From contig NZ_QBKT01000001.1 in the NCBI RefSeq assembly GCF_003054265.1, positions 744,001 through 808,000 on the forward strand: 64,000 bases of DNA. The letters are read 5' to 3'. The notes under the pieces are model-generated. The model searched no databases. It was not told the origin of the DNA and saw only the letters and a program-made list of their open reading frames with translations. Of the stretch, positions 1 to 64,000 are shown one piece after another. Numbering within the stretch: the stretch's first letter is position 1; each line of letters starts with the position of its first letter. Both the position numbers and the translations under genes were made by a program. The DNA is from Kordia periserrulae (lineage in GTDB: Bacteria > Bacteroidota > Bacteroidia > Flavobacteriales > Flavobacteriaceae).

Positions 1-1
1 T

Positions 2-1396
2 ACTTTTTGGAAACAAACCATTACGTTATTACAACAAAAACAAGCGGCGAAAGAAACCATCAAAATACTAGTAGACAGTACTTTTGAAGCACTTTCTAGC
101 ATCGCTACTTTAGATCAAATCACTATTGTAAAACACATACAAAATAATCACATCGCAATTCCTGAATTGCTCAGAATTGTGCTAGTGGAACGTCATCAAA
201 TTTTTGAATTGATTTATCAGCAAAAACCACAAATTTCACTTTCAAAGGCACTCAAAACCTATCAAAAAACTGGAAAAATTGAATCGTTGAGCAAGCATCT
301 CATCACTCAACATGAAATTCCTGCGTGGTTTGTGCATGCGGAAGCGTACAATTATGCGCAACTTGTCAACGAATTGATGACACAACAACCATTTGTCATC
401 TTAAAAACCATCCGCAGTGTACCTCTTTCGGAAGTTCAATCAACACGCTTTGTTCAAACCATAGATGTTGAAGTATTTATTTCCACATTACAGAAATTGT
501 ACACAGCTCCGCAAAAGGATTTGACAAATGTGTTAACCTTGTATGAAGTCTTCGCTTTTGTGAATATACGTGGGATTTCAACCAAAAACATACAAGAAAT
601 CATCCTTAGAAAAGTGGTGGTTGCTTGGCAAAATTCTAACTGGTCTTTGATTGCGAACGCCCAAATTTGGAACGAATTGTTATGGGAAATTTGCGGGAAG
701 AAATCTGTGCACAAAAAAGACTTTTTCAACGCTGTAGATTCAATAAAAAGCATGTTACCAACAACACTGTTAGTCACCTATAAAAGCCTGCTTTCTATCG
801 AAAAAGCCACACAACATATCTCTCAAAAAGACCATACAACAAACACTAAAAACAACGTGCTTATGGAACAAAAAGAAAATAACTTTCCCGAAGAAGGCGT
901 GAGCATTCGCAATGCTGGTTTGGTACTCTTAAACAGCTACTTTTTGATGTTACTTGAGCGTTTGCAAATTGTCAAAGACAACGCTTTTATTTCGGAAGAA
1001 GTACAACTTGATGCTATTCATTACTTGCAGTACATCGTTACAGGACACACACAAACGGAAGAATCGCTCCTAGCACTCAATAAAATATTGGTGGGAATTT
1101 CGCCTGAAACACCTGTAAAAGACAGTGTGGAAATGACGGAAAGTCAAAAAGAACTCATCAATAGTTTGATACAAGCGGCTATCAATTATTGGCCAGAAAT
1201 TGGGCAAACTTCCGTAGATGGATTTCGAGGAAATTGGTTGGTTCGCGATGGCATTTTGCGAGAAACCGAAGATCGTTGGGAACTTTTGGTAGAAAAAAGA
1301 CCGTACGACGTTTTAATGATAAAATCACCGTTTTCATTTTCAATCATCAAATTACCATGGATGGAAAAACCACTGCATGTCACGTGGCCATTCTAA
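2..1396 (+). CDS. Contractile injection system tape-measure protein (3' part)
   Basis: The reading frame is open from the first bases of the window, so the gene begins upstream; the internal TTG at 167 is not the true start. The last ~160 codons match the C-terminal signature of the eCIS tape-measure family (Afp14/Pvc14-like). They run from NAGLVLLNSYFLMLLERL, through a HYLQYIVTG segment and an ALNKILVGIS segment, to the terminal IKLPWM..PLHVTWPF. In this family the protein sets tube length and sits in the lumen of the sheath-tube particle. The N-terminal part visible here is mostly helical and less conserved. It is the first visible gene of the eCIS block; baseplate and tube genes are expected to the left of the window. 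The family call rests on recognising the C-terminal pattern. Confidence 0.8.
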   Translation, partial: TFWKQTITLLQQKQAAKETIKILVDSTFEALSSIATLDQITIVKHIQNNHIAIPELLRIVLVERHQIFELIYQQKPQISLSKALKTYQKTGKIESLSKHLITQHEIPAWFVHAEAYNYAQLVNELMTQQPFVILKTIRSVPLSEVQSTRFVQTIDVEVFISTLQKLYTAPQKDLTNVLTLYEVFAFVNIRGISTKNIQEIILRKVVVAWQNSNWSLIANAQIWNELLWEICGKKSVHKKDFFNAVDSIKSMLPTTLLVTYKSLLSIEKATQHISQKDHTTNTKNNVLMEQKENNFPEEGVSIRNAGLVLLNSYFLMLLERLQIVKDNAFISEEVQLDAIHYLQYIVTGHTQTEESLLALNKILVGISPETPVKDSVEMTESQKELINSLIQAAINYWPEIGQTSVDGFRGNWLVRDGILRETEDRWELLVEKRPYDVLMIKSPFSFSIIKLPWMEKPLHVTWPF

Positions 1397-1531
1397 AAAA
1401 TTATACAACCATGAACATTCATACAACCACCATCAAAATAGACAGTAGTTAAGGCTGTCGTCATACAGAACTGAAGCGTATAACCTGAAAAATGGTTACA
1501 AAAATTAATTAACAATCTAAAAATAAAATTT

Positions 1532-4045
1532 ATGAATTCTTACAATGAAAATCTACATTCGAGTGTCGTTTCGTCATTGAACGCACAAGAATTAGAACTG
1601 CAAAAATTGAAGTCGCAAAAAGACTCAGCCACGTTTTCTATGTATTATGCGCAAGGTGCGCGTATTACTGCAGCGGAAAAATTACAAATGACTACTTCGA
1701 AGTATAAATTCCAACAGCAAGTCAACAATCAGGCAGTAAGCGACAGTGATATGTCTACCAACGTATTGACCTCCGCCAATAATGTAAAAACGTATGTTGC
1801 CAAATCGGTAACCAATGCTTCGGTAGCTGCGGCGAATGTGCAAATTGCTACCAATGCTATTGTAAAACTAGCAAGCGATACAGGAAGTATTTTCAGTATT
1901 GTAAATGCTGCCGATTTTGGTACTGAAATTTACCGTCAGGCGGAAAAAGCAAAGCAGTACATGGATCAAACTGCGTATTTAGCAGAACGCACTTCACAAA
2001 GTGGTATGGAAGCGTCTGCGCTAGTGGCAAAAATATCTGCAAATACCTTGGCAGAAGAAGCAACTACAGCAGATACTTCCGTAAAAAGTTTATTAAGTGT
2101 CACTTCTGCTCAATTAGATGCGACTACAACGGAATTAGCTACAGAAAGTCAAAAATTAGCGACTTCCAACACAGAGGAGAAAAAAGCGGAAGGTACCTTA
2201 GAAGATATCAATGCAGTGTACCATGCAACGCAAACCGCGTACGATTTAACTAACAAAGAATTGAATCTTGGATTGGGCGTTGTGTCTATTATGGGCGTAA
2301 GTACTGCTGACGAATCTGAAGCAGACGTGCCTGTGGGCGATGAAACACACTACACAGTACAATTTTCACATTTTAAAACACCGTTTAGAAATGTCGTTCC
2401 ACCGAAGCCGCAAACTTCTCAAGATGGCAAGACAATTCAGGTGTACAATCCTGTGGAGAATTACTACATCATGCTTGCTAAAACCAGCAAAAAAGACACC
2501 TTCTCTATTTCAGAAGCAGATGCGTTGGTAGGAAAAGAAAATTCCAGCCAATATATCAAAATTCATCAGTCAGAGTTTGTGACCGTTAAAGACAATGTTT
2601 CTGATTTAGGCGTTATTACGAAAAAAATCTTTACTTCTGAATTAGAAGACACGGATGGAGATGCAATGATACTTGGGAATGATTATGTTATTTTTGTGTA
2701 TGCAGAATTGCGAACAAACTATAAGAAAATCATCAATACGTTTGATAATTATTTATCGGCTGCTTCTGCAAAATTCACACTGCAAAATCAATTAAGCGCT
2801 CCAAAATCTACGGATATTATTGTCACTCCAAATGGTTTGCCTAGCAAAACTAAAAATAACACCGCTGCGCAAGCTGATGAAACACAAAAACAAGTGGTAA
2901 GTTTTACGGTTTGGGAAGATAAAGACTATACAGTTTCGTACAGATGTATGTTTTTACCACACAACAAAAGCTTTATCAAAGATTTATTGACGGTAGAAGG
3001 TTTAAATGCTATCGAATCGGAAGCAGAAGGTTTGGAAAGAATTGCAGATTTTTACGATCCAAAAATTGCAAGTACAAGTACTGAGATTACTTCGACAGAA
3101 GCAGAAATTACAGGAATTGATGCGCAACTTAAAGAAGCCAATGATGAACTGAAAAGTACGCAATCAAAAGCTAAGAAAAAGTCAACTGACGCAAAAGAGA
3201 AAGCGGCGCTTGAGAAACAAGAAAAGCAGCTAGAAAATTCGATTGCAGCTTTACTTTTAGAAAAAGAAAAACTAACGACCAAACTCGAAGAGCTTCAAAA
3301 TAAATTGACACAGTATGAAACTGGCAGACAAACTGAAATTGAAGACTTAGAAAGCAGTAAAAAACATGTAAAGCCAGGTTTTTACTTTGATTTATTAACT
3401 GCCGAACAAGTTCCTGCGGGTAGTTATACTACTACATCGCAAGCAAAAGGTTCACATTTAAACGAAATAACAAGACAAATTTTAACCATTATCGATGATA
3501 CCGAAGCCTTAAAAGTTGACATTCAGGTTTTAAAAAACAATGCAAATCAATTTGTGAAAGATTGCAAAACACTCATCAAGGATATTGCTTCTAAAAAAGG
3601 ACTCGATACACTCAAAAATGATGCAGAGGCTATTTTAAAAGATGTCGAAAACATGACCGACTCTTTAAATGCGGCTAAAAAGGAATTTGTAACGTTGATT
3701 AACGATATCATCAAATTGGTGAAAGACATCAAATCAGAAGCAAGTTTGCTACAATTATTTGAAGAACTCATCATTATTGCAGAAGGCTATGTAAACATTT
3801 TAAACGGTTATGCATGTAGCAGACAAGAAATGATCATTGAACCAGAAACTACTGATAATTTTGGAAACCGATTGATCAACACAAAAATGTACATTCCAGC
3901 CGTGTTGTCAATTTCCAACAATGCATCTGTAGAAGAAAACGCTCAGTTTACCAATGCGTTATCCGATTTTCAAAAAACCGCTGATTTCATATATCTAGCA
4001 GGAAACTCAGCAAATCTTAATAACTATCAAAACCAACAATCATGA
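1532..4045 (+). CDS. Large alpha-helical protein of the eCIS locus, function unknown
   Basis: 837 residues with no signal peptide or membrane segment. The first ~260 residues are Ala/Thr/Ser-rich heptad-like helix. The middle (~270-510) is predicted beta-rich, with a TVQFSHF stretch and Tyr/Val-rich strands. Residues ~515-620 form a strongly charged coiled coil rich in Lys, Glu and Leu, and the end (~650-780) is again helical. I do not recognise a family. It starts 135 bp after the tape-measure gene and overlaps the next gene by ATGA (4042-4045), so the two are probably translationally coupled. The position between tape measure and ATPase suggests a structural or accessory part of the injection particle, such as a fibre or sheath decoration, but that is inference. 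Confidence 0.75.
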   Translation: MNSYNENLHSSVVSSLNAQELELQKLKSQKDSATFSMYYAQGARITAAEKLQMTTSKYKFQQQVNNQAVSDSDMSTNVLTSANNVKTYVAKSVTNASVAAANVQIATNAIVKLASDTGSIFSIVNAADFGTEIYRQAEKAKQYMDQTAYLAERTSQSGMEASALVAKISANTLAEEATTADTSVKSLLSVTSAQLDATTTELATESQKLATSNTEEKKAEGTLEDINAVYHATQTAYDLTNKELNLGLGVVSIMGVSTADESEADVPVGDETHYTVQFSHFKTPFRNVVPPKPQTSQDGKTIQVYNPVENYYIMLAKTSKKDTFSISEADALVGKENSSQYIKIHQSEFVTVKDNVSDLGVITKKIFTSELEDTDGDAMILGNDYVIFVYAELRTNYKKIINTFDNYLSAASAKFTLQNQLSAPKSTDIIVTPNGLPSKTKNNTAAQADETQKQVVSFTVWEDKDYTVSYRCMFLPHNKSFIKDLLTVEGLNAIESEAEGLERIADFYDPKIASTSTEITSTEAEITGIDAQLKEANDELKSTQSKAKKKSTDAKEKAALEKQEKQLENSIAALLLEKEKLTTKLEELQNKLTQYETGRQTEIEDLESSKKHVKPGFYFDLLTAEQVPAGSYTTTSQAKGSHLNEITRQILTIIDDTEALKVDIQVLKNNANQFVKDCKTLIKDIASKKGLDTLKNDAEAILKDVENMTDSLNAAKKEFVTLINDIIKLVKDIKSEASLLQLFEELIIIAEGYVNILNGYACSRQEMIIEPETTDNFGNRLINTKMYIPAVLSISNNASVEENAQFTNALSDFQKTADFIYLAGNSANLNNYQNQQS

Positions 4046-4887
4046 GTAGCATATTATCATTAACACCCGTAAGACAAAAAAAATACGGCGTTACAGAACG
4101 TAAAAAGCAAGAACTTGACGAATTGTCACAAAAAGTGCTCAATGCCGAAAGTTCAGTAGAGCAATTAGAAGCCATTGTTTCTTCTTTAACGACAAAGTCT
4201 AACAAACTACAAGCCGATTTGGCAACTGCCGAAACCAACAAAGCCAACGCACTTAGCAATAAAGATTTGGCAGACGAAGTAGTGGAAAACTTGCTTGCCT
4301 TAAAAAACAACTCTGAGGTAACGTTTAACGAAACAGTGTTGGCAGAATCGAAAATTAAAACCGTTTCGAAAGAAGTGAGCAATTTGATTGATAAGTTAAT
4401 TTTCTCAGCTGAAATCATCAATAAACTTGGAAACTTGGTGGTTCGCAAAAAAGCAACAAATCCGTTAATTTCTGACGAATTGGTAACGATGGTTACTACC
4501 GCAAGTGCCGATGCCAACAATGCCGTAGCACTTACGTTAGTGGCACTACAATCGGTTTTTGCAGCGCAGGCAACTACCAAAGAATCGGAAGCTGCTGTAG
4601 CTTTGGAAATGTTACAAGCTGTAAAGCTCTATGAATTTGTGATTGGTGAAGAAACTGTGGACAATATTGAAAGCGATGCCACGCTATCGCCAGCTACAAG
4701 TATTCAAGGATTATTGCACAAAGCGTATGACATCAACGAAAACATGTACAATCAAGCATTGGCAGCTAGTAATGACACCATCAAACAGTTAAACAATACC
4801 AAACGAGAATTGAGCAAGGCACAAACAAATCTCAGCTCATTACAATCGGCTCTTGCGGCAGCAAACGCCGCAGCATTGGCTTCGTAG
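4042..4887 (+). CDS. Ala-rich coiled-coil protein coupled to the preceding gene
   Basis: 281 residues, almost entirely Ala/Leu/Glu/Lys/Asn-rich and expected to be a continuous coiled coil. There is no signal peptide, cysteine or recognisable domain. The ATG sits inside the stop region of the 837-aa gene (ATGA overlap). Composition and periodicity resemble the helical ends of its neighbour, so the two may form a hetero-oligomer. It is the last gene before a ~500-bp non-coding gap. The function is unknown; a helical fibre, spacer or chaperone of the eCIS is possible. A 187-codon antisense frame (4017-4580) is a by-product of the Ala/Thr-rich codons and was not accepted. Confidence 0.72.
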   Translation: MSSILSLTPVRQKKYGVTERKKQELDELSQKVLNAESSVEQLEAIVSSLTTKSNKLQADLATAETNKANALSNKDLADEVVENLLALKNNSEVTFNETVLAESKIKTVSKEVSNLIDKLIFSAEIINKLGNLVVRKKATNPLISDELVTMVTTASADANNAVALTLVALQSVFAAQATTKESEAAVALEMLQAVKLYEFVIGEETVDNIESDATLSPATSIQGLLHKAYDINENMYNQALAASNDTIKQLNNTKRELSKAQTNLSSLQSALAAANAAALAS

Positions 4888-4953
4888 GTATCTATGTTTT
4901 TGAAACACTCATCATGTTTCTTATAACTTGTTTTCGACGTAACATGTCAAATC

Positions 4954-5010
4954 GAGCGCAGTCGAGATTACTTTGAGAATATAGTTTTACAACTATTCTC
5001 GACTGCACTC
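4954..5010. repeat. Inverted repeat of the dispersed GAGCGCAGTCGAGA type
   Basis: The arm at 4954-4967 (gagcgcagtcgaga) pairs with 4997-5010 (tctcgactgcactc) with one mismatch across a 29-base loop. The loop can itself fold (gagaata..tagtt against aactattctc). Sequences of the kind GAGCGNAGTCGA are common dispersed intergenic repeats in flavobacteria; a shorter relative (gagcggagtcgaag) occurs near 56640. It lies 67 bp downstream of the 281-aa gene and may act as a terminator. Confidence 0.5.
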
Positions 5011-5095
5011 AAATTGGCAATTGAGCAGTATAAAACTGAGTTTATTCAAATTTTACGTGAATTCGAAATAAAAATCAATAGTAGTTTCTTCTTTT

Positions 5096-5265
5096 CCGCA
5101 GTGTAGCAGGGATTTTTCGTTAAAAATTTCTGAAGCCTTGGAAGAAATTTAGAAAAATTACTGCGGTTTTGGTTTTCTCCCTAAAGAGAAAACCAAAAAC
5201 ACCTCTGGAAAAGTGCCCTTTCTTTTGTTTCTTTTCTTTGGGCAAGCAAAGAACAAGAAAACAAA
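5096..5265. repeat. Chain of three hairpins in a non-coding gap
   Basis: Three structures tile this stretch. First, ccgcagt (5096-5102) pairs with actgcgg (5160-5166) around an inner aaatttct/agaaattt fold. Second is a perfect 13-bp hairpin, ttttggttttctc (5167-5179) with gagaaaaccaaaa (5186-5198). Third is an imperfect hairpin, 5224-5240 with 5247-5265. No ORF is present. It could be a mobile palindromic element, a terminator or boundary between the two eCIS transcription units, or a structured RNA; the sequence alone does not decide. Confidence 0.5.
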
Positions 5266-5389
5266 CAACTGATTTTTAGTTTTTTAAATTCATTTCATTG
5301 AGGAAAAATAAGTTTAAATTGAATAAAACTTATATTGAACTGACGTTAATTCTAATAACTTAGGTATATAAACTTAAAAACCCAGCAAC

Positions 5390-6313
5390 ATGGAAAACGT
5401 ATTTAGAAATTTTTATCGAAATTTTTATAACAAAACACAAGGTTTTATCCCAACAAAACCACTGACGCAAAATGTGTATCCAGGTGATTTTTTCCAAATT
5501 AAAAACGGAGAATTTATTGTACTGGGAAATATATTTAGAAAAAATGTACTCAATGCAGATGATATCGTTTTTGAAAACGGCATCAAACTCAATTCTGCTA
5601 GTTGGAATTTTAGTGACGGTGTCAAAAAAGCCTATTCAGGTCGCGATGCCGGACACAACGCTATTGAAGGCGATTTCGAATTTAGCAGGCAAGTACTCGA
5701 TTTTGACAAATCTGGAAGCTTCTTCTTTTCAAGCAGCAATCCGGAATCTGTGAAAATTGCGAATTGGGGCGATTTTAAAAATGAGCTCATCATCAAAATG
5801 ACGCAGATCATGTACTCGTTTCGAAAACTCTATATCGTAACTGAATGTGCTACCACTGAAAATTGGACACTCGCAATTGCGGGTTCCAAAAAAGGAGAAT
5901 TGGAAATTGCCACAGAATCTGAAAACTTTGGATTGGTCAATATTTTCGGCGATGCCAATGCGAAAACCATTCGTGCAAAAGACATTGAATTTTACCATCG
6001 AGAAGAGCAACGAAAACCGTCTTTTTTTAAAGCGAAAAAGTTGGTGGCACAGCAAGAAAAGTTAGAAATATTTATCAACGAACTTATCAGCGACAGAACG
6101 CGAATAGCTTCGTGGGCAAACAATTTTTTTCAATACGATTTTTATCACAACGAACTCTCGTACAATCCGCCAATTACCACAAATGCACAAACAAGCCTTT
6201 TAGATATGTTGCAAGCCAATCAACTCAATCCAAATACGGCGTTGCAATATTTTTCGTGGGCAGATGCCAATTTGGACGATATCGAACTGTTATTTAACTA
6301 TTATGGAGACTAG
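5390..6313 (+). CDS. Unknown 307-aa protein of the eCIS locus
   Basis: The ATG at 5390 follows a non-coding gap, so this is probably the first gene of a second eCIS transcript. No signal peptide is present. The N-terminal ~190 residues look like a compact alpha/beta domain: a PGDFFQIKNG.FIVLGNIF segment, alternating strands, and an FRKLYIVTE strand near residue 150. The rest is helical and charged. The end overlaps the ATPase gene by 11 bp. I could not assign a family. The strand order and the LYIVTE motif faintly recall the gasdermin N-terminal domain, which is a weak impression only. Its close link to the ATPase suggests an eCIS component or a loaded factor. Confidence 0.7.
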   Translation: MENVFRNFYRNFYNKTQGFIPTKPLTQNVYPGDFFQIKNGEFIVLGNIFRKNVLNADDIVFENGIKLNSASWNFSDGVKKAYSGRDAGHNAIEGDFEFSRQVLDFDKSGSFFFSSSNPESVKIANWGDFKNELIIKMTQIMYSFRKLYIVTECATTENWTLAIAGSKKGELEIATESENFGLVNIFGDANAKTIRAKDIEFYHREEQRKPSFFKAKKLVAQQEKLEIFINELISDRTRIASWANNFFQYDFYHNELSYNPPITTNAQTSLLDMLQANQLNPNTALQYFSWADANLDDIELLFNYYGD

Positions 6314-7658
6314 CGAATACATCACATTGCTCTATGACGAAATTGATTGGCTACAAAAAGTCATCAATCAAGTGATAAGTACTTATTTGCAACACGAAGA
6401 TGCCGAGAAACTGCATTGGACAGACATTCCGATGCCCGATATTTCGGAAATAGCCGCACCGTACGCCAATACACTTCGCGAATGGGAGTTGACGCCTGTA
6501 GAACGTTTGGCACTTATTTTAGCAATAACACCGCATATTTTGCCAGAAACCTTGGATATCTTTTTTGGACAAAACGGTATGTACAATCGTGGATTTACAG
6601 AGTTTGGCGGCGTTATCGACAAAAATCATAGTGGTTTTTTGCCTACAGGACAAACCTTGTTATTTCTAGTAACCGCTCTAAATCCGGAATGGCGCTTGGA
6701 AGTACTTTCAATGTTTGAAAACACACATATTTTTCAGAAAGAACAAGTCATCAGTTTGGAAACTACCGAAAGTTATATTCCTAAGTATAATGGTGTATTA
6801 AGTGCGAATCATCGTTGGGTACACTATTTTATGACGGGAGAAAAACCAAAATTAGAACACAGCATTACGTTTCCAGCGCAAAAAATAACGACCGAATTGG
6901 CGTGGGAAGATGTCGTTTTAAATCCTGACATCATGGATCAAGTAGAAGAACTCAAAACGTGGATTGTTCACAAAGAAACGCTACTGAACGATTGGGGATT
7001 GTACAAAAGACTAAAACCTGGGTATAGAGCTTTATTTTACGGGCCACCAGGCACAGGAAAAACGTTGACGGTTTCCCTTTTGGGGAAAAATTTTGGAATG
7101 GACGTATATCGCGTCGATTTGTCTATGATTGTATCCAAATACATTGGAGAAACCGAAAAAAATCTTTCGCGAATTTTTGATACGGCAGCGCATCAAAACT
7201 GGATTCTATTTTTTGACGAAGCAGATGCCTTGTTTGGCAAACGAACCAAAGCAGCTTCATCCAATGACCGACATGCCAATCAGCAAACTGCCTATTTATT
7301 GCAACGCATTGAAGATTTCCCAGGATTCATCATTTTGGCTTCCAATTTGCGCGCCAATATGGATGAGGCATTTTCTAGAAGATTTCAATCGATTATTCAC
7401 TTTAAAATGCCTTCTATAGAAGAGCGTTTGGTGCTTTGGCAAAAAGCATTTTCGGGTGCTTGCTCCCTTTCGTCTGACATTGATTTGTATTCCATTGCTG
7501 AAAATTACGAATTGGCTGGTGGTGCTATTATCAACGTGCTTCGCTATTGCGCGATGGCAGCTGTGCAACGTGGAGATACGGTGGTACAAAAACAGGAACT
7601 CATCACAGGTATTCGAAGAGAACTCAAAAAAGAGAATAAAACCATTACGCAACCTTAA
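6303..7658 (+). CDS. AAA+ ATPase of the contractile injection system (Afp15/Pvc15-like)
   Basis: 451 residues from the ATG at 6303. A longer frame back to 6264 would lie wholly inside the upstream gene. Residues ~1-200 are an N-terminal helical domain typical of eCIS ATPases. The AAA+ core follows: Walker A GPPGTGKT at 247-254, Walker B ILFFDEAD at about 301-308, a sensor-like ILASN strand, and an arginine-finger region DEAFSRRF. This conserved ATPase is encoded with nearly all eCIS clusters and is needed for particle assembly or cargo handling in Photorhabdus/Serratia relatives. It overlaps the 307-aa gene by 11 bp and precedes the small 171-aa gene by 11 bp, indicating one operon. Confidence 0.9.
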   Translation: METSEYITLLYDEIDWLQKVINQVISTYLQHEDAEKLHWTDIPMPDISEIAAPYANTLREWELTPVERLALILAITPHILPETLDIFFGQNGMYNRGFTEFGGVIDKNHSGFLPTGQTLLFLVTALNPEWRLEVLSMFENTHIFQKEQVISLETTESYIPKYNGVLSANHRWVHYFMTGEKPKLEHSITFPAQKITTELAWEDVVLNPDIMDQVEELKTWIVHKETLLNDWGLYKRLKPGYRALFYGPPGTGKTLTVSLLGKNFGMDVYRVDLSMIVSKYIGETEKNLSRIFDTAAHQNWILFFDEADALFGKRTKAASSNDRHANQQTAYLLQRIEDFPGFIILASNLRANMDEAFSRRFQSIIHFKMPSIEERLVLWQKAFSGACSLSSDIDLYSIAENYELAGGAIINVLRYCAMAAVQRGDTVVQKQELITGIRRELKKENKTITQP

Positions 7659-7669
7659 AACACTGTTGT

Positions 7670-8185
7670 ATGGATATTGAAGAATTGATATTGCTCAAAG
7701 AACATTCCCAACTATTGGTTATGCATTCGTGGCGAAAAGACATTCCGCGCACACATCGGAATATCATCATTGCAGAAGCATTGAATAGTTGTACGGTGGA
7801 TGAAAACTTCCATATTACAGGATATTTGATTACAAATCGGCGCGTATTTGTAGTGGGATGGAGTGAAACAACGCCTTTTCAAAAAATACTAAAGCATTTC
7901 TACAGAAAAGTAGCAGAAGGTATTTTTAATTACAGAAAACACACTTTTCAATACGATGATGAATCTTATGTGGACGAGCAACATGCAAATGTTTTGTTTA
8001 CCACATATCCGTTTTACAATGAGCATATTCATACATTAATTACGGGAAGAAAATTGGTGTCAGCGTATTATGACCCAAACATAGAACGGCTCAAAGAGTA
8101 TATCAAACATCATGAGTATTGTTCGGCGTTGGATTATGAAGGCGGGAAAAGTCCGGTGTTTGTTAATACCAGTGCCAATGTGTAA
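7670..8185 (+). CDS. Small protein resembling a catalytically dead RAYT/IS200-type fold
   Basis: 171 residues, no signal peptide. The order of motifs follows REP-associated tyrosine transposases: an early helix (THRNIIIAEALNSC), then FHITGYLITNRRVFVV where active enzymes have a strand ending in TNHVHLI, a helix, and near the end YIKHHEYCSALDYEGG, similar to the WKYSSARDY segment of that family. The HUH histidines are replaced by RRVF, and the usual catalytic Tyr motif (YIHNNPV) is not seen, so it should not cleave DNA. It sits directly after the ATPase and before the cargo genes, so it may be a domesticated adaptor. The family link is by eye and uncertain. Confidence 0.6.
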   Translation: MDIEELILLKEHSQLLVMHSWRKDIPRTHRNIIIAEALNSCTVDENFHITGYLITNRRVFVVGWSETTPFQKILKHFYRKVAEGIFNYRKHTFQYDDESYVDEQHANVLFTTYPFYNEHIHTLITGRKLVSAYYDPNIERLKEYIKHHEYCSALDYEGGKSPVFVNTSANV

Positions 8186-8206
8186 TAAGCATTTTTAAAA
8201 ACTTAG

Positions 8207-8710
8207 ATGATGGAGAAACAGTTTCAAAAAAAATCAACTCATAAAAATACAGCAACTGCGGCTGCACATCAAAACAAAGGAAAAGTGCTAGAGGACTATC
8301 GTGAGCAAACTATATTACAACGCAAAGCTATTTCATCCATACAAAAATCAAACTCTGTACAGCGTATAGCTACTGGTGTCATACAGCTTTTTAGTACGCC
8401 ATCTTTACTTCGGTTTTCAGACTTAAAAATCGGTCGTTCTAAAAATGCTGGAATTGTAGATGAGCATGTTAAATTAGCAACAGGATTAGAATTCACCCAA
8501 CACTTTCATTGTAATGGATGGGATGAACAACAAAAAACATTTACCAGTTTTACAGGTACTTTTAATGTAGGTGGCACTAAATATCACTATACCATTCCAG
8601 ATGGCGGAAGTGGCGCTTGGACAGCAGACCCTGGTACTCCACCACAAAATGCACTTGCTATGAAAATACGAACAGAAAAAAAATTACAAGATTTGACTAA
8701 AGCCGAATAA
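8207..8710 (+). CDS. Putative eCIS cargo protein 1 (LEDYR-tagged)
   Basis: 167 residues. The first ~45 form a basic, low-complexity leader (KKSTHKNTATAAAH) ending in LEDYR at residues 28-32. This leader is closely similar to that of the next protein. It is followed by a Gln/Ile-rich linker and a ~100-residue C-terminal domain of unknown type containing GLEFTQHFHCNGW and a glycine-rich GGTKYHYTIPDGGSG stretch. There is no Sec signal. Shared leaders with different C-termini are the pattern expected for effectors loaded into a contractile injection particle. The two ATGs at 8207 and 8210 are equivalent. The next gene begins one base after this one ends. Confidence 0.68.
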   Translation: MMEKQFQKKSTHKNTATAAAHQNKGKVLEDYREQTILQRKAISSIQKSNSVQRIATGVIQLFSTPSLLRFSDLKIGRSKNAGIVDEHVKLATGLEFTQHFHCNGWDEQQKTFTSFTGTFNVGGTKYHYTIPDGGSGAWTADPGTPPQNALAMKIRTEKKLQDLTKAE

Positions 8711-8711
8711 T

Positions 8712-9683
8712 ATGAAAACGCGACTCCATAAAAAATCAACAGCAAAAACAGCGCAAACTGCGGCGGCTCATACTAAAAATGGTTTTTCGCTGGAAGATAA
8801 TCGTCCGTCAACTATCATTCAACAGAAAAAAAACAACACAGGATTGCCTGATGGTTTAAAATCGGGTATTGAAAGTCTTTCAGGGCATTCGCTAGATGAT
8901 GTGAAAGTGCATTACAATTCAGCCAAACCTGCACAATTAAACGCACATGCGTACGCGCAAGGAACTAATATTCACTTGGCTTCTGGACAAGAAAAGCATT
9001 TACCACATGAAGCTTGGCATATTGTACAGCAAAAACAAGGTCGTGTACGCCCGACAAAAACGGTAAACGGAGCAAAAATTAACGACAATGCAGGTTTAGA
9101 AAAAGAAGCGGATGTGATGGGTGCGAAAGCGTTGCAACGGAAAGTTGATTCGAGACAAATTACACAGAAAAAAATAGTAAAAAACACAACAGCATCAGAA
9201 ACATCTATACAAAAAATGCAGCATGACGTTATTCAATTTGCAGAACCACAAGATACACTAGATGTGATTCAAAAATACTTTCCAGATACGTATAATCATT
9301 ACGGCGCGGATTTGATTAGAAAAGTTTGTGTAGAAAATGATATGCGTGTACACGCACATGGAAGTGGAAAACCTGGCGACGGAATCAATGCTGCTACACA
9401 GAAAGAAATGGATAATTTAATACCATATTTAAGAGCTGCAAAAGAATCTTCCAAAAAAGAAGATAAAGAAGAATCGAAGGAAGAAGATAGTTCTTACGGT
9501 AGTTCTAAAAGTTCTAAGTCAAAAGCTAAATATCAATCCAAAGCAGAAAAAAAAGAAACAGACAGGAGAAAAGAAGCACATAAGGAAGAAGTTGCTAGAC
9601 GAAAAAAAGAGAACTATTTAGCCAAAAAAGCTGATGGTGGTAGCGGAGGCTCATCAAAATCTTCTAAAAAGAAAGGAAAATAA
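8712..9683 (+). CDS. DUF4157-domain putative eCIS cargo protein 2
   Basis: 323 residues. A basic leader (KKSTAKTAQTAAAH, then LEDNR at 27-31) precedes a DUF4157 domain at residues ~45-141. That domain includes GLKSGIESLSG, VHYNS, NIHLASG, a zinc-binding-type HEAWH at 99-103 and a downstream EKEAD. DUF4157 is a metalloprotease-like domain strongly associated with eCIS cargo. After a Gln-rich linker comes an unassigned region (~180-240, with RVHAHGSGKPGDG). The last 90 residues are Lys/Ser/Glu-rich and disordered, ending in SKKKGK, perhaps nucleic-acid binding. No Sec signal is present. The middle position between two proteins with the same leader supports a cargo role. Confidence 0.8.
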   Translation: MKTRLHKKSTAKTAQTAAAHTKNGFSLEDNRPSTIIQQKKNNTGLPDGLKSGIESLSGHSLDDVKVHYNSAKPAQLNAHAYAQGTNIHLASGQEKHLPHEAWHIVQQKQGRVRPTKTVNGAKINDNAGLEKEADVMGAKALQRKVDSRQITQKKIVKNTTASETSIQKMQHDVIQFAEPQDTLDVIQKYFPDTYNHYGADLIRKVCVENDMRVHAHGSGKPGDGINAATQKEMDNLIPYLRAAKESSKKEDKEESKEEDSSYGSSKSSKSKAKYQSKAEKKETDRRKEAHKEEVARRKKENYLAKKADGGSGGSSKSSKKKGK

Positions 9684-9700
9684 ACTAAAAAAACACGTAT

Positions 9701-10045
9701 ATGTACACATCCAAAAAACAAGAACATCAACATAAAAAACAGGTTACTGCAACGCAATTAAAAAGAAGTGAATCTTCAGGAAAAACTTTAGAGGACAATC
9801 GGGCAACATCTGAAACAGCGCAATTGGTCACACAATTGGCACACAAAAGAGGAAAACGAAAATCCACACAAGAAAAACATCAAAAAGGAGAACGCCAATT
9901 ACAAGACGCACAAATACAAGCGCGTTGGCGTCAATTGTATAATAGCAACTTTAGTAAAGGAACTCCATTTTGTAAAAATTGGATTAAGAAAAATAGACAA
10001 CAACATGGCGAAAATTATTCGCAATGGACGCGACAGAAGATGTGA
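9701..10045 (+). CDS. Putative eCIS cargo protein 3, small and basic
   Basis: 114 residues, very rich in Lys, Arg, Gln and His. The leader resembles those of the two preceding genes, with an early KK pair, a Ser/Thr/Ala-rich stretch and LEDNR at residues 30-34. The remainder is a helical basic segment and an end containing FCKNWIKKNRQQHGENYSQW. No family is recognised. It could be a small DNA- or membrane-directed effector, or an effector accessory. The gap to the previous gene is 17 bp, and a hairpin terminator follows 40 bp after the stop, so this is likely the last gene of the eCIS operon. Confidence 0.62.
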   Translation: MYTSKKQEHQHKKQVTATQLKRSESSGKTLEDNRATSETAQLVTQLAHKRGKRKSTQEKHQKGERQLQDAQIQARWRQLYNSNFSKGTPFCKNWIKKNRQQHGENYSQWTRQKM

Positions 10046-10084
10046 TGTTTCCTTGAATATTTTGTTTTGATTGTACACAAAAAA

Positions 10085-10108
10085 ACACTCACAATTGCTC
10101 GTGAGTGT
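10085..10108 (+). terminator. Hairpin terminator after the eCIS operon
   Basis: Perfect 8-bp stem acactcac (10085-10092) with gtgagtgt (10101-10108), followed by cttt. It lies 40 bp after the last cargo gene. Confidence 0.6.
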
Positions 10109-10320
10109 CTTTAAATCATTTTGTATCACCATAATACGAAAGGTTACTTAATGCTTTTTGGCAATCCGTAACACATTCTAACAAAAATATATACCATTCC
10201 ACAACATTATTATGCAGGAAAATATATTTCCTATACAAAGACCTATTGTTGTTTCATCGTATCTATTCATTTTTTGTACTTGGTGTTTTACAGCTATTCC
10301 TTAGTAAGCGTAACAAAAAG

Positions 10321-10350
10321 CTCCCAAAGCTGTGTTAGGGCATTTGGGAG
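10321..10350. terminator. Hairpin in the gap between eCIS and the minus-strand island
   Basis: ctcccaaa (10321-10328) pairs with tttgggag (10343-10350). There is no U-run directly after it on either strand, so its role is unclear. The rest of 10109-10481 shows no ORF or other motif. Confidence 0.35.
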
Positions 10351-10481
10351 TTGTTGAAAAAAATTAAAAGTAATTAAGTCTTCACCGAAAAATAGACTTA
10401 AATCGTTTGCAGCTTTAGTTTCTTATTGTTTTTTGAAGGATGTGTATTTAATGTTTTCTTTTTGTAGAAGAAACGCTATAG

Positions 10482-10511
10482 AAAAACCTAGCTTTTAAAA
10501 GCTAGGTTTTT
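10482..10511 (-). terminator. Perfect palindromic terminator
   Basis: A 15-bp perfect palindrome (aaaaacctagctttt / aaaagctaggttttt) with poly-A and poly-T flanks, 29 bp beyond the stop of the minus-strand 223-aa gene. The sequence could terminate transcription in both directions. Confidence 0.75.
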
Positions 10512-10540
10512 TGAAAAATGATTAACGTTTTTTTATTTTA

Positions 10541-11212
10541 TTAAAAAATATCAAAACAATCGAATAATGAACCTGCAAAACCTGCGATACAAAGTGCTGC
10601 AACTGGTCCAGACAGAGCATTTGATATTCTACCACAGAAGTTAATTTCTTTTGTTGTCTGTCCTATAATAACCTCTGTAGCTGTTCCTCCTGTATCAATT
10701 ATAATTTCAACGTCAACTGCTATAGCTGCTGTTATGCAAAAAGAAAATTTGGCTAATGCCCAACCTGTAATTCTAATACCTCCACAACCTGCTACAGCTA
10801 CTATACATTTGTTTCCAAAACATTTAAGTTTTTCTTTCACAGTTTTTGATTGTGCATAAATGGTTGATATAACTTCTTTTCTTTCCTCTTTACTTAAGCT
10901 TTCATATTCAGGAAACTTTGCTTTAATTGCTTTTGATGTTTCTTGAAACTCAGCAGTAACCGTTTTTAATGTCTCCAATACTTCTTTTTTAGTATCTGCA
11001 TCTTGATTGTGAATCATTCCTTTTACAAAATTCACGGCATAAACTTTACCTAATAATGACACTACATCTTCATCTTCCGCCATTCTATTTACAAGGTCAT
11101 CCTTATCAATACATTCTGATTTTTCACTTTCAATTGGTTCTAAATTCAGAATATTTGCTTGCATTGTAGTACATACTAAAAGACATACTATTAAAATTTT
11201 ATATATTTTCAT
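10541..11212 (-). CDS. Secreted protein with hydrophobic Cys-containing C-terminus, unknown
   Basis: 223 residues with a Sec signal peptide (MKIYKILIVCLLVCTTMQA). The first ~120 mature residues are acidic and helical. The C-terminal ~100 are hydrophobic, glycine-rich and contain several cysteines (CFGNKC, GCGG, FSFC, NFCG, LFDCFD), which could form a membrane-interacting or disulfide-bonded domain. No family is recognised. It starts 27 bp after the 276-aa lipoprotein gene and shares its transcript; no separate promoter is visible between them. A bacteriocin-like or membrane-active secreted protein is possible, but nothing in the sequence proves this. Confidence 0.72.
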   Translation of the reverse strand: MKIYKILIVCLLVCTTMQANILNLEPIESEKSECIDKDDLVNRMAEDEDVVSLLGKVYAVNFVKGMIHNQDADTKKEVLETLKTVTAEFQETSKAIKAKFPEYESLSKEERKEVISTIYAQSKTVKEKLKCFGNKCIVAVAGCGGIRITGWALAKFSFCITAAIAVDVEIIIDTGGTATEVIIGQTTKEINFCGRISNALSGPVAALCIAGFAGSLFDCFDIF

Positions 11213-11239
11213 GTTTTCTTTATTTATAGTTAATAATTA

Positions 11240-12070
11240 TTAATACAGTATCAATATTGATCCTGCAACATTAGTACCGTCAACTTTATAACTTGAAGAC
11301 GTGACGATAACATCCTCATTAGGATCTACAGATACAATGTTATATTGTCCTCCATAATTAGCATCGTCAAAATATACTACCCAAACATCGCGAGTAGCTT
11401 CATCTCTTGTATATCTAACATGCATATTATATCCGTACTGTTCTGCTACAGAATATCTTGTATTAAAACTACTAGCCAAGTCTCTTAAATTCCACCATGT
11501 ACTCATGTAATGAAAAGTAGTTGTATTGCTTGTATTTGGAACATCTGCGAGACCTTCTATCCAACTAACATCACTTTTTTCAAAAAGGAAAAATCCTGAG
11601 TCAGAATGATCGTCAATAATACCATAATCATGGTCATTATCGTGGTCAACTTTTGCAAGAGGACCACCTGCAAACTCATCATGACCTTTTGAGTTTATTG
11701 CTAAAAAAGGTTTAGTCGATTGGGAAGCCTGTTGAAGACTTTTTTCTATCTTATTGGCTATTTTTGCTTTCATTTGAGGATGATTGACCTCTAAATATCT
11801 CTTAGCGTCTACTTCAGAAGTAGATATTGCTATTTTGTTATTCGGATAATCAAAGTGTACACTGTAAGCATTTTTTATAGTTGATTCTAAATCGTCTACT
11901 GTCTTTACCTCTTTACCATCTATTTCTACAGTAGAAATTCCTTTATATTTAGAAAGGTCTATAGATTGCTCGACAGTATTCTCAATGCGGTCATCATCCT
12001 TTGAACATGACCATTGCATACTAACAACTAGCATTGCTAAGATGTAATACGTTATTTTTAAATGTTTCAT
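11240..12070 (-). CDS. Surface-type lipoprotein, unknown function
   Basis: 276 residues. The signal peptide ends in a lipobox with the mature start CSKDDD. The acidic residues after the Cys match the Bacteroidota lipoprotein export signal that sends lipoproteins to the cell surface. Residues ~30-125 are an alpha/beta segment (IDLSKYKGISTVEIDGKEV). An acidic HDNDHDYG stretch follows, then a Tyr/Trp/Asn-rich beta domain to the end. No family is recognised. It is the promoter-proximal gene of a two-gene operon with the 223-aa secreted protein. Upstream lie a conserved 49-bp element and CGGACA repeats shared with the next lipoprotein gene, so the two genes are probably co-regulated. Confidence 0.75.
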   Translation of the reverse strand: MKHLKITYYILAMLVVSMQWSCSKDDDRIENTVEQSIDLSKYKGISTVEIDGKEVKTVDDLESTIKNAYSVHFDYPNNKIAISTSEVDAKRYLEVNHPQMKAKIANKIEKSLQQASQSTKPFLAINSKGHDEFAGGPLAKVDHDNDHDYGIIDDHSDSGFFLFEKSDVSWIEGLADVPNTSNTTTFHYMSTWWNLRDLASSFNTRYSVAEQYGYNMHVRYTRDEATRDVWVVYFDDANYGGQYNIVSVDPNEDVIVTSSSYKVDGTNVAGSILILY

Positions 12071-12186
12071 AATTAAATTGTTTTTTTGGTTATTGTTTAA
12101 TAATGCTCATCTGGTTGTGAGCGGGTTTCCTTAGTTTGTGATGTAAGTAGGTTTTTTTAAATCACTTTTGGTATGCCTAAGGACTG

Positions 12187-12235
12187 AAGTGTGGATTCCC
12201 TTTGACTAGGTTTTTCATGTTAAAATAGATTGGTT
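12187..12235 (-). promoter_or_regulatory. Conserved upstream element, copy I
   Basis: About 49 bp, from aagtgtggat to agattggtt, aligning by eye at roughly 39 of 49 positions with 13955-14004. Both copies lie about 110 bp upstream of a minus-strand lipoprotein start and just inside a cluster of phased CGGACA repeats. It probably holds the promoter, though I cannot point to a clear TAnnTTTG -7 box. Confidence 0.55.
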
Positions 12236-12302
12236 AATAAAATGTTAAAGTTGCACAACGAGACGAATGTAGATAGTTCATTTTTGTTTTCAAATCCAAA
12301 AG

Positions 12303-12377
12303 CGGACAAGCGATTTCAATAACGGAACGCTGTTTTCGTTTTCGGACAAAAGCTTTAAATTGTTTCAAAAGCGGACA
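12303..12377. promoter_or_regulatory. Phased CGGACA direct repeats, cluster I
   Basis: CGGAC-type motifs begin at 12303, 12323 (cggaac), 12343 and 12372. The first three are exactly 20 bp apart. Several are preceded by ttcaaaa. A two-turn spacing is typical of sites bound by dimeric regulators with direct half-sites, such as LytTR proteins; the regulator itself is unknown. Confidence 0.6.
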
Positions 12378-12380
12378 AAA

Positions 12381-12410
12381 AAAGAGGTTTCTAACATTAG
12401 AAACCTCTTT
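12381..12410 (-). terminator. Intrinsic terminator of the 460-aa gene
   Basis: Perfect 13-bp stem aaagaggtttcta (12381-12393) with tagaaacctcttt (12398-12410). Read on the minus strand it is followed by a run of seven U (12374-12380), 54 bp beyond the stop at 12465. Confidence 0.8.
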
Positions 12411-12464
12411 CTTATCAAATACTAGCTATTAAGTTGTATTCTATGTAAATCACAGATGGTGTGA

Positions 12465-13847
12465 TTACCAAATATACCCGCTAGGATAGCTAGAAATATC
12501 AATTAAAGAAACATAGTAGCGGTTTACATACGCTCCGTTAATATAGCCAACATCGACACCGGAATCAGAACTCAATTCAACTAAAAGAGTTTTATGACCG
12601 CTGCTTCCTTGTGAAGGATCATATAGACCTAAAGCATACGTTGTTGGTAAAAGATATTTATTATTTCTATTCGCACCTCTTGTGGCATAATAGGTGTAAC
12701 CTTCAGCTGTAATAGTTTGATAAGCCCAAGACCCATAAGGATCAATATCGTACTGGGCATGAAATATTTCGCTAGGTAGATTATGATAGACTTTCACTTG
12801 ACATGACGGGATAGACCAATCTGTAGTATGTGACCAATCAAACGACGTTCCAACATTTAAGCTTGGTGATAAGCCATATGAGCCACTAATATCAATACCA
12901 TATCCATAACTATCACTTCCGGTACGTCCATTTAAAACTCCATTGTCTCCATTTACTGGAAAATATTCACGAAGCGAACTTTCAAAGCCACTATTTGTTA
13001 CGTCTGGTTGTTGTAAAATATGTAAATCATTAGCTCTATAACTGCCATTCGTAGATTTCATAGTGATTATATGGTCCATGATATGCATACTAGGAAATTC
13101 TTGGTTCCCTGAACCATTATTTATAAAATATCCTTGAGTATCGGCTCTGTATCCTTTTGAGCCAATAGTGAAATCAGCTACTCCAGACCATATAAAATCT
13201 AGTTCTAAATTAGTTACAAGAGTTTTATTCCCAGACTTACTCGGAATTACTTCTTTGCTTTTTTCCACCATCTTTTTCTCACTCCATTCTAAGATACTCG
13301 TTACTGCCTGCTCAATGTTTTCAGACATACTTATTAATGTTTTATGTCTACCATTTACAGATAGATACGTTGTAAAAGAGAGTTCGTCATTGACTAAGTT
13401 CTTCTCTATATCTAATGTTCTTGTTTTATCATCATTTGATGGTGTTACTTCCTTAAGTAGTTGTGCTTGAGCAGATAATTTTTTTGGCTCAATTGCCTCT
13501 TCATTCAATTGTGCAACAAGTACTCCTGAATTTCTTAGGTCATCTATAATTCCTGAACGAACATCAATATCCTTACCAACGAAAAGCGCATAAGAATTAC
13601 CTACGGTTTTCGTAATTGCATTTAGTTCTTCTTCTGAACTAATTCGTGTCATGTCAACGTCTTCAAATTTTTCAAAATCAGCATCACTTCCGTAGAAGTA
13701 TAAGCTTTTAGCATCCACAGTAGATTCAACTTCCACAATAGAAGCATCATCCATGTCTCTGCTACAAAAAGTTAATGTTAAGCATGAAAATAATGTTAAT
13801 AAGATTGTGAATAATCCTTTGTTATATTTTTCTAATCTATATATCAT
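12465..13847 (-). CDS. Lipoprotein with Gly/Ser/Tyr-rich beta domain, possibly pore-forming-like
   Basis: 460 residues from the ATG at 13847. This start gives a normal lipoprotein signal (LLTLFSCLTLTFC, then SRDMDD); the longer frame to 13916 adds an unlikely 23-residue extension. The first ~190 mature residues are mixed alpha/beta. The C-terminal ~270 are beta-rich, with Gly/Ser/Tyr repeats (GYGIDISGSYG, SPSLNVGTSFDWSHTTDWS) and conserved-looking aromatic residues. That pattern recalls leukocidin-type beta-barrel toxins, but I cannot confirm membership. The acidic residues after the lipid Cys suggest surface display. A monocistronic unit is likely: a terminator follows and its own repeat cluster precedes it. 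Confidence 0.72.
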   Translation of the reverse strand: MIYRLEKYNKGLFTILLTLFSCLTLTFCSRDMDDASIVEVESTVDAKSLYFYGSDADFEKFEDVDMTRISSEEELNAITKTVGNSYALFVGKDIDVRSGIIDDLRNSGVLVAQLNEEAIEPKKLSAQAQLLKEVTPSNDDKTRTLDIEKNLVNDELSFTTYLSVNGRHKTLISMSENIEQAVTSILEWSEKKMVEKSKEVIPSKSGNKTLVTNLELDFIWSGVADFTIGSKGYRADTQGYFINNGSGNQEFPSMHIMDHIITMKSTNGSYRANDLHILQQPDVTNSGFESSLREYFPVNGDNGVLNGRTGSDSYGYGIDISGSYGLSPSLNVGTSFDWSHTTDWSIPSCQVKVYHNLPSEIFHAQYDIDPYGSWAYQTITAEGYTYYATRGANRNNKYLLPTTYALGLYDPSQGSSGHKTLLVELSSDSGVDVGYINGAYVNRYYVSLIDISSYPSGYIW

Positions 13848-13954
13848 AGTTTTTTTAAAATTGTTTTTTATTACCATTTGTATAGATGAATACAAATGAT
13901 AGGATTCGTAATTCATTTAATAATATTTATTTAAAATTGAATCGTCATGGGTTA

Positions 13955-14004
13955 AAATGTGGATTTCTTTTTGTTTGATTTTTCATGTTAAAAAATAATT
14001 GGTT
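13955..14004 (-). promoter_or_regulatory. Conserved upstream element, copy II
   Basis: Runs from aaatgtggat to ataattggtt and matches 12187-12235, including a shared tttttcatgttaaaa core. It lies 108 bp upstream of the 460-aa lipoprotein start, against 117 bp for copy I. Confidence 0.55.
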
Positions 14005-14062
14005 TTTGTAATTAAATACATGAATAGCATACACTTTTTTATAATAGCACCAAATACAAAAA

Positions 14063-14139
14063 CGGACATCTCCTTTCAAAATCGGACATTTTTATTTGTT
14101 TTCAGACAAATACGGTCATCGTCTTTCAAAAACGGACAT
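14063..14139. promoter_or_regulatory. Phased CGGACAT direct repeats, cluster II
   Basis: Motifs begin at 14063, 14083, 14113 (cggtcat) and 14133: two pairs with 20-bp internal spacing, offset from each other by 50 bp. The pattern is tttcaaaaNcggacat. The cluster lies between divergent genes, so it could serve the 460-aa lipoprotein, the giant adhesin, or both. The remaining gap to 14478 has an accttataa/ttataaggt inverted repeat (14171-14179, 14218-14226) and no ORF. Confidence 0.6.
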
Positions 14140-14478
14140 TAAAAAGAAAAACGATAGCAGAATACTGATGACCTTATAAAAAACCTCATTATAAATACGG
14201 ATATAAAAAACCCACTATTATAAGGTAGTTTGGCACTTCTACACACTCTATTTTAGCAGAAACAAATAACGCCATGTAAAGAAATTGTAAAAAGAAATAG
14301 AAGTAAGGAAATCCGCAAAAACAACCGTTATAAATTTCATTATTTTGAAAATCAAGCAGGTGTTAACAATTTTTTAACGAGTTTCCTACAGTAACTAAAA
14401 GATATTAAGTAATTTTAAAAACGATAAACAGGAAACATACCTTGCCCACGTATAGTTCCTGACTAAAGATATCAGCCT

Positions 14479-17400
14479 ATGATCAAAAAATACCTACTCA
14501 CGATACTTTTGATGTGCCTTGCGCTGCAACTAGATTATGCATCGTATTCAAAATCAGAACTTGTACATGCTGAAATGATGCCCAACGCCACCATTAGCGT
14601 TGATGTACCTACCGTATGTCAATACAACGATTCGCCTATCATCACCTTTACAGGTACTGACGGAACAGCTCCGTATACTTTTACGTATGTTATTGGTACA
14701 GGCACTCCTCAAACGGTTACTTCTACAGGAGATATCGCAACAATTGAAGTTCCTACAAATGCTGATGGAACATTTACGTACACCCTAACATCTGTACAAG
14801 ATGCCACAGCAACTGACAATGCCGTTTCTGGAAATGTTACCATTACCGTTACGGAAGGGCCAGATGCAACCTTAGGTGGACCAAATCCTATCATGATTGA
14901 TGGTGAAACGGTCTTTAGAGAATGTAACAATACCTCAACTACCTTATCATTTACCAATACGTCGTCTACAACTTCTACGTTGAATGCCAGCTATACTATC
15001 GATTGGGGTGATGGAAGTCCCGTGTTTAATGATACTAGTTTCGCACTAGAAACACACGATTATGCAGTTGGAATTTATACGTTGATTTATACCATTACAG
15101 GAAATAATGGCTGTAACACCACTCGTGAATACACAGTATTCGTAGGCTCAAACCCTGCGGTATCTTTAGGGAATCCTGGAAATACAGATATTTGTAATAC
15201 AGATGCGCTTACCTTCCCAATTACAGGAACAAGTAACAATCCACCAGGAACGGTTTATACAGTCACATTCAACGACGGTTCACCACCACAAGTGTTCAAC
15301 CATCCACCGCCAGCGAGTATTACACATACATTTGCTAGTTCTTCTTGTAATACTACAAGTTCTGACGGAAGCAACACGTATGCCAACTCATTTTCGGCAA
15401 ACATCGTTGCGTCCAATCCGTGTAGTTCTTCGTCTGTAGGAGTAGTTCCTATCTATGTTTCTTCCATTCCACAATCAGACTTTACCTTTCCTACGGAACC
15501 AACATGTACCAATACAGAAATTTGCTTTGAAGATTTATCTATAGGAAACTCAACCAACGGAAGTGATCAAAACTGTACCACAAATCCGAATGTAATTTGG
15601 GAGATTTCTCCGAATACTTATAATGTGACAAGTGGAAATCTCGGAAATAGTTTTGGTTCTTCCGACCCAGGATTATGGCTAACAGGCTCTGAAATTGTTT
15701 GTGTTGAATTTACACAACCTGGCACCTACACCATCACACAATCTGTTGGAAACAGATGCGGTATTGATGTACTTTCGCAAACCATTTGTATAGAAGCACC
15801 TGTAAATCCACAATTCAATTTGAGTAGCACTGACGGTTGTACACCGTTAGATGTTACAACCACCAATACTACCGATGAATCTACCAGTTGTATTCCGCCA
15901 ACCTATCAATGGCAAGTAACCTATACTTCTGATTTTTGCGGAACAGAACCCGCTACGTGGAGTTTTACCAACGGAACTGATGCAAGCTCTACAAATCCGT
16001 CGTTTAACTTTGTAACGCCAGGAACCTACACTATTGAATTAGCAGGCACAAATTCGTGTGGAACAACAACAAGCTCGCAACAAGTCACGGTAAAACAACC
16101 GCCGACAGTCAGCATCAATCCGATAAGTGACTTGTGCAACTCCAACACCATCAACCCAAGTGCGGTGATTGAAACCTGTACCGATAATGTAGGTGCGGTT
16201 ACCTATTCGTGGTCATTTCCGGGAGCCAATACAACATCATCCAACTTAGAATCGCCTGGAGCTATTGATTATCCATCGCCGGGAACCTATACAATTTCTT
16301 TACAAGTCACCAACGAATGTGGCACTTCTAACCTTGCAATGCAAACGTTTACTATTGAAGAAGTTCCTGTCATCACCAATACAAACTTGACACAAGATAT
16401 ATGCTCTGGAGCATCTACAACCGAAATCAATCTTACATCCAGTAGTGCTAGTACAACCTATTCGTGGACAGCAACGGCAACGGCTGGCATTAGTGGTTTT
16501 ATCCCGTCAGGAACTTCAAGCACTATTCCTGCACAAATTATTACGACGACTAATACCACTTCGGGTACAGTAACATATACAGTAACGCCAACCATTAACA
16601 ATTGTGATGGTACTCCTGTAGATTTTATCATTACGGTAAATCCTGCTCCAGAAATAACGACACAACCGCAATCGAGCATGGTATGTCAAAACGGAACGCC
16701 AAATACGCTAAGTGTAGCTACAACAGGTGCTTCTGCACAATACCAATGGTATAGCAACACAGTCAATAGCAATACAGGCGGAACATTAATTCCAGGAGCA
16801 ACCAACCCAGATTATGTACCGCCAACAGATACCGTAGGAATCTTGTATTATTATTGTGAAATTACCTTTACCACAGGCGGCTGTTCATCCTTAAACTCAC
16901 AAACAGCAACGGTTGAAGTCACGCCAAATGCTAACATTACATCACAACCAACGCCAACACAAAGTCTATGTGTAGGAAGTACAATTGATAGTCCGTTATC
17001 GGTTGCTTTTGCCAATGGCTCAGGAACGGTTTCGTATCAATGGTATAGCAATACCACAAACAGCAACACAGGCGGAACACAAATTGCAGGTGCTACCAAT
17101 GCAGACTATACGCCACCAGCATACACAGCCGCAGGAAACTACTATTACTATGTAGTATTGTCCTTTGCGGGAAGTGGCTGTGCAGATATTACAAGCGATG
17201 TCGCGGAAGTCATCGTAGTCGATGTACCAACGGTTGACGTACAACCGATACCAACACAAACACTCTGTCAAAATACAGCACCGCAACTCCTAGAAGTACA
17301 AGCTTCTGGAGGTTTGGGAGCGTTCTCATATCAATGGTATAGCAATACAACCAACAGCAATACAGGCGGAACACCAATTGCAAGCGAAACAAACAATACC

Positions 17401-20400
17401 TTTACTCCACCAACAGATACGGTAGGGACATTGTATTACTACTGTGTCATTTCGCAACCTGCAAGTGCGAGTTGTACCGTAACGAGTGATGTTGGCGAAG
17501 TCATTGTAAATCCTGCGCCTTTGATTAATTCGCAACCGCAATCGCAAGATTTGTGTTTGGGCGATGTTGCAAATGCGCTTACAGTAAGTTATGTAAACGG
17601 TGTTGGTACTCCAGCTTATCAATGGTATTCCAATACTACAGACGATACCACAACTGGAACTGCTATTGCGGGAGCAACAACAGCTTCATACACTCCAGAT
17701 GTTTCTTCAGTAAGTACCACATATTACTATTGCATACTCACTTTTGCTTCTGGCGGATGCCCTGAAGTAACCTCAGCAACGGCTGAAATCATCGTGAATG
17801 AAACGCCAAGTATCAGCAACTTTATGGAAACGCTTTGTAGCGGAAATAGTTTTACAGTCACGCCAGATGGAACTAGTGGCGATATCGTTCCAACCAATAC
17901 AACCTATACATGGACAACACCAACAGTAGTGCCTGCGGGAAGCGTTACGGGAGCTACGGCAGAAGCAACTCCACAAACAGAAATCAGTCAACTCTTAACC
18001 AATACCACGAACGCTACGGCAACGGTTACCTATACCGTAACGCCAACAGCTGGAAATTGTGACGGTACACCATTCACTATTGAAATTACACTAAATCCTG
18101 CCCCAGAAGTCACCACGCAACCACAACCAAGTACCGTTTGTCAAAACGGAACGCCGAACACAATGAGCATTACCTTAGGAAGTACGTCTGACACACCTCA
18201 ATACCAATGGTACAGCAATACAACTGATAGCAACACAGGCGGAACTCCAATTGCAGGTGCTACCAATGCAGATTATATTCCACCAACAGATACGATTGGA
18301 ATGGTTTATTATTACTGTGAAATCACCTTTGCTACTGGCGGATGTGCGTTGATTACGTCACAAACGGCGTTGGTAACGGTAACTCCAAATGCAACCATTA
18401 CGAGTCAACCTACGGCGACACAAAATTTATGTGTGGGAAGTACAATTGACAGTCCATTATCAGTGGCATACACAGACGGAACAGGAACAGTTTCGTATCA
18501 ATGGTTTAGCAATACAACCAACAGCAATACAGGCGGAACAGCTATTGCAGGTGCTACCAATCCTGATTATACACCGCCAGTCTACACAACTGCTGGAACG
18601 TATTATTACTATGTAATATTATCCTTTTCGGGAAGTGGCTGTTCAGATGTTGTTAGTAATGTTTCAGAAGTCATTGTTGTTGATGCACCAATGATTGATG
18701 TGCAACCAATTGTGACACAGACACTTTGTCAAAACACCATTCCGCAAGATCTTACAGTGCAACCTTCGGGTGGTATTGGCGCATTTTCATATCAATGGTA
18801 TAGCAATACGACAAACAGCAATACAGGCGGAATTGCCATTGCAGGCGAAACCAACGCTTCGTACACGCCACCAACCAATACAGTAGGAACTTTTTACTAT
18901 TATTGTATCGTGTCGCAAGCTGCGAGTGCAAGTTGTACTGCTACAAGTGATGTTGCCGAAGTTATTATCAACTTAGGGCCACAATTTGATTCGCAACCAC
19001 AATCACAAGAATTATGTACGGCAGATACGGTAAACACATTAAGTGTAAGTTATTCAAACGGTGTAGGCACGCCAACCTATCAATGGTATATCAATGTCGT
19101 TGACGATACCACTTCAGGAACACCAATTGCAGGCGCTACTACAAATTCGTATACGCCTAATACATCATCTCAAGGAACTACCTACTATTATTGTATTATT
19201 ACGTTCTCTTCAGGTGGTTGTTCTGAAATTATATCAAACACGGCAGAAATCATCGTGAATGAAACACCTGTCATTAGTGATGTTACAGAAACTATCTGTA
19301 GTGGCAATAGCTTTACCATCACACCAGATGGCACTAGCGGCGATATCGTTCCAACCAATACAACCTATACGTGGACAGTACCGACCATCGTTCCTGCGGG
19401 AAGCATTACAGGAGCTAATGCGGAAACCAATCCACAAACAACTATCAGTCAAACACTCATCAACACGACGACGTCGCCTGCTACGGTAACATATACGGTA
19501 ACTCCAGTGTCAGGAATTTGTACAGGAATACCTTTTACAGTTGAAATCACCGTAAACCCAGCAATTTCTCCAAATGTAACTGTTACACAAATTGATTGTT
19601 TTGGAGCAAATAATGGTGAAATCATGACCAATATTACAGGAGGAATTCCGTTTTCCACAGGAAATCCGTACAATATTTCATGGACAGGACCGAACGGTTT
19701 TACGTCTAGCAGTGCTACCATTTCAAATTTAATTCCTGGTGATTATACACTTTCAGTACAAGATGAAGGCGGCTGCCCGTTTACAGAAACGTATACCATT
19801 ACAGAGCCTGATGAATTAATTTTAACGGTTGATACGGAAAGTCAAATCAGTTGTTTTGGTGCGAATGACGGTGAAATTACCGTAACCGTTTCTGGAGGAA
19901 CGCCAACCTATATTTATAATTGGACGCGTAATGGTGCTGCGTTTTCTATGGATGAAGATATTTCAAACCTTTCGCCAGCAACTTACGAATTAACTGTAAC
20001 CGACGCGAATGGTTGTGGACCAATTGTACAATCGTTTGTCATTACAGAGCCAAGCGAATTATCGGCTTCGCTAGTAACGCAAACTAACGTAGCTTGTTTT
20101 GGAGAATCTTCAGGAGCTATAGATGTAAATATTACTGGTGGAACTCCAACAGAAACCGCGCCTGGCGTATTTGAATATACCTACGCATGGACAGGACCTG
20201 ACGGATTTACAAGTGCGACGCAAGATTTGACAAATTTGCCAGCAGGAACCTATACGCTAACTGTAACAGATGCCAATGGTTGTGACGATACACTTAGTGT
20301 CAACCTAACACAACCTAATGAAATTGTGATTTCATACACCGCTACCGAATTGCAATGTTTTGGAGACAATGATGCTTCTATCACTATTACAAGTATTACA

Positions 20401-21786
20401 GGAGGCTCTGGCTCGTACACGATTACGTGGAGTAATTTTGGAGAAGGAACAAGTCAAACCAACTTATCAGCGGGAGATTATACCATTACGGTGACCGATA
20501 GTAACAATTGTACAGCTTCTGAAACGGTAACGATTGATGCGCCTCCTATTTTTACGATTGAGCCTGTAGTACAGCAAATTTCATGTTTTGGTGCCAATGA
20601 CGGAAGTATCAGTTTGAACTTTCAAGGTGGTATAGAACCTATTGATTTTGCGTGGGCAGATGATCCAAATGCAGGTGTTGAACGTAATAATTTAGGTCCT
20701 GGCGCGTATACAATTAATATTGTGGACGGCACTCCGTGTACCATTACCGAAACCTTTATCATTATAGAACCCGCGGAATTGCTCCTTTCTGGAAACGTCA
20801 CCAATGCGTTGGATTGTGACGATGCAAGCTCTGGTGCAATTAATTTGTTAATCTCTGGAGGAACAGAACCGTACACGGTCAATTGGTCCAACGGAGCAAT
20901 TACAGAAGATTTGGATGATATTCCTGCGGGAGATTATTTAGTAACCGTTGTAGATGGCAATGGTTGTGAAGCAACGGATACCTTTACCGTTATTCGTCCG
21001 CCAGAAATTGTCATTGAAGTAGACACTGAAACGGTTGTCAATTGTAATGCCTTTACCGCGAGTCAAACCTTTACGGCACAAGTTTCAGGTGGTGTTCCAC
21101 CATTTACGCTCAATTGGTCAAGCGGAACGGTAACAGGCGCCAATAATGAAATGATGACCACTTCACAAAACGGTTTGGTCATTTTAGAAGCTACTGACGC
21201 TTTAGGTTGTGTAACGAGTTATACGTTTGAAGTAGACGTGCCTGAAATTAGCGATGCCGATTTTACCTTAACCTCAACCGCTTTTGAAACTTTCGGAATT
21301 TATTCGCAGATAGACCCAATTCAGTTTACCAATACCACTACAGGCGATTATATCAATATTTCGTGGGATTTTGGCGATGGCAACTTTTCTAACGAAGAAA
21401 ACCCTGTGCATTCGTATTCTGCTCCAGGCGCATATACGGTGATACAAACCGTAACGTTCCCTGGTGATTGTGTGCATACCAAAGTCATTACCTTATTGAT
21501 TGAAAAAGGATACAAACTTATCATGCCATCCGCATTTACACCAAATGAAGATGGTTTAAATGACCGTTTTCGACCTGTTTTTGTGGGACTCGATTCTATG
21601 GAGTTGAATATTTACGATACGTGGGGAAGTTTAATCTATTCTGAAACGGGCGATAATGTACAAGGTTGGGACGGAAAAGTAAAAGGTGAACTTGTTGAAA
21701 ACGGAAACTACTATTTCACCTTCACCGCGAAAACATTTTTTGGGACAACTGTTCGTGAAAGCGGACCATTGACACTAATCTTATAA
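14479..21786 (+). CDS. Giant SprB-type adhesin with T9SS type B sorting domain
   Basis: 2435 residues with a Sec signal peptide. Order of parts: PKD/Ig-like domains (to ~720); two tandem blocks of about 485 residues, each with four Ig-like repeats (YQWYSNTTNSNTGG type) and one CSGNSFT..PDGTSGD domain (721-1206 and 1206-1693); six or seven SprB repeats (CFGANDGEI, DANGCG type; ~1693-2180); a PKD domain with FGDGNFSNEENPVHSY (~2300); and a C-terminal gliding-associated domain beginning FTPNEDGLNDRF (~2345-2435). The last is the CHU_C / type B signal for export by the type IX secretion system. In Flavobacterium johnsoniae, SprB is a mobile surface adhesin used for gliding. The PorP/SprF gene follows 8 bp later, a typical pairing. 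Confidence 0.9.
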   Translation: MIKKYLLTILLMCLALQLDYASYSKSELVHAEMMPNATISVDVPTVCQYNDSPIITFTGTDGTAPYTFTYVIGTGTPQTVTSTGDIATIEVPTNADGTFTYTLTSVQDATATDNAVSGNVTITVTEGPDATLGGPNPIMIDGETVFRECNNTSTTLSFTNTSSTTSTLNASYTIDWGDGSPVFNDTSFALETHDYAVGIYTLIYTITGNNGCNTTREYTVFVGSNPAVSLGNPGNTDICNTDALTFPITGTSNNPPGTVYTVTFNDGSPPQVFNHPPPASITHTFASSSCNTTSSDGSNTYANSFSANIVASNPCSSSSVGVVPIYVSSIPQSDFTFPTEPTCTNTEICFEDLSIGNSTNGSDQNCTTNPNVIWEISPNTYNVTSGNLGNSFGSSDPGLWLTGSEIVCVEFTQPGTYTITQSVGNRCGIDVLSQTICIEAPVNPQFNLSSTDGCTPLDVTTTNTTDESTSCIPPTYQWQVTYTSDFCGTEPATWSFTNGTDASSTNPSFNFVTPGTYTIELAGTNSCGTTTSSQQVTVKQPPTVSINPISDLCNSNTINPSAVIETCTDNVGAVTYSWSFPGANTTSSNLESPGAIDYPSPGTYTISLQVTNECGTSNLAMQTFTIEEVPVITNTNLTQDICSGASTTEINLTSSSASTTYSWTATATAGISGFIPSGTSSTIPAQIITTTNTTSGTVTYTVTPTINNCDGTPVDFIITVNPAPEITTQPQSSMVCQNGTPNTLSVATTGASAQYQWYSNTVNSNTGGTLIPGATNPDYVPPTDTVGILYYYCEITFTTGGCSSLNSQTATVEVTPNANITSQPTPTQSLCVGSTIDSPLSVAFANGSGTVSYQWYSNTTNSNTGGTQIAGATNADYTPPAYTAAGNYYYYVVLSFAGSGCADITSDVAEVIVVDVPTVDVQPIPTQTLCQNTAPQLLEVQASGGLGAFSYQWYSNTTNSNTGGTPIASETNNTFTPPTDTVGTLYYYCVISQPASASCTVTSDVGEVIVNPAPLINSQPQSQDLCLGDVANALTVSYVNGVGTPAYQWYSNTTDDTTTGTAIAGATTASYTPDVSSVSTTYYYCILTFASGGCPEVTSATAEIIVNETPSISNFMETLCSGNSFTVTPDGTSGDIVPTNTTYTWTTPTVVPAGSVTGATAEATPQTEISQLLTNTTNATATVTYTVTPTAGNCDGTPFTIEITLNPAPEVTTQPQPSTVCQNGTPNTMSITLGSTSDTPQYQWYSNTTDSNTGGTPIAGATNADYIPPTDTIGMVYYYCEITFATGGCALITSQTALVTVTPNATITSQPTATQNLCVGSTIDSPLSVAYTDGTGTVSYQWFSNTTNSNTGGTAIAGATNPDYTPPVYTTAGTYYYYVILSFSGSGCSDVVSNVSEVIVVDAPMIDVQPIVTQTLCQNTIPQDLTVQPSGGIGAFSYQWYSNTTNSNTGGIAIAGETNASYTPPTNTVGTFYYYCIVSQAASASCTATSDVAEVIINLGPQFDSQPQSQELCTADTVNTLSVSYSNGVGTPTYQWYINVVDDTTSGTPIAGATTNSYTPNTSSQGTTYYYCIITFSSGGCSEIISNTAEIIVNETPVISDVTETICSGNSFTITPDGTSGDIVPTNTTYTWTVPTIVPAGSITGANAETNPQTTISQTLINTTTSPATVTYTVTPVSGICTGIPFTVEITVNPAISPNVTVTQIDCFGANNGEIMTNITGGIPFSTGNPYNISWTGPNGFTSSSATISNLIPGDYTLSVQDEGGCPFTETYTITEPDELILTVDTESQISCFGANDGEITVTVSGGTPTYIYNWTRNGAAFSMDEDISNLSPATYELTVTDANGCGPIVQSFVITEPSELSASLVTQTNVACFGESSGAIDVNITGGTPTETAPGVFEYTYAWTGPDGFTSATQDLTNLPAGTYTLTVTDANGCDDTLSVNLTQPNEIVISYTATELQCFGDNDASITITSITGGSGSYTITWSNFGEGTSQTNLSAGDYTITVTDSNNCTASETVTIDAPPIFTIEPVVQQISCFGANDGSISLNFQGGIEPIDFAWADDPNAGVERNNLGPGAYTINIVDGTPCTITETFIIIEPAELLLSGNVTNALDCDDASSGAINLLISGGTEPYTVNWSNGAITEDLDDIPAGDYLVTVVDGNGCEATDTFTVIRPPEIVIEVDTETVVNCNAFTASQTFTAQVSGGVPPFTLNWSSGTVTGANNEMMTTSQNGLVILEATDALGCVTSYTFEVDVPEISDADFTLTSTAFETFGIYSQIDPIQFTNTTTGDYINISWDFGDGNFSNEENPVHSYSAPGAYTVIQTVTFPGDCVHTKVITLLIEKGYKLIMPSAFTPNEDGLNDRFRPVFVGLDSMELNIYDTWGSLIYSETGDNVQGWDGKVKGELVENGNYYFTFTAKTFFGTTVRESGPLTLIL
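16639..19554 (+). repeat. Two tandem ~1.46-kb coding repeats inside the adhesin
   Basis: Unit 1 (16639-18093, 1455 bp) and unit 2 (18094-19554, 1461 bp) each begin with AsnProAlaProGlu..ThrThrGlnProGln and end with an EITLNPAPE/EITVNPA-type strand. Each contains four YQW(Y/F) Ig-like modules and one CSGNSFT domain in the same order. The two units are clearly similar at both DNA and protein level, which points to duplication of a five-domain block. Confidence 0.75.
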
Positions 21787-21794
21787 GAATACAG

Positions 21795-22802
21795 ATGAAA
21801 TTAAAACTATATATTTTACTACTAGGTTGTTGCTTTTTTGTTCCAGAAATGAAAGCACAAGACCCAATATTTACACAGTATTTTCTAGTACCGCAAACTT
21901 TAAATCCTGGATTTGCAGGGTTTTTAGAAACCACACATATCGGAATTGTTCACCGAACGCAATGGCCAGCCTTAGGCTTTCGAATTGACACCAATTACGG
22001 ATTTGCCAGTACGTGGTTCGCGGAAGCTAACAGTGGCGTTGGTGTCAGTTTTTTAAATCAGCGCGAAAGTCAAAGTGGTTATACATTTTCGCAAGTCAAT
22101 GTCAATTATGCCTATCAAGTGCAGTTGGGAGACGATTGGTATTTTAGACCTGGACTGGAATTTGGTCGTGGCTGGAAAAACATCGGATTTCAAGGATTAT
22201 TACTCGAAGATCAAATCAATATTCAAGCCAACGTGATTAATCCTACGTCTATTGATGCGCTCTTTTTTAACGATGGCGCTATCGGTTTTTGGGATATTTC
22301 TGCGGGATTGCTTTTTAATACTGAAAATGCTTGGATTGGAATTTCCGCCAAACACTTAAACCGCCCAAATATTTCCTTAACGGTGAATGGAAATGTGCCA
22401 TTAGAGACTTTTTTCTCGGTGAGCGCAGGATACGAATTTATTGTAACTGATATGATTGACGTCCGCTTTTTGCCTTTTGACACACGCTTGATGATTACAG
22501 GAAATTATATGCATCAAGGACGTTTCAATCGTTTTGATTTGGGAACTTCGCTCTCGGTTGGGCGTTTCTTTTTAGGAACTACTTTAGTGACCAATCCTGG
22601 CAAAAACAGCGGAAATAGTCATTTGCTCACTTCCGTGAATGCTTTTACAGGATTGCAATACACCAACTTCCGATTTGGAATTTCATACGATTTTAACACC
22701 TCTCAAATTGGTCGAACAGGCGGTGTGTACGAATTGTCACTCACTTATCAATTCGATTCGGAAGCAAAGCGTTGTTTTGGTTGCCCTGATTATCAGGATT
22801 GA
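21795..22802 (+). CDS. PorP/SprF family type IX secretion outer-membrane protein
   Basis: 335 residues. The signal peptide ends at MKAQ, followed by DPIFTQYFLVPQTLNPGFAG, the hallmark N-terminus of PorP/SprF proteins, and then a membrane beta-barrel pattern of alternating aromatic strands to the C-terminus (VYELSLTYQF). SprF-type proteins assist export or surface attachment of the SprB-type adhesin encoded next to them. The gene begins 8 bp after the adhesin stop and is surely co-transcribed. The C-terminal CFGCPDYQD tail is a small cysteine-containing extension. Confidence 0.92.
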   Translation: MKLKLYILLLGCCFFVPEMKAQDPIFTQYFLVPQTLNPGFAGFLETTHIGIVHRTQWPALGFRIDTNYGFASTWFAEANSGVGVSFLNQRESQSGYTFSQVNVNYAYQVQLGDDWYFRPGLEFGRGWKNIGFQGLLLEDQINIQANVINPTSIDALFFNDGAIGFWDISAGLLFNTENAWIGISAKHLNRPNISLTVNGNVPLETFFSVSAGYEFIVTDMIDVRFLPFDTRLMITGNYMHQGRFNRFDLGTSLSVGRFFLGTTLVTNPGKNSGNSHLLTSVNAFTGLQYTNFRFGISYDFNTSQIGRTGGVYELSLTYQFDSEAKRCFGCPDYQD

Positions 22803-22830
22803 TATAAAATTCAAAGTTTTATGGGATACA

Positions 22831-24609
22831 TTAATTCTTCACAATAACTTTTTTGGCAAATTCAGCGTTGTCTTTGTTTTTTATTTTTAGAATGTAAACG
22901 TTTTCACTTAATGAACTTGTATTGATGGTGTAATTAGTAGTTGTTTTTACGTCAGTATCTGACCAAATTAGTTTTCCTAACATATCATACAATTCAATAC
23001 GATTCATCTCAACCTTATTCGGATTTTGGATGATGAGTTCTTTATTTATGATATTTTGCACCACTTGAAAAGTATCTGCCGTAATATCTTCCGTGCTTAA
23101 CGTATTTCTGGCAAAAACAACCTTAAAACGGTTTGCATATTCGCCTTGAGGCAAGCTAATTTCAAAAGGCAATTGTCGAATATCCGTGTAGATTCCTGTT
23201 GCTGTATCCCAAATAAAAATCGGTTGATTCGCTTCAAAATGTTGCACATCAAACAAACGAACCCGAATGTTGCTATTAGTACTTAATTTGATATGCAAAG
23301 GAATAGACAAATCAATAGTAAAAGGCAAGGCTTGAGCTATAAAAGGCTCTTGATTGATTGTCCAATAGGCGTCGTTGGCAACTCCTGAAGGGCTTTTAGA
23401 TTCTAGTCCATAATCAAATCCTGCAGTAGCTTCAGTATCGTGAAATGTTTGTACAAGTTGTCGCGTATATACATCGTTGAAGTCAATATTTAAGCGAAAA
23501 CGCTTGTAATCGTCAGGAATTTCACCATATGGACTTACTTCTTCAGTAGTGGATGAGTTTTGTTCATTTTCTGTGATGAATTCAGTATCAGAATTGGCTA
23601 GTCTAAAAAATTCACTATCGGTATTGGATTGTTTGTAATACACACGATGCGCATTTTTGGTTTGCACAGTTCCAGTACTTCCTACACTGCCTTCCACCAT
23701 AAAACCTTGTCCGACAGGAATATACCTGCGCGCTTGTTTTCCACTCGTACTACTTGAACCCGCCGTATTGAGACTTCCGTCAGAATTGTAGGTATCAAAC
23801 GTGGCTGGCACAAAAGTTTCTATCGTTCCAGCTGCGTTGATGGTGTAGGTTGCGTAACCACCGACATAATCGTCCAAGCTATGCGACAATACACTTAAAT
23901 CTTGTTCCCAATAATACAATGTTCCTGTAATAGCTGCAGCATTATCTGTATCATGAATATAAGCAACCGCGTCCATGGCAGAAGGATATGGATTTCCAAC
24001 CAATGTCCATTCGCCATCTGCTACCGAATTGGCAATGGTTCCGTTATTCGGTTTTCCTCTAAAATCGTATAGTTGATTATTTCCAGAACCACTGGTACCT
24101 TTCATGGTAAATCCCAATCCTGGTGCAATCGTTCCTGTAGCGCCTCGTTGCACCCAATCGCTAAATTGTGCTGAATTTTCAAAGGTATATATCCAATAGC
24201 TTGCAATGACTAATGGCGACGAAGTACCATCAAGATTGGTAAAAGTAGCGTCTGTGCTTGTAATGAGTCCGGTAGCATCGTCGATTAAATTGGCTCTGAA
24301 GCTTTCATTTCCGAAAGTTGCCAAATTATCACCCACAGGTGAGCACCAATAGTTAAAAGCATAATTGTGTGTCGTTCCATTTTGATACACGCTCAATGCG
24401 CCAACTCCAGCATTGCCTGTAGTTCCTGTTCCTTGAATCAGTTGTGCTTCATCTCGTAGGTAAATTTTAGAATCCGTTTCACCCAAATTCACATTATCAC
24501 TGACAAACAATACTTGATCTGTCACAAAAATATAGTTGTCATCTCGAACCGTTAATTGCGCATACACACCAGAAACGATAAAGAAAAGTACAAAAGAAAG
24601 ATATTTCAT
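22831..24609 (-). CDS. Secreted protein with T9SS type A sorting domain
   Basis: 592 residues, convergent with the PorP/SprF gene. Signal peptide MKYLSFVLFFIVSGVYAQ. The bulk is a beta-rich flavobacterial surface-protein body, with aromatic and Gly/Asn/Thr-rich segments such as WTLVGNPYPSAMD and an RRYIPVGQGFMVEG stretch, common in large cell-surface proteins of this family. The last ~75 residues (NIINKELIIQNP, IELYDMLGKLIWS, YTINTSSLSENVYILKI, KKVIVKN) are the T9SS type A C-terminal signal. The specific ligand or activity is unknown. No operon partner is visible. Confidence 0.85.
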   Translation of the reverse strand: MKYLSFVLFFIVSGVYAQLTVRDDNYIFVTDQVLFVSDNVNLGETDSKIYLRDEAQLIQGTGTTGNAGVGALSVYQNGTTHNYAFNYWCSPVGDNLATFGNESFRANLIDDATGLITSTDATFTNLDGTSSPLVIASYWIYTFENSAQFSDWVQRGATGTIAPGLGFTMKGTSGSGNNQLYDFRGKPNNGTIANSVADGEWTLVGNPYPSAMDAVAYIHDTDNAAAITGTLYYWEQDLSVLSHSLDDYVGGYATYTINAAGTIETFVPATFDTYNSDGSLNTAGSSSTSGKQARRYIPVGQGFMVEGSVGSTGTVQTKNAHRVYYKQSNTDSEFFRLANSDTEFITENEQNSSTTEEVSPYGEIPDDYKRFRLNIDFNDVYTRQLVQTFHDTEATAGFDYGLESKSPSGVANDAYWTINQEPFIAQALPFTIDLSIPLHIKLSTNSNIRVRLFDVQHFEANQPIFIWDTATGIYTDIRQLPFEISLPQGEYANRFKVVFARNTLSTEDITADTFQVVQNIINKELIIQNPNKVEMNRIELYDMLGKLIWSDTDVKTTTNYTINTSSLSENVYILKIKNKDNAEFAKKVIVKN

Positions 24610-24758
24610 GGTTGGTAATTTATGTATCTAAAATACGTTAAAAAAGAGGACTTTAGAAAAAATATTGTATGAAGTGTCTGCTTTTTACTGTGAATGACAA
24701 AAAAACATCTATTCGACTTTTTTTTATAAGAATTTACTAGAAACAGATTAAAAAAATT

Positions 24759-24787
24759 ACGCTTATACAATAATTGTTACGCTTATA
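24759..24787 (+). promoter_or_regulatory. ACGCTTATA direct-repeat pair A
   Basis: acgcttata at 24759-24767 and again at 24779-24787, 20 bp apart, 80 bp before the first gene of the secretion operon. The same paired motif occurs at 28632 and 37242. The rest of 24610-24866 shows no ORF. Confidence 0.65.
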
Positions 24788-24866
24788 AAGTAATCTTAGG
24801 TTTTTATGATTCAGTATTGTAATATGCAATGAAATACGATTGGTAACCCTCTATTAAAGTAATTTC

Positions 24867-25457
24867 ATGAGATTTGTATGTGCATTTGTTTTGATTGTTT
24901 TTTTAATTCCCCAGAAGCGAATTATCAATGCATCTGATTTTGATTACGAATTTTATATTTCTTCCGAAAAACTCAAAAAACCGAAGAATGATAAGACCTA
25001 TTTTTGGTTTAAAAGTGGAAAAATTCATCAATCGAAAGCTGATGTTGGCGGATTTGTCTTAGTGGATGAATTTACCAAATATTACAAATCAAAACAACTT
25101 GCTGAAAAAGGTACTTTTAGTGACGGATTGAAAGATGGTGTTTGGAGAAGCTGGCATGAAAACGGAACGGTAGCAACGGTTGAAACTTGGAAAAACGGAT
25201 ACAGACATGGGGATTTTGTTCAGTTTGCCAAAAATGGAAATACAATTGAAGAAGGACGCTATCGAAACCATCAAAAGCATGGAACTTGGATACAACATAT
25301 TTCTCAAGATACATTGCGATATAAAAAAGGAGTTGTAATTCCTAAAAAAGAAAAAGATACTGTTCAAAAAGTGCCTTTCTTAAAACGTATTTTCAAAAGA
25401 AAAAAGAAGAAAAAAGAAGTCATTAAAGATTCAATTCATGATCCTGCAAAAACTTAA
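24867..25457 (+). CDS. MORN/YwqK-like repeat protein heading the secretion operon
   Basis: 196 residues with an N-terminal hydrophobic segment (FVCAFVLIVFLIP) that may be a signal peptide or anchor. Residues ~75-155 contain MORN-type repeats (GTFSDGLKDGVWRSWHENG, WKNGYRHGDFVQF, GRYRNHQKHGTWIQH), as in YwqK-family proteins. The C-terminus is strongly basic (FKRKKKKKEVIKD). Its role in the pathway is not clear; MORN repeats in Bacteroidota are common in envelope-associated proteins. It overlaps the next gene by 20 bp and is therefore part of the pseudopilus operon. Confidence 0.75.
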   Translation: MRFVCAFVLIVFLIPQKRIINASDFDYEFYISSEKLKKPKNDKTYFWFKSGKIHQSKADVGGFVLVDEFTKYYKSKQLAEKGTFSDGLKDGVWRSWHENGTVATVETWKNGYRHGDFVQFAKNGNTIEEGRYRNHQKHGTWIQHISQDTLRYKKGVVIPKKEKDTVQKVPFLKRIFKRKKKKKEVIKDSIHDPAKT

Positions 25458-26670
25458 AGCATCGTCATTGTTGCAGGCAGTTTTTGTATGTTTTTTGATT
25501 GCGACGCTATGCTTCGGAATAATTTTACTGAGCAGTTACAATTCGTTATTTCAAAAAAGAATACTTCAAAAAACACAATTGCAACTCACCAATGATGCTG
25601 CCATAACACTGCTGCTTTCTGATGCGGCTAACATTACAAATGGAAGTACGCAGATGAGTGTGTTTTCAAATCAAGTCAACACGAATACCAACATAAAAGA
25701 TTGGGGATTTTACAAAGTAATCTCTGCAAAAACTTATTATAACAAAGATACAATACGCAAAAGCATCCTTGTTGGAAAGACTGCAAAATCTACCACTGCG
25801 TTGTATGTGACGAATTATGACAAAATTGTAAATGTTGCAGGAACCGTTACTATAACAGGCGATGTTTTTGTGCCGAAAGGATTGCTGGAAAAACGAAATT
25901 TGTTCGGAGAACAAACAACAATCACCATTCAAGGAGCGCAAAAAGAAGCAGAAAACCAGCTTCCGAAGTTACGTGCCATAAACACCAATTGTATTCCTGA
26001 ATCGGCGGCAAATCTTTCTGAAGAACAATTGGAAAAAGAGTCTATTTATGTGCGCTCTTTTGATAAAGAAACACAAGTCTGTCACACCAACAATTTGTCG
26101 TTTTTAGAAGGTAAAATTGTAAAAGGAAATATCATATTTCAGTCCAACGGAACGCTGATTTTGAACAAACACATGCAATTAGAAGATGTTATTATCAACG
26201 CAAGAAATGTGGTCATTCAAAGCGGTTTTAAAGGAACTGTTCAAATAATTGCTTCGTCTTCGGTGGTGGTTGAAGATGATGTAAAACTTAGCTATCCGTC
26301 TAGTATTTTGGTGCAACATCCTAGCAATGTTACTAACGTTACTATTGGAAAAGAAAGCGTAATTATTGGTGGAATTATCGTCAACAATAGCACTCACAAT
26401 AAAGTGCTGGAATCGGTAATTTCTATTGGTGAAGACGCACTGATTGTTGGCGCGGTATATTGTTACGGAACGTTGGAACTCAAAGGAAACGTATATGGAA
26501 GTGTGTTTGCAGACAGGTTACTCACAAAAACCAAGGAAACCTCGTATGCCAATCTTTTGATGGATGCAGAAATTGATGTGAGCAAACTCCCTGAAAACTT
26601 TATTGGCATTCCATTATTTGAAACTACTCACAACGATAAAAACATGTATGAAACGGTTAAAGAACTTTAA
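25438..26670 (+). CDS. Large minor pseudopilin (GspK-position) with beta-helix body
   Basis: 410 residues. The N-terminus has a short basic leader, then A8-SSLLQ, then a long hydrophobic helix, i.e. a prepilin-like signal in which the usual Glu at +5 is Gln13. Loss of Glu+5 is characteristic of the tip pseudopilin GspK. The body from ~110 is made of short repeated strands (VTITGDVFVPKG, VIINARNVVIQSG, SVVVEDDVKLSYPSS, VSIGEDALIVGAVYCYG), suggesting a right-handed beta-helix or bactofilin-like fold rather than the usual GspK head. It overlaps the genes on both sides. The pseudopilin call is inference from the N-terminus and context. Confidence 0.65.
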   Translation: MILQKLKASSLLQAVFVCFLIATLCFGIILLSSYNSLFQKRILQKTQLQLTNDAAITLLLSDAANITNGSTQMSVFSNQVNTNTNIKDWGFYKVISAKTYYNKDTIRKSILVGKTAKSTTALYVTNYDKIVNVAGTVTITGDVFVPKGLLEKRNLFGEQTTITIQGAQKEAENQLPKLRAINTNCIPESAANLSEEQLEKESIYVRSFDKETQVCHTNNLSFLEGKIVKGNIIFQSNGTLILNKHMQLEDVIINARNVVIQSGFKGTVQIIASSSVVVEDDVKLSYPSSILVQHPSNVTNVTIGKESVIIGGIIVNNSTHNKVLESVISIGEDALIVGAVYCYGTLELKGNVYGSVFADRLLTKTKETSYANLLMDAEIDVSKLPENFIGIPLFETTHNDKNMYETVKEL

Positions 26671-27016
26671 AATACAAGCTTCTTCGTTGATGGAATCGGT
26701 CTTAGCGACAGCGATTATTGCTATTTGCGTTGTTATCGCCACCATTGTTTTTGTCAATGTTTTTAAAATAAATTATGACACTACATTTATTGAAGCACGT
26801 CATACAATTAAAGCTATTATCGTAAAATTACAGAATCAGTCAAAAATTGAAGATGATACGTATGAGTTTTCTGAGTACTCCATTGAGCAAATAGTAAAGC
26901 CACATGATGATTACCCTAAAATACAACACATAGAATTTACCATTAAAACCAACACACGAACAGAAACGTTTTTCTATTTACTATCAAAAAAAGATGAATT
27001 GCAATCCGAAATATAA
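26648..27016 (+). CDS. Minor type II/IV pseudopilin (I-like)
   Basis: 122 residues from the ATG at 26648, which overlaps the previous gene by 23 bp; the longer frame from 26603 would add an unrelated leader. The prepilin signal KIQA-SSLME gives Glu at +5 (residue 16) at the start of a hydrophobic helix (SVLATAIIAICVVIATIVFV). The head domain is short and acidic. It should be cut by the prepilin peptidase encoded 2.1 kb downstream and assemble into the pseudopilus. It overlaps the next pseudopilin gene by 23 bp. Confidence 0.75.
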   Translation: MKRLKNFKIQASSLMESVLATAIIAICVVIATIVFVNVFKINYDTTFIEARHTIKAIIVKLQNQSKIEDDTYEFSEYSIEQIVKPHDDYPKIQHIEFTIKTNTRTETFFYLLSKKDELQSEI

Positions 27017-27470
27017 AGCCTTTACACTCACAGAAACCGTATTTGGCATCATCATTTCTAGTGTGTTGATTGGTGTGATTTATACCGTTTTTACGTCGTT
27101 TAATAAGCAATTTTCCATGTTTCAAACACAACAATTACAAACCAATGATTTTATGGTGTTTGATACTACATTGCAAAACGATTTGTATGAAGCTGTACAT
27201 GTAAATTACCAAAACGAAACCTTGTTTTTGAAACGCTATGATGAAACTATCATACAATATCGTTTTAACGAAGAAACTATTGAACGATTGCAAGCTGGAA
27301 ATAGTGAAATGGTGTTGTCATCTGTACGTTCACACACATTCCAACAAAAGAAACATCATAGCATTCTAACCATAACATTGCTATTGCACGATGAATCTAT
27401 TTCTGTTGAATTTTACAAAGAAAATCCATCAAATACTCAAATAAACGCAACTTTTATAGATGAAACTTGA
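26994..27470 (+). CDS. Minor type II/IV pseudopilin (J-like)
   Basis: 158 residues. Prepilin signal KYKA-FTLTE with Glu at +5 (residue 14), then the hydrophobic helix TVFGIIISSVLIGVIYTVF. The globular part has alternating strands and helices typical of minor pseudopilins, e.g. VNYQNETLFLKRYDETIIQYRF. It overlaps the upstream pseudopilin by 23 bp and the GspF gene by 11 bp, indicating tight translational coupling. Confidence 0.78.
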   Translation: MNCNPKYKAFTLTETVFGIIISSVLIGVIYTVFTSFNKQFSMFQTQQLQTNDFMVFDTTLQNDLYEAVHVNYQNETLFLKRYDETIIQYRFNEETIERLQAGNSEMVLSSVRSHTFQQKKHHSILTITLLLHDESISVEFYKENPSNTQINATFIDET

Positions 27471-28584
27471 TATCACAAAACATAAAGAAACTGTAAGAGT
27501 ATCGAAAAGGACAAAAGCAAATTCACTCGATTTGAATTTTGATTTTTTCACGAAGTTTTCAAGTAAAGAAAAAGAAGCTTTTTACCGAGAATTTGCCGTG
27601 CTGATAAAATCGGGCGTTGATTTTAATCAGTCGCTACAATTACTGGCGTCGCAGCAAAAATCTGAAAAAATTCAAAAAATATTGACAAGCATTAATAATG
27701 ATGTCGTTGCAGGAAATACATTGTTTGATGCTCTCAAAAAACACAAAGAATTTTCTCCTTATGAATATTATAGTATAAAAATTGGGGAAGAAACTCGAAA
27801 ATTAGCTGAAGTTCTGACACAATTACAGCTATTCTTTGCGCGAAAAATTAAGATGAAGCGACAATTGATTTCGGTGATTACCTATCCTGCATTTGTCTTG
27901 GGAATTACGTTTGTGGTATTGTATTTTATGCTAAAATACATCGTTCCGATGTTTACGTCTGTATTTAAACAGTTTGGAAGCGAATTGCCCGCCATTACGA
28001 AGTTTGTCATACGATTATCTGATAATTTTAATATGATTTTAGGTGTTTTATTGGGAATTATTTTACTATTTGTAGGCATTCATAAATACTATAAAAACAA
28101 TGATAACTACAGAAACTTTACGGGAAAACTTCTTTTGAAAATTCCGTTCTTAGGGCGATTCATCCAAAAAATATACATCTCCCGATTTTGTCAATCGTTG
28201 AGTCTATTATTAGCTGCAAAAACACCTTTAATTACTTCGTTAGAATTGACAAAAGAAATGATTGTTTTCTATCCTATGCAAAAAGCAATTCATGAAACAA
28301 CGCAAGAAATACTCAAAGGAAATTCGCTTGCTAATGGTTTGCAAAAACATCCTATTTTTCCAAAAAAATTAATTTCACTTGTTGGTATTGGTGAACAAAC
28401 CAATGAACTCGATACCATGTTTCACAAACTAAACGACCAATACAATACTGAAATTGAACACACCACAAAAATGGTCGGCACCGTTTTGGAACCACTCATG
28501 ATTATCATCATCGGAATTTTAGTAGGTTTTATTCTAATTTCGATGTACACACCTATGTTTGATTTAAGCAAAGTGATTGGCTGA
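27460..28584 (+). CDS. Type II secretion / type IV pilus inner-membrane platform protein (GspF/PilC family)
   Basis: 374 residues. Two copies of the T2SS-F domain: the first with FYREFAVLIKSGVDFNQSLQLLA and VVAGNTLFDALKKH, the second with FCQSLSLLLAAKTPLITSLEL and GNSLANGLQKHPIFP. Three membrane segments lie near 140-165, 195-215 and 350-370; the last is LMIIIIGILVGFILISMY. It is the central membrane platform that couples the ATPase to pseudopilus assembly. It ends the first transcription block of the operon; a 147-bp gap with its own repeat pair follows. Confidence 0.93.
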   Translation: MKLDITKHKETVRVSKRTKANSLDLNFDFFTKFSSKEKEAFYREFAVLIKSGVDFNQSLQLLASQQKSEKIQKILTSINNDVVAGNTLFDALKKHKEFSPYEYYSIKIGEETRKLAEVLTQLQLFFARKIKMKRQLISVITYPAFVLGITFVVLYFMLKYIVPMFTSVFKQFGSELPAITKFVIRLSDNFNMILGVLLGIILLFVGIHKYYKNNDNYRNFTGKLLLKIPFLGRFIQKIYISRFCQSLSLLLAAKTPLITSLELTKEMIVFYPMQKAIHETTQEILKGNSLANGLQKHPIFPKKLISLVGIGEQTNELDTMFHKLNDQYNTEIEHTTKMVGTVLEPLMIIIIGILVGFILISMYTPMFDLSKVIG

Positions 28585-28631
28585 TGTGGATTTTTTCTTG
28601 TGAAAATTCCGCTTTTTTACACGAAAATTTT

Positions 28632-28660
28632 ACGCTTATAAAATAATTGCTACGCTTGTA
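28632..28660 (+). promoter_or_regulatory. ACGCTTATA direct-repeat pair B
   Basis: acgcttata at 28632-28640 and acgcttgta at 28652-28660, 20 bp apart, 72 bp before the major pseudopilin start. The sequence between them (aaataattgct) is also nearly the same as in copies A and C, so conservation extends beyond the half-sites. Confidence 0.65.
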
Positions 28661-28731
28661 AAGTGATTTGCAGCTAAAGCCATATTTATCAATACATTCG
28701 TTTTGAAATAATAAACTGTAATGTATTCATC

Positions 28732-29157
28732 ATGAAAAATATTCCCTGCAAAAAACATGAAAAATATTGGCTCAAAGGCTATTCGCTAACAGAAATTCTG
28801 ATTGTATTATGCATTATCGGAATTCTGATTTATTTAGTATTGCCAAACCAAACACAAGCGGTAGTTCAAGCTAGAGCTATTGAAGCAAAAACGGCACTCA
28901 ACTCCTTGTATTCATACCAAAAAAATTACTTCTTTACACATGCAAAATATGCATCGAATTTAGAAGACATTGGTTATGAAACAGAGCTGACCATTGACAA
29001 AGGCGGACAAGCCGTATATCGAATTGAAATTATTGAAGCTTCTATCAACAGTTTTAAGGCTAGAGCGCTATCCATTCAAGATTTTGACGGTGATGGAAAC
29101 TACAATACCTGGGAAATTGATCATCAGCGAAACTTAAAAGAAGTCATACGAGACTAG
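28732..29157 (+). CDS. Major type II/IV pseudopilin (GspG/PilA-like)
   Basis: 141 residues. The prepilin signal ends LKG-YSLTE: cleavage after Gly16, Glu at +5 (residue 21). The hydrophobic helix is ILIVLCIIGILIYLVLP. The head domain has ALNSLYSYQKNYFFTHAKYASNLEDIGY, typical of major pilins and GspG, and a DFDGDGNYNTWEID stretch that may bind calcium, as the GspG C-terminal loop does. It is the first gene after repeat pair B, as expected for the most abundant subunit having its own promoter. Confidence 0.87.
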   Translation: MKNIPCKKHEKYWLKGYSLTEILIVLCIIGILIYLVLPNQTQAVVQARAIEAKTALNSLYSYQKNYFFTHAKYASNLEDIGYETELTIDKGGQAVYRIEIIEASINSFKARALSIQDFDGDGNYNTWEIDHQRNLKEVIRD

Positions 29158-29161
29158 CGCT

Positions 29162-29650
29162 TTGAAAACAATTCTCATCATCTTATTACTTCTCCTTTTT
29201 GGAATAATAAGTATCCAAGATTTCAAATACAGAGCCATTCATGCCTATTTACTCTTAGGTATTGCCGTAGTATCAGTATTGATAAACCTACTAGAACCTT
29301 TATTAACATTGTACGAAATGCTAAAAAGCATGGCGTTTTTAACCTGCACAAGTGTCGGATTTATGATCTATCAAACTATTAAAAATAAGCAATTAGAAAA
29401 CCCGATTGATACGTCTATAGGCTTGGGTGATATTCTGTTTTTTATAGCAATCACGCCTCTTTTTCAAATACATAATTACATTGTGTTTTTCATTTCAGGA
29501 CTGTTGATTTCTATACTACTTTTTGTGGCGACTAAAAATCTGCGAAAGCAACCTACCATTCCATTAGCAGGCTATCTCTCACTCTTTTTAATCATCTGTT
29601 TTGGGCTAAAATTAAGCAACCTTGTAAATCCATTTTTCATTGAATTCTAA
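29162..29650 (+). CDS. Prepilin peptidase (A24, short TadV/CpaA-like form)
   Basis: 162 residues, starting at TTG 29162, four bases after the pilin stop; no ATG fits. It is a polytopic membrane protein with the two catalytic aspartates of the A24 family: Asp20 in SIQDFKYR and Asp90 in the GLGD motif (87-90). It lacks the N-terminal cysteine-containing methyltransferase domain of GspO/PilD, so it is the short TadV/CpaA-like form. It is expected to cleave the four prepilin-like proteins of this locus after Gly or Ala. It overlaps the GspE gene by 11 bp. Confidence 0.82.
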   Translation: MKTILIILLLLLFGIISIQDFKYRAIHAYLLLGIAVVSVLINLLEPLLTLYEMLKSMAFLTCTSVGFMIYQTIKNKQLENPIDTSIGLGDILFFIAITPLFQIHNYIVFFISGLLISILLFVATKNLRKQPTIPLAGYLSLFLIICFGLKLSNLVNPFFIEF

Positions 29651-31049
29651 GCAAGCACATATCACTCTTTCTGTAGAACAGCAACAATTGATCAATGCTG
29701 AACTTGCCAATCATTTTAAAGTGATTCCTTTGCAGGAAGATGCACATGAAATTGTATTGTACGCGGAAGAAAGCAATCAAAAGAATGCTAATTTTTTACA
29801 GGAATTACAGCTTTTTTTAGATAAAAAAATTAAGCTTACGTATGTAGATGCTACGCTAATTCAACAAGCGTTAGCAACGTATTACAGAACTGGCGAAGAA
29901 ACCGCTACACATCACAACAACAGCACTGATTTTTTAGACGAATTGATTCACGAAGCCAAGCAAATTAGAGCAAGTGATATTCACATAGAAATTTTTGAAG
30001 AAGAAGCACGTGTACGCTTTCGAATTGATGGTTTACTGATTGAGAAATACAAGATTGAAACCATAAATTATCTAGAGTTAATCAACAAAATTAAAATTCG
30101 TTCCAACTTAGATATTACCGAAAAAAGATTGCCGCAAGATGGACGAATCAATTTTGAAACATTTGATATTAGAGTTTCTATTTTGCCTACACATTACGGT
30201 GAAAAAGTAGTGATGCGTTTGTTAGGAAGAGACGCTTCGCATTTAGATTTGAACATGTTGGGAATGGACACGCACGAACTGGAAATTTACAGAAATGCGG
30301 TGAAAAAAACCAACGGAATCATTCTCATTAGCGGTCCGACAGGTTCTGGAAAAACGACAACGTTGTACGCAACGCTCAAACACTTAAATCATTCCAAAAC
30401 AAATATTGTTACCGTTGAAGATCCGATAGAATATACCCTAAAAGGCATCAATCAAGTACAGCTTAAAGAAGATATTGGACTCACATTTACCTCTGCGTTG
30501 CGTTCGTTTTTGCGACAAGATCCTGACATTATTATGTTAGGGGAAATTAGAGATGCGCAAACCGCTCAAATGGCAATCAGAGCTTCGTTGACAGGTCATT
30601 TGGTATTGTCTACCATTCACACAAATTCTGCCTTAGGCACGATTTCCAGATTGATGGACATGGGCGTTCCTGCATTTTTAATTGCAGAAACCTTAAACAT
30701 TTCCATTGCACAACGTTTGTTGCGCAAACTGTGTACACATTGCAAGGAAAAAGTCAATTTACACAACGAAGATCTTCCTAAATATCTTAGAGGAGATAAC
30801 ACATTATCGCATCAATACGTTGCTAAAGGTTGTCATGAATGTTACTACACAGGCTATAAAGGCAGAACGGCAATTTACGAAATGATTCCCATCACTTCGG
30901 AGATTTCGGAAATCATCAAAAAAGAAGATTTGCACAAAGCACATCATCATGTCGACAACACCAAAAGCTTGTCGCATACCGCATTACAATTGTTTAAAAA
31001 TGGCATCACTTCTTTGGAAGAAGTTTATCCAATTTTATTAAAAAGCTAA
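29640..31049 (+). CDS. Type II secretion / type IV pilus assembly ATPase (GspE/PilB family)
   Basis: 469 residues; the start is TTG 29640 inside the end of the peptidase gene, and no nearby ATG exists. Walker A GPTGSGKT at ~232-239 and a PDIIMLGEIRD Walker B are present, with an Asp box (VTVEDPIEY) and His box (GHLVLSTIHTN). A zinc tetracysteine site is present, CxxC at ~365 (CTHC) and CxxC at ~398 (CHEC), as in GspE and PilB and unlike retraction ATPase PilT. The N-terminal domain is shorter than in most GspE proteins. It powers pseudopilus growth from the cytoplasmic face. Confidence 0.94.
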   Translation: MNSKQAHITLSVEQQQLINAELANHFKVIPLQEDAHEIVLYAEESNQKNANFLQELQLFLDKKIKLTYVDATLIQQALATYYRTGEETATHHNNSTDFLDELIHEAKQIRASDIHIEIFEEEARVRFRIDGLLIEKYKIETINYLELINKIKIRSNLDITEKRLPQDGRINFETFDIRVSILPTHYGEKVVMRLLGRDASHLDLNMLGMDTHELEIYRNAVKKTNGIILISGPTGSGKTTTLYATLKHLNHSKTNIVTVEDPIEYTLKGINQVQLKEDIGLTFTSALRSFLRQDPDIIMLGEIRDAQTAQMAIRASLTGHLVLSTIHTNSALGTISRLMDMGVPAFLIAETLNISIAQRLLRKLCTHCKEKVNLHNEDLPKYLRGDNTLSHQYVAKGCHECYYTGYKGRTAIYEMIPITSEISEIIKKEDLHKAHHHVDNTKSLSHTALQLFKNGITSLEEVYPILLKS

Positions 31050-31053
31050 CATC

Positions 31054-32967
31054 ATGTACAAAAAAATCATCATCATATTCCTCTTTTTAATTTCGGGATT
31101 TTGCTTCGCGCAGAATAGTGAAACATATCGCGAACAACTAGAAACGCTCGCTACCGAAATTAAAGCCTATAACAAAACCATGCAGGTAGAAATTTCAGGA
31201 ATCACCTTGTACGATTTCATTTCTGCCGTTGCCGACGAACACAAGTTGAGTATTGATGTTGATACCTCTTTGGAACAACTTATTTCAAGTAATTTTTATG
31301 ATGTCCCCGTAAAAAATGTGTTGCTATTTTTAATAGAAAAACACGATTTGGAAATGATGGTGAAAGGAAAAATTTTAGTCATTAAAAAGAAAGAAGTTAT
31401 TCCTGAAAAGCCAAAACCTGTAATACCCAAAAAAATTGATGTTAGTTATAACAAAGAAAATGGTTTTCTCTCTGTGAAATTAAAGAACGATTCCATTACG
31501 CGCGTTGCACAAGCCATTACCGATGCCTCTCAAAAAAATATTGTGTTGGCGCCTTCTATAAAGAAAGAAACGGTTTCTGCATACATTTTAAATCGCCCTT
31601 TTGACCAAGTGTTAGATATGATGGCAAAATCTAACAAATTGATGGTAACGCGAGACGAAAATGATTTCTATTATATCGACAAAGCAGATATTGTGATTGA
31701 TGAAAACGCAACTGCCAATACTTCCAACAATCGTAAAAATACTAGAAAGAAAAATGTTCCAGCAAATTCAAAAGGATACTATTCAATTGCGATAGATACG
31801 AAAGGATTTTTATCGGTGAATGCCTACGATGCAGATGTGATGAATCTTGTGATAGAGGCAGCAGAAAAACTCAACATCAACTATTTTATGTATGACAAAC
31901 CTGAAAATGAAACCACCACGCTTTTAGCCAATGGAATCACATTTGAAGAGTTGTTGAATCATGTGTTTAAAGGAAAAGAGTTTACGTATAAAATGGTGGA
32001 CGAGCTTTTCCTAATCGGGAAACACGATACGGACGGACTGCGAAAAACATCGTTAATTCAGATGGAAAACAGAACGATTGAATCTGTTAAAAAAACATTC
32101 CCAAAAGCACTAACAAAAAACATTGAAATCGAAGAGTTTGTGGAATTAAACGGTTTTGTCGTTACAGGTTCGGACATTCAAATTAGAGGTCTTCGAGAAT
32201 ATTTGAGAGAAATAGACAAAGTAGTCCCAAATATCGAAATTGAAATTATGATTGTGCAATATCAAAAAGGATACGAAGTACAGACAGGATTTCAAGCAGG
32301 ATTGGACGATAACAAACGAACGACTTCGGGCGTTTTGTTTCCGACTTCAGAAGTTCAGGTAAACGCCAATTCCGTAAACGGACTGATTGATGCTTTTAAC
32401 GGTTTGGGAATTGTCAACTTAGGAAAAGTAACCGAGCGTTTCTATTTCAGCTTAAAAGCCTTGGAAAACAACTCGTACATCAAAGTGGAATCGACGCCGA
32501 AATTGGTAACACTGAACGGACACGAAGCTTCAACTTCTATTGGAGAAACTAGTTATTATTTTGAGCAACGAAACGAGTTAATTCAATCGGGAATTAACAA
32601 TAATGTGTTGCAATCGGGACAATGGAAATCTACCGACGCGAATTTGAGTGTGCGTGTAAAACCCTATGTTTCCAAAGACGAACATGTAACCTTAGAAATT
32701 TCTGTTGAGCAGAGTTCGTTTTTAGGAAGAGCTGGCGAAAATGCACCTCCAGGAAAAGCAACACGACAGTTCGAATCTATGATTCGAGTTAAAAATAACG
32801 AGATGATTTTATTGGGCGGATTGGACGAATTGGAAAACGAAAACTCTGGAACAGGAACACCGTTTTTCTCTCGAATTCCAGTCATCAAATGGTTTTTTAG
32901 CAGTCGAAAAAAGAAAAAAGAAAAATCAAAACTTCACATTCTTATCAGACCGACAGTAACGTATTAA
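31054..32967 (+). CDS. Outer-membrane secretin (GspD/PilQ family)
   Basis: 637 residues. Signal peptide to CFAQ. N-terminal STN/N0-like domain (TMQVEISGITLYDFISAVADEHKLSIDVD), then a second similar domain (VRVAQAITDASQKN), a variable Asn/Lys linker near 230, an N-domain ending in a DIQIRGLREYLREIDKVVP helix (~380), and the secretin barrel domain from ~395. That domain includes EIEIMIVQYQKG, VESTPKLVTLNGHEAS, an AGENAPPGKATRQFES loop and a conserved MILLGGL..FFSRIPVIKWFF end. It forms the outer-membrane gate. A RKKKKEKSK stretch near the end is unusual. Confidence 0.92.
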   Translation: MYKKIIIIFLFLISGFCFAQNSETYREQLETLATEIKAYNKTMQVEISGITLYDFISAVADEHKLSIDVDTSLEQLISSNFYDVPVKNVLLFLIEKHDLEMMVKGKILVIKKKEVIPEKPKPVIPKKIDVSYNKENGFLSVKLKNDSITRVAQAITDASQKNIVLAPSIKKETVSAYILNRPFDQVLDMMAKSNKLMVTRDENDFYYIDKADIVIDENATANTSNNRKNTRKKNVPANSKGYYSIAIDTKGFLSVNAYDADVMNLVIEAAEKLNINYFMYDKPENETTTLLANGITFEELLNHVFKGKEFTYKMVDELFLIGKHDTDGLRKTSLIQMENRTIESVKKTFPKALTKNIEIEEFVELNGFVVTGSDIQIRGLREYLREIDKVVPNIEIEIMIVQYQKGYEVQTGFQAGLDDNKRTTSGVLFPTSEVQVNANSVNGLIDAFNGLGIVNLGKVTERFYFSLKALENNSYIKVESTPKLVTLNGHEASTSIGETSYYFEQRNELIQSGINNNVLQSGQWKSTDANLSVRVKPYVSKDEHVTLEISVEQSSFLGRAGENAPPGKATRQFESMIRVKNNEMILLGGLDELENENSGTGTPFFSRIPVIKWFFSSRKKKKEKSKLHILIRPTVTY

Positions 32968-32968
32968 T

Positions 32969-34153
32969 ATGCTTCAACCATTGCGACATATCATTCCTTT
33001 GACACAAACCTTTCAGGTATTGGGCATTCATTTTTTAGAAGATGAAAAAGTAGCCTATACGCTGCTAACCATTCACAAGAAAAAAGATGAGTTTACCCTT
33101 AGGAAGCGCATAAAAACAGCTTCTTTGGAAACTGTGTACAAGGAAATACAAACCAAACATCCGTTGTTGCTTCATTTTTCAGGTGTTGGGATTTTGCATA
33201 AAAAAGTAGTGAGAACCGCCAATTATCGCAAGAAATTATTGTTTAAAGCCAATCCGGATGAATTCTATTTTTACGAATTGCATCAAGAAGAATCCAGTTT
33301 TGTTTCGTTCTGTCGAAAGAAAATTATTGACAGCCATATTTCAGCATTTACCAGTAAAAAATATCACGTTCTCAATATGGCAATCGGTCCTTTTGTGGTA
33401 TATGCGTTGCGTTCGCTTTTGTCAGAAAATACCATTGTATCTAACGCATCAAAATTGACTTTTTCAAAAAACAAATTGCTGGATTTTGAATTGAGCACAT
33501 CGTTAGAAACCACAAAATACAAGATTGACGATTTGGAGTTTGACACTTCCGAAATAGCGCTTTTTGCCTTAGTGATTCAACATCACATTCAGGAAGAAGC
33601 CTTGGTGATAGAAACATCATTTTTGGCGCAACACAAAACGGATTATACCTTTTTTAATGCAACAAAAACAGTAGGTGTATTGGGAATACTATTGCTTTTA
33701 GCGGCACTTCTTTATGGACATTTTACGCTTAAAAAACAGCAAAACTTATTTGCAGAAAAGAAAGCAATGATGACGCAGCTTACGGAAGCTAATGAAACGG
33801 TAACCCTTTTAGAACTAGAGAAAAAAAATAAAGAAACGATTGTAGCAACTTCTGGATTGTTTCATCCTAAGTTTTTGACACAGTATTTCTACGAAATTGG
33901 CAATTCGGTGGAAAAAAATGTTGTATTGACAGCAATTGACATCACACCGTTGACTAAAAAAATTAGAGATGATAAGGAAGTCCAATTTTACAAAAAGCAA
34001 ATTCATGTAGAAGGCGTTACCACAAACGATGCTGATTTTAACAATTGGATTGCTGATTTGACCGCAAAAACTTGGGTGCAAAAAATTGAAATTGAAGCGT
34101 ACACGCAAGATAGAAACCAAAAAAAATCATTTGTAATTCACCTGTATTTCTAA
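32969..34153 (+). CDS. GspL / fused PilM-PilN-like inner-membrane protein
   Basis: 394 residues. The cytoplasmic part (1-230) has the diverged ATPase-like alternation of strands seen in PilM/GspL. One membrane segment lies at ~232-252 (VGVLGILLLLAALLYGHFTL). A periplasmic coiled coil (KKAMMTQLTEANETVTLLELEKKN) and a ferredoxin-like PilN/GspL domain (VVLTAIDITPL, KQIHVEGVTTND, WVQKIEIEAY) follow. The order matches GspL, or a PilM-PilN fusion. It begins one base after the secretin stop and overlaps the next gene in a TAATG arrangement. It would link the ATPase to the periplasmic ring. Confidence 0.78.
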   Translation: MLQPLRHIIPLTQTFQVLGIHFLEDEKVAYTLLTIHKKKDEFTLRKRIKTASLETVYKEIQTKHPLLLHFSGVGILHKKVVRTANYRKKLLFKANPDEFYFYELHQEESSFVSFCRKKIIDSHISAFTSKKYHVLNMAIGPFVVYALRSLLSENTIVSNASKLTFSKNKLLDFELSTSLETTKYKIDDLEFDTSEIALFALVIQHHIQEEALVIETSFLAQHKTDYTFFNATKTVGVLGILLLLAALLYGHFTLKKQQNLFAEKKAMMTQLTEANETVTLLELEKKNKETIVATSGLFHPKFLTQYFYEIGNSVEKNVVLTAIDITPLTKKIRDDKEVQFYKKQIHVEGVTTNDADFNNWIADLTAKTWVQKIEIEAYTQDRNQKKSFVIHLYF

Positions 34154-34671
34154 TGTTGGACAAGTTATCACATAAACGCCGTTTTTTCTTGGTAGTCATT
34201 GTTTTTGTACTGCTAGCTTTGGCTGTGTATAAAAAGACCTATCAGCCCATTTTCGCATTACAAAATGAATTGAATGCTTCCAATCAACTTATAGCTGAAG
34301 ATGTAAGTCCTTTTGTAAAAATTGAGCAATTACAATCAGAATTAGCAGCCTTGGATAAAATTGTTGGAAAATCAGAAGATAACGCTTTTATCCAACAAAA
34401 AATACTGGATTTTATTACCAAAAAAGGACTTGACGTAAGTGTAGTAAACATTGCTGATTCGCACATTTACAAAGGAAATGCATTTACAGTGTATACCAAC
34501 AGCGTCATTTTAAAAGGTGATTATCCATCTTTATTACAAACAATTTACACGATTGAAAAAGAATGCAAAGCTTCCAAAATTGTAAGCGCAAAATTCTATT
34601 CAAAAAAAAATTATAGTACTAACAAAACAGCAGAATATGCTGAACTTTATTTTCAAAATTATGGGAAATAA
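34153..34671 (+). CDS. GspM/PilO-like inner-membrane protein
   Basis: 172 residues: short cytoplasmic N-terminus, one membrane helix (FFLVVIVFVLLALAVYKK), a coiled coil (EQLQSELAALDKIV) and a small alpha/beta domain (FTVYTNSVILKGDYPSLLQTIYTIE) of the ferredoxin-like kind found in PilO/GspM. The start codon lies within the GspL-like stop (TAATG), so the two are coupled and probably form a heterodimer, as GspL-GspM and PilN-PilO do. Confidence 0.78.
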   Translation: MLDKLSHKRRFFLVVIVFVLLALAVYKKTYQPIFALQNELNASNQLIAEDVSPFVKIEQLQSELAALDKIVGKSEDNAFIQQKILDFITKKGLDVSVVNIADSHIYKGNAFTVYTNSVILKGDYPSLLQTIYTIEKECKASKIVSAKFYSKKNYSTNKTAEYAELYFQNYGK

Positions 34672-35623
34672 CATAAAATTTTTAGCTCTTTTTTGTCTGA
34701 TTCTTTTTATGTCTTGCGATGATATTTTAGAAGAAGATTTAACTAATGACACCGTAACACCTATTACACCTACCGAAGGAAGTGTTGTCATTACTAATTT
34801 GGTGAACTTTTCATGGCAATCTGTGGATGGTGCCGATAATTACAGGTTGCAACTCATACAACCTTCGCAGAATAATATGATTGTGTTGGATTCTTTGGTA
34901 AGCAATGCTTCTTTTCAATATCCGTTGGACCCTGGTATGTACGAATGGCGTGTGCGAGGTGAAAATTTCGCCTATCAAACCGCCTATTCGTTTCCTGTAG
35001 CATTTACGGTAGAAGCTTCTTCCGATTTGAGCAATCAGAGCTTGATTTTAAATACGCCAACGGATAATTTGTACACCAACAACACCAATCTTTTATTTAC
35101 GTGGAACGAGTTAGCGTTTGCCAATTCGTACACGTTTGAACTGATTAAAAATTTAAACGGACAAACCACACTTACACAGCAATCGGGAATTACGGGAACG
35201 AATTTTAGTGTAAATGCTTCCATTTTTGATGAAGATGCTGCCTACATCTGGAAGATAAAAGCGGTTAATGCGACTTCGGAAACTGCCTATAGTTCTAGAA
35301 CTGTATTGATTGACAGACAAGCACCAAATCAGCCTTCGTTAGTTACGCCAGCAGCTGATGAAGTTTTTACCGAAACCACGATTGATTTCAATTGGACCAT
35401 TGGTCAAGATAGCGGAAATGTGCAATCGGACGTAGAAAGTGTTTTGGAAATAGCGCAAGATGCCAATTTCAACTCTATTGTAGAAAGTATCAACATCAGC
35501 AATGGAAATGCACAACAGCTTACTTTAGCCACAACAGGAACGTATTATTGGAGAGTACAATCGAGAGATGTAGCTGGTAATAGTAGTGCTTTTAGCATTT
35601 CTAGAACCTTTACTATTGAATAA
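34661..35623 (+). CDS. Lipoprotein with three fibronectin-III-like modules
   Basis: 320 residues from the ATG at 34661, which overlaps the previous gene by 11 bp; the 34637 start would extend the signal peptide unhelpfully. The lipobox ends at LFMSC followed by DDILEEDL; the acidic residues suggest outer-membrane or surface placement. Three repeated beta-modules follow (~35-125, 130-225, 230-320), each with a NFSWQSVDGADNYRLQL, FTWNELAFANSYTFEL or FNWTIGQDSG-type start and a YxW(R/K)V end. They resemble fibronectin III/Ig-like folds. Its position between GspM- and GspC-like genes suggests a pilotin or surface adaptor specific to this system, which is inference. Confidence 0.78.
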   Translation: MGNNIKFLALFCLILFMSCDDILEEDLTNDTVTPITPTEGSVVITNLVNFSWQSVDGADNYRLQLIQPSQNNMIVLDSLVSNASFQYPLDPGMYEWRVRGENFAYQTAYSFPVAFTVEASSDLSNQSLILNTPTDNLYTNNTNLLFTWNELAFANSYTFELIKNLNGQTTLTQQSGITGTNFSVNASIFDEDAAYIWKIKAVNATSETAYSSRTVLIDRQAPNQPSLVTPAADEVFTETTIDFNWTIGQDSGNVQSDVESVLEIAQDANFNSIVESINISNGNAQQLTLATTGTYYWRVQSRDVAGNSSAFSISRTFTIE

Positions 35624-35638
35624 GCATCAGACATATTG

Positions 35639-36115
35639 ATGAGTAAAAAAAATATAAATATCGTGTTGATTCTTTTAGTCCTATTCATTTGGGGAAGTAT
35701 TGGCTACACCTATTTTGTAAAAAAAGAAACGACACAAAATATTATGCCTGTGACAAAAAAAAATGTACTCACAAAGTACACCATGCGAAAAGACACATTT
35801 GAGCTTACCAACATTAAAAACCCTTTTAAAAAAGTGTTGGTAACACCGAGAATCGTCACGAAAAAAACCACAGAAAAAACCGTTCAAAGTCAACGAAAAG
35901 TTACAGCAAAAGCGATTTGGCCGAGCATTACGTATCACGGATATGTACTGAGTAAAGGAAGTAGCAGGAAATTAGGCATCATCAACGTGAACGGAAAAAT
36001 CATGAAAAAAAGAGAAAAAGATATCATTTTAGAAACTATTAAAATCACAAAAATATTTGAAGATTCAATTCAATTTCAATTCAATAATTCAACAAAAACT
36101 ATAAAAATAAAGTAG
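35639..36115 (+). CDS. GspC/PilP-like periplasmic protein
   Basis: 158 residues from the ATG at 35639 (a TTG precedes it). One N-terminal membrane helix (INIVLILLVLFIWGSIGYTYFV), a basic linker (~50-95), then a small beta-domain. The domain's pattern, ITYHGYVLSKGSSRKLGIINVNGKIMKKREKD and IKITKIFEDSIQFQFN, resembles the HR domain of GspC and PilP. In those systems it bridges the inner-membrane platform to the secretin. The operon position fits. It is followed immediately by the OmpH-like gene, with adjacent stop and start. Confidence 0.72.
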   Translation: MSKKNINIVLILLVLFIWGSIGYTYFVKKETTQNIMPVTKKNVLTKYTMRKDTFELTNIKNPFKKVLVTPRIVTKKTTEKTVQSQRKVTAKAIWPSITYHGYVLSKGSSRKLGIINVNGKIMKKREKDIILETIKITKIFEDSIQFQFNNSTKTIKIK

Positions 36116-36613
36116 ATGAAAAAATTAAAACTTCTTCCAGTAATCAATCTTATACTACTCATTGCAGGATTAGTATATGTAGTTGTAATGCTCAATTCAA
36201 CCGAAAAAAAGCAATACGGATATATTGACAATATCACCTTGTTTAGCGAATTCAATATGGTGCAAGATTTACAACAAATGAAATTGCCTGCATTGAAAAA
36301 TCAGCAGAAAAAATTAGACAGCATCTATCAACTAATGCAACAGCAAACTGACCCAAAAACCATCCAAGAATTTAAGCAAAAAATGTATGTGGAAAATAAT
36401 GCGTTTCAAAAGTTGAGTACTGATGTAAAACAGCAAATTAACAGTCAAGCTTGGGAGCGACTCAACACGTATTTGGAAGAATTTGGCAAACAGAAAAACG
36501 TGCATTTAATCTTTGGTATTCAAGGAAATGGAAACATCATGTATGCAGACGATGCCTATGATTTTACCAATGAAGCCATTCAATACGCCAACACGAAATA
36601 TGAAGGAAATTAA
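36116..36613 (+). CDS. OmpH/Skp-like periplasmic protein
   Basis: 165 residues. N-terminal membrane or signal segment (LPVINLILLIAGLVYVVVML), a YGYIDNITLFSEFNM strand, a long helical hairpin rich in Gln and Lys, and a C-terminal stretch FGIQGNGNIMYADDAYDFT that is typical of Bacteroidota OmpH-family proteins. Skp/OmpH are chaperones for unfolded outer-membrane proteins. Here it may serve the secretin or the exported substrate. It starts directly after the GspC-like stop. Confidence 0.8.
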   Translation: MKKLKLLPVINLILLIAGLVYVVVMLNSTEKKQYGYIDNITLFSEFNMVQDLQQMKLPALKNQQKKLDSIYQLMQQQTDPKTIQEFKQKMYVENNAFQKLSTDVKQQINSQAWERLNTYLEEFGKQKNVHLIFGIQGNGNIMYADDAYDFTNEAIQYANTKYEGN

Positions 36614-36629
36614 TTTAACCATAACAGAA

Positions 36630-37214
36630 ATGAAAAAGCTAGTATATATTCTATGTGTTCTTTTTGGTGTGATGTCTTGTACAAACACCTCAAACGAGCG
36701 CGTTGTGACGGAAGATTATAAATTCTTTAATCTTGCCGTTGACGGATGGAAATCGAAACAGATTAATCAATATATCAATACAATCAACTACACGGCTACA
36801 GAAGTACCTTTGCATTATTATATTTTAAAAGACAATCAAAACTTTGAACCCAAAGCAATAGATTCGTTGTATAAACTGCACAAAAACGAACGCATTGTGG
36901 AAATCGAATTTCATCACGATGAAGAAAAAGATTTGCTTGGAGAAGCATTTACCGACTTACCATATGACAAAGCTGTGGAATATATGTCGTTTAAGCTGGA
37001 TAAAGACTTTCAGGTCATTACTTCTTCGAACGATACCATTCCGTGTTCGGGCGTTTTATTTGAGCGAAATTTTAAAGTTGCTCCTTTTAAAAGAGCGTTG
37101 TTGTATTTCGGAAACATTCCTGAAAACGATCAAATTCAATTGCTTTACAACGATCAGTTATTTGGTAATGGAATTATCAAGTTTAATTTCAAATCGACTC
37201 CTTTAAAACTATAA
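36630..37214 (+). CDS. Lipoprotein closing the secretion operon, unknown
   Basis: 194 residues from the ATG at 36630, 17 bp after the OmpH-like gene; the longer frame to 36513 overlaps that gene and hides the signal peptide. The lipoprotein signal MKKLVYILCVLFGVMSC is followed by TNTSNERV, with no acidic export signal, so it is probably periplasmic-facing. The body is mixed alpha/beta with acidic helices (ALYKLHKNERIVEIEFHHDEE-like region) and a C-terminal beta part. No family is recognised. It is the last gene before the RHS-partner operon. Confidence 0.72.
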   Translation: MKKLVYILCVLFGVMSCTNTSNERVVTEDYKFFNLAVDGWKSKQINQYINTINYTATEVPLHYYILKDNQNFEPKAIDSLYKLHKNERIVEIEFHHDEEKDLLGEAFTDLPYDKAVEYMSFKLDKDFQVITSSNDTIPCSGVLFERNFKVAPFKRALLYFGNIPENDQIQLLYNDQLFGNGIIKFNFKSTPLKL

Positions 37215-37241
37215 TAGCAATCAAAAAAGTGGATTTTTTTA

Positions 37242-37270
37242 ACGCTTATAAAAAAATTGCTACGCTTATC
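37242..37270 (+). promoter_or_regulatory. ACGCTTATA direct-repeat pair C
   Basis: acgcttata at 37242-37250 and acgcttatc at 37262-37270, 20 bp apart, 216 bp upstream of the RHS-partner gene. It is preceded by gtggattttt, as copy B is more distantly (28585 region). The rest of 37271-37485 has no ORF and is a long leader. Confidence 0.62.
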
Positions 37271-37485
37271 AACTAATTTGAGCATTCGATGCGATAAAAA
37301 CATATTTTAGCATTTGTAGAATAAACCCAACTGTTTTTTACCCCATAAATAAAAACAGCTTCCTCACTAAAACATTCAGGTAAAACTGTGTCTTTTCATT
37401 GACTTCACTCAGTGTTAGGACTGTATTGTACATCACACATTTTAACGAAAAAAACAATTTAAGTTTAAAATAAAACTTAGCTATA

Positions 37486-40400
37486 ATGATTATACAGCAC
37501 ATTAGAACTGGAAAACTTTCTAAGGTTTTGGCATGCTATTTAGCAATGCAATTGGTATTAACAACCATTCAACCTGCACAACTATTTGCGCTTACGAGCG
37601 GACCTTCGCAACCAGAATTCAATGCCTTTACACCAATTGGCACTTCTGACATGGTAAATCTGAGTACGGGTGATTTCAATTATAACATTCCTATTATGGA
37701 TGTTGGTGGTTATCCCCTCAACTTGGCATATGATGCAGGGATTACGATGGATCAAGAAGCTTCTTGGGTTGGTTTGGGATGGAATTTAAACATCGGACAA
37801 ATCAACAGAAACGTTCGCGGGCTTCCTGACGATTTTAAGGGAGACTTGGTGACCTATGAAAACAACATGAAGAAGAACAAAACGGTGGGTATGACGCTTT
37901 CGATAAATGGACAATTTTCTGGAACAGAAAATACTGGAAATCAAAGTGACGGAAATCCACAACAAAATAATGATTCTTCAAATGATGGAGATAATGGTAA
38001 TAATTCTTCTGGACTTTCTGCTCCAAGTTGGAATGCTAGTGCGACTCTTGTGCATAACAACTATGAAGGTTTTAGTTTTACGCCATCTTTCGGAGTTGGT
38101 TTCCAATTGGCAAAAGGGACTAGTGTCGGAATGAATCTTTCTCCTTCAGTTGCGAATGGTGCTAATGTATCGCCAACGGTAAGCTTTTCTGAACAAATAA
38201 AAGATGCTAAAGTTGCAAATAATGAGTCAATTTCTCAAGGTTATGGAATTGGACTTCCATACAACAGTCGACAAGGAATTACAGCCTTTAATATAAGTAC
38301 CTCTACCACAAGACAAGTTAAAAAAAAGAATGGATACACAAGTAATTTAAGAAGTCGTTCAGCTGGAGCTTCTTTTATAGATAATACCTTCACTCCTACA
38401 AAACGTATAGGATACCATAATGAAAATTATACATTTAGAGCCTCTCTCGGTCCACAGCTAGCTGCTTTCAGTTTTGAAGGTGGTGTGTCTGCATTCTACT
38501 CAGTACAACGTATCAAAGATGATGAACAAATTAAAGAAGAAAAAACGTATGGATATGAGTTTACAAAATATGCTTCACATAATGACATTTTAGATTTTAA
38601 CAGAGAAAATGAGCGTATCGTAACAAAAAACACCTTAACGCTACCTGTAACGAATTATACACATGATATTTACCACATTCAAGGACAAGGAATCGCAGGA
38701 CAATTTCGTCCGTTTAAAGGTCAAACAGGCTATGTTTTTAATCAAAAAATTGAAGATTCTGGCGATAGCTTTAGTTTAGGTGCAGAAATTGAAGCTGGTT
38801 GGGGATTTAGAGGTGGAGTAGATATCCATTACTCGCCAACGAGAAGTCATACAGGCGTTTGGAATACGCCAGCCATCCATAAATTTCAATCGGTAAGCAA
38901 TACTGAATTGGATTATGAAGAAACCTATTTTAAAGCCATTGGGGATTTAAGTGCAGACCTCGAGGAAGAAGTGTATAATGTAAAATTATCTGGTGAAAAG
39001 CCGATGGCTTTAGATTTAACACCTGATGGAAATAGCTACAATAAAAAAGCTGTTGGTGTTTTTAATGTTAAAAATTATGATAATAGTAGCGATATTGAAA
39101 TGACTACTAATCCAATTTCTGGCCCTATACGAAGAACAAAACGTGAACAACGAAATCAAGCAATTCAAAAGATTACAAAAAAAGAAGCCACTTTTGATCC
39201 TTTTGTAAAAGATCATCAAGACTTAAAAGATCATCATACGAATGGAATTAAAATAACACAACCAAGTGGAGCTGTTTATGTATATGGAGAAGCTGCTGTA
39301 AACCATGAAAAGGAAGAGGTTACTTTTGCTGCTGACGGAATCGCTGATTTAGAAACTGGTACAATTTCTATTGATGGAAATGATACTGCTGGAAGTGCTG
39401 GTGGTTTTGATAATTTTTTCAATAAAATAACGACTCCTAATTACGCACATACATTTTTGTTAAGCGCCGTTCTTTCCAATGATTATGAAGACTTAACTGG
39501 CGACGGACCAACAGATGACGATCTTGGTGCATATACTAAAATGCATTACAACAACTTTGTAAATAGTTCAGGAGTTGCATCGGTAGTTGACGATTATAAA
39601 TGGCAAACTCCATATGCAGCAAATACTGCTTCCTACAATCCAGGATTTTATACAAAACCGAATGATCAAAAAGGTAGTTACGTACGCGGAACCAAAGAAC
39701 TCAAGTACGTAACAATGATTGAAACGAAAACTCATGTAGCCATTTTTGATTTTGCTGCTAGAGATGATGCTAAAGATGCAAGTGATAGAAATGCTTCTTT
39801 ACAAATTGAAACTATCAAATTATACTCTAAGCCAGAAGCTAAAGCAGCAAATCTATTAGATGACGATCCATTAAACAATGTAGATATTGCTCCTATAAAA
39901 ACGGCATATTTTGAATATGATTATTCGTTAATGCAAAACACACCAAACAGTACTTCTGGAAAATTGACCTTAAAGAAGGTGTACTTTACCTATCGCAATT
40001 CTAAGATGGGAAAATACACACCGTATGTATTTAATTATGACAATTACAATCCCGATTATCAAATGAAATCACATGATATATGGGGAAATTACAAACCTTT
40101 ATTTGAAGAAGGTGTAACGTATGATGAAGATGCGAATGGAGATATCACAAATATTACACTTCCAAATGGTAATACAAATGCAAGTTGTGAAGTACAATCA
40201 GACATAACCGCACAAGAGTTTCCTTTTGTACAGCAAAAAGATAAACTTCTACAAGATTATTATACCTCAGCATGGACGTTATCATCAATTGATTTACCAT
40301 CAGGCGGACGAATTGAACTGCAGTATGAATCTGATGACTACCAATATGTGCAGGATAAAAAAGCGATGCAAATGTTTAAGGTCGCTGGTGTAAAAGAATC

Positions 40401-43400
40401 TCCTACTAGTGCAATTTCCCAACAACTTTACAATGGTGAAAATCATAAAAGATATTTAGTAGTTGAATTGTTGGAAACAGAAGCTATAACTGTTGATCAA
40501 TTTAAAAGTAGATATCTCGGAGAGAATATAGACAAACCGATTTTCTTCAGATTTCTACTCAATATGGAAAAATATAATAACTGTGCATTTGATTATGTAG
40601 AAGGTTATGTAAATATTGACACAAGTAATCTTGAAGATTTTCACGTGTACACAGAAGGAGAAAAACAGTTTGGACTTATTCCAGTACAATTTGAAGATTT
40701 AGAAGGTGGAGTTGCGGGAGGAACGCAAGTGCATCCTATTGCTAAATCAGGATGGTTTTTTGCAAGAAAACATCTAAATCGTTATGCTTACGGAACAGGA
40801 GATGATACACCTTCTTCAACTAATATTCGTGACATTGTACAAGCTATTGGAAGTAGTTTACCAGTATTAGCTGAAATATTTATAGGTCCAAATGGATATT
40901 TACAAACTCGTGGTATTGCTAAAACGTTTATCCCTCAAAAATCATGGATTCGTTTGCAACATCCAACCAACGCAAAATTGGGTGGTGGCTTAAGAGTTAA
41001 GAAAGTAAAAATGCATGATAATTGGGATGCTATGGTAAACAATCCACAGTCAAATCCTGTAAATCCATATAGTAACTTTTACGGACAAGAATACGATTAT
41101 ACCTTGAAAAACGGAGGCTCTAGTGGTGTTACTACTTGGGAACCAAATATGAGTAAAGAAAACCCATTGATTCAGCCTTTCTTCGATGATTCTGAAAAAC
41201 TACAAGCAAGAGAATATGTTGAAAAACCTTTTGGAAAATCATTTTATCCTTCGGCGACTGTAACATATAGCAAAGTAACCGTTAAAAACTTACAAAGAAT
41301 CCGACAAGGAGATAACAATACTAATTTAGTAGTCAAAAGACATGCAACGGGTAAGGTAACCAATGAATTTTTTACTTCTAAAGACTTTCCAACAAAATCA
41401 GATCATACAGATATTGACGACAAAAATAATTACAGAACCAATCAAGAGAACATCTTAGACAATGTATTGCGATTAAGCGTCAAAACAGAATTAGCTCTTT
41501 CGCAAGGATTTTCAATCATCACAAATGACATGAATGGAAAATCGAAGTCTCAAAAAATATATGATGAGAATGAAAACCTAATTTCTGGAGTTGATTATAT
41601 ATACAACATAAATGATACTGGAGAATTAGACAATCATTTGCCAGTTATTCTTTCTGACGGCTCTGTTGAAACAAAAGAAATCGGTACGCACTATGATGTC
41701 ATTACCGATTTTAATGAAAATTATAATTTATCTGAAAGTTATGGTGTAAATACAAATCTTACCTTTTTTAATGTTGGTATTATACCAATTCTATTAGGTC
41801 AATTACCTTTTGAATACAAACGAAACGAAACCACATTACATACCACAACAACAACCAAAGTAATTCACAAAACAGGAATTTTAAAAGAAAAAGTAGCATA
41901 CGATTTAGGAGCTAGTGTCAGCACTCGAAATCTTGCTTGGGATGCTGTAAGCGGACAAGTACTACTAACAGAAACTTCTAATGCGTATAAGGATAACTAT
42001 TACAATTTTAGCTATCCAGCACATTGGGCATATAAAGGAATGGGGCAAGCCGTTCAAAACTTAGGAGTTACTTGTCAGTTAAGCTCTATGGAGTATAGTG
42101 AATCTAATGACTACGATGAAGATGAAGATGGAAAATCTACTTGGTATCGTATTGATGGACTTGATGCAGGCTCAATTACACTTGATGCTAAAAAATTATT
42201 TCTACCAGGAGACCAAGTAATGGTATTTGATAGTGAAGGAAATTCTATTTCAACAGATAATGCCTATTGGATAAGTCAGGTTGAATACATTGGTGCAGAT
42301 ATAGCTTCTGGTCAAAAAATGGTATTAATCAAAAGAAATGGAGAATACCTCAACGCCTGTGGTGAAGACGCAAATTTGGAAAATATCACCATCAAGGTTG
42401 TAAAATCAGGTTACAGAAACTTCCAAAGTGCAGCAATGGCATCGGTAACTACGATGACAAATCCGATGGATGATGGAGGTAACCCGCCAAAAATAACAGC
42501 TAGCGATTTTAGCTATAATGGAACAGGAACAAATCCAAGAATCATCAATGCTTCTGCTATTAAATACAAGGATTTTTGGGCGAATCCAGAAGAAAATCCA
42601 GGTGTTGACAGATACCCTTCGGCATCCTTCGAAGGGTATGAGCCGCAATTACTTAAATATCCTAATTATTATCAAACCAATCCATTTATATACAATGTTA
42701 AAGGGGATTGGCGTGCTGTAAAGTCGTATGCACATTTAACGACACGTTCATCAACAAATACAAAACGAAATAGTGGTTTTTTTGAAAGTTTTTCTCCATT
42801 TTACATGTATGATGACGTAGCTAAAAAGTGGATTGAAAACCCCGAAAATGATGAGACTTGGACATTTGCAAGTGAGGTCACACAATACTCTCCTTATGGC
42901 GCGGAATTAGAAAATAAAGATGCTTTAGGAAGATACTCTTCAGCACAATATGGATACAACTACAAATTACCTATTGCAGTTGCTTCAAATAGTGAATACA
43001 GACAAATGGGATATGACGGTTTTGAAGATAGAGATATCGAAGATATTGTAAATACACATTTTAGATATCTAAGTACAGTAAATAATGCGAATGCAACTAT
43101 AACAGACGAAGAGTCGCACACAGGGAGATATAGTATAAAAGTAGATGGAGGACATGAGGTAGGTATTTCCAAAAGATTATACAACGACTGCATTGAGCGC
43201 GGTACAAAACTAGATTGTGAGCCAGAAGCAGTGATACCTCCAGGAACTCCAACATGTGATTATCATTTCGATAACAGGGAAGATTTTACATCAGTTTACA
43301 TATCGTTTAATTATGGTTCAGATGGACCATTACAGTCAGGACCATCGTTAATATTCAATTATTCAAATAATACTAGTATTGAATTTAATTCTTATGATAG

Positions 43401-43590
43401 CAATACTGAGCAGTACGTTTATGAATGGATAGTGCCAAGTAACGGAGAGTTTATTCTCAATTATATAGTAAAAGATAATACCCAACCAGAGCCCGATACA
43501 TGTGGTGGTAGTGAGTCTATTATGATTACAAATGGGATACCTGCGACCAATACAGCAACACCACAAATAACACTTCCAATAAGCCATTAA
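37486..43590 (+). CDS. Giant RHS-partner protein (SpvB/RHS-like N-terminal family)
   Basis: 2034 residues. An N-terminal hydrophobic segment (VLACYLAMQLVLTTIQPAQLFA) could be a signal peptide. Then comes SGPSQPEFNAFTPIGTSDMVNLSTGDFNYNIPIMDVGGYPLNLAYDAG, the usual start of the giant Bacteroidota proteins encoded upstream of DUF6443-type RHS proteins. Further on there are GLGWNLNIGQINR, aromatic beta strands and RHS-like shell segments (DLPSGGRIELQYESDDYQYVQ). In this family the protein usually ends with a KSFVYDPVTQRLMAELDENN-type tail. That tail is missing here and instead forms the next gene. It likely builds part of the RHS shell. No T9SS sorting domain is present. Confidence 0.8.
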   Translation: MIIQHIRTGKLSKVLACYLAMQLVLTTIQPAQLFALTSGPSQPEFNAFTPIGTSDMVNLSTGDFNYNIPIMDVGGYPLNLAYDAGITMDQEASWVGLGWNLNIGQINRNVRGLPDDFKGDLVTYENNMKKNKTVGMTLSINGQFSGTENTGNQSDGNPQQNNDSSNDGDNGNNSSGLSAPSWNASATLVHNNYEGFSFTPSFGVGFQLAKGTSVGMNLSPSVANGANVSPTVSFSEQIKDAKVANNESISQGYGIGLPYNSRQGITAFNISTSTTRQVKKKNGYTSNLRSRSAGASFIDNTFTPTKRIGYHNENYTFRASLGPQLAAFSFEGGVSAFYSVQRIKDDEQIKEEKTYGYEFTKYASHNDILDFNRENERIVTKNTLTLPVTNYTHDIYHIQGQGIAGQFRPFKGQTGYVFNQKIEDSGDSFSLGAEIEAGWGFRGGVDIHYSPTRSHTGVWNTPAIHKFQSVSNTELDYEETYFKAIGDLSADLEEEVYNVKLSGEKPMALDLTPDGNSYNKKAVGVFNVKNYDNSSDIEMTTNPISGPIRRTKREQRNQAIQKITKKEATFDPFVKDHQDLKDHHTNGIKITQPSGAVYVYGEAAVNHEKEEVTFAADGIADLETGTISIDGNDTAGSAGGFDNFFNKITTPNYAHTFLLSAVLSNDYEDLTGDGPTDDDLGAYTKMHYNNFVNSSGVASVVDDYKWQTPYAANTASYNPGFYTKPNDQKGSYVRGTKELKYVTMIETKTHVAIFDFAARDDAKDASDRNASLQIETIKLYSKPEAKAANLLDDDPLNNVDIAPIKTAYFEYDYSLMQNTPNSTSGKLTLKKVYFTYRNSKMGKYTPYVFNYDNYNPDYQMKSHDIWGNYKPLFEEGVTYDEDANGDITNITLPNGNTNASCEVQSDITAQEFPFVQQKDKLLQDYYTSAWTLSSIDLPSGGRIELQYESDDYQYVQDKKAMQMFKVAGVKESPTSAISQQLYNGENHKRYLVVELLETEAITVDQFKSRYLGENIDKPIFFRFLLNMEKYNNCAFDYVEGYVNIDTSNLEDFHVYTEGEKQFGLIPVQFEDLEGGVAGGTQVHPIAKSGWFFARKHLNRYAYGTGDDTPSSTNIRDIVQAIGSSLPVLAEIFIGPNGYLQTRGIAKTFIPQKSWIRLQHPTNAKLGGGLRVKKVKMHDNWDAMVNNPQSNPVNPYSNFYGQEYDYTLKNGGSSGVTTWEPNMSKENPLIQPFFDDSEKLQAREYVEKPFGKSFYPSATVTYSKVTVKNLQRIRQGDNNTNLVVKRHATGKVTNEFFTSKDFPTKSDHTDIDDKNNYRTNQENILDNVLRLSVKTELALSQGFSIITNDMNGKSKSQKIYDENENLISGVDYIYNINDTGELDNHLPVILSDGSVETKEIGTHYDVITDFNENYNLSESYGVNTNLTFFNVGIIPILLGQLPFEYKRNETTLHTTTTTKVIHKTGILKEKVAYDLGASVSTRNLAWDAVSGQVLLTETSNAYKDNYYNFSYPAHWAYKGMGQAVQNLGVTCQLSSMEYSESNDYDEDEDGKSTWYRIDGLDAGSITLDAKKLFLPGDQVMVFDSEGNSISTDNAYWISQVEYIGADIASGQKMVLIKRNGEYLNACGEDANLENITIKVVKSGYRNFQSAAMASVTTMTNPMDDGGNPPKITASDFSYNGTGTNPRIINASAIKYKDFWANPEENPGVDRYPSASFEGYEPQLLKYPNYYQTNPFIYNVKGDWRAVKSYAHLTTRSSTNTKRNSGFFESFSPFYMYDDVAKKWIENPENDETWTFASEVTQYSPYGAELENKDALGRYSSAQYGYNYKLPIAVASNSEYRQMGYDGFEDRDIEDIVNTHFRYLSTVNNANATITDEESHTGRYSIKVDGGHEVGISKRLYNDCIERGTKLDCEPEAVIPPGTPTCDYHFDNREDFTSVYISFNYGSDGPLQSGPSLIFNYSNNTSIEFNSYDSNTEQYVYEWIVPSNGEFILNYIVKDNTQPEPDTCGGSESIMITNGIPATNTATPQITLPISH

Positions 43591-43600
43591 AAATAAAATT

Positions 43601-44248
43601 ATGAAACAGATACTTATAATCAGTGCTATAGTAATCATTAGTCTAACACATACTTTTGCACAAGAGGGTAATCCACCATCAGGACAGTCTACTTTAGGAA
43701 CATTTGATAACAATTGTTCGTCTTTTTATCCACTACCTGGAGAGAAATATATTGTGAGTTGTTGGGTAAAAGAAAGCAATAGTACAACCAAAAAAACCTA
43801 TACAAACGGAGTGATGGAAATCAACTTTTATAATGGTCCTGATATAAACGGTGTTACAAGCTTAGTTCCTGCTTTACCTACCATAACCATGTATCCAAGT
43901 GGAAAAATCATTGAAGGTTGGCAGCGAATTGTTGGAATTGTTACCATTCCACAAGCAGATGGAGAAGAAGTTGCAGAAACTCCGAGAACTATAGGAATTA
44001 ATCTTGCCTGTTTGCAACAAGGGACTTCTTGCTATTTCGACGATGTCCGAATATTTCCATTCAACGGAAGTATGAAAAGTTTTGTGTACGATAAAGACAC
44101 ACAACGATTAATGGCAGAACTCGATGAAAACAACTATGCAACTTACTATGAATACGATAAAGAAGGTGGCTTAGTTCGTGTCAAAAAAGAAACAGAAAAA
44201 GGAGTGTACACCATTCAAGAAACACGCTCTAAAAGTAAAAAACAATAA
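43601..44248 (+). CDS. Detached C-terminal module of the RHS-partner family
   Basis: 215 residues with its own signal peptide (IISAIVIISLTHTFAQ). The middle (KYIVSCWVKESN, PSGKIIEGWQRIVGIVTIP, CYFDDVRIFPFNG) is a carbohydrate-binding-like beta sandwich. The end (MKSFVYDKDTQRLMAELDENN, YYEYDKEGGLVRVKKETEKG, YTIQETRSK) is the stretch that normally closes the giant upstream protein. The separation looks like real gene fission rather than an error, since the frame starts with a clean signal peptide 10 bp after the previous stop. It probably still assembles with the RHS-partner protein. Confidence 0.75.
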   Translation: MKQILIISAIVIISLTHTFAQEGNPPSGQSTLGTFDNNCSSFYPLPGEKYIVSCWVKESNSTTKKTYTNGVMEINFYNGPDINGVTSLVPALPTITMYPSGKIIEGWQRIVGIVTIPQADGEEVAETPRTIGINLACLQQGTSCYFDDVRIFPFNGSMKSFVYDKDTQRLMAELDENNYATYYEYDKEGGLVRVKKETEKGVYTIQETRSKSKKQ

Positions 44249-44988
44249 TGATGAAACAATTTATATATAACAATCTAAGGGTCATAACAGCAATCTTTTT
44301 TATTAGCTATAGTGCATTAGGAACTGCGCAAGAAAAAACGGTAAATGAGGTTTTAAAAAAGACGCAGGAAGTCATGGAAAAAAATAATCAGCTAACATGT
44401 AATCTAAATTATAACTGGTATGATACATACACTACTGACAAACCTTCATTCAACTACGAAGGAGTCATGATTAAACAAAGTGATGTAGTGTATTCTAAAA
44501 TCAATCAAACATTTTTTCTGACCGATCAAAAAGCTCAATTAGCTATAAAATGTAACGAAGTGCAAAAAGCATTGTTAGTTACAAAAACTAATGGTGATTT
44601 TAGTCAATCTCCGTGGGAACTTTTAGAAAGCTATATGAAACAATTCAAAGTGAAAAAAGTGACCGATAAAGGTGATTACTGGATATGTACATTAACAACT
44701 GATGTCATCACGCAACTACCGTATGGAAAAATAGAAATTTATATAGACAAACAGAGTTCGCTAATGACAAAGCAAGTTTTGTATTTCTTAACGCAAGTGC
44801 CTTATACTAACGATAAAGAAGAGAAAAAGATTGGAAATCCAAAATTGGAAATTGTCCTATCCAACTACAAAACAATACTAAATCAAGAAGAAAAACGAAC
44901 AGCAAAGCTGACTTCGTACATCCATAAAAAAGGGAAAAATATAACTCCTACAGCAGCATATAAAACATTCAAAATCATACATAACTAA
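44248..44988 (+). CDS. Secreted LolA-fold-like periplasmic protein, unknown role
   Basis: 246 residues with a signal peptide (ITAIFFISYSALGTAQ). The sequence alternates strands with a central LLESYMKQFKVKKV helix and ends with YKTFKIIHN. The pattern (VNEVLKKTQEVMEKNNQLTCNLNYNWYDTY, MIKQSDVVYSKINQTFFL, YIDKQSSLMTKQVLYFL) fits the beta-sheet-plus-helix fold of LolA-like lipoprotein-binding proteins. The start overlaps the previous stop (TAATG). It lies between the two giant RHS proteins, so a dedicated periplasmic chaperone for their export is a reasonable guess. Confidence 0.65.
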   Translation: MMKQFIYNNLRVITAIFFISYSALGTAQEKTVNEVLKKTQEVMEKNNQLTCNLNYNWYDTYTTDKPSFNYEGVMIKQSDVVYSKINQTFFLTDQKAQLAIKCNEVQKALLVTKTNGDFSQSPWELLESYMKQFKVKKVTDKGDYWICTLTTDVITQLPYGKIEIYIDKQSSLMTKQVLYFLTQVPYTNDKEEKKIGNPKLEIVLSNYKTILNQEEKRTAKLTSYIHKKGKNITPTAAYKTFKIIHN

Positions 44989-45084
44989 GGAGTTAGCAAC
45001 TATGGTTTACCAAGTATTTAAAGCTGACAATCAGTAACCTTATACACAACTTTTAGACTTCGCTCAACACTAAAATATAAACAC

Positions 45085-48000
45085 ATGAAAATAATGAAAT
45101 CAACATATATATTCAAAGTAGCACTCTGGATGAGTATATTCTGTACATATTCATTAGCCGTTGCTCAAGGAGAAATTCCAAGAGTTTCAGAACAGAGTAC
45201 TACCTATATAAAAGGAGACATTGAAAGTAATATGATACAAGAGTTTGATGTATCTAACCTCAATACGACAAATAGTTTCATTTACAACCCAGAAGCCTAT
45301 ATTCTTTTAAATGTGAATAATGATATTGCTCCTTTTAGGCATTATTCATTTGAATTACAATTAAAAGTATATCCTGTGCTTTCTGACGGAAGTTTAGATA
45401 CGCCTTATGATGAAGTCCTAAACGTTGATTTCAAGCCACATACAAACTTGGGAAATAGTGCAGATCAAGTCTATCATAAAATTTTAAATCGCTATGGCGT
45501 AAAAATAAATGTTGAAGGCTACTCTACTACGTATCATGATACCAATACCACTGTTTTGGAAGTTCCTGAAAATATTCAATTAGTGTTGGGATTTGAAGGA
45601 ATTCGTGTCATAGATATTTCCAACAGCCCTGCTCCTACAGTTTCTACTTTGATTGAGAATCCTGAAAATACGAGCGAATATAAACTTTCATGGAATCCTG
45701 TAGCAGGTGCTATCTCTTATGATGTTGAATGGACTTGGATTGATAATTACGAAAATACACCAAGCACTATTTCCTTAACCGAAAAGGAATTTCAAAGAAA
45801 CAGTACCCGAATTAACACAAAAAATGACCATTACGAAATCTCTGATATTTATGACAGTGGTTATATCATATACAGAGTTAGAGCTGTAGGACGATTTGCT
45901 GATGATTACACCACAAACTTTTACGGTCCTTGGAGTCAAACAGGAACTACAACCTCAACAGTAGCAGATTGGGTAAACGAAACCGTAACCGGACATGAGG
46001 ATAATAAAAACTGGCAATTTCAAGCAAGTTATGCAGAAGAAGGCAAAAAGAAAGAAGTCGTTAGCTATTTTGACGGAACCTTACGAAATCGTCAGACAGT
46101 GACTAAAATCAATACGGATGATAATGCTATTGTAGGCGAAGTTGTGTACGACAATCAAGGGCGACCAGGAATCGAAATTTTACCTGCACCAACTACCAGT
46201 AATGAAATAAGATACTATGCCAATCATAACATCAACATGAGTAATCAAAAATATTCTCATATGGATTTTGATTGGGAAGGAACTTCTAGTACTACTAACT
46301 GTGATGTTGATGTGGAAGGAATGAAAAATACTTCTGGAACCAGTAAATACTACTCTCCTAATTATACAGGCTCGAGTGAATTTCACGATGCCGTTCCAGA
46401 TGCACAAAACTTTCCGTTTTCTCAAATTCAATATACTCCTGACAACACAGGTCGAATCAAAAGAAAAAGTGGCGTTGGCGTTACACATAAATTAGGTTCT
46501 GGACATGAAATGAAATACTTCTACTCAAAGCCTTTTCAGAAAGAATTAGATCGTTTATTCGGAGCTGATATTGGTTGGGATTCATACTATAAAAAAAATA
46601 CTGTAGTCGATCCTAACGGACAAGTAAGTGTGAGTTATGTAGATCCGCAAGGAAGAACCATTGCAACCGCTCTTACCGCAGACAATCCTGCATCACTTGA
46701 TAGTCTTTACGAAGAAGAAAACGGTTCACACATAAATACCACGCTCGATTTATTAAATAAAGTAAATCCAAATGATGCTGATACCGATGACGATAATAAC
46801 ATTGCATTTAATACAGGAAGATTTCCAAATTTCAATGTCAACGACGGACTGAGATATGACGGATTTAGAACGGTCTCAAAAAATGGAGAAGCACACGATT
46901 TTAACTATAATTTGAGCATAAATGGTGAGTTTACGGATAATTGTGTAAACGAAACAACTCAAACAAGTACACTAATTACATTTCCTTTTTCTTATGACTT
47001 AGGAATCGATGTTAAAGACGAATGCGGAAATATCTTATACACTCATAATGAACAAGATATAAGTGAAACAGTCAATAAATCATTTTCAATAACACCTCCA
47101 TTGGGTGATTTAGCCATTCATAAAACAGTTCAAGTAAACGAAGAAGCCCTTAATAAACACGCTGATGATTATATCACTGAAGGACAAACTAATGGCTGTA
47201 TTTTAGAACCTTCTGACTTTGACGTTTCAGCTAGTATTGAAGATTGTTTTCCAACATGTGAAGAATGTGTGGATGCCATAACTGAGGATTTCGATAATGA
47301 CGGAATTAGGGAGCAAGAAGATTATGTACAAACACAACTGTCTTATTACGATAATTTAGACCAACCAACCATTGATGCCCTAACTGGAAGATTTCAACGA
47401 GAGTATGACTTATTAGTGGAAGCGTGTATGGCACCATGTATTGCTGATGGAATGGTGTCAACAACCAATCCAAATGCTACAACGTTGGCTACCAATTCAA
47501 TATCATGCGATGTTACTATACAAACACTTGTAAACGATATGAAGCCTGTTGGACAATATGGTAGACAAGTAAGTGAACTCAACAGTAATGGTGAATACGA
47601 ATTAGTTGATGTTGTCCCTGAATTGAGCATCTTCGACGATGAAAATAATGTATTGACCAATCCATTTATTGAAAATTTATACGTCACTAGTGGATCTGGA
47701 CAAAGTTTGCCTGCGAGATTTAGTTGGAAAACGCCTTTCAATCCAAAATATGGAGATCCATATCACTATTACGATGCTAATGGTGAGATTGTAAAAGTAT
47801 TGATTCCAATCGATAATAACATTTATGGACTTACACAAGAAGATCCTCTAAACGCTGGATTTGCAGCTATTGAACCGCAAAACTTAAATGAAGAAGACTT
47901 TGAAACCTACTGGCAAGATCAATGGGCAGAATCCTTAGTAGCATTTCACCCAGAATATGTATATGCACATTTTTCTAATGAACTCTGTAATCTTACAGTG

Positions 48001-51000
48001 CAATTATCAATGGGAACTAGTGGAAGTTTTATAGTCAATGTTGATGGGTATGAAAATTATTTAAATGAACTTTCATTTTCCTTAGCTTCTGCACGTTATC
48101 TAAACTACAATGTTCTAGAAAATATCGTAAATCATGATCCATTATTTTATCATGACTTGCCTATTACATTAGGCTTTACAAATACCGATTTACATAGTGA
48201 AGTAGCTACGATTGCAGTAACCTCAAATTATGAAGGTACCAGTCAAACAATGCTACACAATGCACTCCTAACTGTTGCGTGCAATAGTATAGAGGGAAAT
48301 TGCATTGTTGATATCAGTTCAATGTCAAATGAAGAAAAAGAAGAAGTATGGCCTATTTACAGAGGAATGTATCTTTCTTTTAGAGATCGTGTAAAAAGTG
48401 CTTTAGCAAACATGTATGCTATTCAAGAATACGCATATAATGGCTGTATTGGAGAGGATGCAGACAATCCTGGAAATCCAGTATTACGATTAAATGAATA
48501 TTCAGGTAGTAATTTTGGACCTACTTCAGTACCAAGTGGGAATAATGAAAATGTTTGTGGTGTTAATGCTAATCTATATTTATCTAAAATAAAAAGATTT
48601 GTTTCTGAAGATTATAACTATGATTCAAGTCAAACTGTAGCAGAAATTGGACAACAATTAGAAGAATACACAGGATATCAATTTTATGTAAGCTCAGGAC
48701 AATGTCCAATGAGTCGTGACTTTGAAACCTTTATCAAAGGAATTATTGCCAACACGAACGAAATCTCGCAGGCAAATAGTAATTCCCCAATTTTATTAGG
48801 AGATATCGGAGCCTTTGAAGGCAACTATCTTAGTATGAATCTCTTTGAAGATTTAGGAGGAGCAACTACAACTCAAGCAAATTCAAATACTGATATTGAG
48901 TTTGAGGCAACAGAAACTGGACAGGATTTAGCAGTCGTAATTACGGTCGGTAATCCTATAACAACTACCATGTTACCTATCAATTTTACCATCGAAGATC
49001 CAGCCTATAGCTGGAGCAACTATAATAATACTTGGCAAATCAGCGAGATAAGTCAATTCGCTTATACTAATTACAACGCTGCAGTTTCTCCTACTCGATT
49101 TGACTTCGAAATGGCTGCTAAAGTAGTCGTTCCTGGAAGTACCGCTGTCATTGCAGAAATTATCATTTCAGGAAATACCATTGCAAGAATTGGAGAATGT
49201 TTTGTCGATGGGCAAGATGATGTAGCAACCTACGGTGACGGTACTCCGATTGGAGAAGATTTAGGGAATGGCGGTGTATTAAATGATGATGTAGCCTGTC
49301 AAGACAAAGATGACTTTGCAGTAAGCATCAAAAATATGATGAACGCTATGTTACCGTTTTCAGGTACTTCTGTAAATCTACAATCAGTAGCAGCCTATAG
49401 TGCAGATGATTTTCTTCCTGAATTTTTAGGGGATGATCCACAAAGTATTTCGGCAGTTTGGAATAACAATGGAAATGGAAATTATACCATTACACTCGCA
49501 GGAAATACTGTATTAGAACTTTCTAATTTTTCAGATTTTATACATAATGGACAAACTATCAGTTTCGAATCATTAGCAAGTGGTGTTATTCCGTCACAAA
49601 ATGGTATTTACGCTATCAATAATGTTAGTGTACAAGGAACAACGAACATTATTGTAGAAGCCATTGTTAATTATGCAACGACAGGACATTCTATCCCTTA
49701 CATATTTACGGCTACTATAACTGCATTACCGTACGATTGCTGTACATACATTGATGGAGATGAAAGTGTAAATACCAATATTCCCGATTGTGGAACCATT
49801 GATAACGACCAAGATGGTATTTTTGACGATTGTGATAACTGCCTAAAGCATTACAATCCACAACAAACAGATAGTGACGGTGACGGAATTGGAGATGGTT
49901 GTGACAACTGTCAAAACACCTACAATCCTGACCAGTCCGATGTTGACCAAGATGGTATTGGTGACGTTTGTGACAGTGACTCTAGTAGCGTTACCTGTAT
50001 TGCAGCCATTCAAGCAAATGAAGCAATTTTCAATACGGGAATGACACAATTATTGAACTCTGTATTGTCTAATGGAAACTTTTATTCGCAACATGAAGTG
50101 TCACAGTATTTCACTACTGAGTTACTAGAGTTCTTTACCGAAAATGCAAAGTTGCTCCATACTAATACTTCTATTACCTATAATTCTGTGATTTGGACAG
50201 CTCCTTTTGCCGTGAATACGAATCTACAAAATACAATAGAATTAGAATTTACAAATACAGGAACCTCCACACCTGCTTATTTTGTAATTGTAGAACTGAC
50301 AGATACGTTAATGCAAAACGGAATTGCCAATGAAGCAAGTTTTACAGAAGTTGATCCGTACGGATTACCATCGAACACAATGCCAACACAATATGGTATC
50401 TTTTACGACAGTCCATATAGCAGTAACGCAGTCGCTTTAAGCAAAATTTATCAATCACCTGACAAAAGATACACAAGTTTATCTCCTTTAAACTTTGACT
50501 GTGATTTAAATGCTATCATAAGTAGTAATGGGCGACAAACAGCTCATAGAAACACTATAATTACTTTCCAAAAAGAAAATTCAGCCAGCTATGAACCTTG
50601 TACAACCTGTATTCCACAAACAATCACGCCTGTAGACAGAGATGTCATGTGGGAACGTTATACTAATGAAGTCGGAGATATTCCTAACTATACGATTCCT
50701 GCTCATCATACACTAGAGTATTTTGATAATATGAACTATCAATATATTACGGAAGGCTATATTGATTATTTAGAAACCTTCGCTGGAGGAACAGATGTAG
50801 TTGATATTGAAGCGCCGTATTTTTTAACCATTACTGAATTTGGAGCAACTCCATTAAACTACGGGTTCAATCTTAATGAGCAGGGCTATTTACCTATAAT
50901 ACAAGCATACAAAACGTATATTGACAATGCAGGAAACGCCGCCTTAACTCCTGAAGACCCAATGTATAAAACATGGCGTGAATTTGTCATTTATTATTTA

Positions 51001-54000
51001 GCAGAGCATCCTGAAATTTGTCCTCCAGGACTAATGATGACTACATTAGAACTCAATATTGACGATTCGTTGAGCGATTGTAGAGAATTTGCTATCAGTG
51101 TTGCAGAAGCGTATGGTGCTGATAATTACAATGCTTACATAGATAGAATCAAACAGCAATTCAAATTGGAATACACTTCGCAAGCTTTAGCAGCTTTAGT
51201 AGAAAAATTTGAAGTTAGCTATAAAGACAAAGAATATCAATATACGCTTTACTATTACGATCAAGCTGGGAATTTAACTCAAACAGTTCCACCACAAGGA
51301 GTAAATCGTACAGAATTTGCTGCTATAGATTTGGCACAAAATAATCAATTCCGTGAGGATAATGTAACCACGCCAATTTTACCAACACACGAATTAAAAA
51401 CACAATACAAGTACAATTCGTTAAATCAATTAGTGTGGCAAAAAACACCCGATGGTGGCGAAACGGTATTTGCTTATGATGACTTAGGAAGAATTATCGC
51501 TTCTCAAAATGCAAAACAAGCAGAAACAACTCCTCACAAAAAATATAGCTATACCAGATATGATGGCTTAGGTAGAATTTTGGAAGCTGGTGAAATTGAA
51601 GATAATACTTCTTTATACAGCATTAGCGTTGAAGGGAAGTTGCTATACAACGAATCAAAAGTGAATAACTTTGATGCTACCTATGAATCAATGCGCAGAA
51701 TAGAAGTCACACGAACTACGTATGACGACCGAATTCTTGTAGAAGAAACAGCCAATACGACGGTATATTCTTCAGATTTATTTACGGCAACTTATACACC
51801 TTTTAACAGTATCAACAGAGTGACTGCTGTATGCTATTTTGATGAAATTCCACCGAATAAGACGCCTAAGTTTGACAATGCACTATTCTACAATTACGAT
51901 GTCCATGGCAATGTAAAAGAATTGGTAACCTATATCACAGAATTAAAATTGCCAAACTGTGAAGAACAAACAACCATTCTTGACTGCGAAGCACATCTCA
52001 AACGTGTGCATTATGAATACGATTTGATAAGTGGTAATGTACATCGAGTAACGTTTCAACCAGAAAAACCAGATCAATTCATTCACAAATATGAATACGA
52101 TGCTGACAACAGAATTGTATCCGCATATACATCCAAAGATGGAAATATCTGGGAACAAGATGCTAAGTATCAGTACTACGAACACGGTCCGTTAGCCAGA
52201 GTAGAACTTGGTGATAAAAAAGTACAAGGAACCGATTATATCTACACCTTGCAAGGTTGGTTAAAATCCGTAAATGGTGAAAGTCTAGCAGACGCTACTA
52301 ACGATTTTGGATACGACGGAATCGCTTCCCGTAGCAATATGGCGAAAGATGCTTTTGGATACGCTTTGCATTACTATGATGGTGACTACACGCCAAGCAA
52401 CACTGCTATTTCAGGAAATGTATTCAAGCTTTCAAATGCTTCAGTAGTAGCTCCTAATAACAAAAATCTTTACAATGGAAACATCAAAACAATGATGACT
52501 TCCTTACGCGATCAAAATGAGCATATCTTAACAACGCAGGTAAACAATTACACCTACGATCAGTTAAACAGAATCAAAGCCATGAATTCCAAAGCGGTGA
52601 CTGACAAGCCACTGAATTCATTACAGGCGCAAGAAAGTTATGCATCATCATACACATTTGATAAAAATGGAAACTTACAAACATTACAAAGGTATGTGCC
52701 TGAAAACGGTGTCCTGAAAACAATGGACAATTTTGAGTATAAATACATTACCGAAAATAATGCTCCAACAAACAAACTTGCCATTGTAAGTGATGAAATA
52801 TCCGCAGCTGATAAATACGAAACTAGTGCAGATATTGAAGACCAAATAGACTTCTTAACTGGCTACGGTTACAACTATAATACTGACCCAAACAGTACCG
52901 ACAATCATAACTACATCTATGATGAAATTGGACAGTTGATTGAAGACAAAACGGAAGGATTACAAATCTTTTGGCGAGTTGATGGTAAGGTTAAAGAAGT
53001 GCATAAATTGCCATATATGGCAAAAGGAATTCCTGATGTAATTGCGTTCCATTATGACGGATTAGGAAACCGAATTGGAAAATCAACCTATAAAAAAGGC
53101 AATAGTAACGATAAAGAAACTACCTTTTATGCGCGTGATGCTCAAGGAAATGTATTGGGAATCTATGACGTAACAACCTCTAGAAATCTGTATGATTTTG
53201 ACATAGAAATGGTTCAAAAAGAAAATCATATCTACGGAAGTTCGCGCTTAGGAATTGAAAATGTTGGAAAAACACTCGTGAATGAAAACTTCCCTACAGA
53301 AATACAAACGGGAACCTCAGGAAGCGGCGTTCCTGTACTAACAGGTGGTTTTACAAAAAGTGGATTGCGTACCACTCCAGAAACATATTTCTATTGGCCA
53401 CAACCAACTACAAATTCAAGCGCTACTAGTGAGTTTAGAGGAGTTAACATTCAAACACAATTCAAAATTGAGACCAATCATTCAAGTAATCCAATAGCAA
53501 TCTTACGACATGCCAATGTTAAGGATGGAAAATATGATGAATATGTTGAGGCAACCATTTATGTAATCAAAAGTTCTACCACCAATAAGTATGCTTTTTA
53601 TATGCGTATTCGCGAAGAGTACGAAGATATTAAAAACAATGGTGAAGGATATTATACGAGTAAATATTACATCACTCCATACAAATTCACCGAAGATCAC
53701 TTACAAACTAAAGGACTCAAAGTAAACTGTAACTACTTTGGTGAAAATGCAAATATCACGATTGATGGTATTACCTATTCTCCATCTGACCCAGTAAACC
53801 AACTCATTGTTTCCAATACAGATACAGGAACATTAACACAAATCAACACACAAAGTCGTGGCTATATTTATAGAACTCCAGGATTGGTAACACAAGATGT
53901 TGCGTATTTAAAATATCATTTTGACTTCTCCGAAAGTGATGCTGAAACGATTTATTTCCCAATGTTGGATGAGGATTTTTTCATGAACAACTTAGGAGAG

Positions 54001-55881
54001 GAAATGAGAATTGTCAGTACCATTACACCTACGCCTACACCAAGCGATTATACAATTCCAAATGCTTTCCATACAGATACAGACAATGACGGAATCGATG
54101 ATTATTTGGAAGACATCAATCAAGATGGAAATGCAGACAACGATGATGCAGATGGTGATGGAACCGCCAATTATCTTGACGATGATGATGATAATGATGG
54201 CGTACCAACAAGTGTGGAAGACGCCACAGACAATGACAATGACGGAATTCCAAATTATTTAGACACGGACGATGACAACGATGGCTATCTCACTTCCGTA
54301 GAAGGACAAACTGACGATGACAATGACGGAATTCCAAATTATCTAGACAATACCTACTATGAAAATCCTGTCAATGGACCGTTAGCGTACACCAACAACA
54401 CCAACTATATTGGAGACAAAGCCTATGAATTATCCAATCACTTAGGAAACGTATTAAGCGTCATCACTGATAAAAAAGTAGTAGCCTACGGAAGTCAAAC
54501 CAACAAAATTGCGGGTGACTTAGAAAGTTTTGTGGAAGATGGCGAAGGTGTGGAATTGGTCTTAAACGGCACCTTACAAGTGGCAACTACCAATAACGAT
54601 ACAGGAACGTATTTCCAGGTAGATTTTACGGAAAATACAGAATATCAAATCGTAACGGACATTATAAAAGACAATTACAATGCCGATATCAAAGTAGAAA
54701 TTGCAGAAGAAGGTGGCACTGTGTATCATACAGGATTCATTACACAAAGTGAACTCAATGCCTTTACATTTACAGCGCCTGTGACAGCTACATACAAGGT
54801 TCGTTTCTTAAAATCGCATCAAAATACAGGAGATACCAGTATCGAAGCATTCTATATCAAAGATTTTAGTATATTTACCGTAGTAGAAACCCAAGAAGTA
54901 ACAGGGTTCCTACCAGACGTTCTTTCATATAACGATTACTATCCGTATGGAATGCTACTTCCAAAGAGACATGCAAGTGATGAGAGTTATAGATACGGCT
55001 TCCAAGGACAAGAAAAAGATGATGAATTGAAAGGAGAAGGGAATAGTCTGAATTATAAATATCGTATGCACGATCCTAGGATTGGTAGGTTCTTTGCTAC
55101 CGATCCTTTAGAAAAAATATATTCTTACAATTCTCCGTATGCTTTCAGTGAAAATAAAGTCATTAATTTTATTGAATTAGAGGGATTAGAAACACCTGAT
55201 GATGTAGCAGCAGCAGCAGCTGGTCCTCCAGGATGGGCATATTTATTTATAAAATGGACAGGTATTGCAATCATCTCTTATACAGCTTATAGAACTGGGC
55301 AAGAACTTAAAGAGAATTTTAAAGATGCTCCTCCTTTGGAAATAGATGTACCAGTGATTACAACTATTCCAAAAGTTGAGGCAACAGATAAACCTGAACA
55401 TGATCCAAATAACGATAAAGAGCCCAAACCTGAAGATAACCCTAAACCAAAAATACCTACACCAAAATTTCAATCTGATACTGATACTAATACTGATACT
55501 GATGATGACGATGATGATGACTATGTTTACAGATCTGGTGGATTTACTAATAAGACTTTTACGCCAAGAGAAAAAGATACAGAACCTGGACCAAAAAAAG
55601 GATTATCTACTTACAGGGATCCATTAAAAGCAGCTAATGGTAAAAAAGGAAAGGTTCATAAAATAAGTGTCAAAAAATTGAGGTCTTTTGGGTTTAGATT
55701 AGTAGAAGATCCTACCGATGGACATGTGAGTATTTTACCTGCTTTGGATACTGAAGATGATAAGCTCTTAAAAGATTGGGCTAGTACTAGGGAAGAAGCT
55801 GATTCTGGAGGTAAGGTTCATGTTTACACAAGACTTGTTCAACATTCAGTAGTTAAAACCGAAATTGTCAAACCAAAATAA
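45085..55881 (+). CDS. 3598-aa RHS-repeat polymorphic toxin protein
   Basis: 3598 residues. Sec signal to VAQG. The N-terminal DUF6443-type region includes [26 protein letters not shown] (~330). TSP3 calcium-binding repeats lie at ~1572-1632 ([14 protein letters not shown]) and again, more degenerate, at ~2996-3092. YD/RHS repeats span ~2050-2720 ([25 protein letters not shown]). The RHS core with the [33 protein letters not shown] signature lies at ~3286-3370. After it, the variable C-terminus (3371-3598) has a hydrophobic segment, an Asp/Pro linker and a ~110-residue terminal domain ([35 protein letters not shown]) I cannot name. The cognate immunity gene follows 4 bp later. Confidence 0.88.
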
Positions 55882-55885
55882 ATTT

Positions 55886-56275
55886 ATGAAACCATATATA
55901 CCAAAAAATAAATCTGATGAAGAATTTCACTTATTTTTAAATAAGAAAAAAATAAATGAAATAAGGGAAGATGTATATTTATTATTAGAATGGTTACAAG
56001 ATATTAATTGGCCAGTTGTGAAATATGTCTCAGCATATTTAAATGAGTATACTAATGAAATTGCTGATGATATTATAAAAGTATTGAATGGGACTGATGA
56101 AGAATGGAAATATTCTATAATGCATACTTTAATTTTAAATTCTAATAAGAAACCTAATGAATTCATTTTAAATAGAATTAAAAAAATTTATTATTCTCCC
56201 ACTGAAGAAGAAAAATATGCAGAATTAGTAGAAATTGCCGAAGATATTTTGAATAAATATGACGGTAGTTGTTAG
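55886..56275 (+). CDS. DUF5071 immunity protein
   Basis: 129 residues from the ATG at 55886, 4 bp after the RHS toxin stop. The frame extends back to 55865 but would overlap the toxin. It is all-helical and acidic, with the DUF5071 pattern: YIPKNKSDEEF at the N-terminus, LLLEWLQDINWPVVKYVSAYL, a DEEWKYSIMHTLIL helix and PTEEE near the end. DUF5071 proteins commonly sit beside polymorphic toxins and act as immunity proteins. Presumably it binds the C-terminal domain of the preceding RHS protein. It stays in the cytoplasm, with no signal peptide. Confidence 0.85.
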   Translation: MKPYIPKNKSDEEFHLFLNKKKINEIREDVYLLLEWLQDINWPVVKYVSAYLNEYTNEIADDIIKVLNGTDEEWKYSIMHTLILNSNKKPNEFILNRIKKIYYSPTEEEKYAELVEIAEDILNKYDGSC

Positions 56276-56328
56276 CCTACTCTAGAGCTAGTTTCTAACT
56301 AGTACCAAACCCAAGTAAGAACAAAAAA

Positions 56329-56363
56329 GAAAAAGCTATACAACAAAAATGTATAGCTTTTTC
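56329..56363 (+). terminator. Hairpin terminator after the immunity gene
   Basis: Perfect 14-bp stem gaaaaagctataca (56329-56342) / tgtatagctttttc (56350-56363), followed by taatata. A matching hairpin with the same agctatac core follows the lipoprotein gene at 58570. Just upstream (56281-56312) is an agctagtttctaactagt palindromic stretch. Confidence 0.7.
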
Positions 56364-56973
56364 TAATATAAAATTGTCTCGTCCTGAAATAGCGGTGCAA
56401 TCTCTACGACTATTTTAAAATAAACTGCCCCATTTATGGAGGGCGGAACGTTAAGAAAATGTTTAGTAAACATTTTTAGTGAACGAGCCAGCTGGCGCGA
56501 GGGTAAATAGAGATAGTTATAATTTTAACTTTAAAATTCACTATATTTATAAAAAGGGAAGTATCAAAAAAATGCTTCCTTTTTCTTTTTGGTTTAATGA
56601 GTTGGTTTTAAATACATCCTCTACATCTATTTTTATCTTGAGCGGAGTCGAAGGATTTCTTGTTTTCTGTTCGTCTTAGCTGTTTTTGGTGTACAAAACC
56701 TGCTTTTTAGGTATTAAAATTGCTAGGAATTCCATGAAAAGATTCTTTTGGTTTACCAATACGTATATAATTAAAAAAGAAAAAGTTTTGCATATTGTTC
56801 ATGCTCAATCTATTTATATTCTCATCATGTAATAATTCCCATGAGAGGTACTTACAAACAAACGGGAGTGTTTATGAATCGTATTAATAGTGAATCTTAC
56901 TGGAAACTTCATGAATTTTTCAATTTAAACTCAAAAGTTTTGAGGTTTTAAATACTGAATTCTTTTTTTAAAC
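56364..56973. other. Gene-free accessory stretch with repeat remnants
   Basis: No convincing ORF in ~610 bp. Visible parts are gtcctgaaatagcggtgcaa, a small aaaatgttta/gtaaacattt hairpin near 56456-56476, an acgagccagctggcgcgag stretch (56483-56501), and a dispersed gagcggagtcgaag repeat near 56640. The first three look like the remnant of a mobile or repeated element, but no terminal repeats can be defined. Confidence 0.4.
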
Positions 56974-57136
56974 TGAAGTGGTTTAAACTTTTTGTTTTGT
57001 AGCGAAAATTATAAATTTTTTGACCTGATGAAGCCTTTTTTGAGTAGCATAGCCGTAGCTACGTTACGAAAAAAAGTCAAAATCAGGGCGAAACAAGATA
57101 AATTTGAAACCATAAGAAAAAGTTTAAATCACTTCA
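56974..57136. mobile_element. MITE-like palindromic element, 163 bp
   Basis: Terminal inverted repeats of 20 bp, tgaagtggtttaaacttttt (56974-56993) and aaaaagtttaaatcacttca (57117-57136), differ at one position. The interior contains nested inverted segments (cctgat/atcagg; gtagcatagccgtagctac) and no ORF. Size, terminal repeats and internal symmetry fit a miniature inverted-repeat element or a long palindromic repeat. It ends 9 bp before the start codon of the following ORF and may contribute its promoter. Confidence 0.55.
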
Positions 57137-57145
57137 CTGTAAAAT

Positions 57146-57439
57146 ATGGAATACATAGAAGATGAAATTAGAAAATATATTTGTTATCAAAATGATGTCA
57201 AATTATTTTTAAAAAATAAAAAAATACATGGCGAACCAATAGATGTTGACATAAAAGATTATGGCTTGACTAGCAATTTATGTAGAAAGATTCATGACCT
57301 ATCGGATATGGCGTATTTATACAAAAAAAATCTATTAGGCGTAATAATGAAAGAAGATTTTGAGAAAGAATTAAAAACACTTAATTCTAATCTACAAAAA
57401 GCTGAAATTTTGGAATTATTGTTAGAGGTTAGAAAATAG
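57146..57439 (+). CDS. Small acidic protein, unknown
   Basis: 97 residues, helical and charged, with a DVDIKDYGLTSNLCRKIHDLSDMAYLY stretch and a Leu/Glu-rich end (NLQKAEILELLLEVRK). No signal peptide or family is recognised. It lies just after a palindromic element and downstream of a toxin-immunity pair, so an orphan immunity protein is one possibility. Codon use is AT-rich like the immunity gene. No RBS is visible. It might also be a chance ORF. Confidence 0.42.
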   Translation: MEYIEDEIRKYICYQNDVKLFLKNKKIHGEPIDVDIKDYGLTSNLCRKIHDLSDMAYLYKKNLLGVIMKEDFEKELKTLNSNLQKAEILELLLEVRK

Positions 57440-57491
57440 GTAATGGATCAAAATGGTAGTGTAGCAAATTAGCACTTGGTATTTTGCTATT

Positions 57492-57717
57492 ATGAAATGT
57501 AGTAGTTGTAACAAATCGAATTGTATTAAAAAAGGAAAATAAAATAATATTCAACATTTTTATTGTAAGAATTGTAAAATATTTTCAGTCTAGTTATAAG
57601 TACTTAGCTTATCAAAAATTATCAAGAAAAATGATTTGCTTTCCAAAAAATCAAAAATACCATGAAGCCTATTTAAAATATATTCTTGGAGATAAAATCT
57701 TCAAAAATATTCAGTAG
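57492..57717 (+). pseudogene. Decayed IS1-family transposase fragment
   Basis: Translation from 57492 gives MKCSSCNKSNCIKKGK, then a stop, then NNIQHFYCKNCKIFSV in the same frame, then a frameshift into SYKYLAYQKLSRKMICFP and a stop. The paired CxxC zinc-ribbon, the xNCIKKGK..IQ.FYCK.C pattern and the following (S)Y(K/R)YxAY are the N-terminus of IS1-type InsA proteins. At least one nonsense change and one frameshift are present, and the catalytic domain is gone. The ends of the element are not visible. Confidence 0.68.
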
Positions 57718-57818
57718 TTTTGTATATTGAAAATACAAAATTCTGTAGAATAACCTTCCCTCATAAATACAATTCTTTGATAACCATCAATAAATTAATA
57801 ACAAAAAACAACAAATTA

Positions 57819-58502
57819 ATGAAACACATTTTTAAAGCGCTGTTAGCATGCAGTATAATTTTAGCAATCAGTTGTAGTAATAATGATGAGGGTTCAGGAG
57901 ATGAATTATCATTCAATCCAGAGGATTACCACTATTTTATAAGCGGTAAAATCAATGGAGAATCTTTTTTATATGGACAAAGAAAAGATGCAACAACTGT
58001 AGATTATAATATTATTCATTCTGGAGGAACTACTACTGAATGTGCTTATTATCCTGAAACAGGAGGAGTTAATTACTACTCTGGAGTATATCCAAATTTC
58101 GAAGAAGAAACACTACCTTCAATGAATTTTGGCTTTGTTCGTTTTTATCTCTGTTCAGAGATGGATGCTACAAGTCAATCAGCAGTTTTTAATGAGCGTT
58201 TTGCACTAGGTAATTATGAAATAGCAACAAAAGATGATATATCAGGCACAACTGGAGGAATATATTTTGAGTATTCGTCAAATTCTCTAGAAGGACCTTA
58301 TTATAATTCTAACGGAGACCAATCTAGTAGTTATTGTGAAATTACGTCATCTACAAATGCAAATCAATATCTTTTAGAAGTATTAGTAAATTCACAACAG
58401 ATAATTGAAGGTAATTTTTCGGTAAAACTTTATAACGAAGAAGACAGTTCGGATGTTATTGAAATAACAGATGGCTCATTTAAACTTCGTCCTCGTATTT
58501 AA
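57819..58502 (+). CDS. Lipoprotein, unknown function
   Basis: 227 residues from the ATG at 57819; the frame opens earlier at 57720 but the extra 33 residues would bury the signal. Signal peptide FKALLACSIILAISC with mature start CSNNDEG; the acidic residues after the Cys suggest surface export. The body begins with EDYHYFISGKINGESFLYGQRKD and is Tyr/Ser/Asn-rich beta structure ending in ITDGSFKLRPRI. This resembles small flavobacterial lipoproteins built around a YxFxGxxNG strand. It stands alone, with its own hairpin terminator downstream. Confidence 0.7.
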   Translation: MKHIFKALLACSIILAISCSNNDEGSGDELSFNPEDYHYFISGKINGESFLYGQRKDATTVDYNIIHSGGTTTECAYYPETGGVNYYSGVYPNFEEETLPSMNFGFVRFYLCSEMDATSQSAVFNERFALGNYEIATKDDISGTTGGIYFEYSSNSLEGPYYNSNGDQSSSYCEITSSTNANQYLLEVLVNSQQIIEGNFSVKLYNEEDSSDVIEITDGSFKLRPRI

Positions 58503-58511
58503 TTGATAATA

Positions 58512-58558
58512 CTTACTCCTGCTAGCGCTAGCTTGTAGCTAGTGGCATGCATGAGTAA
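58512..58558. repeat. Nested palindromic repeat downstream of lipoprotein
   Basis: Outer arms ttactc (58512-58517) and gagtaa (58553-58558) enclose gctagcgctagc and a further agctagtggcatgcat. A shorter, degenerate version of the same layout lies at 56279-56317 after the immunity gene, also immediately before a gctatac-stem terminator. Confidence 0.4.
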
Positions 58559-58569
58559 AAAAACATATG

Positions 58570-58599
58570 AAAAGCTATACAATAAAACGTATAGCTTTT
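58570..58599 (+). terminator. Hairpin terminator after the lipoprotein gene
   Basis: Perfect 11-bp stem aaaagctatac (58570-58580) / gtatagctttt (58589-58599), followed by gtatttta. It has the same core as the terminator at 56329. Confidence 0.65.
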
Positions 58600-58777
58600 G
58601 TATTTTACGATAATAAGCAGAAACTATAAATTCCAATTTTCACGGTTTTTAAAAATGGGAGTCTTTATGGAACCTTTTTTAACGATTATTGAGTAGTATC
58701 AAAAAAATAGGGTATGTAGAAAAATGGTCTAAAAAACTTGGTAAGTTGGCGGTTTCACGGAAATTATACACACACAA

Positions 58778-58804
58778 AAAAGCCACCCCTAATGGATGGC
58801 TTTT
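58778..58804. terminator. Second hairpin before the TPR regulator gene
   Basis: aaaagccaccc (58778-58788) pairs with ggatggctttt (58794-58804), one C-A mismatch, with A- and T-rich flanks. No gene ends nearby, so it may be a remnant. The surrounding 58600-58959 has no ORF, but it carries two motif copies recorded separately. Confidence 0.4.
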
Positions 58805-58823
58805 GAAAGCTTTGCTCTCCTAA

Positions 58824-58898
58824 GTACCCTAATATCGAACCACAAAAAATCTTAAAACCCTTCAGTATTAAAAGAAAATTGTACCTTATTTGAACCCT
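58824..58898 (+). promoter_or_regulatory. Two ACCCTATTTGAACCC-like motifs upstream of the TPR-HTH gene
   Basis: gtaccctaatatcgaacc (58824-58841) and gtaccttatttgaaccct (58881-58898) share the gtacc(c/t)ta..t.gaacc pattern. Related copies occur at 60616-60638 and 60902-60919 on the other side of the gene, which suggests a regulator site. Confidence 0.45.
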
Positions 58899-58959
58899 AC
58901 TTAAGTTTCAATGTTGATTTTTTTTTATTTTCTTTGTAACAAGAGTTGATTTAAATCTA

Positions 58960-60600
58960 ATGTCTGTTAAAAATTTCTTTTATCATTTTGTACTATTATA
59001 CCTGAGTTTTCTAATACCCCTGAATGCCCAAAATTCTGGTTTTGAAAATGATAGCACGACTTTTGAGCAGCGTTTCCTTTCGATAGATAACGACTTTAAA
59101 TTTGATTTTGCCAAAACAGCGAAACAGTACAGAGCAATTCTTTCAACTGTGGATAGTTTGATAAAAAAACATCCTAAACAAACGTATTTTTTAAGAAGGA
59201 AAGCAGATATTCTTAATAAAAGAGCCCTGGTATATATTCAGGAAGCAAAGTTTACAGAAGCCTTAGAATATCTCACAGAATCCATTGGTATTAGGGATAA
59301 ATATGGCAAACCTAACGACGCATCTAGCTCTTATTATCTTATGGGTATTGTTTGGGTGAGGCAAAATGAATACGAACGTGCCAAAACCTATTACGATTCT
59401 GCTTATATAATGACAGAGCGTAATATTAAAAAAGGGAAACCGCACCATTCGTTTAAAGCCACACTACTTAATTTATATGGGAGTCATTATGCTAATCTTG
59501 ATAGTATCTCTAAAGCAGAATATTATTTTAAAAAAGCTATAAACTTTGCTGATTCTTTAGGTAGTAAAGGGACTGGAGCTATGAATCGTATTCAGTATGC
59601 TGAGGTATTGCACGACAAAGGCCGATTGAGCGAAGCTTTACAGTTAAGAGAACAGGCACTTAGAAACTTCCGAGATATTGGACACAAGGAAGGCGAAATG
59701 AATGCACTTTCAGATTTAGCTATTAGTTATAATGCCTTAGGCAACCATCATAAAGCCTTGCCTTTGATGCAGGATTATGTGGATTACCTCAAAAAAACCA
59801 ATCAAAAGGGTAGGTTGATGGTTTATTACTCAGACTACATTAAGGTTCTTGAAAAAAACAGAAAGTTTGAGTTGGCATTTCAAGAGCAAAAGAATCATTT
59901 GACTCTTAGGGACTCTGTGAAAAATGCTGAAAAATATAAAGAATTGGCAGACTTGGATGCCAAGTTGAAATACGAGTCCAAAAAGGCGGTTGATAGTTTA
60001 AAGATTATTTCAGAGCGAAAATTAGTTGAAGCTGAACAGTCGAAAAAAGCGAGTGTTAGGTTTTGGGTGGTCGTATCAGTTTTGTTGTTTGTCCTTGGCA
60101 TTATCGCGTTTTTCTATTTCAGAAACAGACAGCGTATCAAAGAACAAGCATATCAAAACATATTGCTCAATAATAAGGTGGCTACAAAAACCGAAGAAAT
60201 CAACGAGTTGCTGACCGAAACCATTCAACATATCAAATCCAAAGAGCGTATAGCTGAAAATCTTCAAAAGCTTTCTAACGAGCAAGAGGGCATTACCTTA
60301 AAAAGTATTATTGCCGACTTAAAAGCTAGCAAGGCAGATAATGCTAAACTTATGCTCATTAAACAAAATATTGAACAGGTTAATTTTGAATTCATCAAAA
60401 AATTGAAAAATCTACATCCCGAACTTACCAAAACCGATGTTGAAATCTGTTCCCTAATCCGTATTGGATTAAGCCGAAAAGAAGTGGCAAATCTTCGAAA
60501 TACATCTCTAGAAGCTGTGAAAACATCTCGTTTTCGAATTAAGAAAAAGCTCAATCTTAGTTCTGCACTTAGTCTTGATGACTACATTAACTCACTGTAA
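58960..60600 (+). CDS. TPR sensor-regulator with membrane helix and C-terminal HTH
   Basis: 546 residues. Signal peptide (LLYLSFLIPLNAQ), TPR repeats from ~45 to ~320 (KRALVYIQEAKFTEALEYLTESI, NALSDLAISYNALGNHHKALP), a membrane helix at ~365-385 (WVVVSVLLFVLGIIAFFYF), a cytoplasmic coiled coil, and a C-terminal LuxR-like helix-turn-helix (LTKTDVEICSLIRIGLSRKEVANLRNTS, then EAVKTSRFRIKKKLNL). Such one-piece periplasmic-TPR regulators are common in Bacteroidota and read out envelope or peptide signals, though the ligand here is unknown. It may bind the gaaccc motifs on both sides of the gene. Confidence 0.85.
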   Translation: MSVKNFFYHFVLLYLSFLIPLNAQNSGFENDSTTFEQRFLSIDNDFKFDFAKTAKQYRAILSTVDSLIKKHPKQTYFLRRKADILNKRALVYIQEAKFTEALEYLTESIGIRDKYGKPNDASSSYYLMGIVWVRQNEYERAKTYYDSAYIMTERNIKKGKPHHSFKATLLNLYGSHYANLDSISKAEYYFKKAINFADSLGSKGTGAMNRIQYAEVLHDKGRLSEALQLREQALRNFRDIGHKEGEMNALSDLAISYNALGNHHKALPLMQDYVDYLKKTNQKGRLMVYYSDYIKVLEKNRKFELAFQEQKNHLTLRDSVKNAEKYKELADLDAKLKYESKKAVDSLKIISERKLVEAEQSKKASVRFWVVVSVLLFVLGIIAFFYFRNRQRIKEQAYQNILLNNKVATKTEEINELLTETIQHIKSKERIAENLQKLSNEQEGITLKSIIADLKASKADNAKLMLIKQNIEQVNFEFIKKLKNLHPELTKTDVEICSLIRIGLSRKEVANLRNTSLEAVKTSRFRIKKKLNLSSALSLDDYINSL

Positions 60601-60615
60601 AACAATTATTTAAAA

Positions 60616-60638
60616 TTTTGAACCCTATTTTGAACCCT
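60616..60638 (+). promoter_or_regulatory. Tandem TTTTGAACCCT motif after the TPR-HTH gene
   Basis: ttttgaaccct at 60616-60626 and 60628-60638, a 12-bp tandem. Together with 60902-60919 (gtaccctatttgaaccca) it lies between the regulator and the metalloprotease gene. The 417-bp gap also holds a 73-codon ORF (60656-60877) with no supporting feature. Confidence 0.45.
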
Positions 60639-60901
60639 GCTATTTTTAGGGCTCAATGCTTGTTGAACGATATATTTGGTCAAAAATTAGTAATCTACTA
60701 CTTCAAAATAGCATCATAGTGAAAATATCAAAAGATAATAATATTACAAAAATAACGAACAGGGTTTTTAAAAAGAAAGTCAACTGTTTGCATGTGATGA
60801 AATTTCAAGCAGATTTTTTAAAACAACATTTAGCCGAACTAAAAAAGCTGAAAAAAAGAATTGAGAAAATGAAATAGTGCACGTAAAGCCATATGTTCTA
60901 T

Positions 60902-60919
60902 GTACCCTATTTGAACCCA
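60902..60919 (+). promoter_or_regulatory. ACCCTATTTGAACCC motif upstream of the metalloprotease gene
   Basis: gtaccctatttgaaccca, nearly the same as 58881-58898, about 100 bp before the ATG at 61018. Confidence 0.45.
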
Positions 60920-61017
60920 TAAAATCTTTTATTAGAACGGTTTTGTCTTATTTATTTGTCAATTATACCGTTTATCGACAAAAACAGTACCTAAACGTAA
61001 AATTAAATCAATCCTAA

Positions 61018-64000
61018 ATGAAAACTAAACTACTTATTTTAACTTTTTTGACAATTCCTTTTTGGAATTTTGGACAAAACTGTGGGGCGCTTATGGAACC
61101 TGTTTCCCTAGAAGTGCGAGCGAGTGAAGCTACTAAAATTATTGAAGGAGAAGTAATTGATAGCCAAAGCCTATGGGATGTAAATCTTAAAAACATCTAC
61201 ACTATTTATACGGTTAATATCTACACAAACATGAAGGGAAGCAATACCTCAACTTCCATTAATGTTGTAACAATGGGTGGGCAAGTAGGCGATGCTATTC
61301 AAGTAACTTCAAGTGAAGCCAATTTACAAGTTGGTACTGTCGGTACATTTTTCCTGAAGAATTTTACAGGTAATCTGAATGCATCAGGCACATTATATCA
61401 AATGGTTGCTGCTGCCCAAGGGATTATTAAATATGATAAGTTTAAGGATGAAGCTTCTGATGTTTTCAATACTTACAATTCAATCGAAAACAAATTATAT
61501 AATAGAATTCAGCAAGCAACAGGACGCAGTTTTCAAACTATTCAAGCTCGACCTAGTAGAACAACGAATACTAATAAAAGTTTTTTAGCAACACCTACTG
61601 TTTATAGTTTTTCACCGCTAACAGCAACAGCTGGAACACAAACAATTTTAACACTAACTGGAATAAATTTTGGAACTACTCAAGGAACTGTTGGGTTTTC
61701 ATATGCCTCAGACGGTGGTGCTAGCCATGTCAGTGCAGCAGATTCAGAAGTAGTAAGCTGGTCTGATACAGAAATACAAGTTGAAATACCATATTTTGCA
61801 GGAACTGGGACTATCATTGTGACTAATGATAGTGGTGAAAGTACTGAACCTAATGTCGATTTATCAATAACTTATAGCCATCTCAATGCAATAGGTAGTA
61901 CCGCAGTGTATCCTTCTGTATTACAGGATGATGATGGGAATGGTGGTTATACATTTCAATATCATACCGACTTTGATACTAGCAATGCAAAGACTTATTT
62001 TGAGGAAGCCTTTGGTTTATGGAACTGTGAATCGGATGTGAATTTTACGTTTAGTGGCACAACAACTACAGATGAGTCAGTAAATGATGGTATCAACATT
62101 GTTCGATTTGATAACGGAAGTGAATTGGCAACAGGAGTCTTAGGGCAAGTAACCACACGTTTTTTAGGAACCTGTTCCACCACTAACAGAGCTATTGTTA
62201 GCGAAATGGACATTACTTGGAATGATAGCACCAATTGGTACTATGGTAACGGAACACCATCATCTTCTCAATACGATTTTAAAAGTGTTGCCTTACACGA
62301 ATTGGGGCACGCTCATCAATTGGGTCATGTAATAGACAGCAATGTGATTATGCATTATAACATTGGTACTGGTGTGAGCAAATATTCGCTAGATCAAAAC
62401 GATATTGATGGTGCCAATTATACCATGGGCTTATTTACGCAATCTGCTGGTTGTGGTGTTTCGGCAATGACTGACAATATACAGTGTTGCGATGCAATGG
62501 CTATAACAACCCAACCACAAAGCACAACGGTTGAAGCAAATAATGGTACAGCTCAATTTACAATTGTAGCTGAAAATTATGATACTGTGCAATGGGAAGA
62601 ATCGGGTGATGGTGGCGATACCTGGTTTACCATTTCAGACAATACCATATATTCTGGAACAACGACAACAACTTTGTCGGTTACAGATGTACCTGAGACC
62701 AGTGATTTGTATTATAGGGCTATTTTGAGTAATGTCTGCGGAGATAGTCTTACTTCAAGTGACGCTAATTTGATGTCTATTCAATATACACAAATCCCAG
62801 ACTCTAATTTTGAAGCTGCTTTAGAGGCATTGGGTTATGATGATATCTCTGGTGACAATAAAGTGCCTACAGCAAATATTGAAAACCTAACCAGTTTAAT
62901 CGTTACTAATGCAAGTATAACGGACTTATCTGGAATTGAGGATTTTCGGGATTTAGAGACACTTAATTATAGTAATAATTCAGTTACAACTGTAGATTTA
63001 AGCAACAATTCAGCACTTAAAAATATAGCTGCTCGTTACAACGGAATTACAACAACCATTGATGTAAGTGCCAACACAGCTTTAGAAAAATTATTTTTAG
63101 AAAATAATAGTGTTACTAGTATTGACTTATCTAATAATCCAAACTTAATTGCTGCATGGTTTCAAAATAACAATCTGACTTCAATAGATGTAAGTAATAA
63201 TCCAGCATTAACTGCACTTGGGATTCAAGGAAATTCAATTACAAGTTTAGATGTTTCTAATAACACATTGCTTGCCCAACTTTATGCTGGAAGTAATTCT
63301 ATTACAAGTGTTGATTTAAGTAACAACCCTGACCTATTTGTTGTTGGGTTAAACGCAAACGATTTATCAAGTTTAAATATTCAAAATGGAAATAACACAG
63401 CTATTACCACATTTTCGTTAGCAGATAACCCGAACTTGACTTGTATCTTAGTAGATGATGCCACTTATTCTACAGTAAACTGGACAAGTATAGATGCTCA
63501 AACTTCATTTAGTGATACAGTGTGTTATACTGAATACACCTCAATACCAGACACTAATTTTGAAGCAGCGTTAGAGGCTTTGGGATATGATGATATTTCT
63601 GGCGATGGACAAGTACCTACAGCATTAATTGAAACCCTTACTTCTTTGTATGTTTCAACACAAAACATTTCAGACCTTACAGGAATAGAAGATTTTACAC
63701 TACTTCAAGAACTAGGAGTAAGTGAAAATAATTTAACTTCTCTTGATTTGTCATCAAATACAAATATGATGTTTTTAGTAGCTGATGATAATCAACTGAA
63801 TTCAATAAACGTATCGAATCTCGCTAACTTAAGTTTATTAAATATTCACACTAATCAATTAACTTCACTTGACTTGACTAGTAATACCTCACTAACCGAG
63901 GTATATATATACAATAACGATTTACAAGTATTGGATATAAGAAATGGAAACAATACAAGCATCACAAATTTTGAGGCCACAAACAATACAAATCTTGATT
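61018..64000 (+). CDS. Secreted matrixin-type metalloprotease with leucine-rich repeats (5' part)
   Basis: The frame is open from the ATG at 61018 to the right edge of the window (994 codons), so the gene continues outside. Signal peptide LILTFLTIPFWNFGQ. An IPT/TIG-like domain covers ~191-284. The metzincin-type catalytic domain has HELGHAHQLGH at 427-437 and a Met-turn NVIMHYN; the family's usual Gly at position 8 of the zinc motif is Gln. An Ig-like domain follows (~500-590). Then two copies of IPD(S/T)NFEAALEALGYDDISGD (from ~594 and ~844) each start a leucine-rich-repeat block (SLDVSNNTLL, SVDLSNNPDL). A T9SS sorting domain is expected downstream but not visible. Confidence 0.85.
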   Translation, partial: MKTKLLILTFLTIPFWNFGQNCGALMEPVSLEVRASEATKIIEGEVIDSQSLWDVNLKNIYTIYTVNIYTNMKGSNTSTSINVVTMGGQVGDAIQVTSSEANLQVGTVGTFFLKNFTGNLNASGTLYQMVAAAQGIIKYDKFKDEASDVFNTYNSIENKLYNRIQQATGRSFQTIQARPSRTTNTNKSFLATPTVYSFSPLTATAGTQTILTLTGINFGTTQGTVGFSYASDGGASHVSAADSEVVSWSDTEIQVEIPYFAGTGTIIVTNDSGESTEPNVDLSITYSHLNAIGSTAVYPSVLQDDDGNGGYTFQYHTDFDTSNAKTYFEEAFGLWNCESDVNFTFSGTTTTDESVNDGINIVRFDNGSELATGVLGQVTTRFLGTCSTTNRAIVSEMDITWNDSTNWYYGNGTPSSSQYDFKSVALHELGHAHQLGHVIDSNVIMHYNIGTGVSKYSLDQNDIDGANYTMGLFTQSAGCGVSAMTDNIQCCDAMAITTQPQSTTVEANNGTAQFTIVAENYDTVQWEESGDGGDTWFTISDNTIYSGTTTTTLSVTDVPETSDLYYRAILSNVCGDSLTSSDANLMSIQYTQIPDSNFEAALEALGYDDISGDNKVPTANIENLTSLIVTNASITDLSGIEDFRDLETLNYSNNSVTTVDLSNNSALKNIAARYNGITTTIDVSANTALEKLFLENNSVTSIDLSNNPNLIAAWFQNNNLTSIDVSNNPALTALGIQGNSITSLDVSNNTLLAQLYAGSNSITSVDLSNNPDLFVVGLNANDLSSLNIQNGNNTAITTFSLADNPNLTCILVDDATYSTVNWTSIDAQTSFSDTVCYTEYTSIPDTNFEAALEALGYDDISGDGQVPTALIETLTSLYVSTQNISDLTGIEDFTLLQELGVSENNLTSLDLSSNTNMMFLVADDNQLNSINVSNLANLSLLNIHTNQLTSLDLTSNTSLTEVYIYNNDLQVLDIRNGNNTSITNFEATNNTNLD

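Follow-up and report, generated by a model that had tools for sequence, protein, structure and literature searches.

An N-terminal leader shared by diverse cargo candidates of one eCIS group, found downstream of a Kordia eCIS cluster and across bacterial phyla

Introduction

The closest described counterparts of the locus studied here are the PVCs, whose packaging domains, according to the passages on loading in two papers, are N-terminal and disordered, necessary and sufficient for loading, and portable by fusion to other proteins, and whose cargo loading requires the ATPase Pvc15 (PMC10097599; PMC11495950). According to the part of Danov et al. 2024 that deals with signals, no conserved signal sequence of eCISs could be detected, which is why the published classifier relies on composition (PMC11297309). 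Evans and Waterfield 2024, in their passages on lineage Ia, describe signals that are rarely homologous and a heatmap that groups them, and suggest that disordered signals are a trait of Afp homologues, almost confined within this lineage to PVC/Afp loci (PMC11495950). For AlgoCIS, the corresponding passage of Xu et al. 2022 describes two lumen cargo proteins, Cgo1 and Cgo2, which resemble each other in an N-terminal domain predicted to be disordered and have DUF4157 at their centre (PMC8894135); no motif is given there.

In this report, we focused on a stretch of 64,000 nucleotides from Kordia periserrulae (hereafter the window), in which an earlier note had picked out three genes sharing an N-terminal tag, and we followed this tag through the genus, the family, the class and beyond. 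The shared N-terminal modules MIX, FIX and RIX, which define polymorphic effectors of the T6SS, offer a parallel in a different machine.

Results

The window opens within an eCIS cluster encoded on the forward strand, as are all the window features described below. Its first gene is the 3′ part of a CIS_TMP gene (1..1396), a ~1400-aa open frame that starts upstream of the window, followed by three more cluster genes (1532-4045, 4042-4887 and 5390-6313) with no convincing Pfam match; genes with N-termini resembling this trio sit between TMP and ATPase in two other tagged clusters (L130 and L193). Next comes a Pvc15-like eCIS AAA ATPase (6303..7658), whose ORF runs from 6264 and whose likely start at 6303 comes from alignment with relatives. 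Family matches bring sheath, tube, CIS_TMP and AAA ATPase genes together in this cluster, which also encodes, upstream of the tagged genes, an Alg12-like baseplate protein, as well as DUF4255-, spike-, PAAR- and gp25-like genes that were judged from their first 60 residues only. The tagged genes had been described as following the ATPase; they do lie downstream of it, but an extra gene of 171 aa (7670..8185) intervenes, relatives of which are found directly after the ATPase in ten loci of the genus Kordia and in four other genomes (G105, G288, G367 and G617).

Three adjoining ORFs (8207-8710, 8712-9683 and 9701-10045) encode the tagged proteins of 167, 323 and 114 aa. The motifs LEDYR, LEDNR and LEDNR occupy residues 28-32, 27-31 and 30-34 (window positions 8288-8302, 8790-8804 and 9788-9802), exactly where they had been placed. 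Leader 1 (residues 1-40 of the 167-aa protein, 8207..8326), which is also a profile match, and leader 2 (residues 1-40 of the 323-aa protein, 8712..8831) do align almost residue by residue, without a gap and with 51% identity; their BLOSUM62 local score is 91, with 48 as the highest value obtained from 2000 shuffles. Leader 3 (residues 1-45 of the 114-aa protein, 9701..9835) is a weaker relative, scoring 39 against leader 1 (equalled by 55 of 2000 shuffles) and 40 against leader 2 (30 of 2000). Past residue 45 the proteins are dissimilar, pair scores being attained by 755, 1168 and 1802 of 2000 shuffles. The picture of a shared leader on unrelated bodies thus agrees with the shuffle scores, with leader 3 as the looser member. 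When the motif was loosened and allowed to start at residues 20-41, it was found in 3 of the 40 window ORFs of at least 100 aa, which are precisely these three genes. Chance resemblance of the leaders was rejected on the basis of these shuffles together with the pattern scan described below.

The bodies differ in what can be recognized in them. That of cargo candidate 1 (8327..8710) matches no Pfam (E<=0.1) or PHROG (E<=0.01) family, although the protein has a relative in a second genome of the genus (L061) with 65% identity along its entire length; in an AlphaFold model of this candidate, the leader has a pLDDT of 33-40 within a model that is poor throughout (mean 46, built from two sequences). 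Cargo candidate 2 contains, as had been noticed, an eCIS_core domain (DUF4157, PF13699) at 8844..9041 (E 1.9e-9, 38 bits for a cut-off of 22), and continues into a C-terminal part that includes a Lys/Glu/Ser-rich tail (9042..9683). Cargo candidate 3 has a small, basic body (9836..10045), also with no Pfam (E<=0.1) or PHROG (E<=0.01) family. In the Pfam scan, PF13699 exceeds its cut-off in candidate 2 alone, with no match in candidates 1 and 3.

Tagged genes are not confined to this site. DNA encoding LED(N/Y)R-like sequences occurs 17 times in the 4.7 Mb genome: three occurrences are the tagged genes, and the other 14 fall within longer frames or in frames shorter than 80 aa. A profile made from the three leaders picked up a fourth tagged protein at a distance of 440 kb, which carries LLDNRPATVIQQKK (an LLDNR variant) and weakly matches a GHE-type HNH nuclease family, while a 30-leader profile found a fifth, with LVDNRSQ, on a separate contig. 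In the genus, where eCIS_core proteins and CIS_TMP are present in all 11 genomes, 27 tagged leaders were read, some of them in the surroundings of eCIS_core proteins and others on orphan genes. Ten of these genomes combine a CIS_TMP frame of ~1400-1560 aa (the window type) with a second eCIS whose TMP frame is 550-750 aa. The sole genome with the second eCIS type alone (G253) encodes three eCIS_core proteins, all of an untagged class. This other eCIS_core class opens differently in the genus, mostly with IIQRKE..SFVKP......FTPP or FIQPKL.VGQPND.

The occurrence of the leader was then surveyed in two genome samples. The family sample comprised 249 genomes from 235 genera and was searched, un-anchored and in six frames, with the 30-leader profile drawn from the genus Kordia only. 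Nine genomes match at E<=0.05, and seven of these also reach E<=0.01. Matches are at protein N-termini in 23 of 25 cases (14 of 16 outside the genus of the profile); two weak internal matches, in G125 (E 0.02) and G144 (E 0.04), were excluded as tags. CIS_TMP is found in 38 of the 249 genomes, and nine of these 38 have a frame of at least 1100 aa, a grouping that was made after the matches were known and that includes all seven tag-positive genomes. A wider profile added a leader in G072 and G102, which makes all nine long-TMP genomes of the family sample tagged, whereas the narrower profile matches none of the 240 others at E<=0.01. The class sample comprised 395 genomes searched with a 38-leader profile at E<=0.01. 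The leader is present in 16 of them, across 11 GTDB families, and 15 of the 16 contributed no sequence to the profile. CIS_TMP is present in 52 genomes of the class sample, in 49 of them above the family cut-off of CIS_TMP itself, and these 52 include every one of the 16 (Fisher 8e-16, a value that is not an exact probability because the genomes are related). Broad occurrence of the leader in genomes devoid of eCIS, the outcome named in the earlier note as speaking against its proposal, was not seen: at E<=0.01, the leader matches none of the 343 CIS_TMP-negative genomes. Conversely, 36 of the 52 CIS_TMP-positive genomes have no match to the 38-leader profile, so the leader belongs to some eCISs and not all of them.

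Reading the loci supports these counts. Among the 40 matches listed by the class search, we read 27 new loci, and 25 of them have the leader at the N terminus, one of these 25 (L159) with its first half only; of the two others, one is broken by stops (L163) and one lies at a contig end (L167). The wider profile was also run on 64 controls from both samples. It matches none of the 32 genomes that have CIS_TMP with a lower-scoring ATPase, and in the 32 without CIS_TMP it has one match (G548, E 0.009), in a 52-aa frame with a stop, which we judged spurious. TMP length is no strict rule in the class, where ten genomes with a TMP frame longer than 800 aa have no match to the 38-leader profile and three others (G534, G633 and G637) are tagged with a frame shorter than 600 aa.

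The pattern scan gave the leader its canonical form and its widest distribution. We searched genome_contigs, covering ~85,000 species, with a DNA pattern for FQF.DNRPE...Q, which is blind both to position and to the first 30 residues. The pattern was matched in 86 stretches, and our counts cover 80 of these, with 82 matches. If residues are numbered from the frame's first Met, 56 of the 82 matches have their Asp at 35 and 73 have it at 32-36; numbering from the Met nearest that spacing, a choice that favours 35, raises these figures to 60 and 76. Outliers have the Asp at 17 (one match) and 42 (one match), and four matches have no Met start (L244, L268, L273 and L285), of which L268 places the Asp at residue 35 from a GTG and L285 looks like a chance match. 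The consensus of the leading 50 residues is MNTHADKTQENKSQSVANAVSQKQSGGESTFQFVDNRPEAVAQRKLQEMA; for the 60 leaders whose Asp is at 35, the 40 columns that the pattern did not specify add up to 89 bits. The LED(N/Y)R tag of the earlier note is only the local variant of a broader motif of about 50 residues, FQFVDNRPEA...QRK in its canonical form. DNRPE-like stretches may also be present in DUF4157 proteins in general, a point that forms no part of the evidence here.

The canonical form, FQFVDNRPEA...QRKLQ, is found in Bacteroidota, cyanobacteria and other phyla. Pattern matches include the cyanobacteria Adonisia and Okeania, as well as Reinekea, Shewanella, Hahella, Desulfobacter, Nitrosomonas and many Bacteroidota; there are also matches in a SAR324 bacterium, Candidatus Anammoxibacter and a Manganitrophaceae bacterium, several records being MAGs in which contamination is possible. 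Some loci come from genomes that also yielded profile leaders, namely two of Kordia (L223 and L248), one of Flavobacteriaceae (L283), and L266, whose leader is that of L146. The tag had been put forward as a portable one of Bacteroidota eCISs: portability is in keeping with its presence on unrelated bodies, whereas the restriction to Bacteroidota does not hold in the pattern scan. At three loci, 0.8-1.8 kb separate the leader from an eCIS-type ATPase gene: in Okeania (L295), two tagged proteins are encoded beside the ATPase; in Adonisia (L252), a tagged protein is near an ATPase and a gene that has a sheath-like start with no Pfam match; and in a Saprospiraceae MAG (L274), a tagged gene is beside the ATPase and CIS_TMP. 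Both cyanobacterial loci also encode eCIS_core proteins. These are the only ATPase matches in the 80 loci, each of which comprises at most 8 kb of sequence, and the eCIS co-occurrence counts given above refer to the genomes of the profile samples only. Outside cellular genomes, the tag pattern minus its last Q has no match in viral_contigs, which leaves a phage origin unsupported, and a leader query has no match in the plasmid collection.

An eCIS-type ATPase match (at least 230 bits) is present in all 22 tag-positive genomes of the family and class samples, and in 11 of them a leader match lies within 10 kb of the eCIS ATPase. In the rest, matches are farther away or on other contigs, which means that many tagged genes are orphans. 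The check proposed in the earlier note, that profile matches be sought near eCIS ATPases or beside DUF4157, thus found leaders in both settings (11 of 22 genomes for the former, 31 of 64 scanned proteins for the latter), and its expectation that the tag can be used to find more cargo genes was borne out by further cargo-like genes, including distant ones. The same remoteness in half of the tag-positive genomes could be taken to mean that the leader directs proteins to a different export route found together with eCIS, such as Sec/T9SS or T6SS. We regard this as highly improbable, considering that tagged genes adjoin eCIS ATPases not only in Kordia but also in several other families and in cyanobacteria, and that the leaders have no Sec-type hydrophobic core. 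They are in fact hydrophilic, with a mean Kyte-Doolittle value of -1.13 over residues 1-35 of 78 leaders, compared with 0.22 for 33 window ORFs.

If the leader is read by a component of the eCIS, the proteins encoded just upstream are natural candidates. A profile of the ATPase N-domain splits eCIS ATPases by score, with at least 255 bits in 21 of 22 tag-positive genomes versus 16 of 58 genomes that were then tag-negative, although most of the tag-positive sequences had been used to build this profile. Three of these 16 high-scoring negatives (G072, G102 and G516) were later found to be tag-positive; the other 13, which have a similar ATPase, are still leaderless with the wider profile at E<=0.01. 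Outside the ATPase profile and the genus, more than 255 bits are reached in three of four tag-positive genomes (the fourth, G566, scores 230) versus 14 of 56 then-negative genomes (Fisher 0.065), a set that includes the later positive G516. The cluster ATPase (6303-7658) would be the simplest reader of the leader; given the make-up of the profile, the scores are no more than suggestive on this point. The product of the 171-aa gene (7670-8185) may be a second candidate.

What follows the leader was analysed in 78 tagged proteins, i.e., the 82 pattern matches minus the four with no Met start, 12 of them cut by the locus end. One reading of the data is that the leader is simply the inherited N terminus of one family, that of eCIS_core/DUF4157 proteins, rather than a portable signal. 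Indeed, eCIS_core is present in 31 of 64 tagged proteins scanned with Pfam (63 complete and one cut, L219; 11 cut and three complete proteins, L218, L225 and L284, were excluded), and 46 of the 78 bodies past residue 80 form one BLAST cluster. However, while an HExxH-type motif is found in 36 of the 78, it is missing in 42, of which 37 are complete, and these 37 fall into 31 BLAST clusters of mutually unrelated bodies. In addition, two of the three window proteins have no eCIS_core domain, and other eCIS_core proteins of the genus bear quite different leaders. The 31 clusters lacking the motif largely refute common descent, which we therefore hold to be very unlikely. The leader resembles eCIS_core, an eCIS cargo marker found in cargo candidate 2 and nearly half of the scanned proteins, in being associated with putative cargo, but it precedes this domain and also occurs without it.

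To judge from their family matches, the tagged bodies are of effector types, often toxin-like. Among the 64 scanned proteins there are single matches to AID/APOBEC-like deaminases, M91 peptidase and transglutaminase, two proteins match GNAT, and no NCBIfam model matches more than two. In ten tagged proteins of the genus and family, matches to GHE nuclease, Ntox30 and HopA1 are all three below the curated cut-off, other matches are to M91 peptidase and XOO_2897-type deaminase, and five proteins have none. The leader is comparable to MIX, FIX and RIX as a shared N-terminal module on polymorphic effectors, but it differs in the machine concerned, and no family named MIX, FIX or RIX appears in the Pfam matches of the scanned tagged proteins.

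Discussion

The main finding of this study is a leader that is found at the N terminus of many different bodies, that co-occurs with eCIS, and that lies close to the eCIS ATPase in half of the tag-positive genomes. On the model of the PVC packaging domains, we think it quite probable that it is an N-terminal packaging signal for the cargo of one eCIS group, with the cluster ATPase as its putative reader. Such a signal would be hydrophilic and about 50 residues long, with a first half rich in Lys/Gln/Asn/Ser and a second half of the form F-x-(F/L)-x-D-N-R-P-x-x-x-x-Q-x-K, in which the Asp is found close to residue 35 (at 29-32 for the window variants), and it would label a protein as cargo of this eCIS group. 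In the producing cell, the AAA ATPase, perhaps together with the 7670-8185 product, would recognize the leader and help to thread or dock the cargo into the tube lumen, much as the packaging domains of PVC cargo, variable in sequence, are handled by Pvc15. Because the signal would be short and at the extreme N terminus, it could be joined to many unrelated effector bodies, the genes for which can lie anywhere in the genome. Loading is thus probably what the leader brings about, a view that rests on the PVC precedent, and the ATPase is the proposed reader.

The parallel with the PVC/Afp signals of eCIS lineage Ia is close in several respects: an N-terminal position, a length of about 50 residues, a hydrophilic character, diverse effector bodies, and genes downstream of an eCIS with an AAA ATPase. 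There are also clear differences. No conserved sequence is reported for PVC/Afp signals in the passages cited above, whereas the leader described here follows a strong consensus, its Asp lying near residue 35, and spans phyla, and it is often found on genes distant from the eCIS locus. Because PVC signal peptides are reportedly unconserved in sequence, a leader as strictly conserved as this one may do more than load. Taken further, this leads to an alternative in which the leader is eCIS-specific but acts after loading, by silencing cargo in the producer, holding it in the tube, or aiding release or uptake in the target. Conservation above that reported for PVC signal peptides does suggest a specific binding partner, and co-occurrence with eCIS fits this alternative equally well. 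Nevertheless, an N-terminal, hydrophilic leader on unrelated bodies has the features of a PVC packaging domain, and we consider a role confined to the steps after loading unlikely.

The comparison with AlgoCIS from Algoriphagus machipongonensis is based on its published description. As depicted in the passage on Cgo1 and Cgo2 (PMC8894135), these cargo proteins also combine an N-terminal domain with DUF4157, and our pattern scan identified the canonical leader at nine loci in seven other Algoriphagus genomes. AlgoCIS departs from the window type in that its Alg12 best matches clusters with shorter TMP frames (comparison across 32 genomes).

We found no recognizable prior description of this motif, or of a conserved leader, in the literature searched, which did not extend to preprints and most subscription papers, where an earlier description is possible. 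Set beside the known cargo signals of eCISs, the leader would be a sequence-defined, cross-phylum form. A more ambitious reading, for which we see even chances, is that the leader is part of a cross-phylum, sequence-defined address code for eCIS cargo, in which the canonical leader is read by a particular type of ATPase and co-resident eCISs use other leaders (in the genus Kordia, IIQRKE..SFVKP..FTPP / FIQPKL.VGQPND), an arrangement that would bring dispersed orphan effectors to the correct machine.

The leader bears on how cargo is chosen by eCISs other than PVC and Afp. Since it is defined by sequence, cargo can be listed directly, including effectors far from the eCIS locus that are missed by locus-based surveys, and the leader offers a clean way of putting recognition by the ATPase to the test.

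The ATPase gene is separated from the tagged cargo genes by a 171-aa gene (7670-8185), whose relatives lie directly after the ATPase in ten loci of the genus Kordia, the window locus counted, and also follow it in four of the sampled genomes, G105, G288, G367 and G617. Its product could be a loading adaptor. Upstream in the same locus lies the CIS_TMP gene, of which the window holds a part (1-1396), the start being upstream; the protein is about 1400 aa long and matches PF19268 in two separate stretches, whereas in many other eCISs the TMP frame spans 450-750 aa. The window also encodes a 2435-aa protein (14479-21786) that, judged by its sequence, contains repeated PKD-like segments and a C terminus that we take to resemble those of gliding-motility/T9SS proteins.

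The leader also occurs elsewhere in the K. periserrulae genome, on two orphan genes on contigs C1 (stretch L077, 4272-5036) and C9 (L143, 3227-3847), one of the two genes giving a weak match to a GHE nuclease family. In two genomes, tagged genes have decayed, with stop codons interrupting the leaders in the stretches L133 (at about 2430-2564) and L163.

Outside the window, eCIS_core proteins of the genus Kordia bear two further conserved leaders, IIQRKE..SFVKP..FTPP and FIQPKL.VGQPND (loci L076, L079, L080, L034-L060 and L001-L003). Genomes with these leaders also carry a second eCIS, and both motifs are possibly other address tags.
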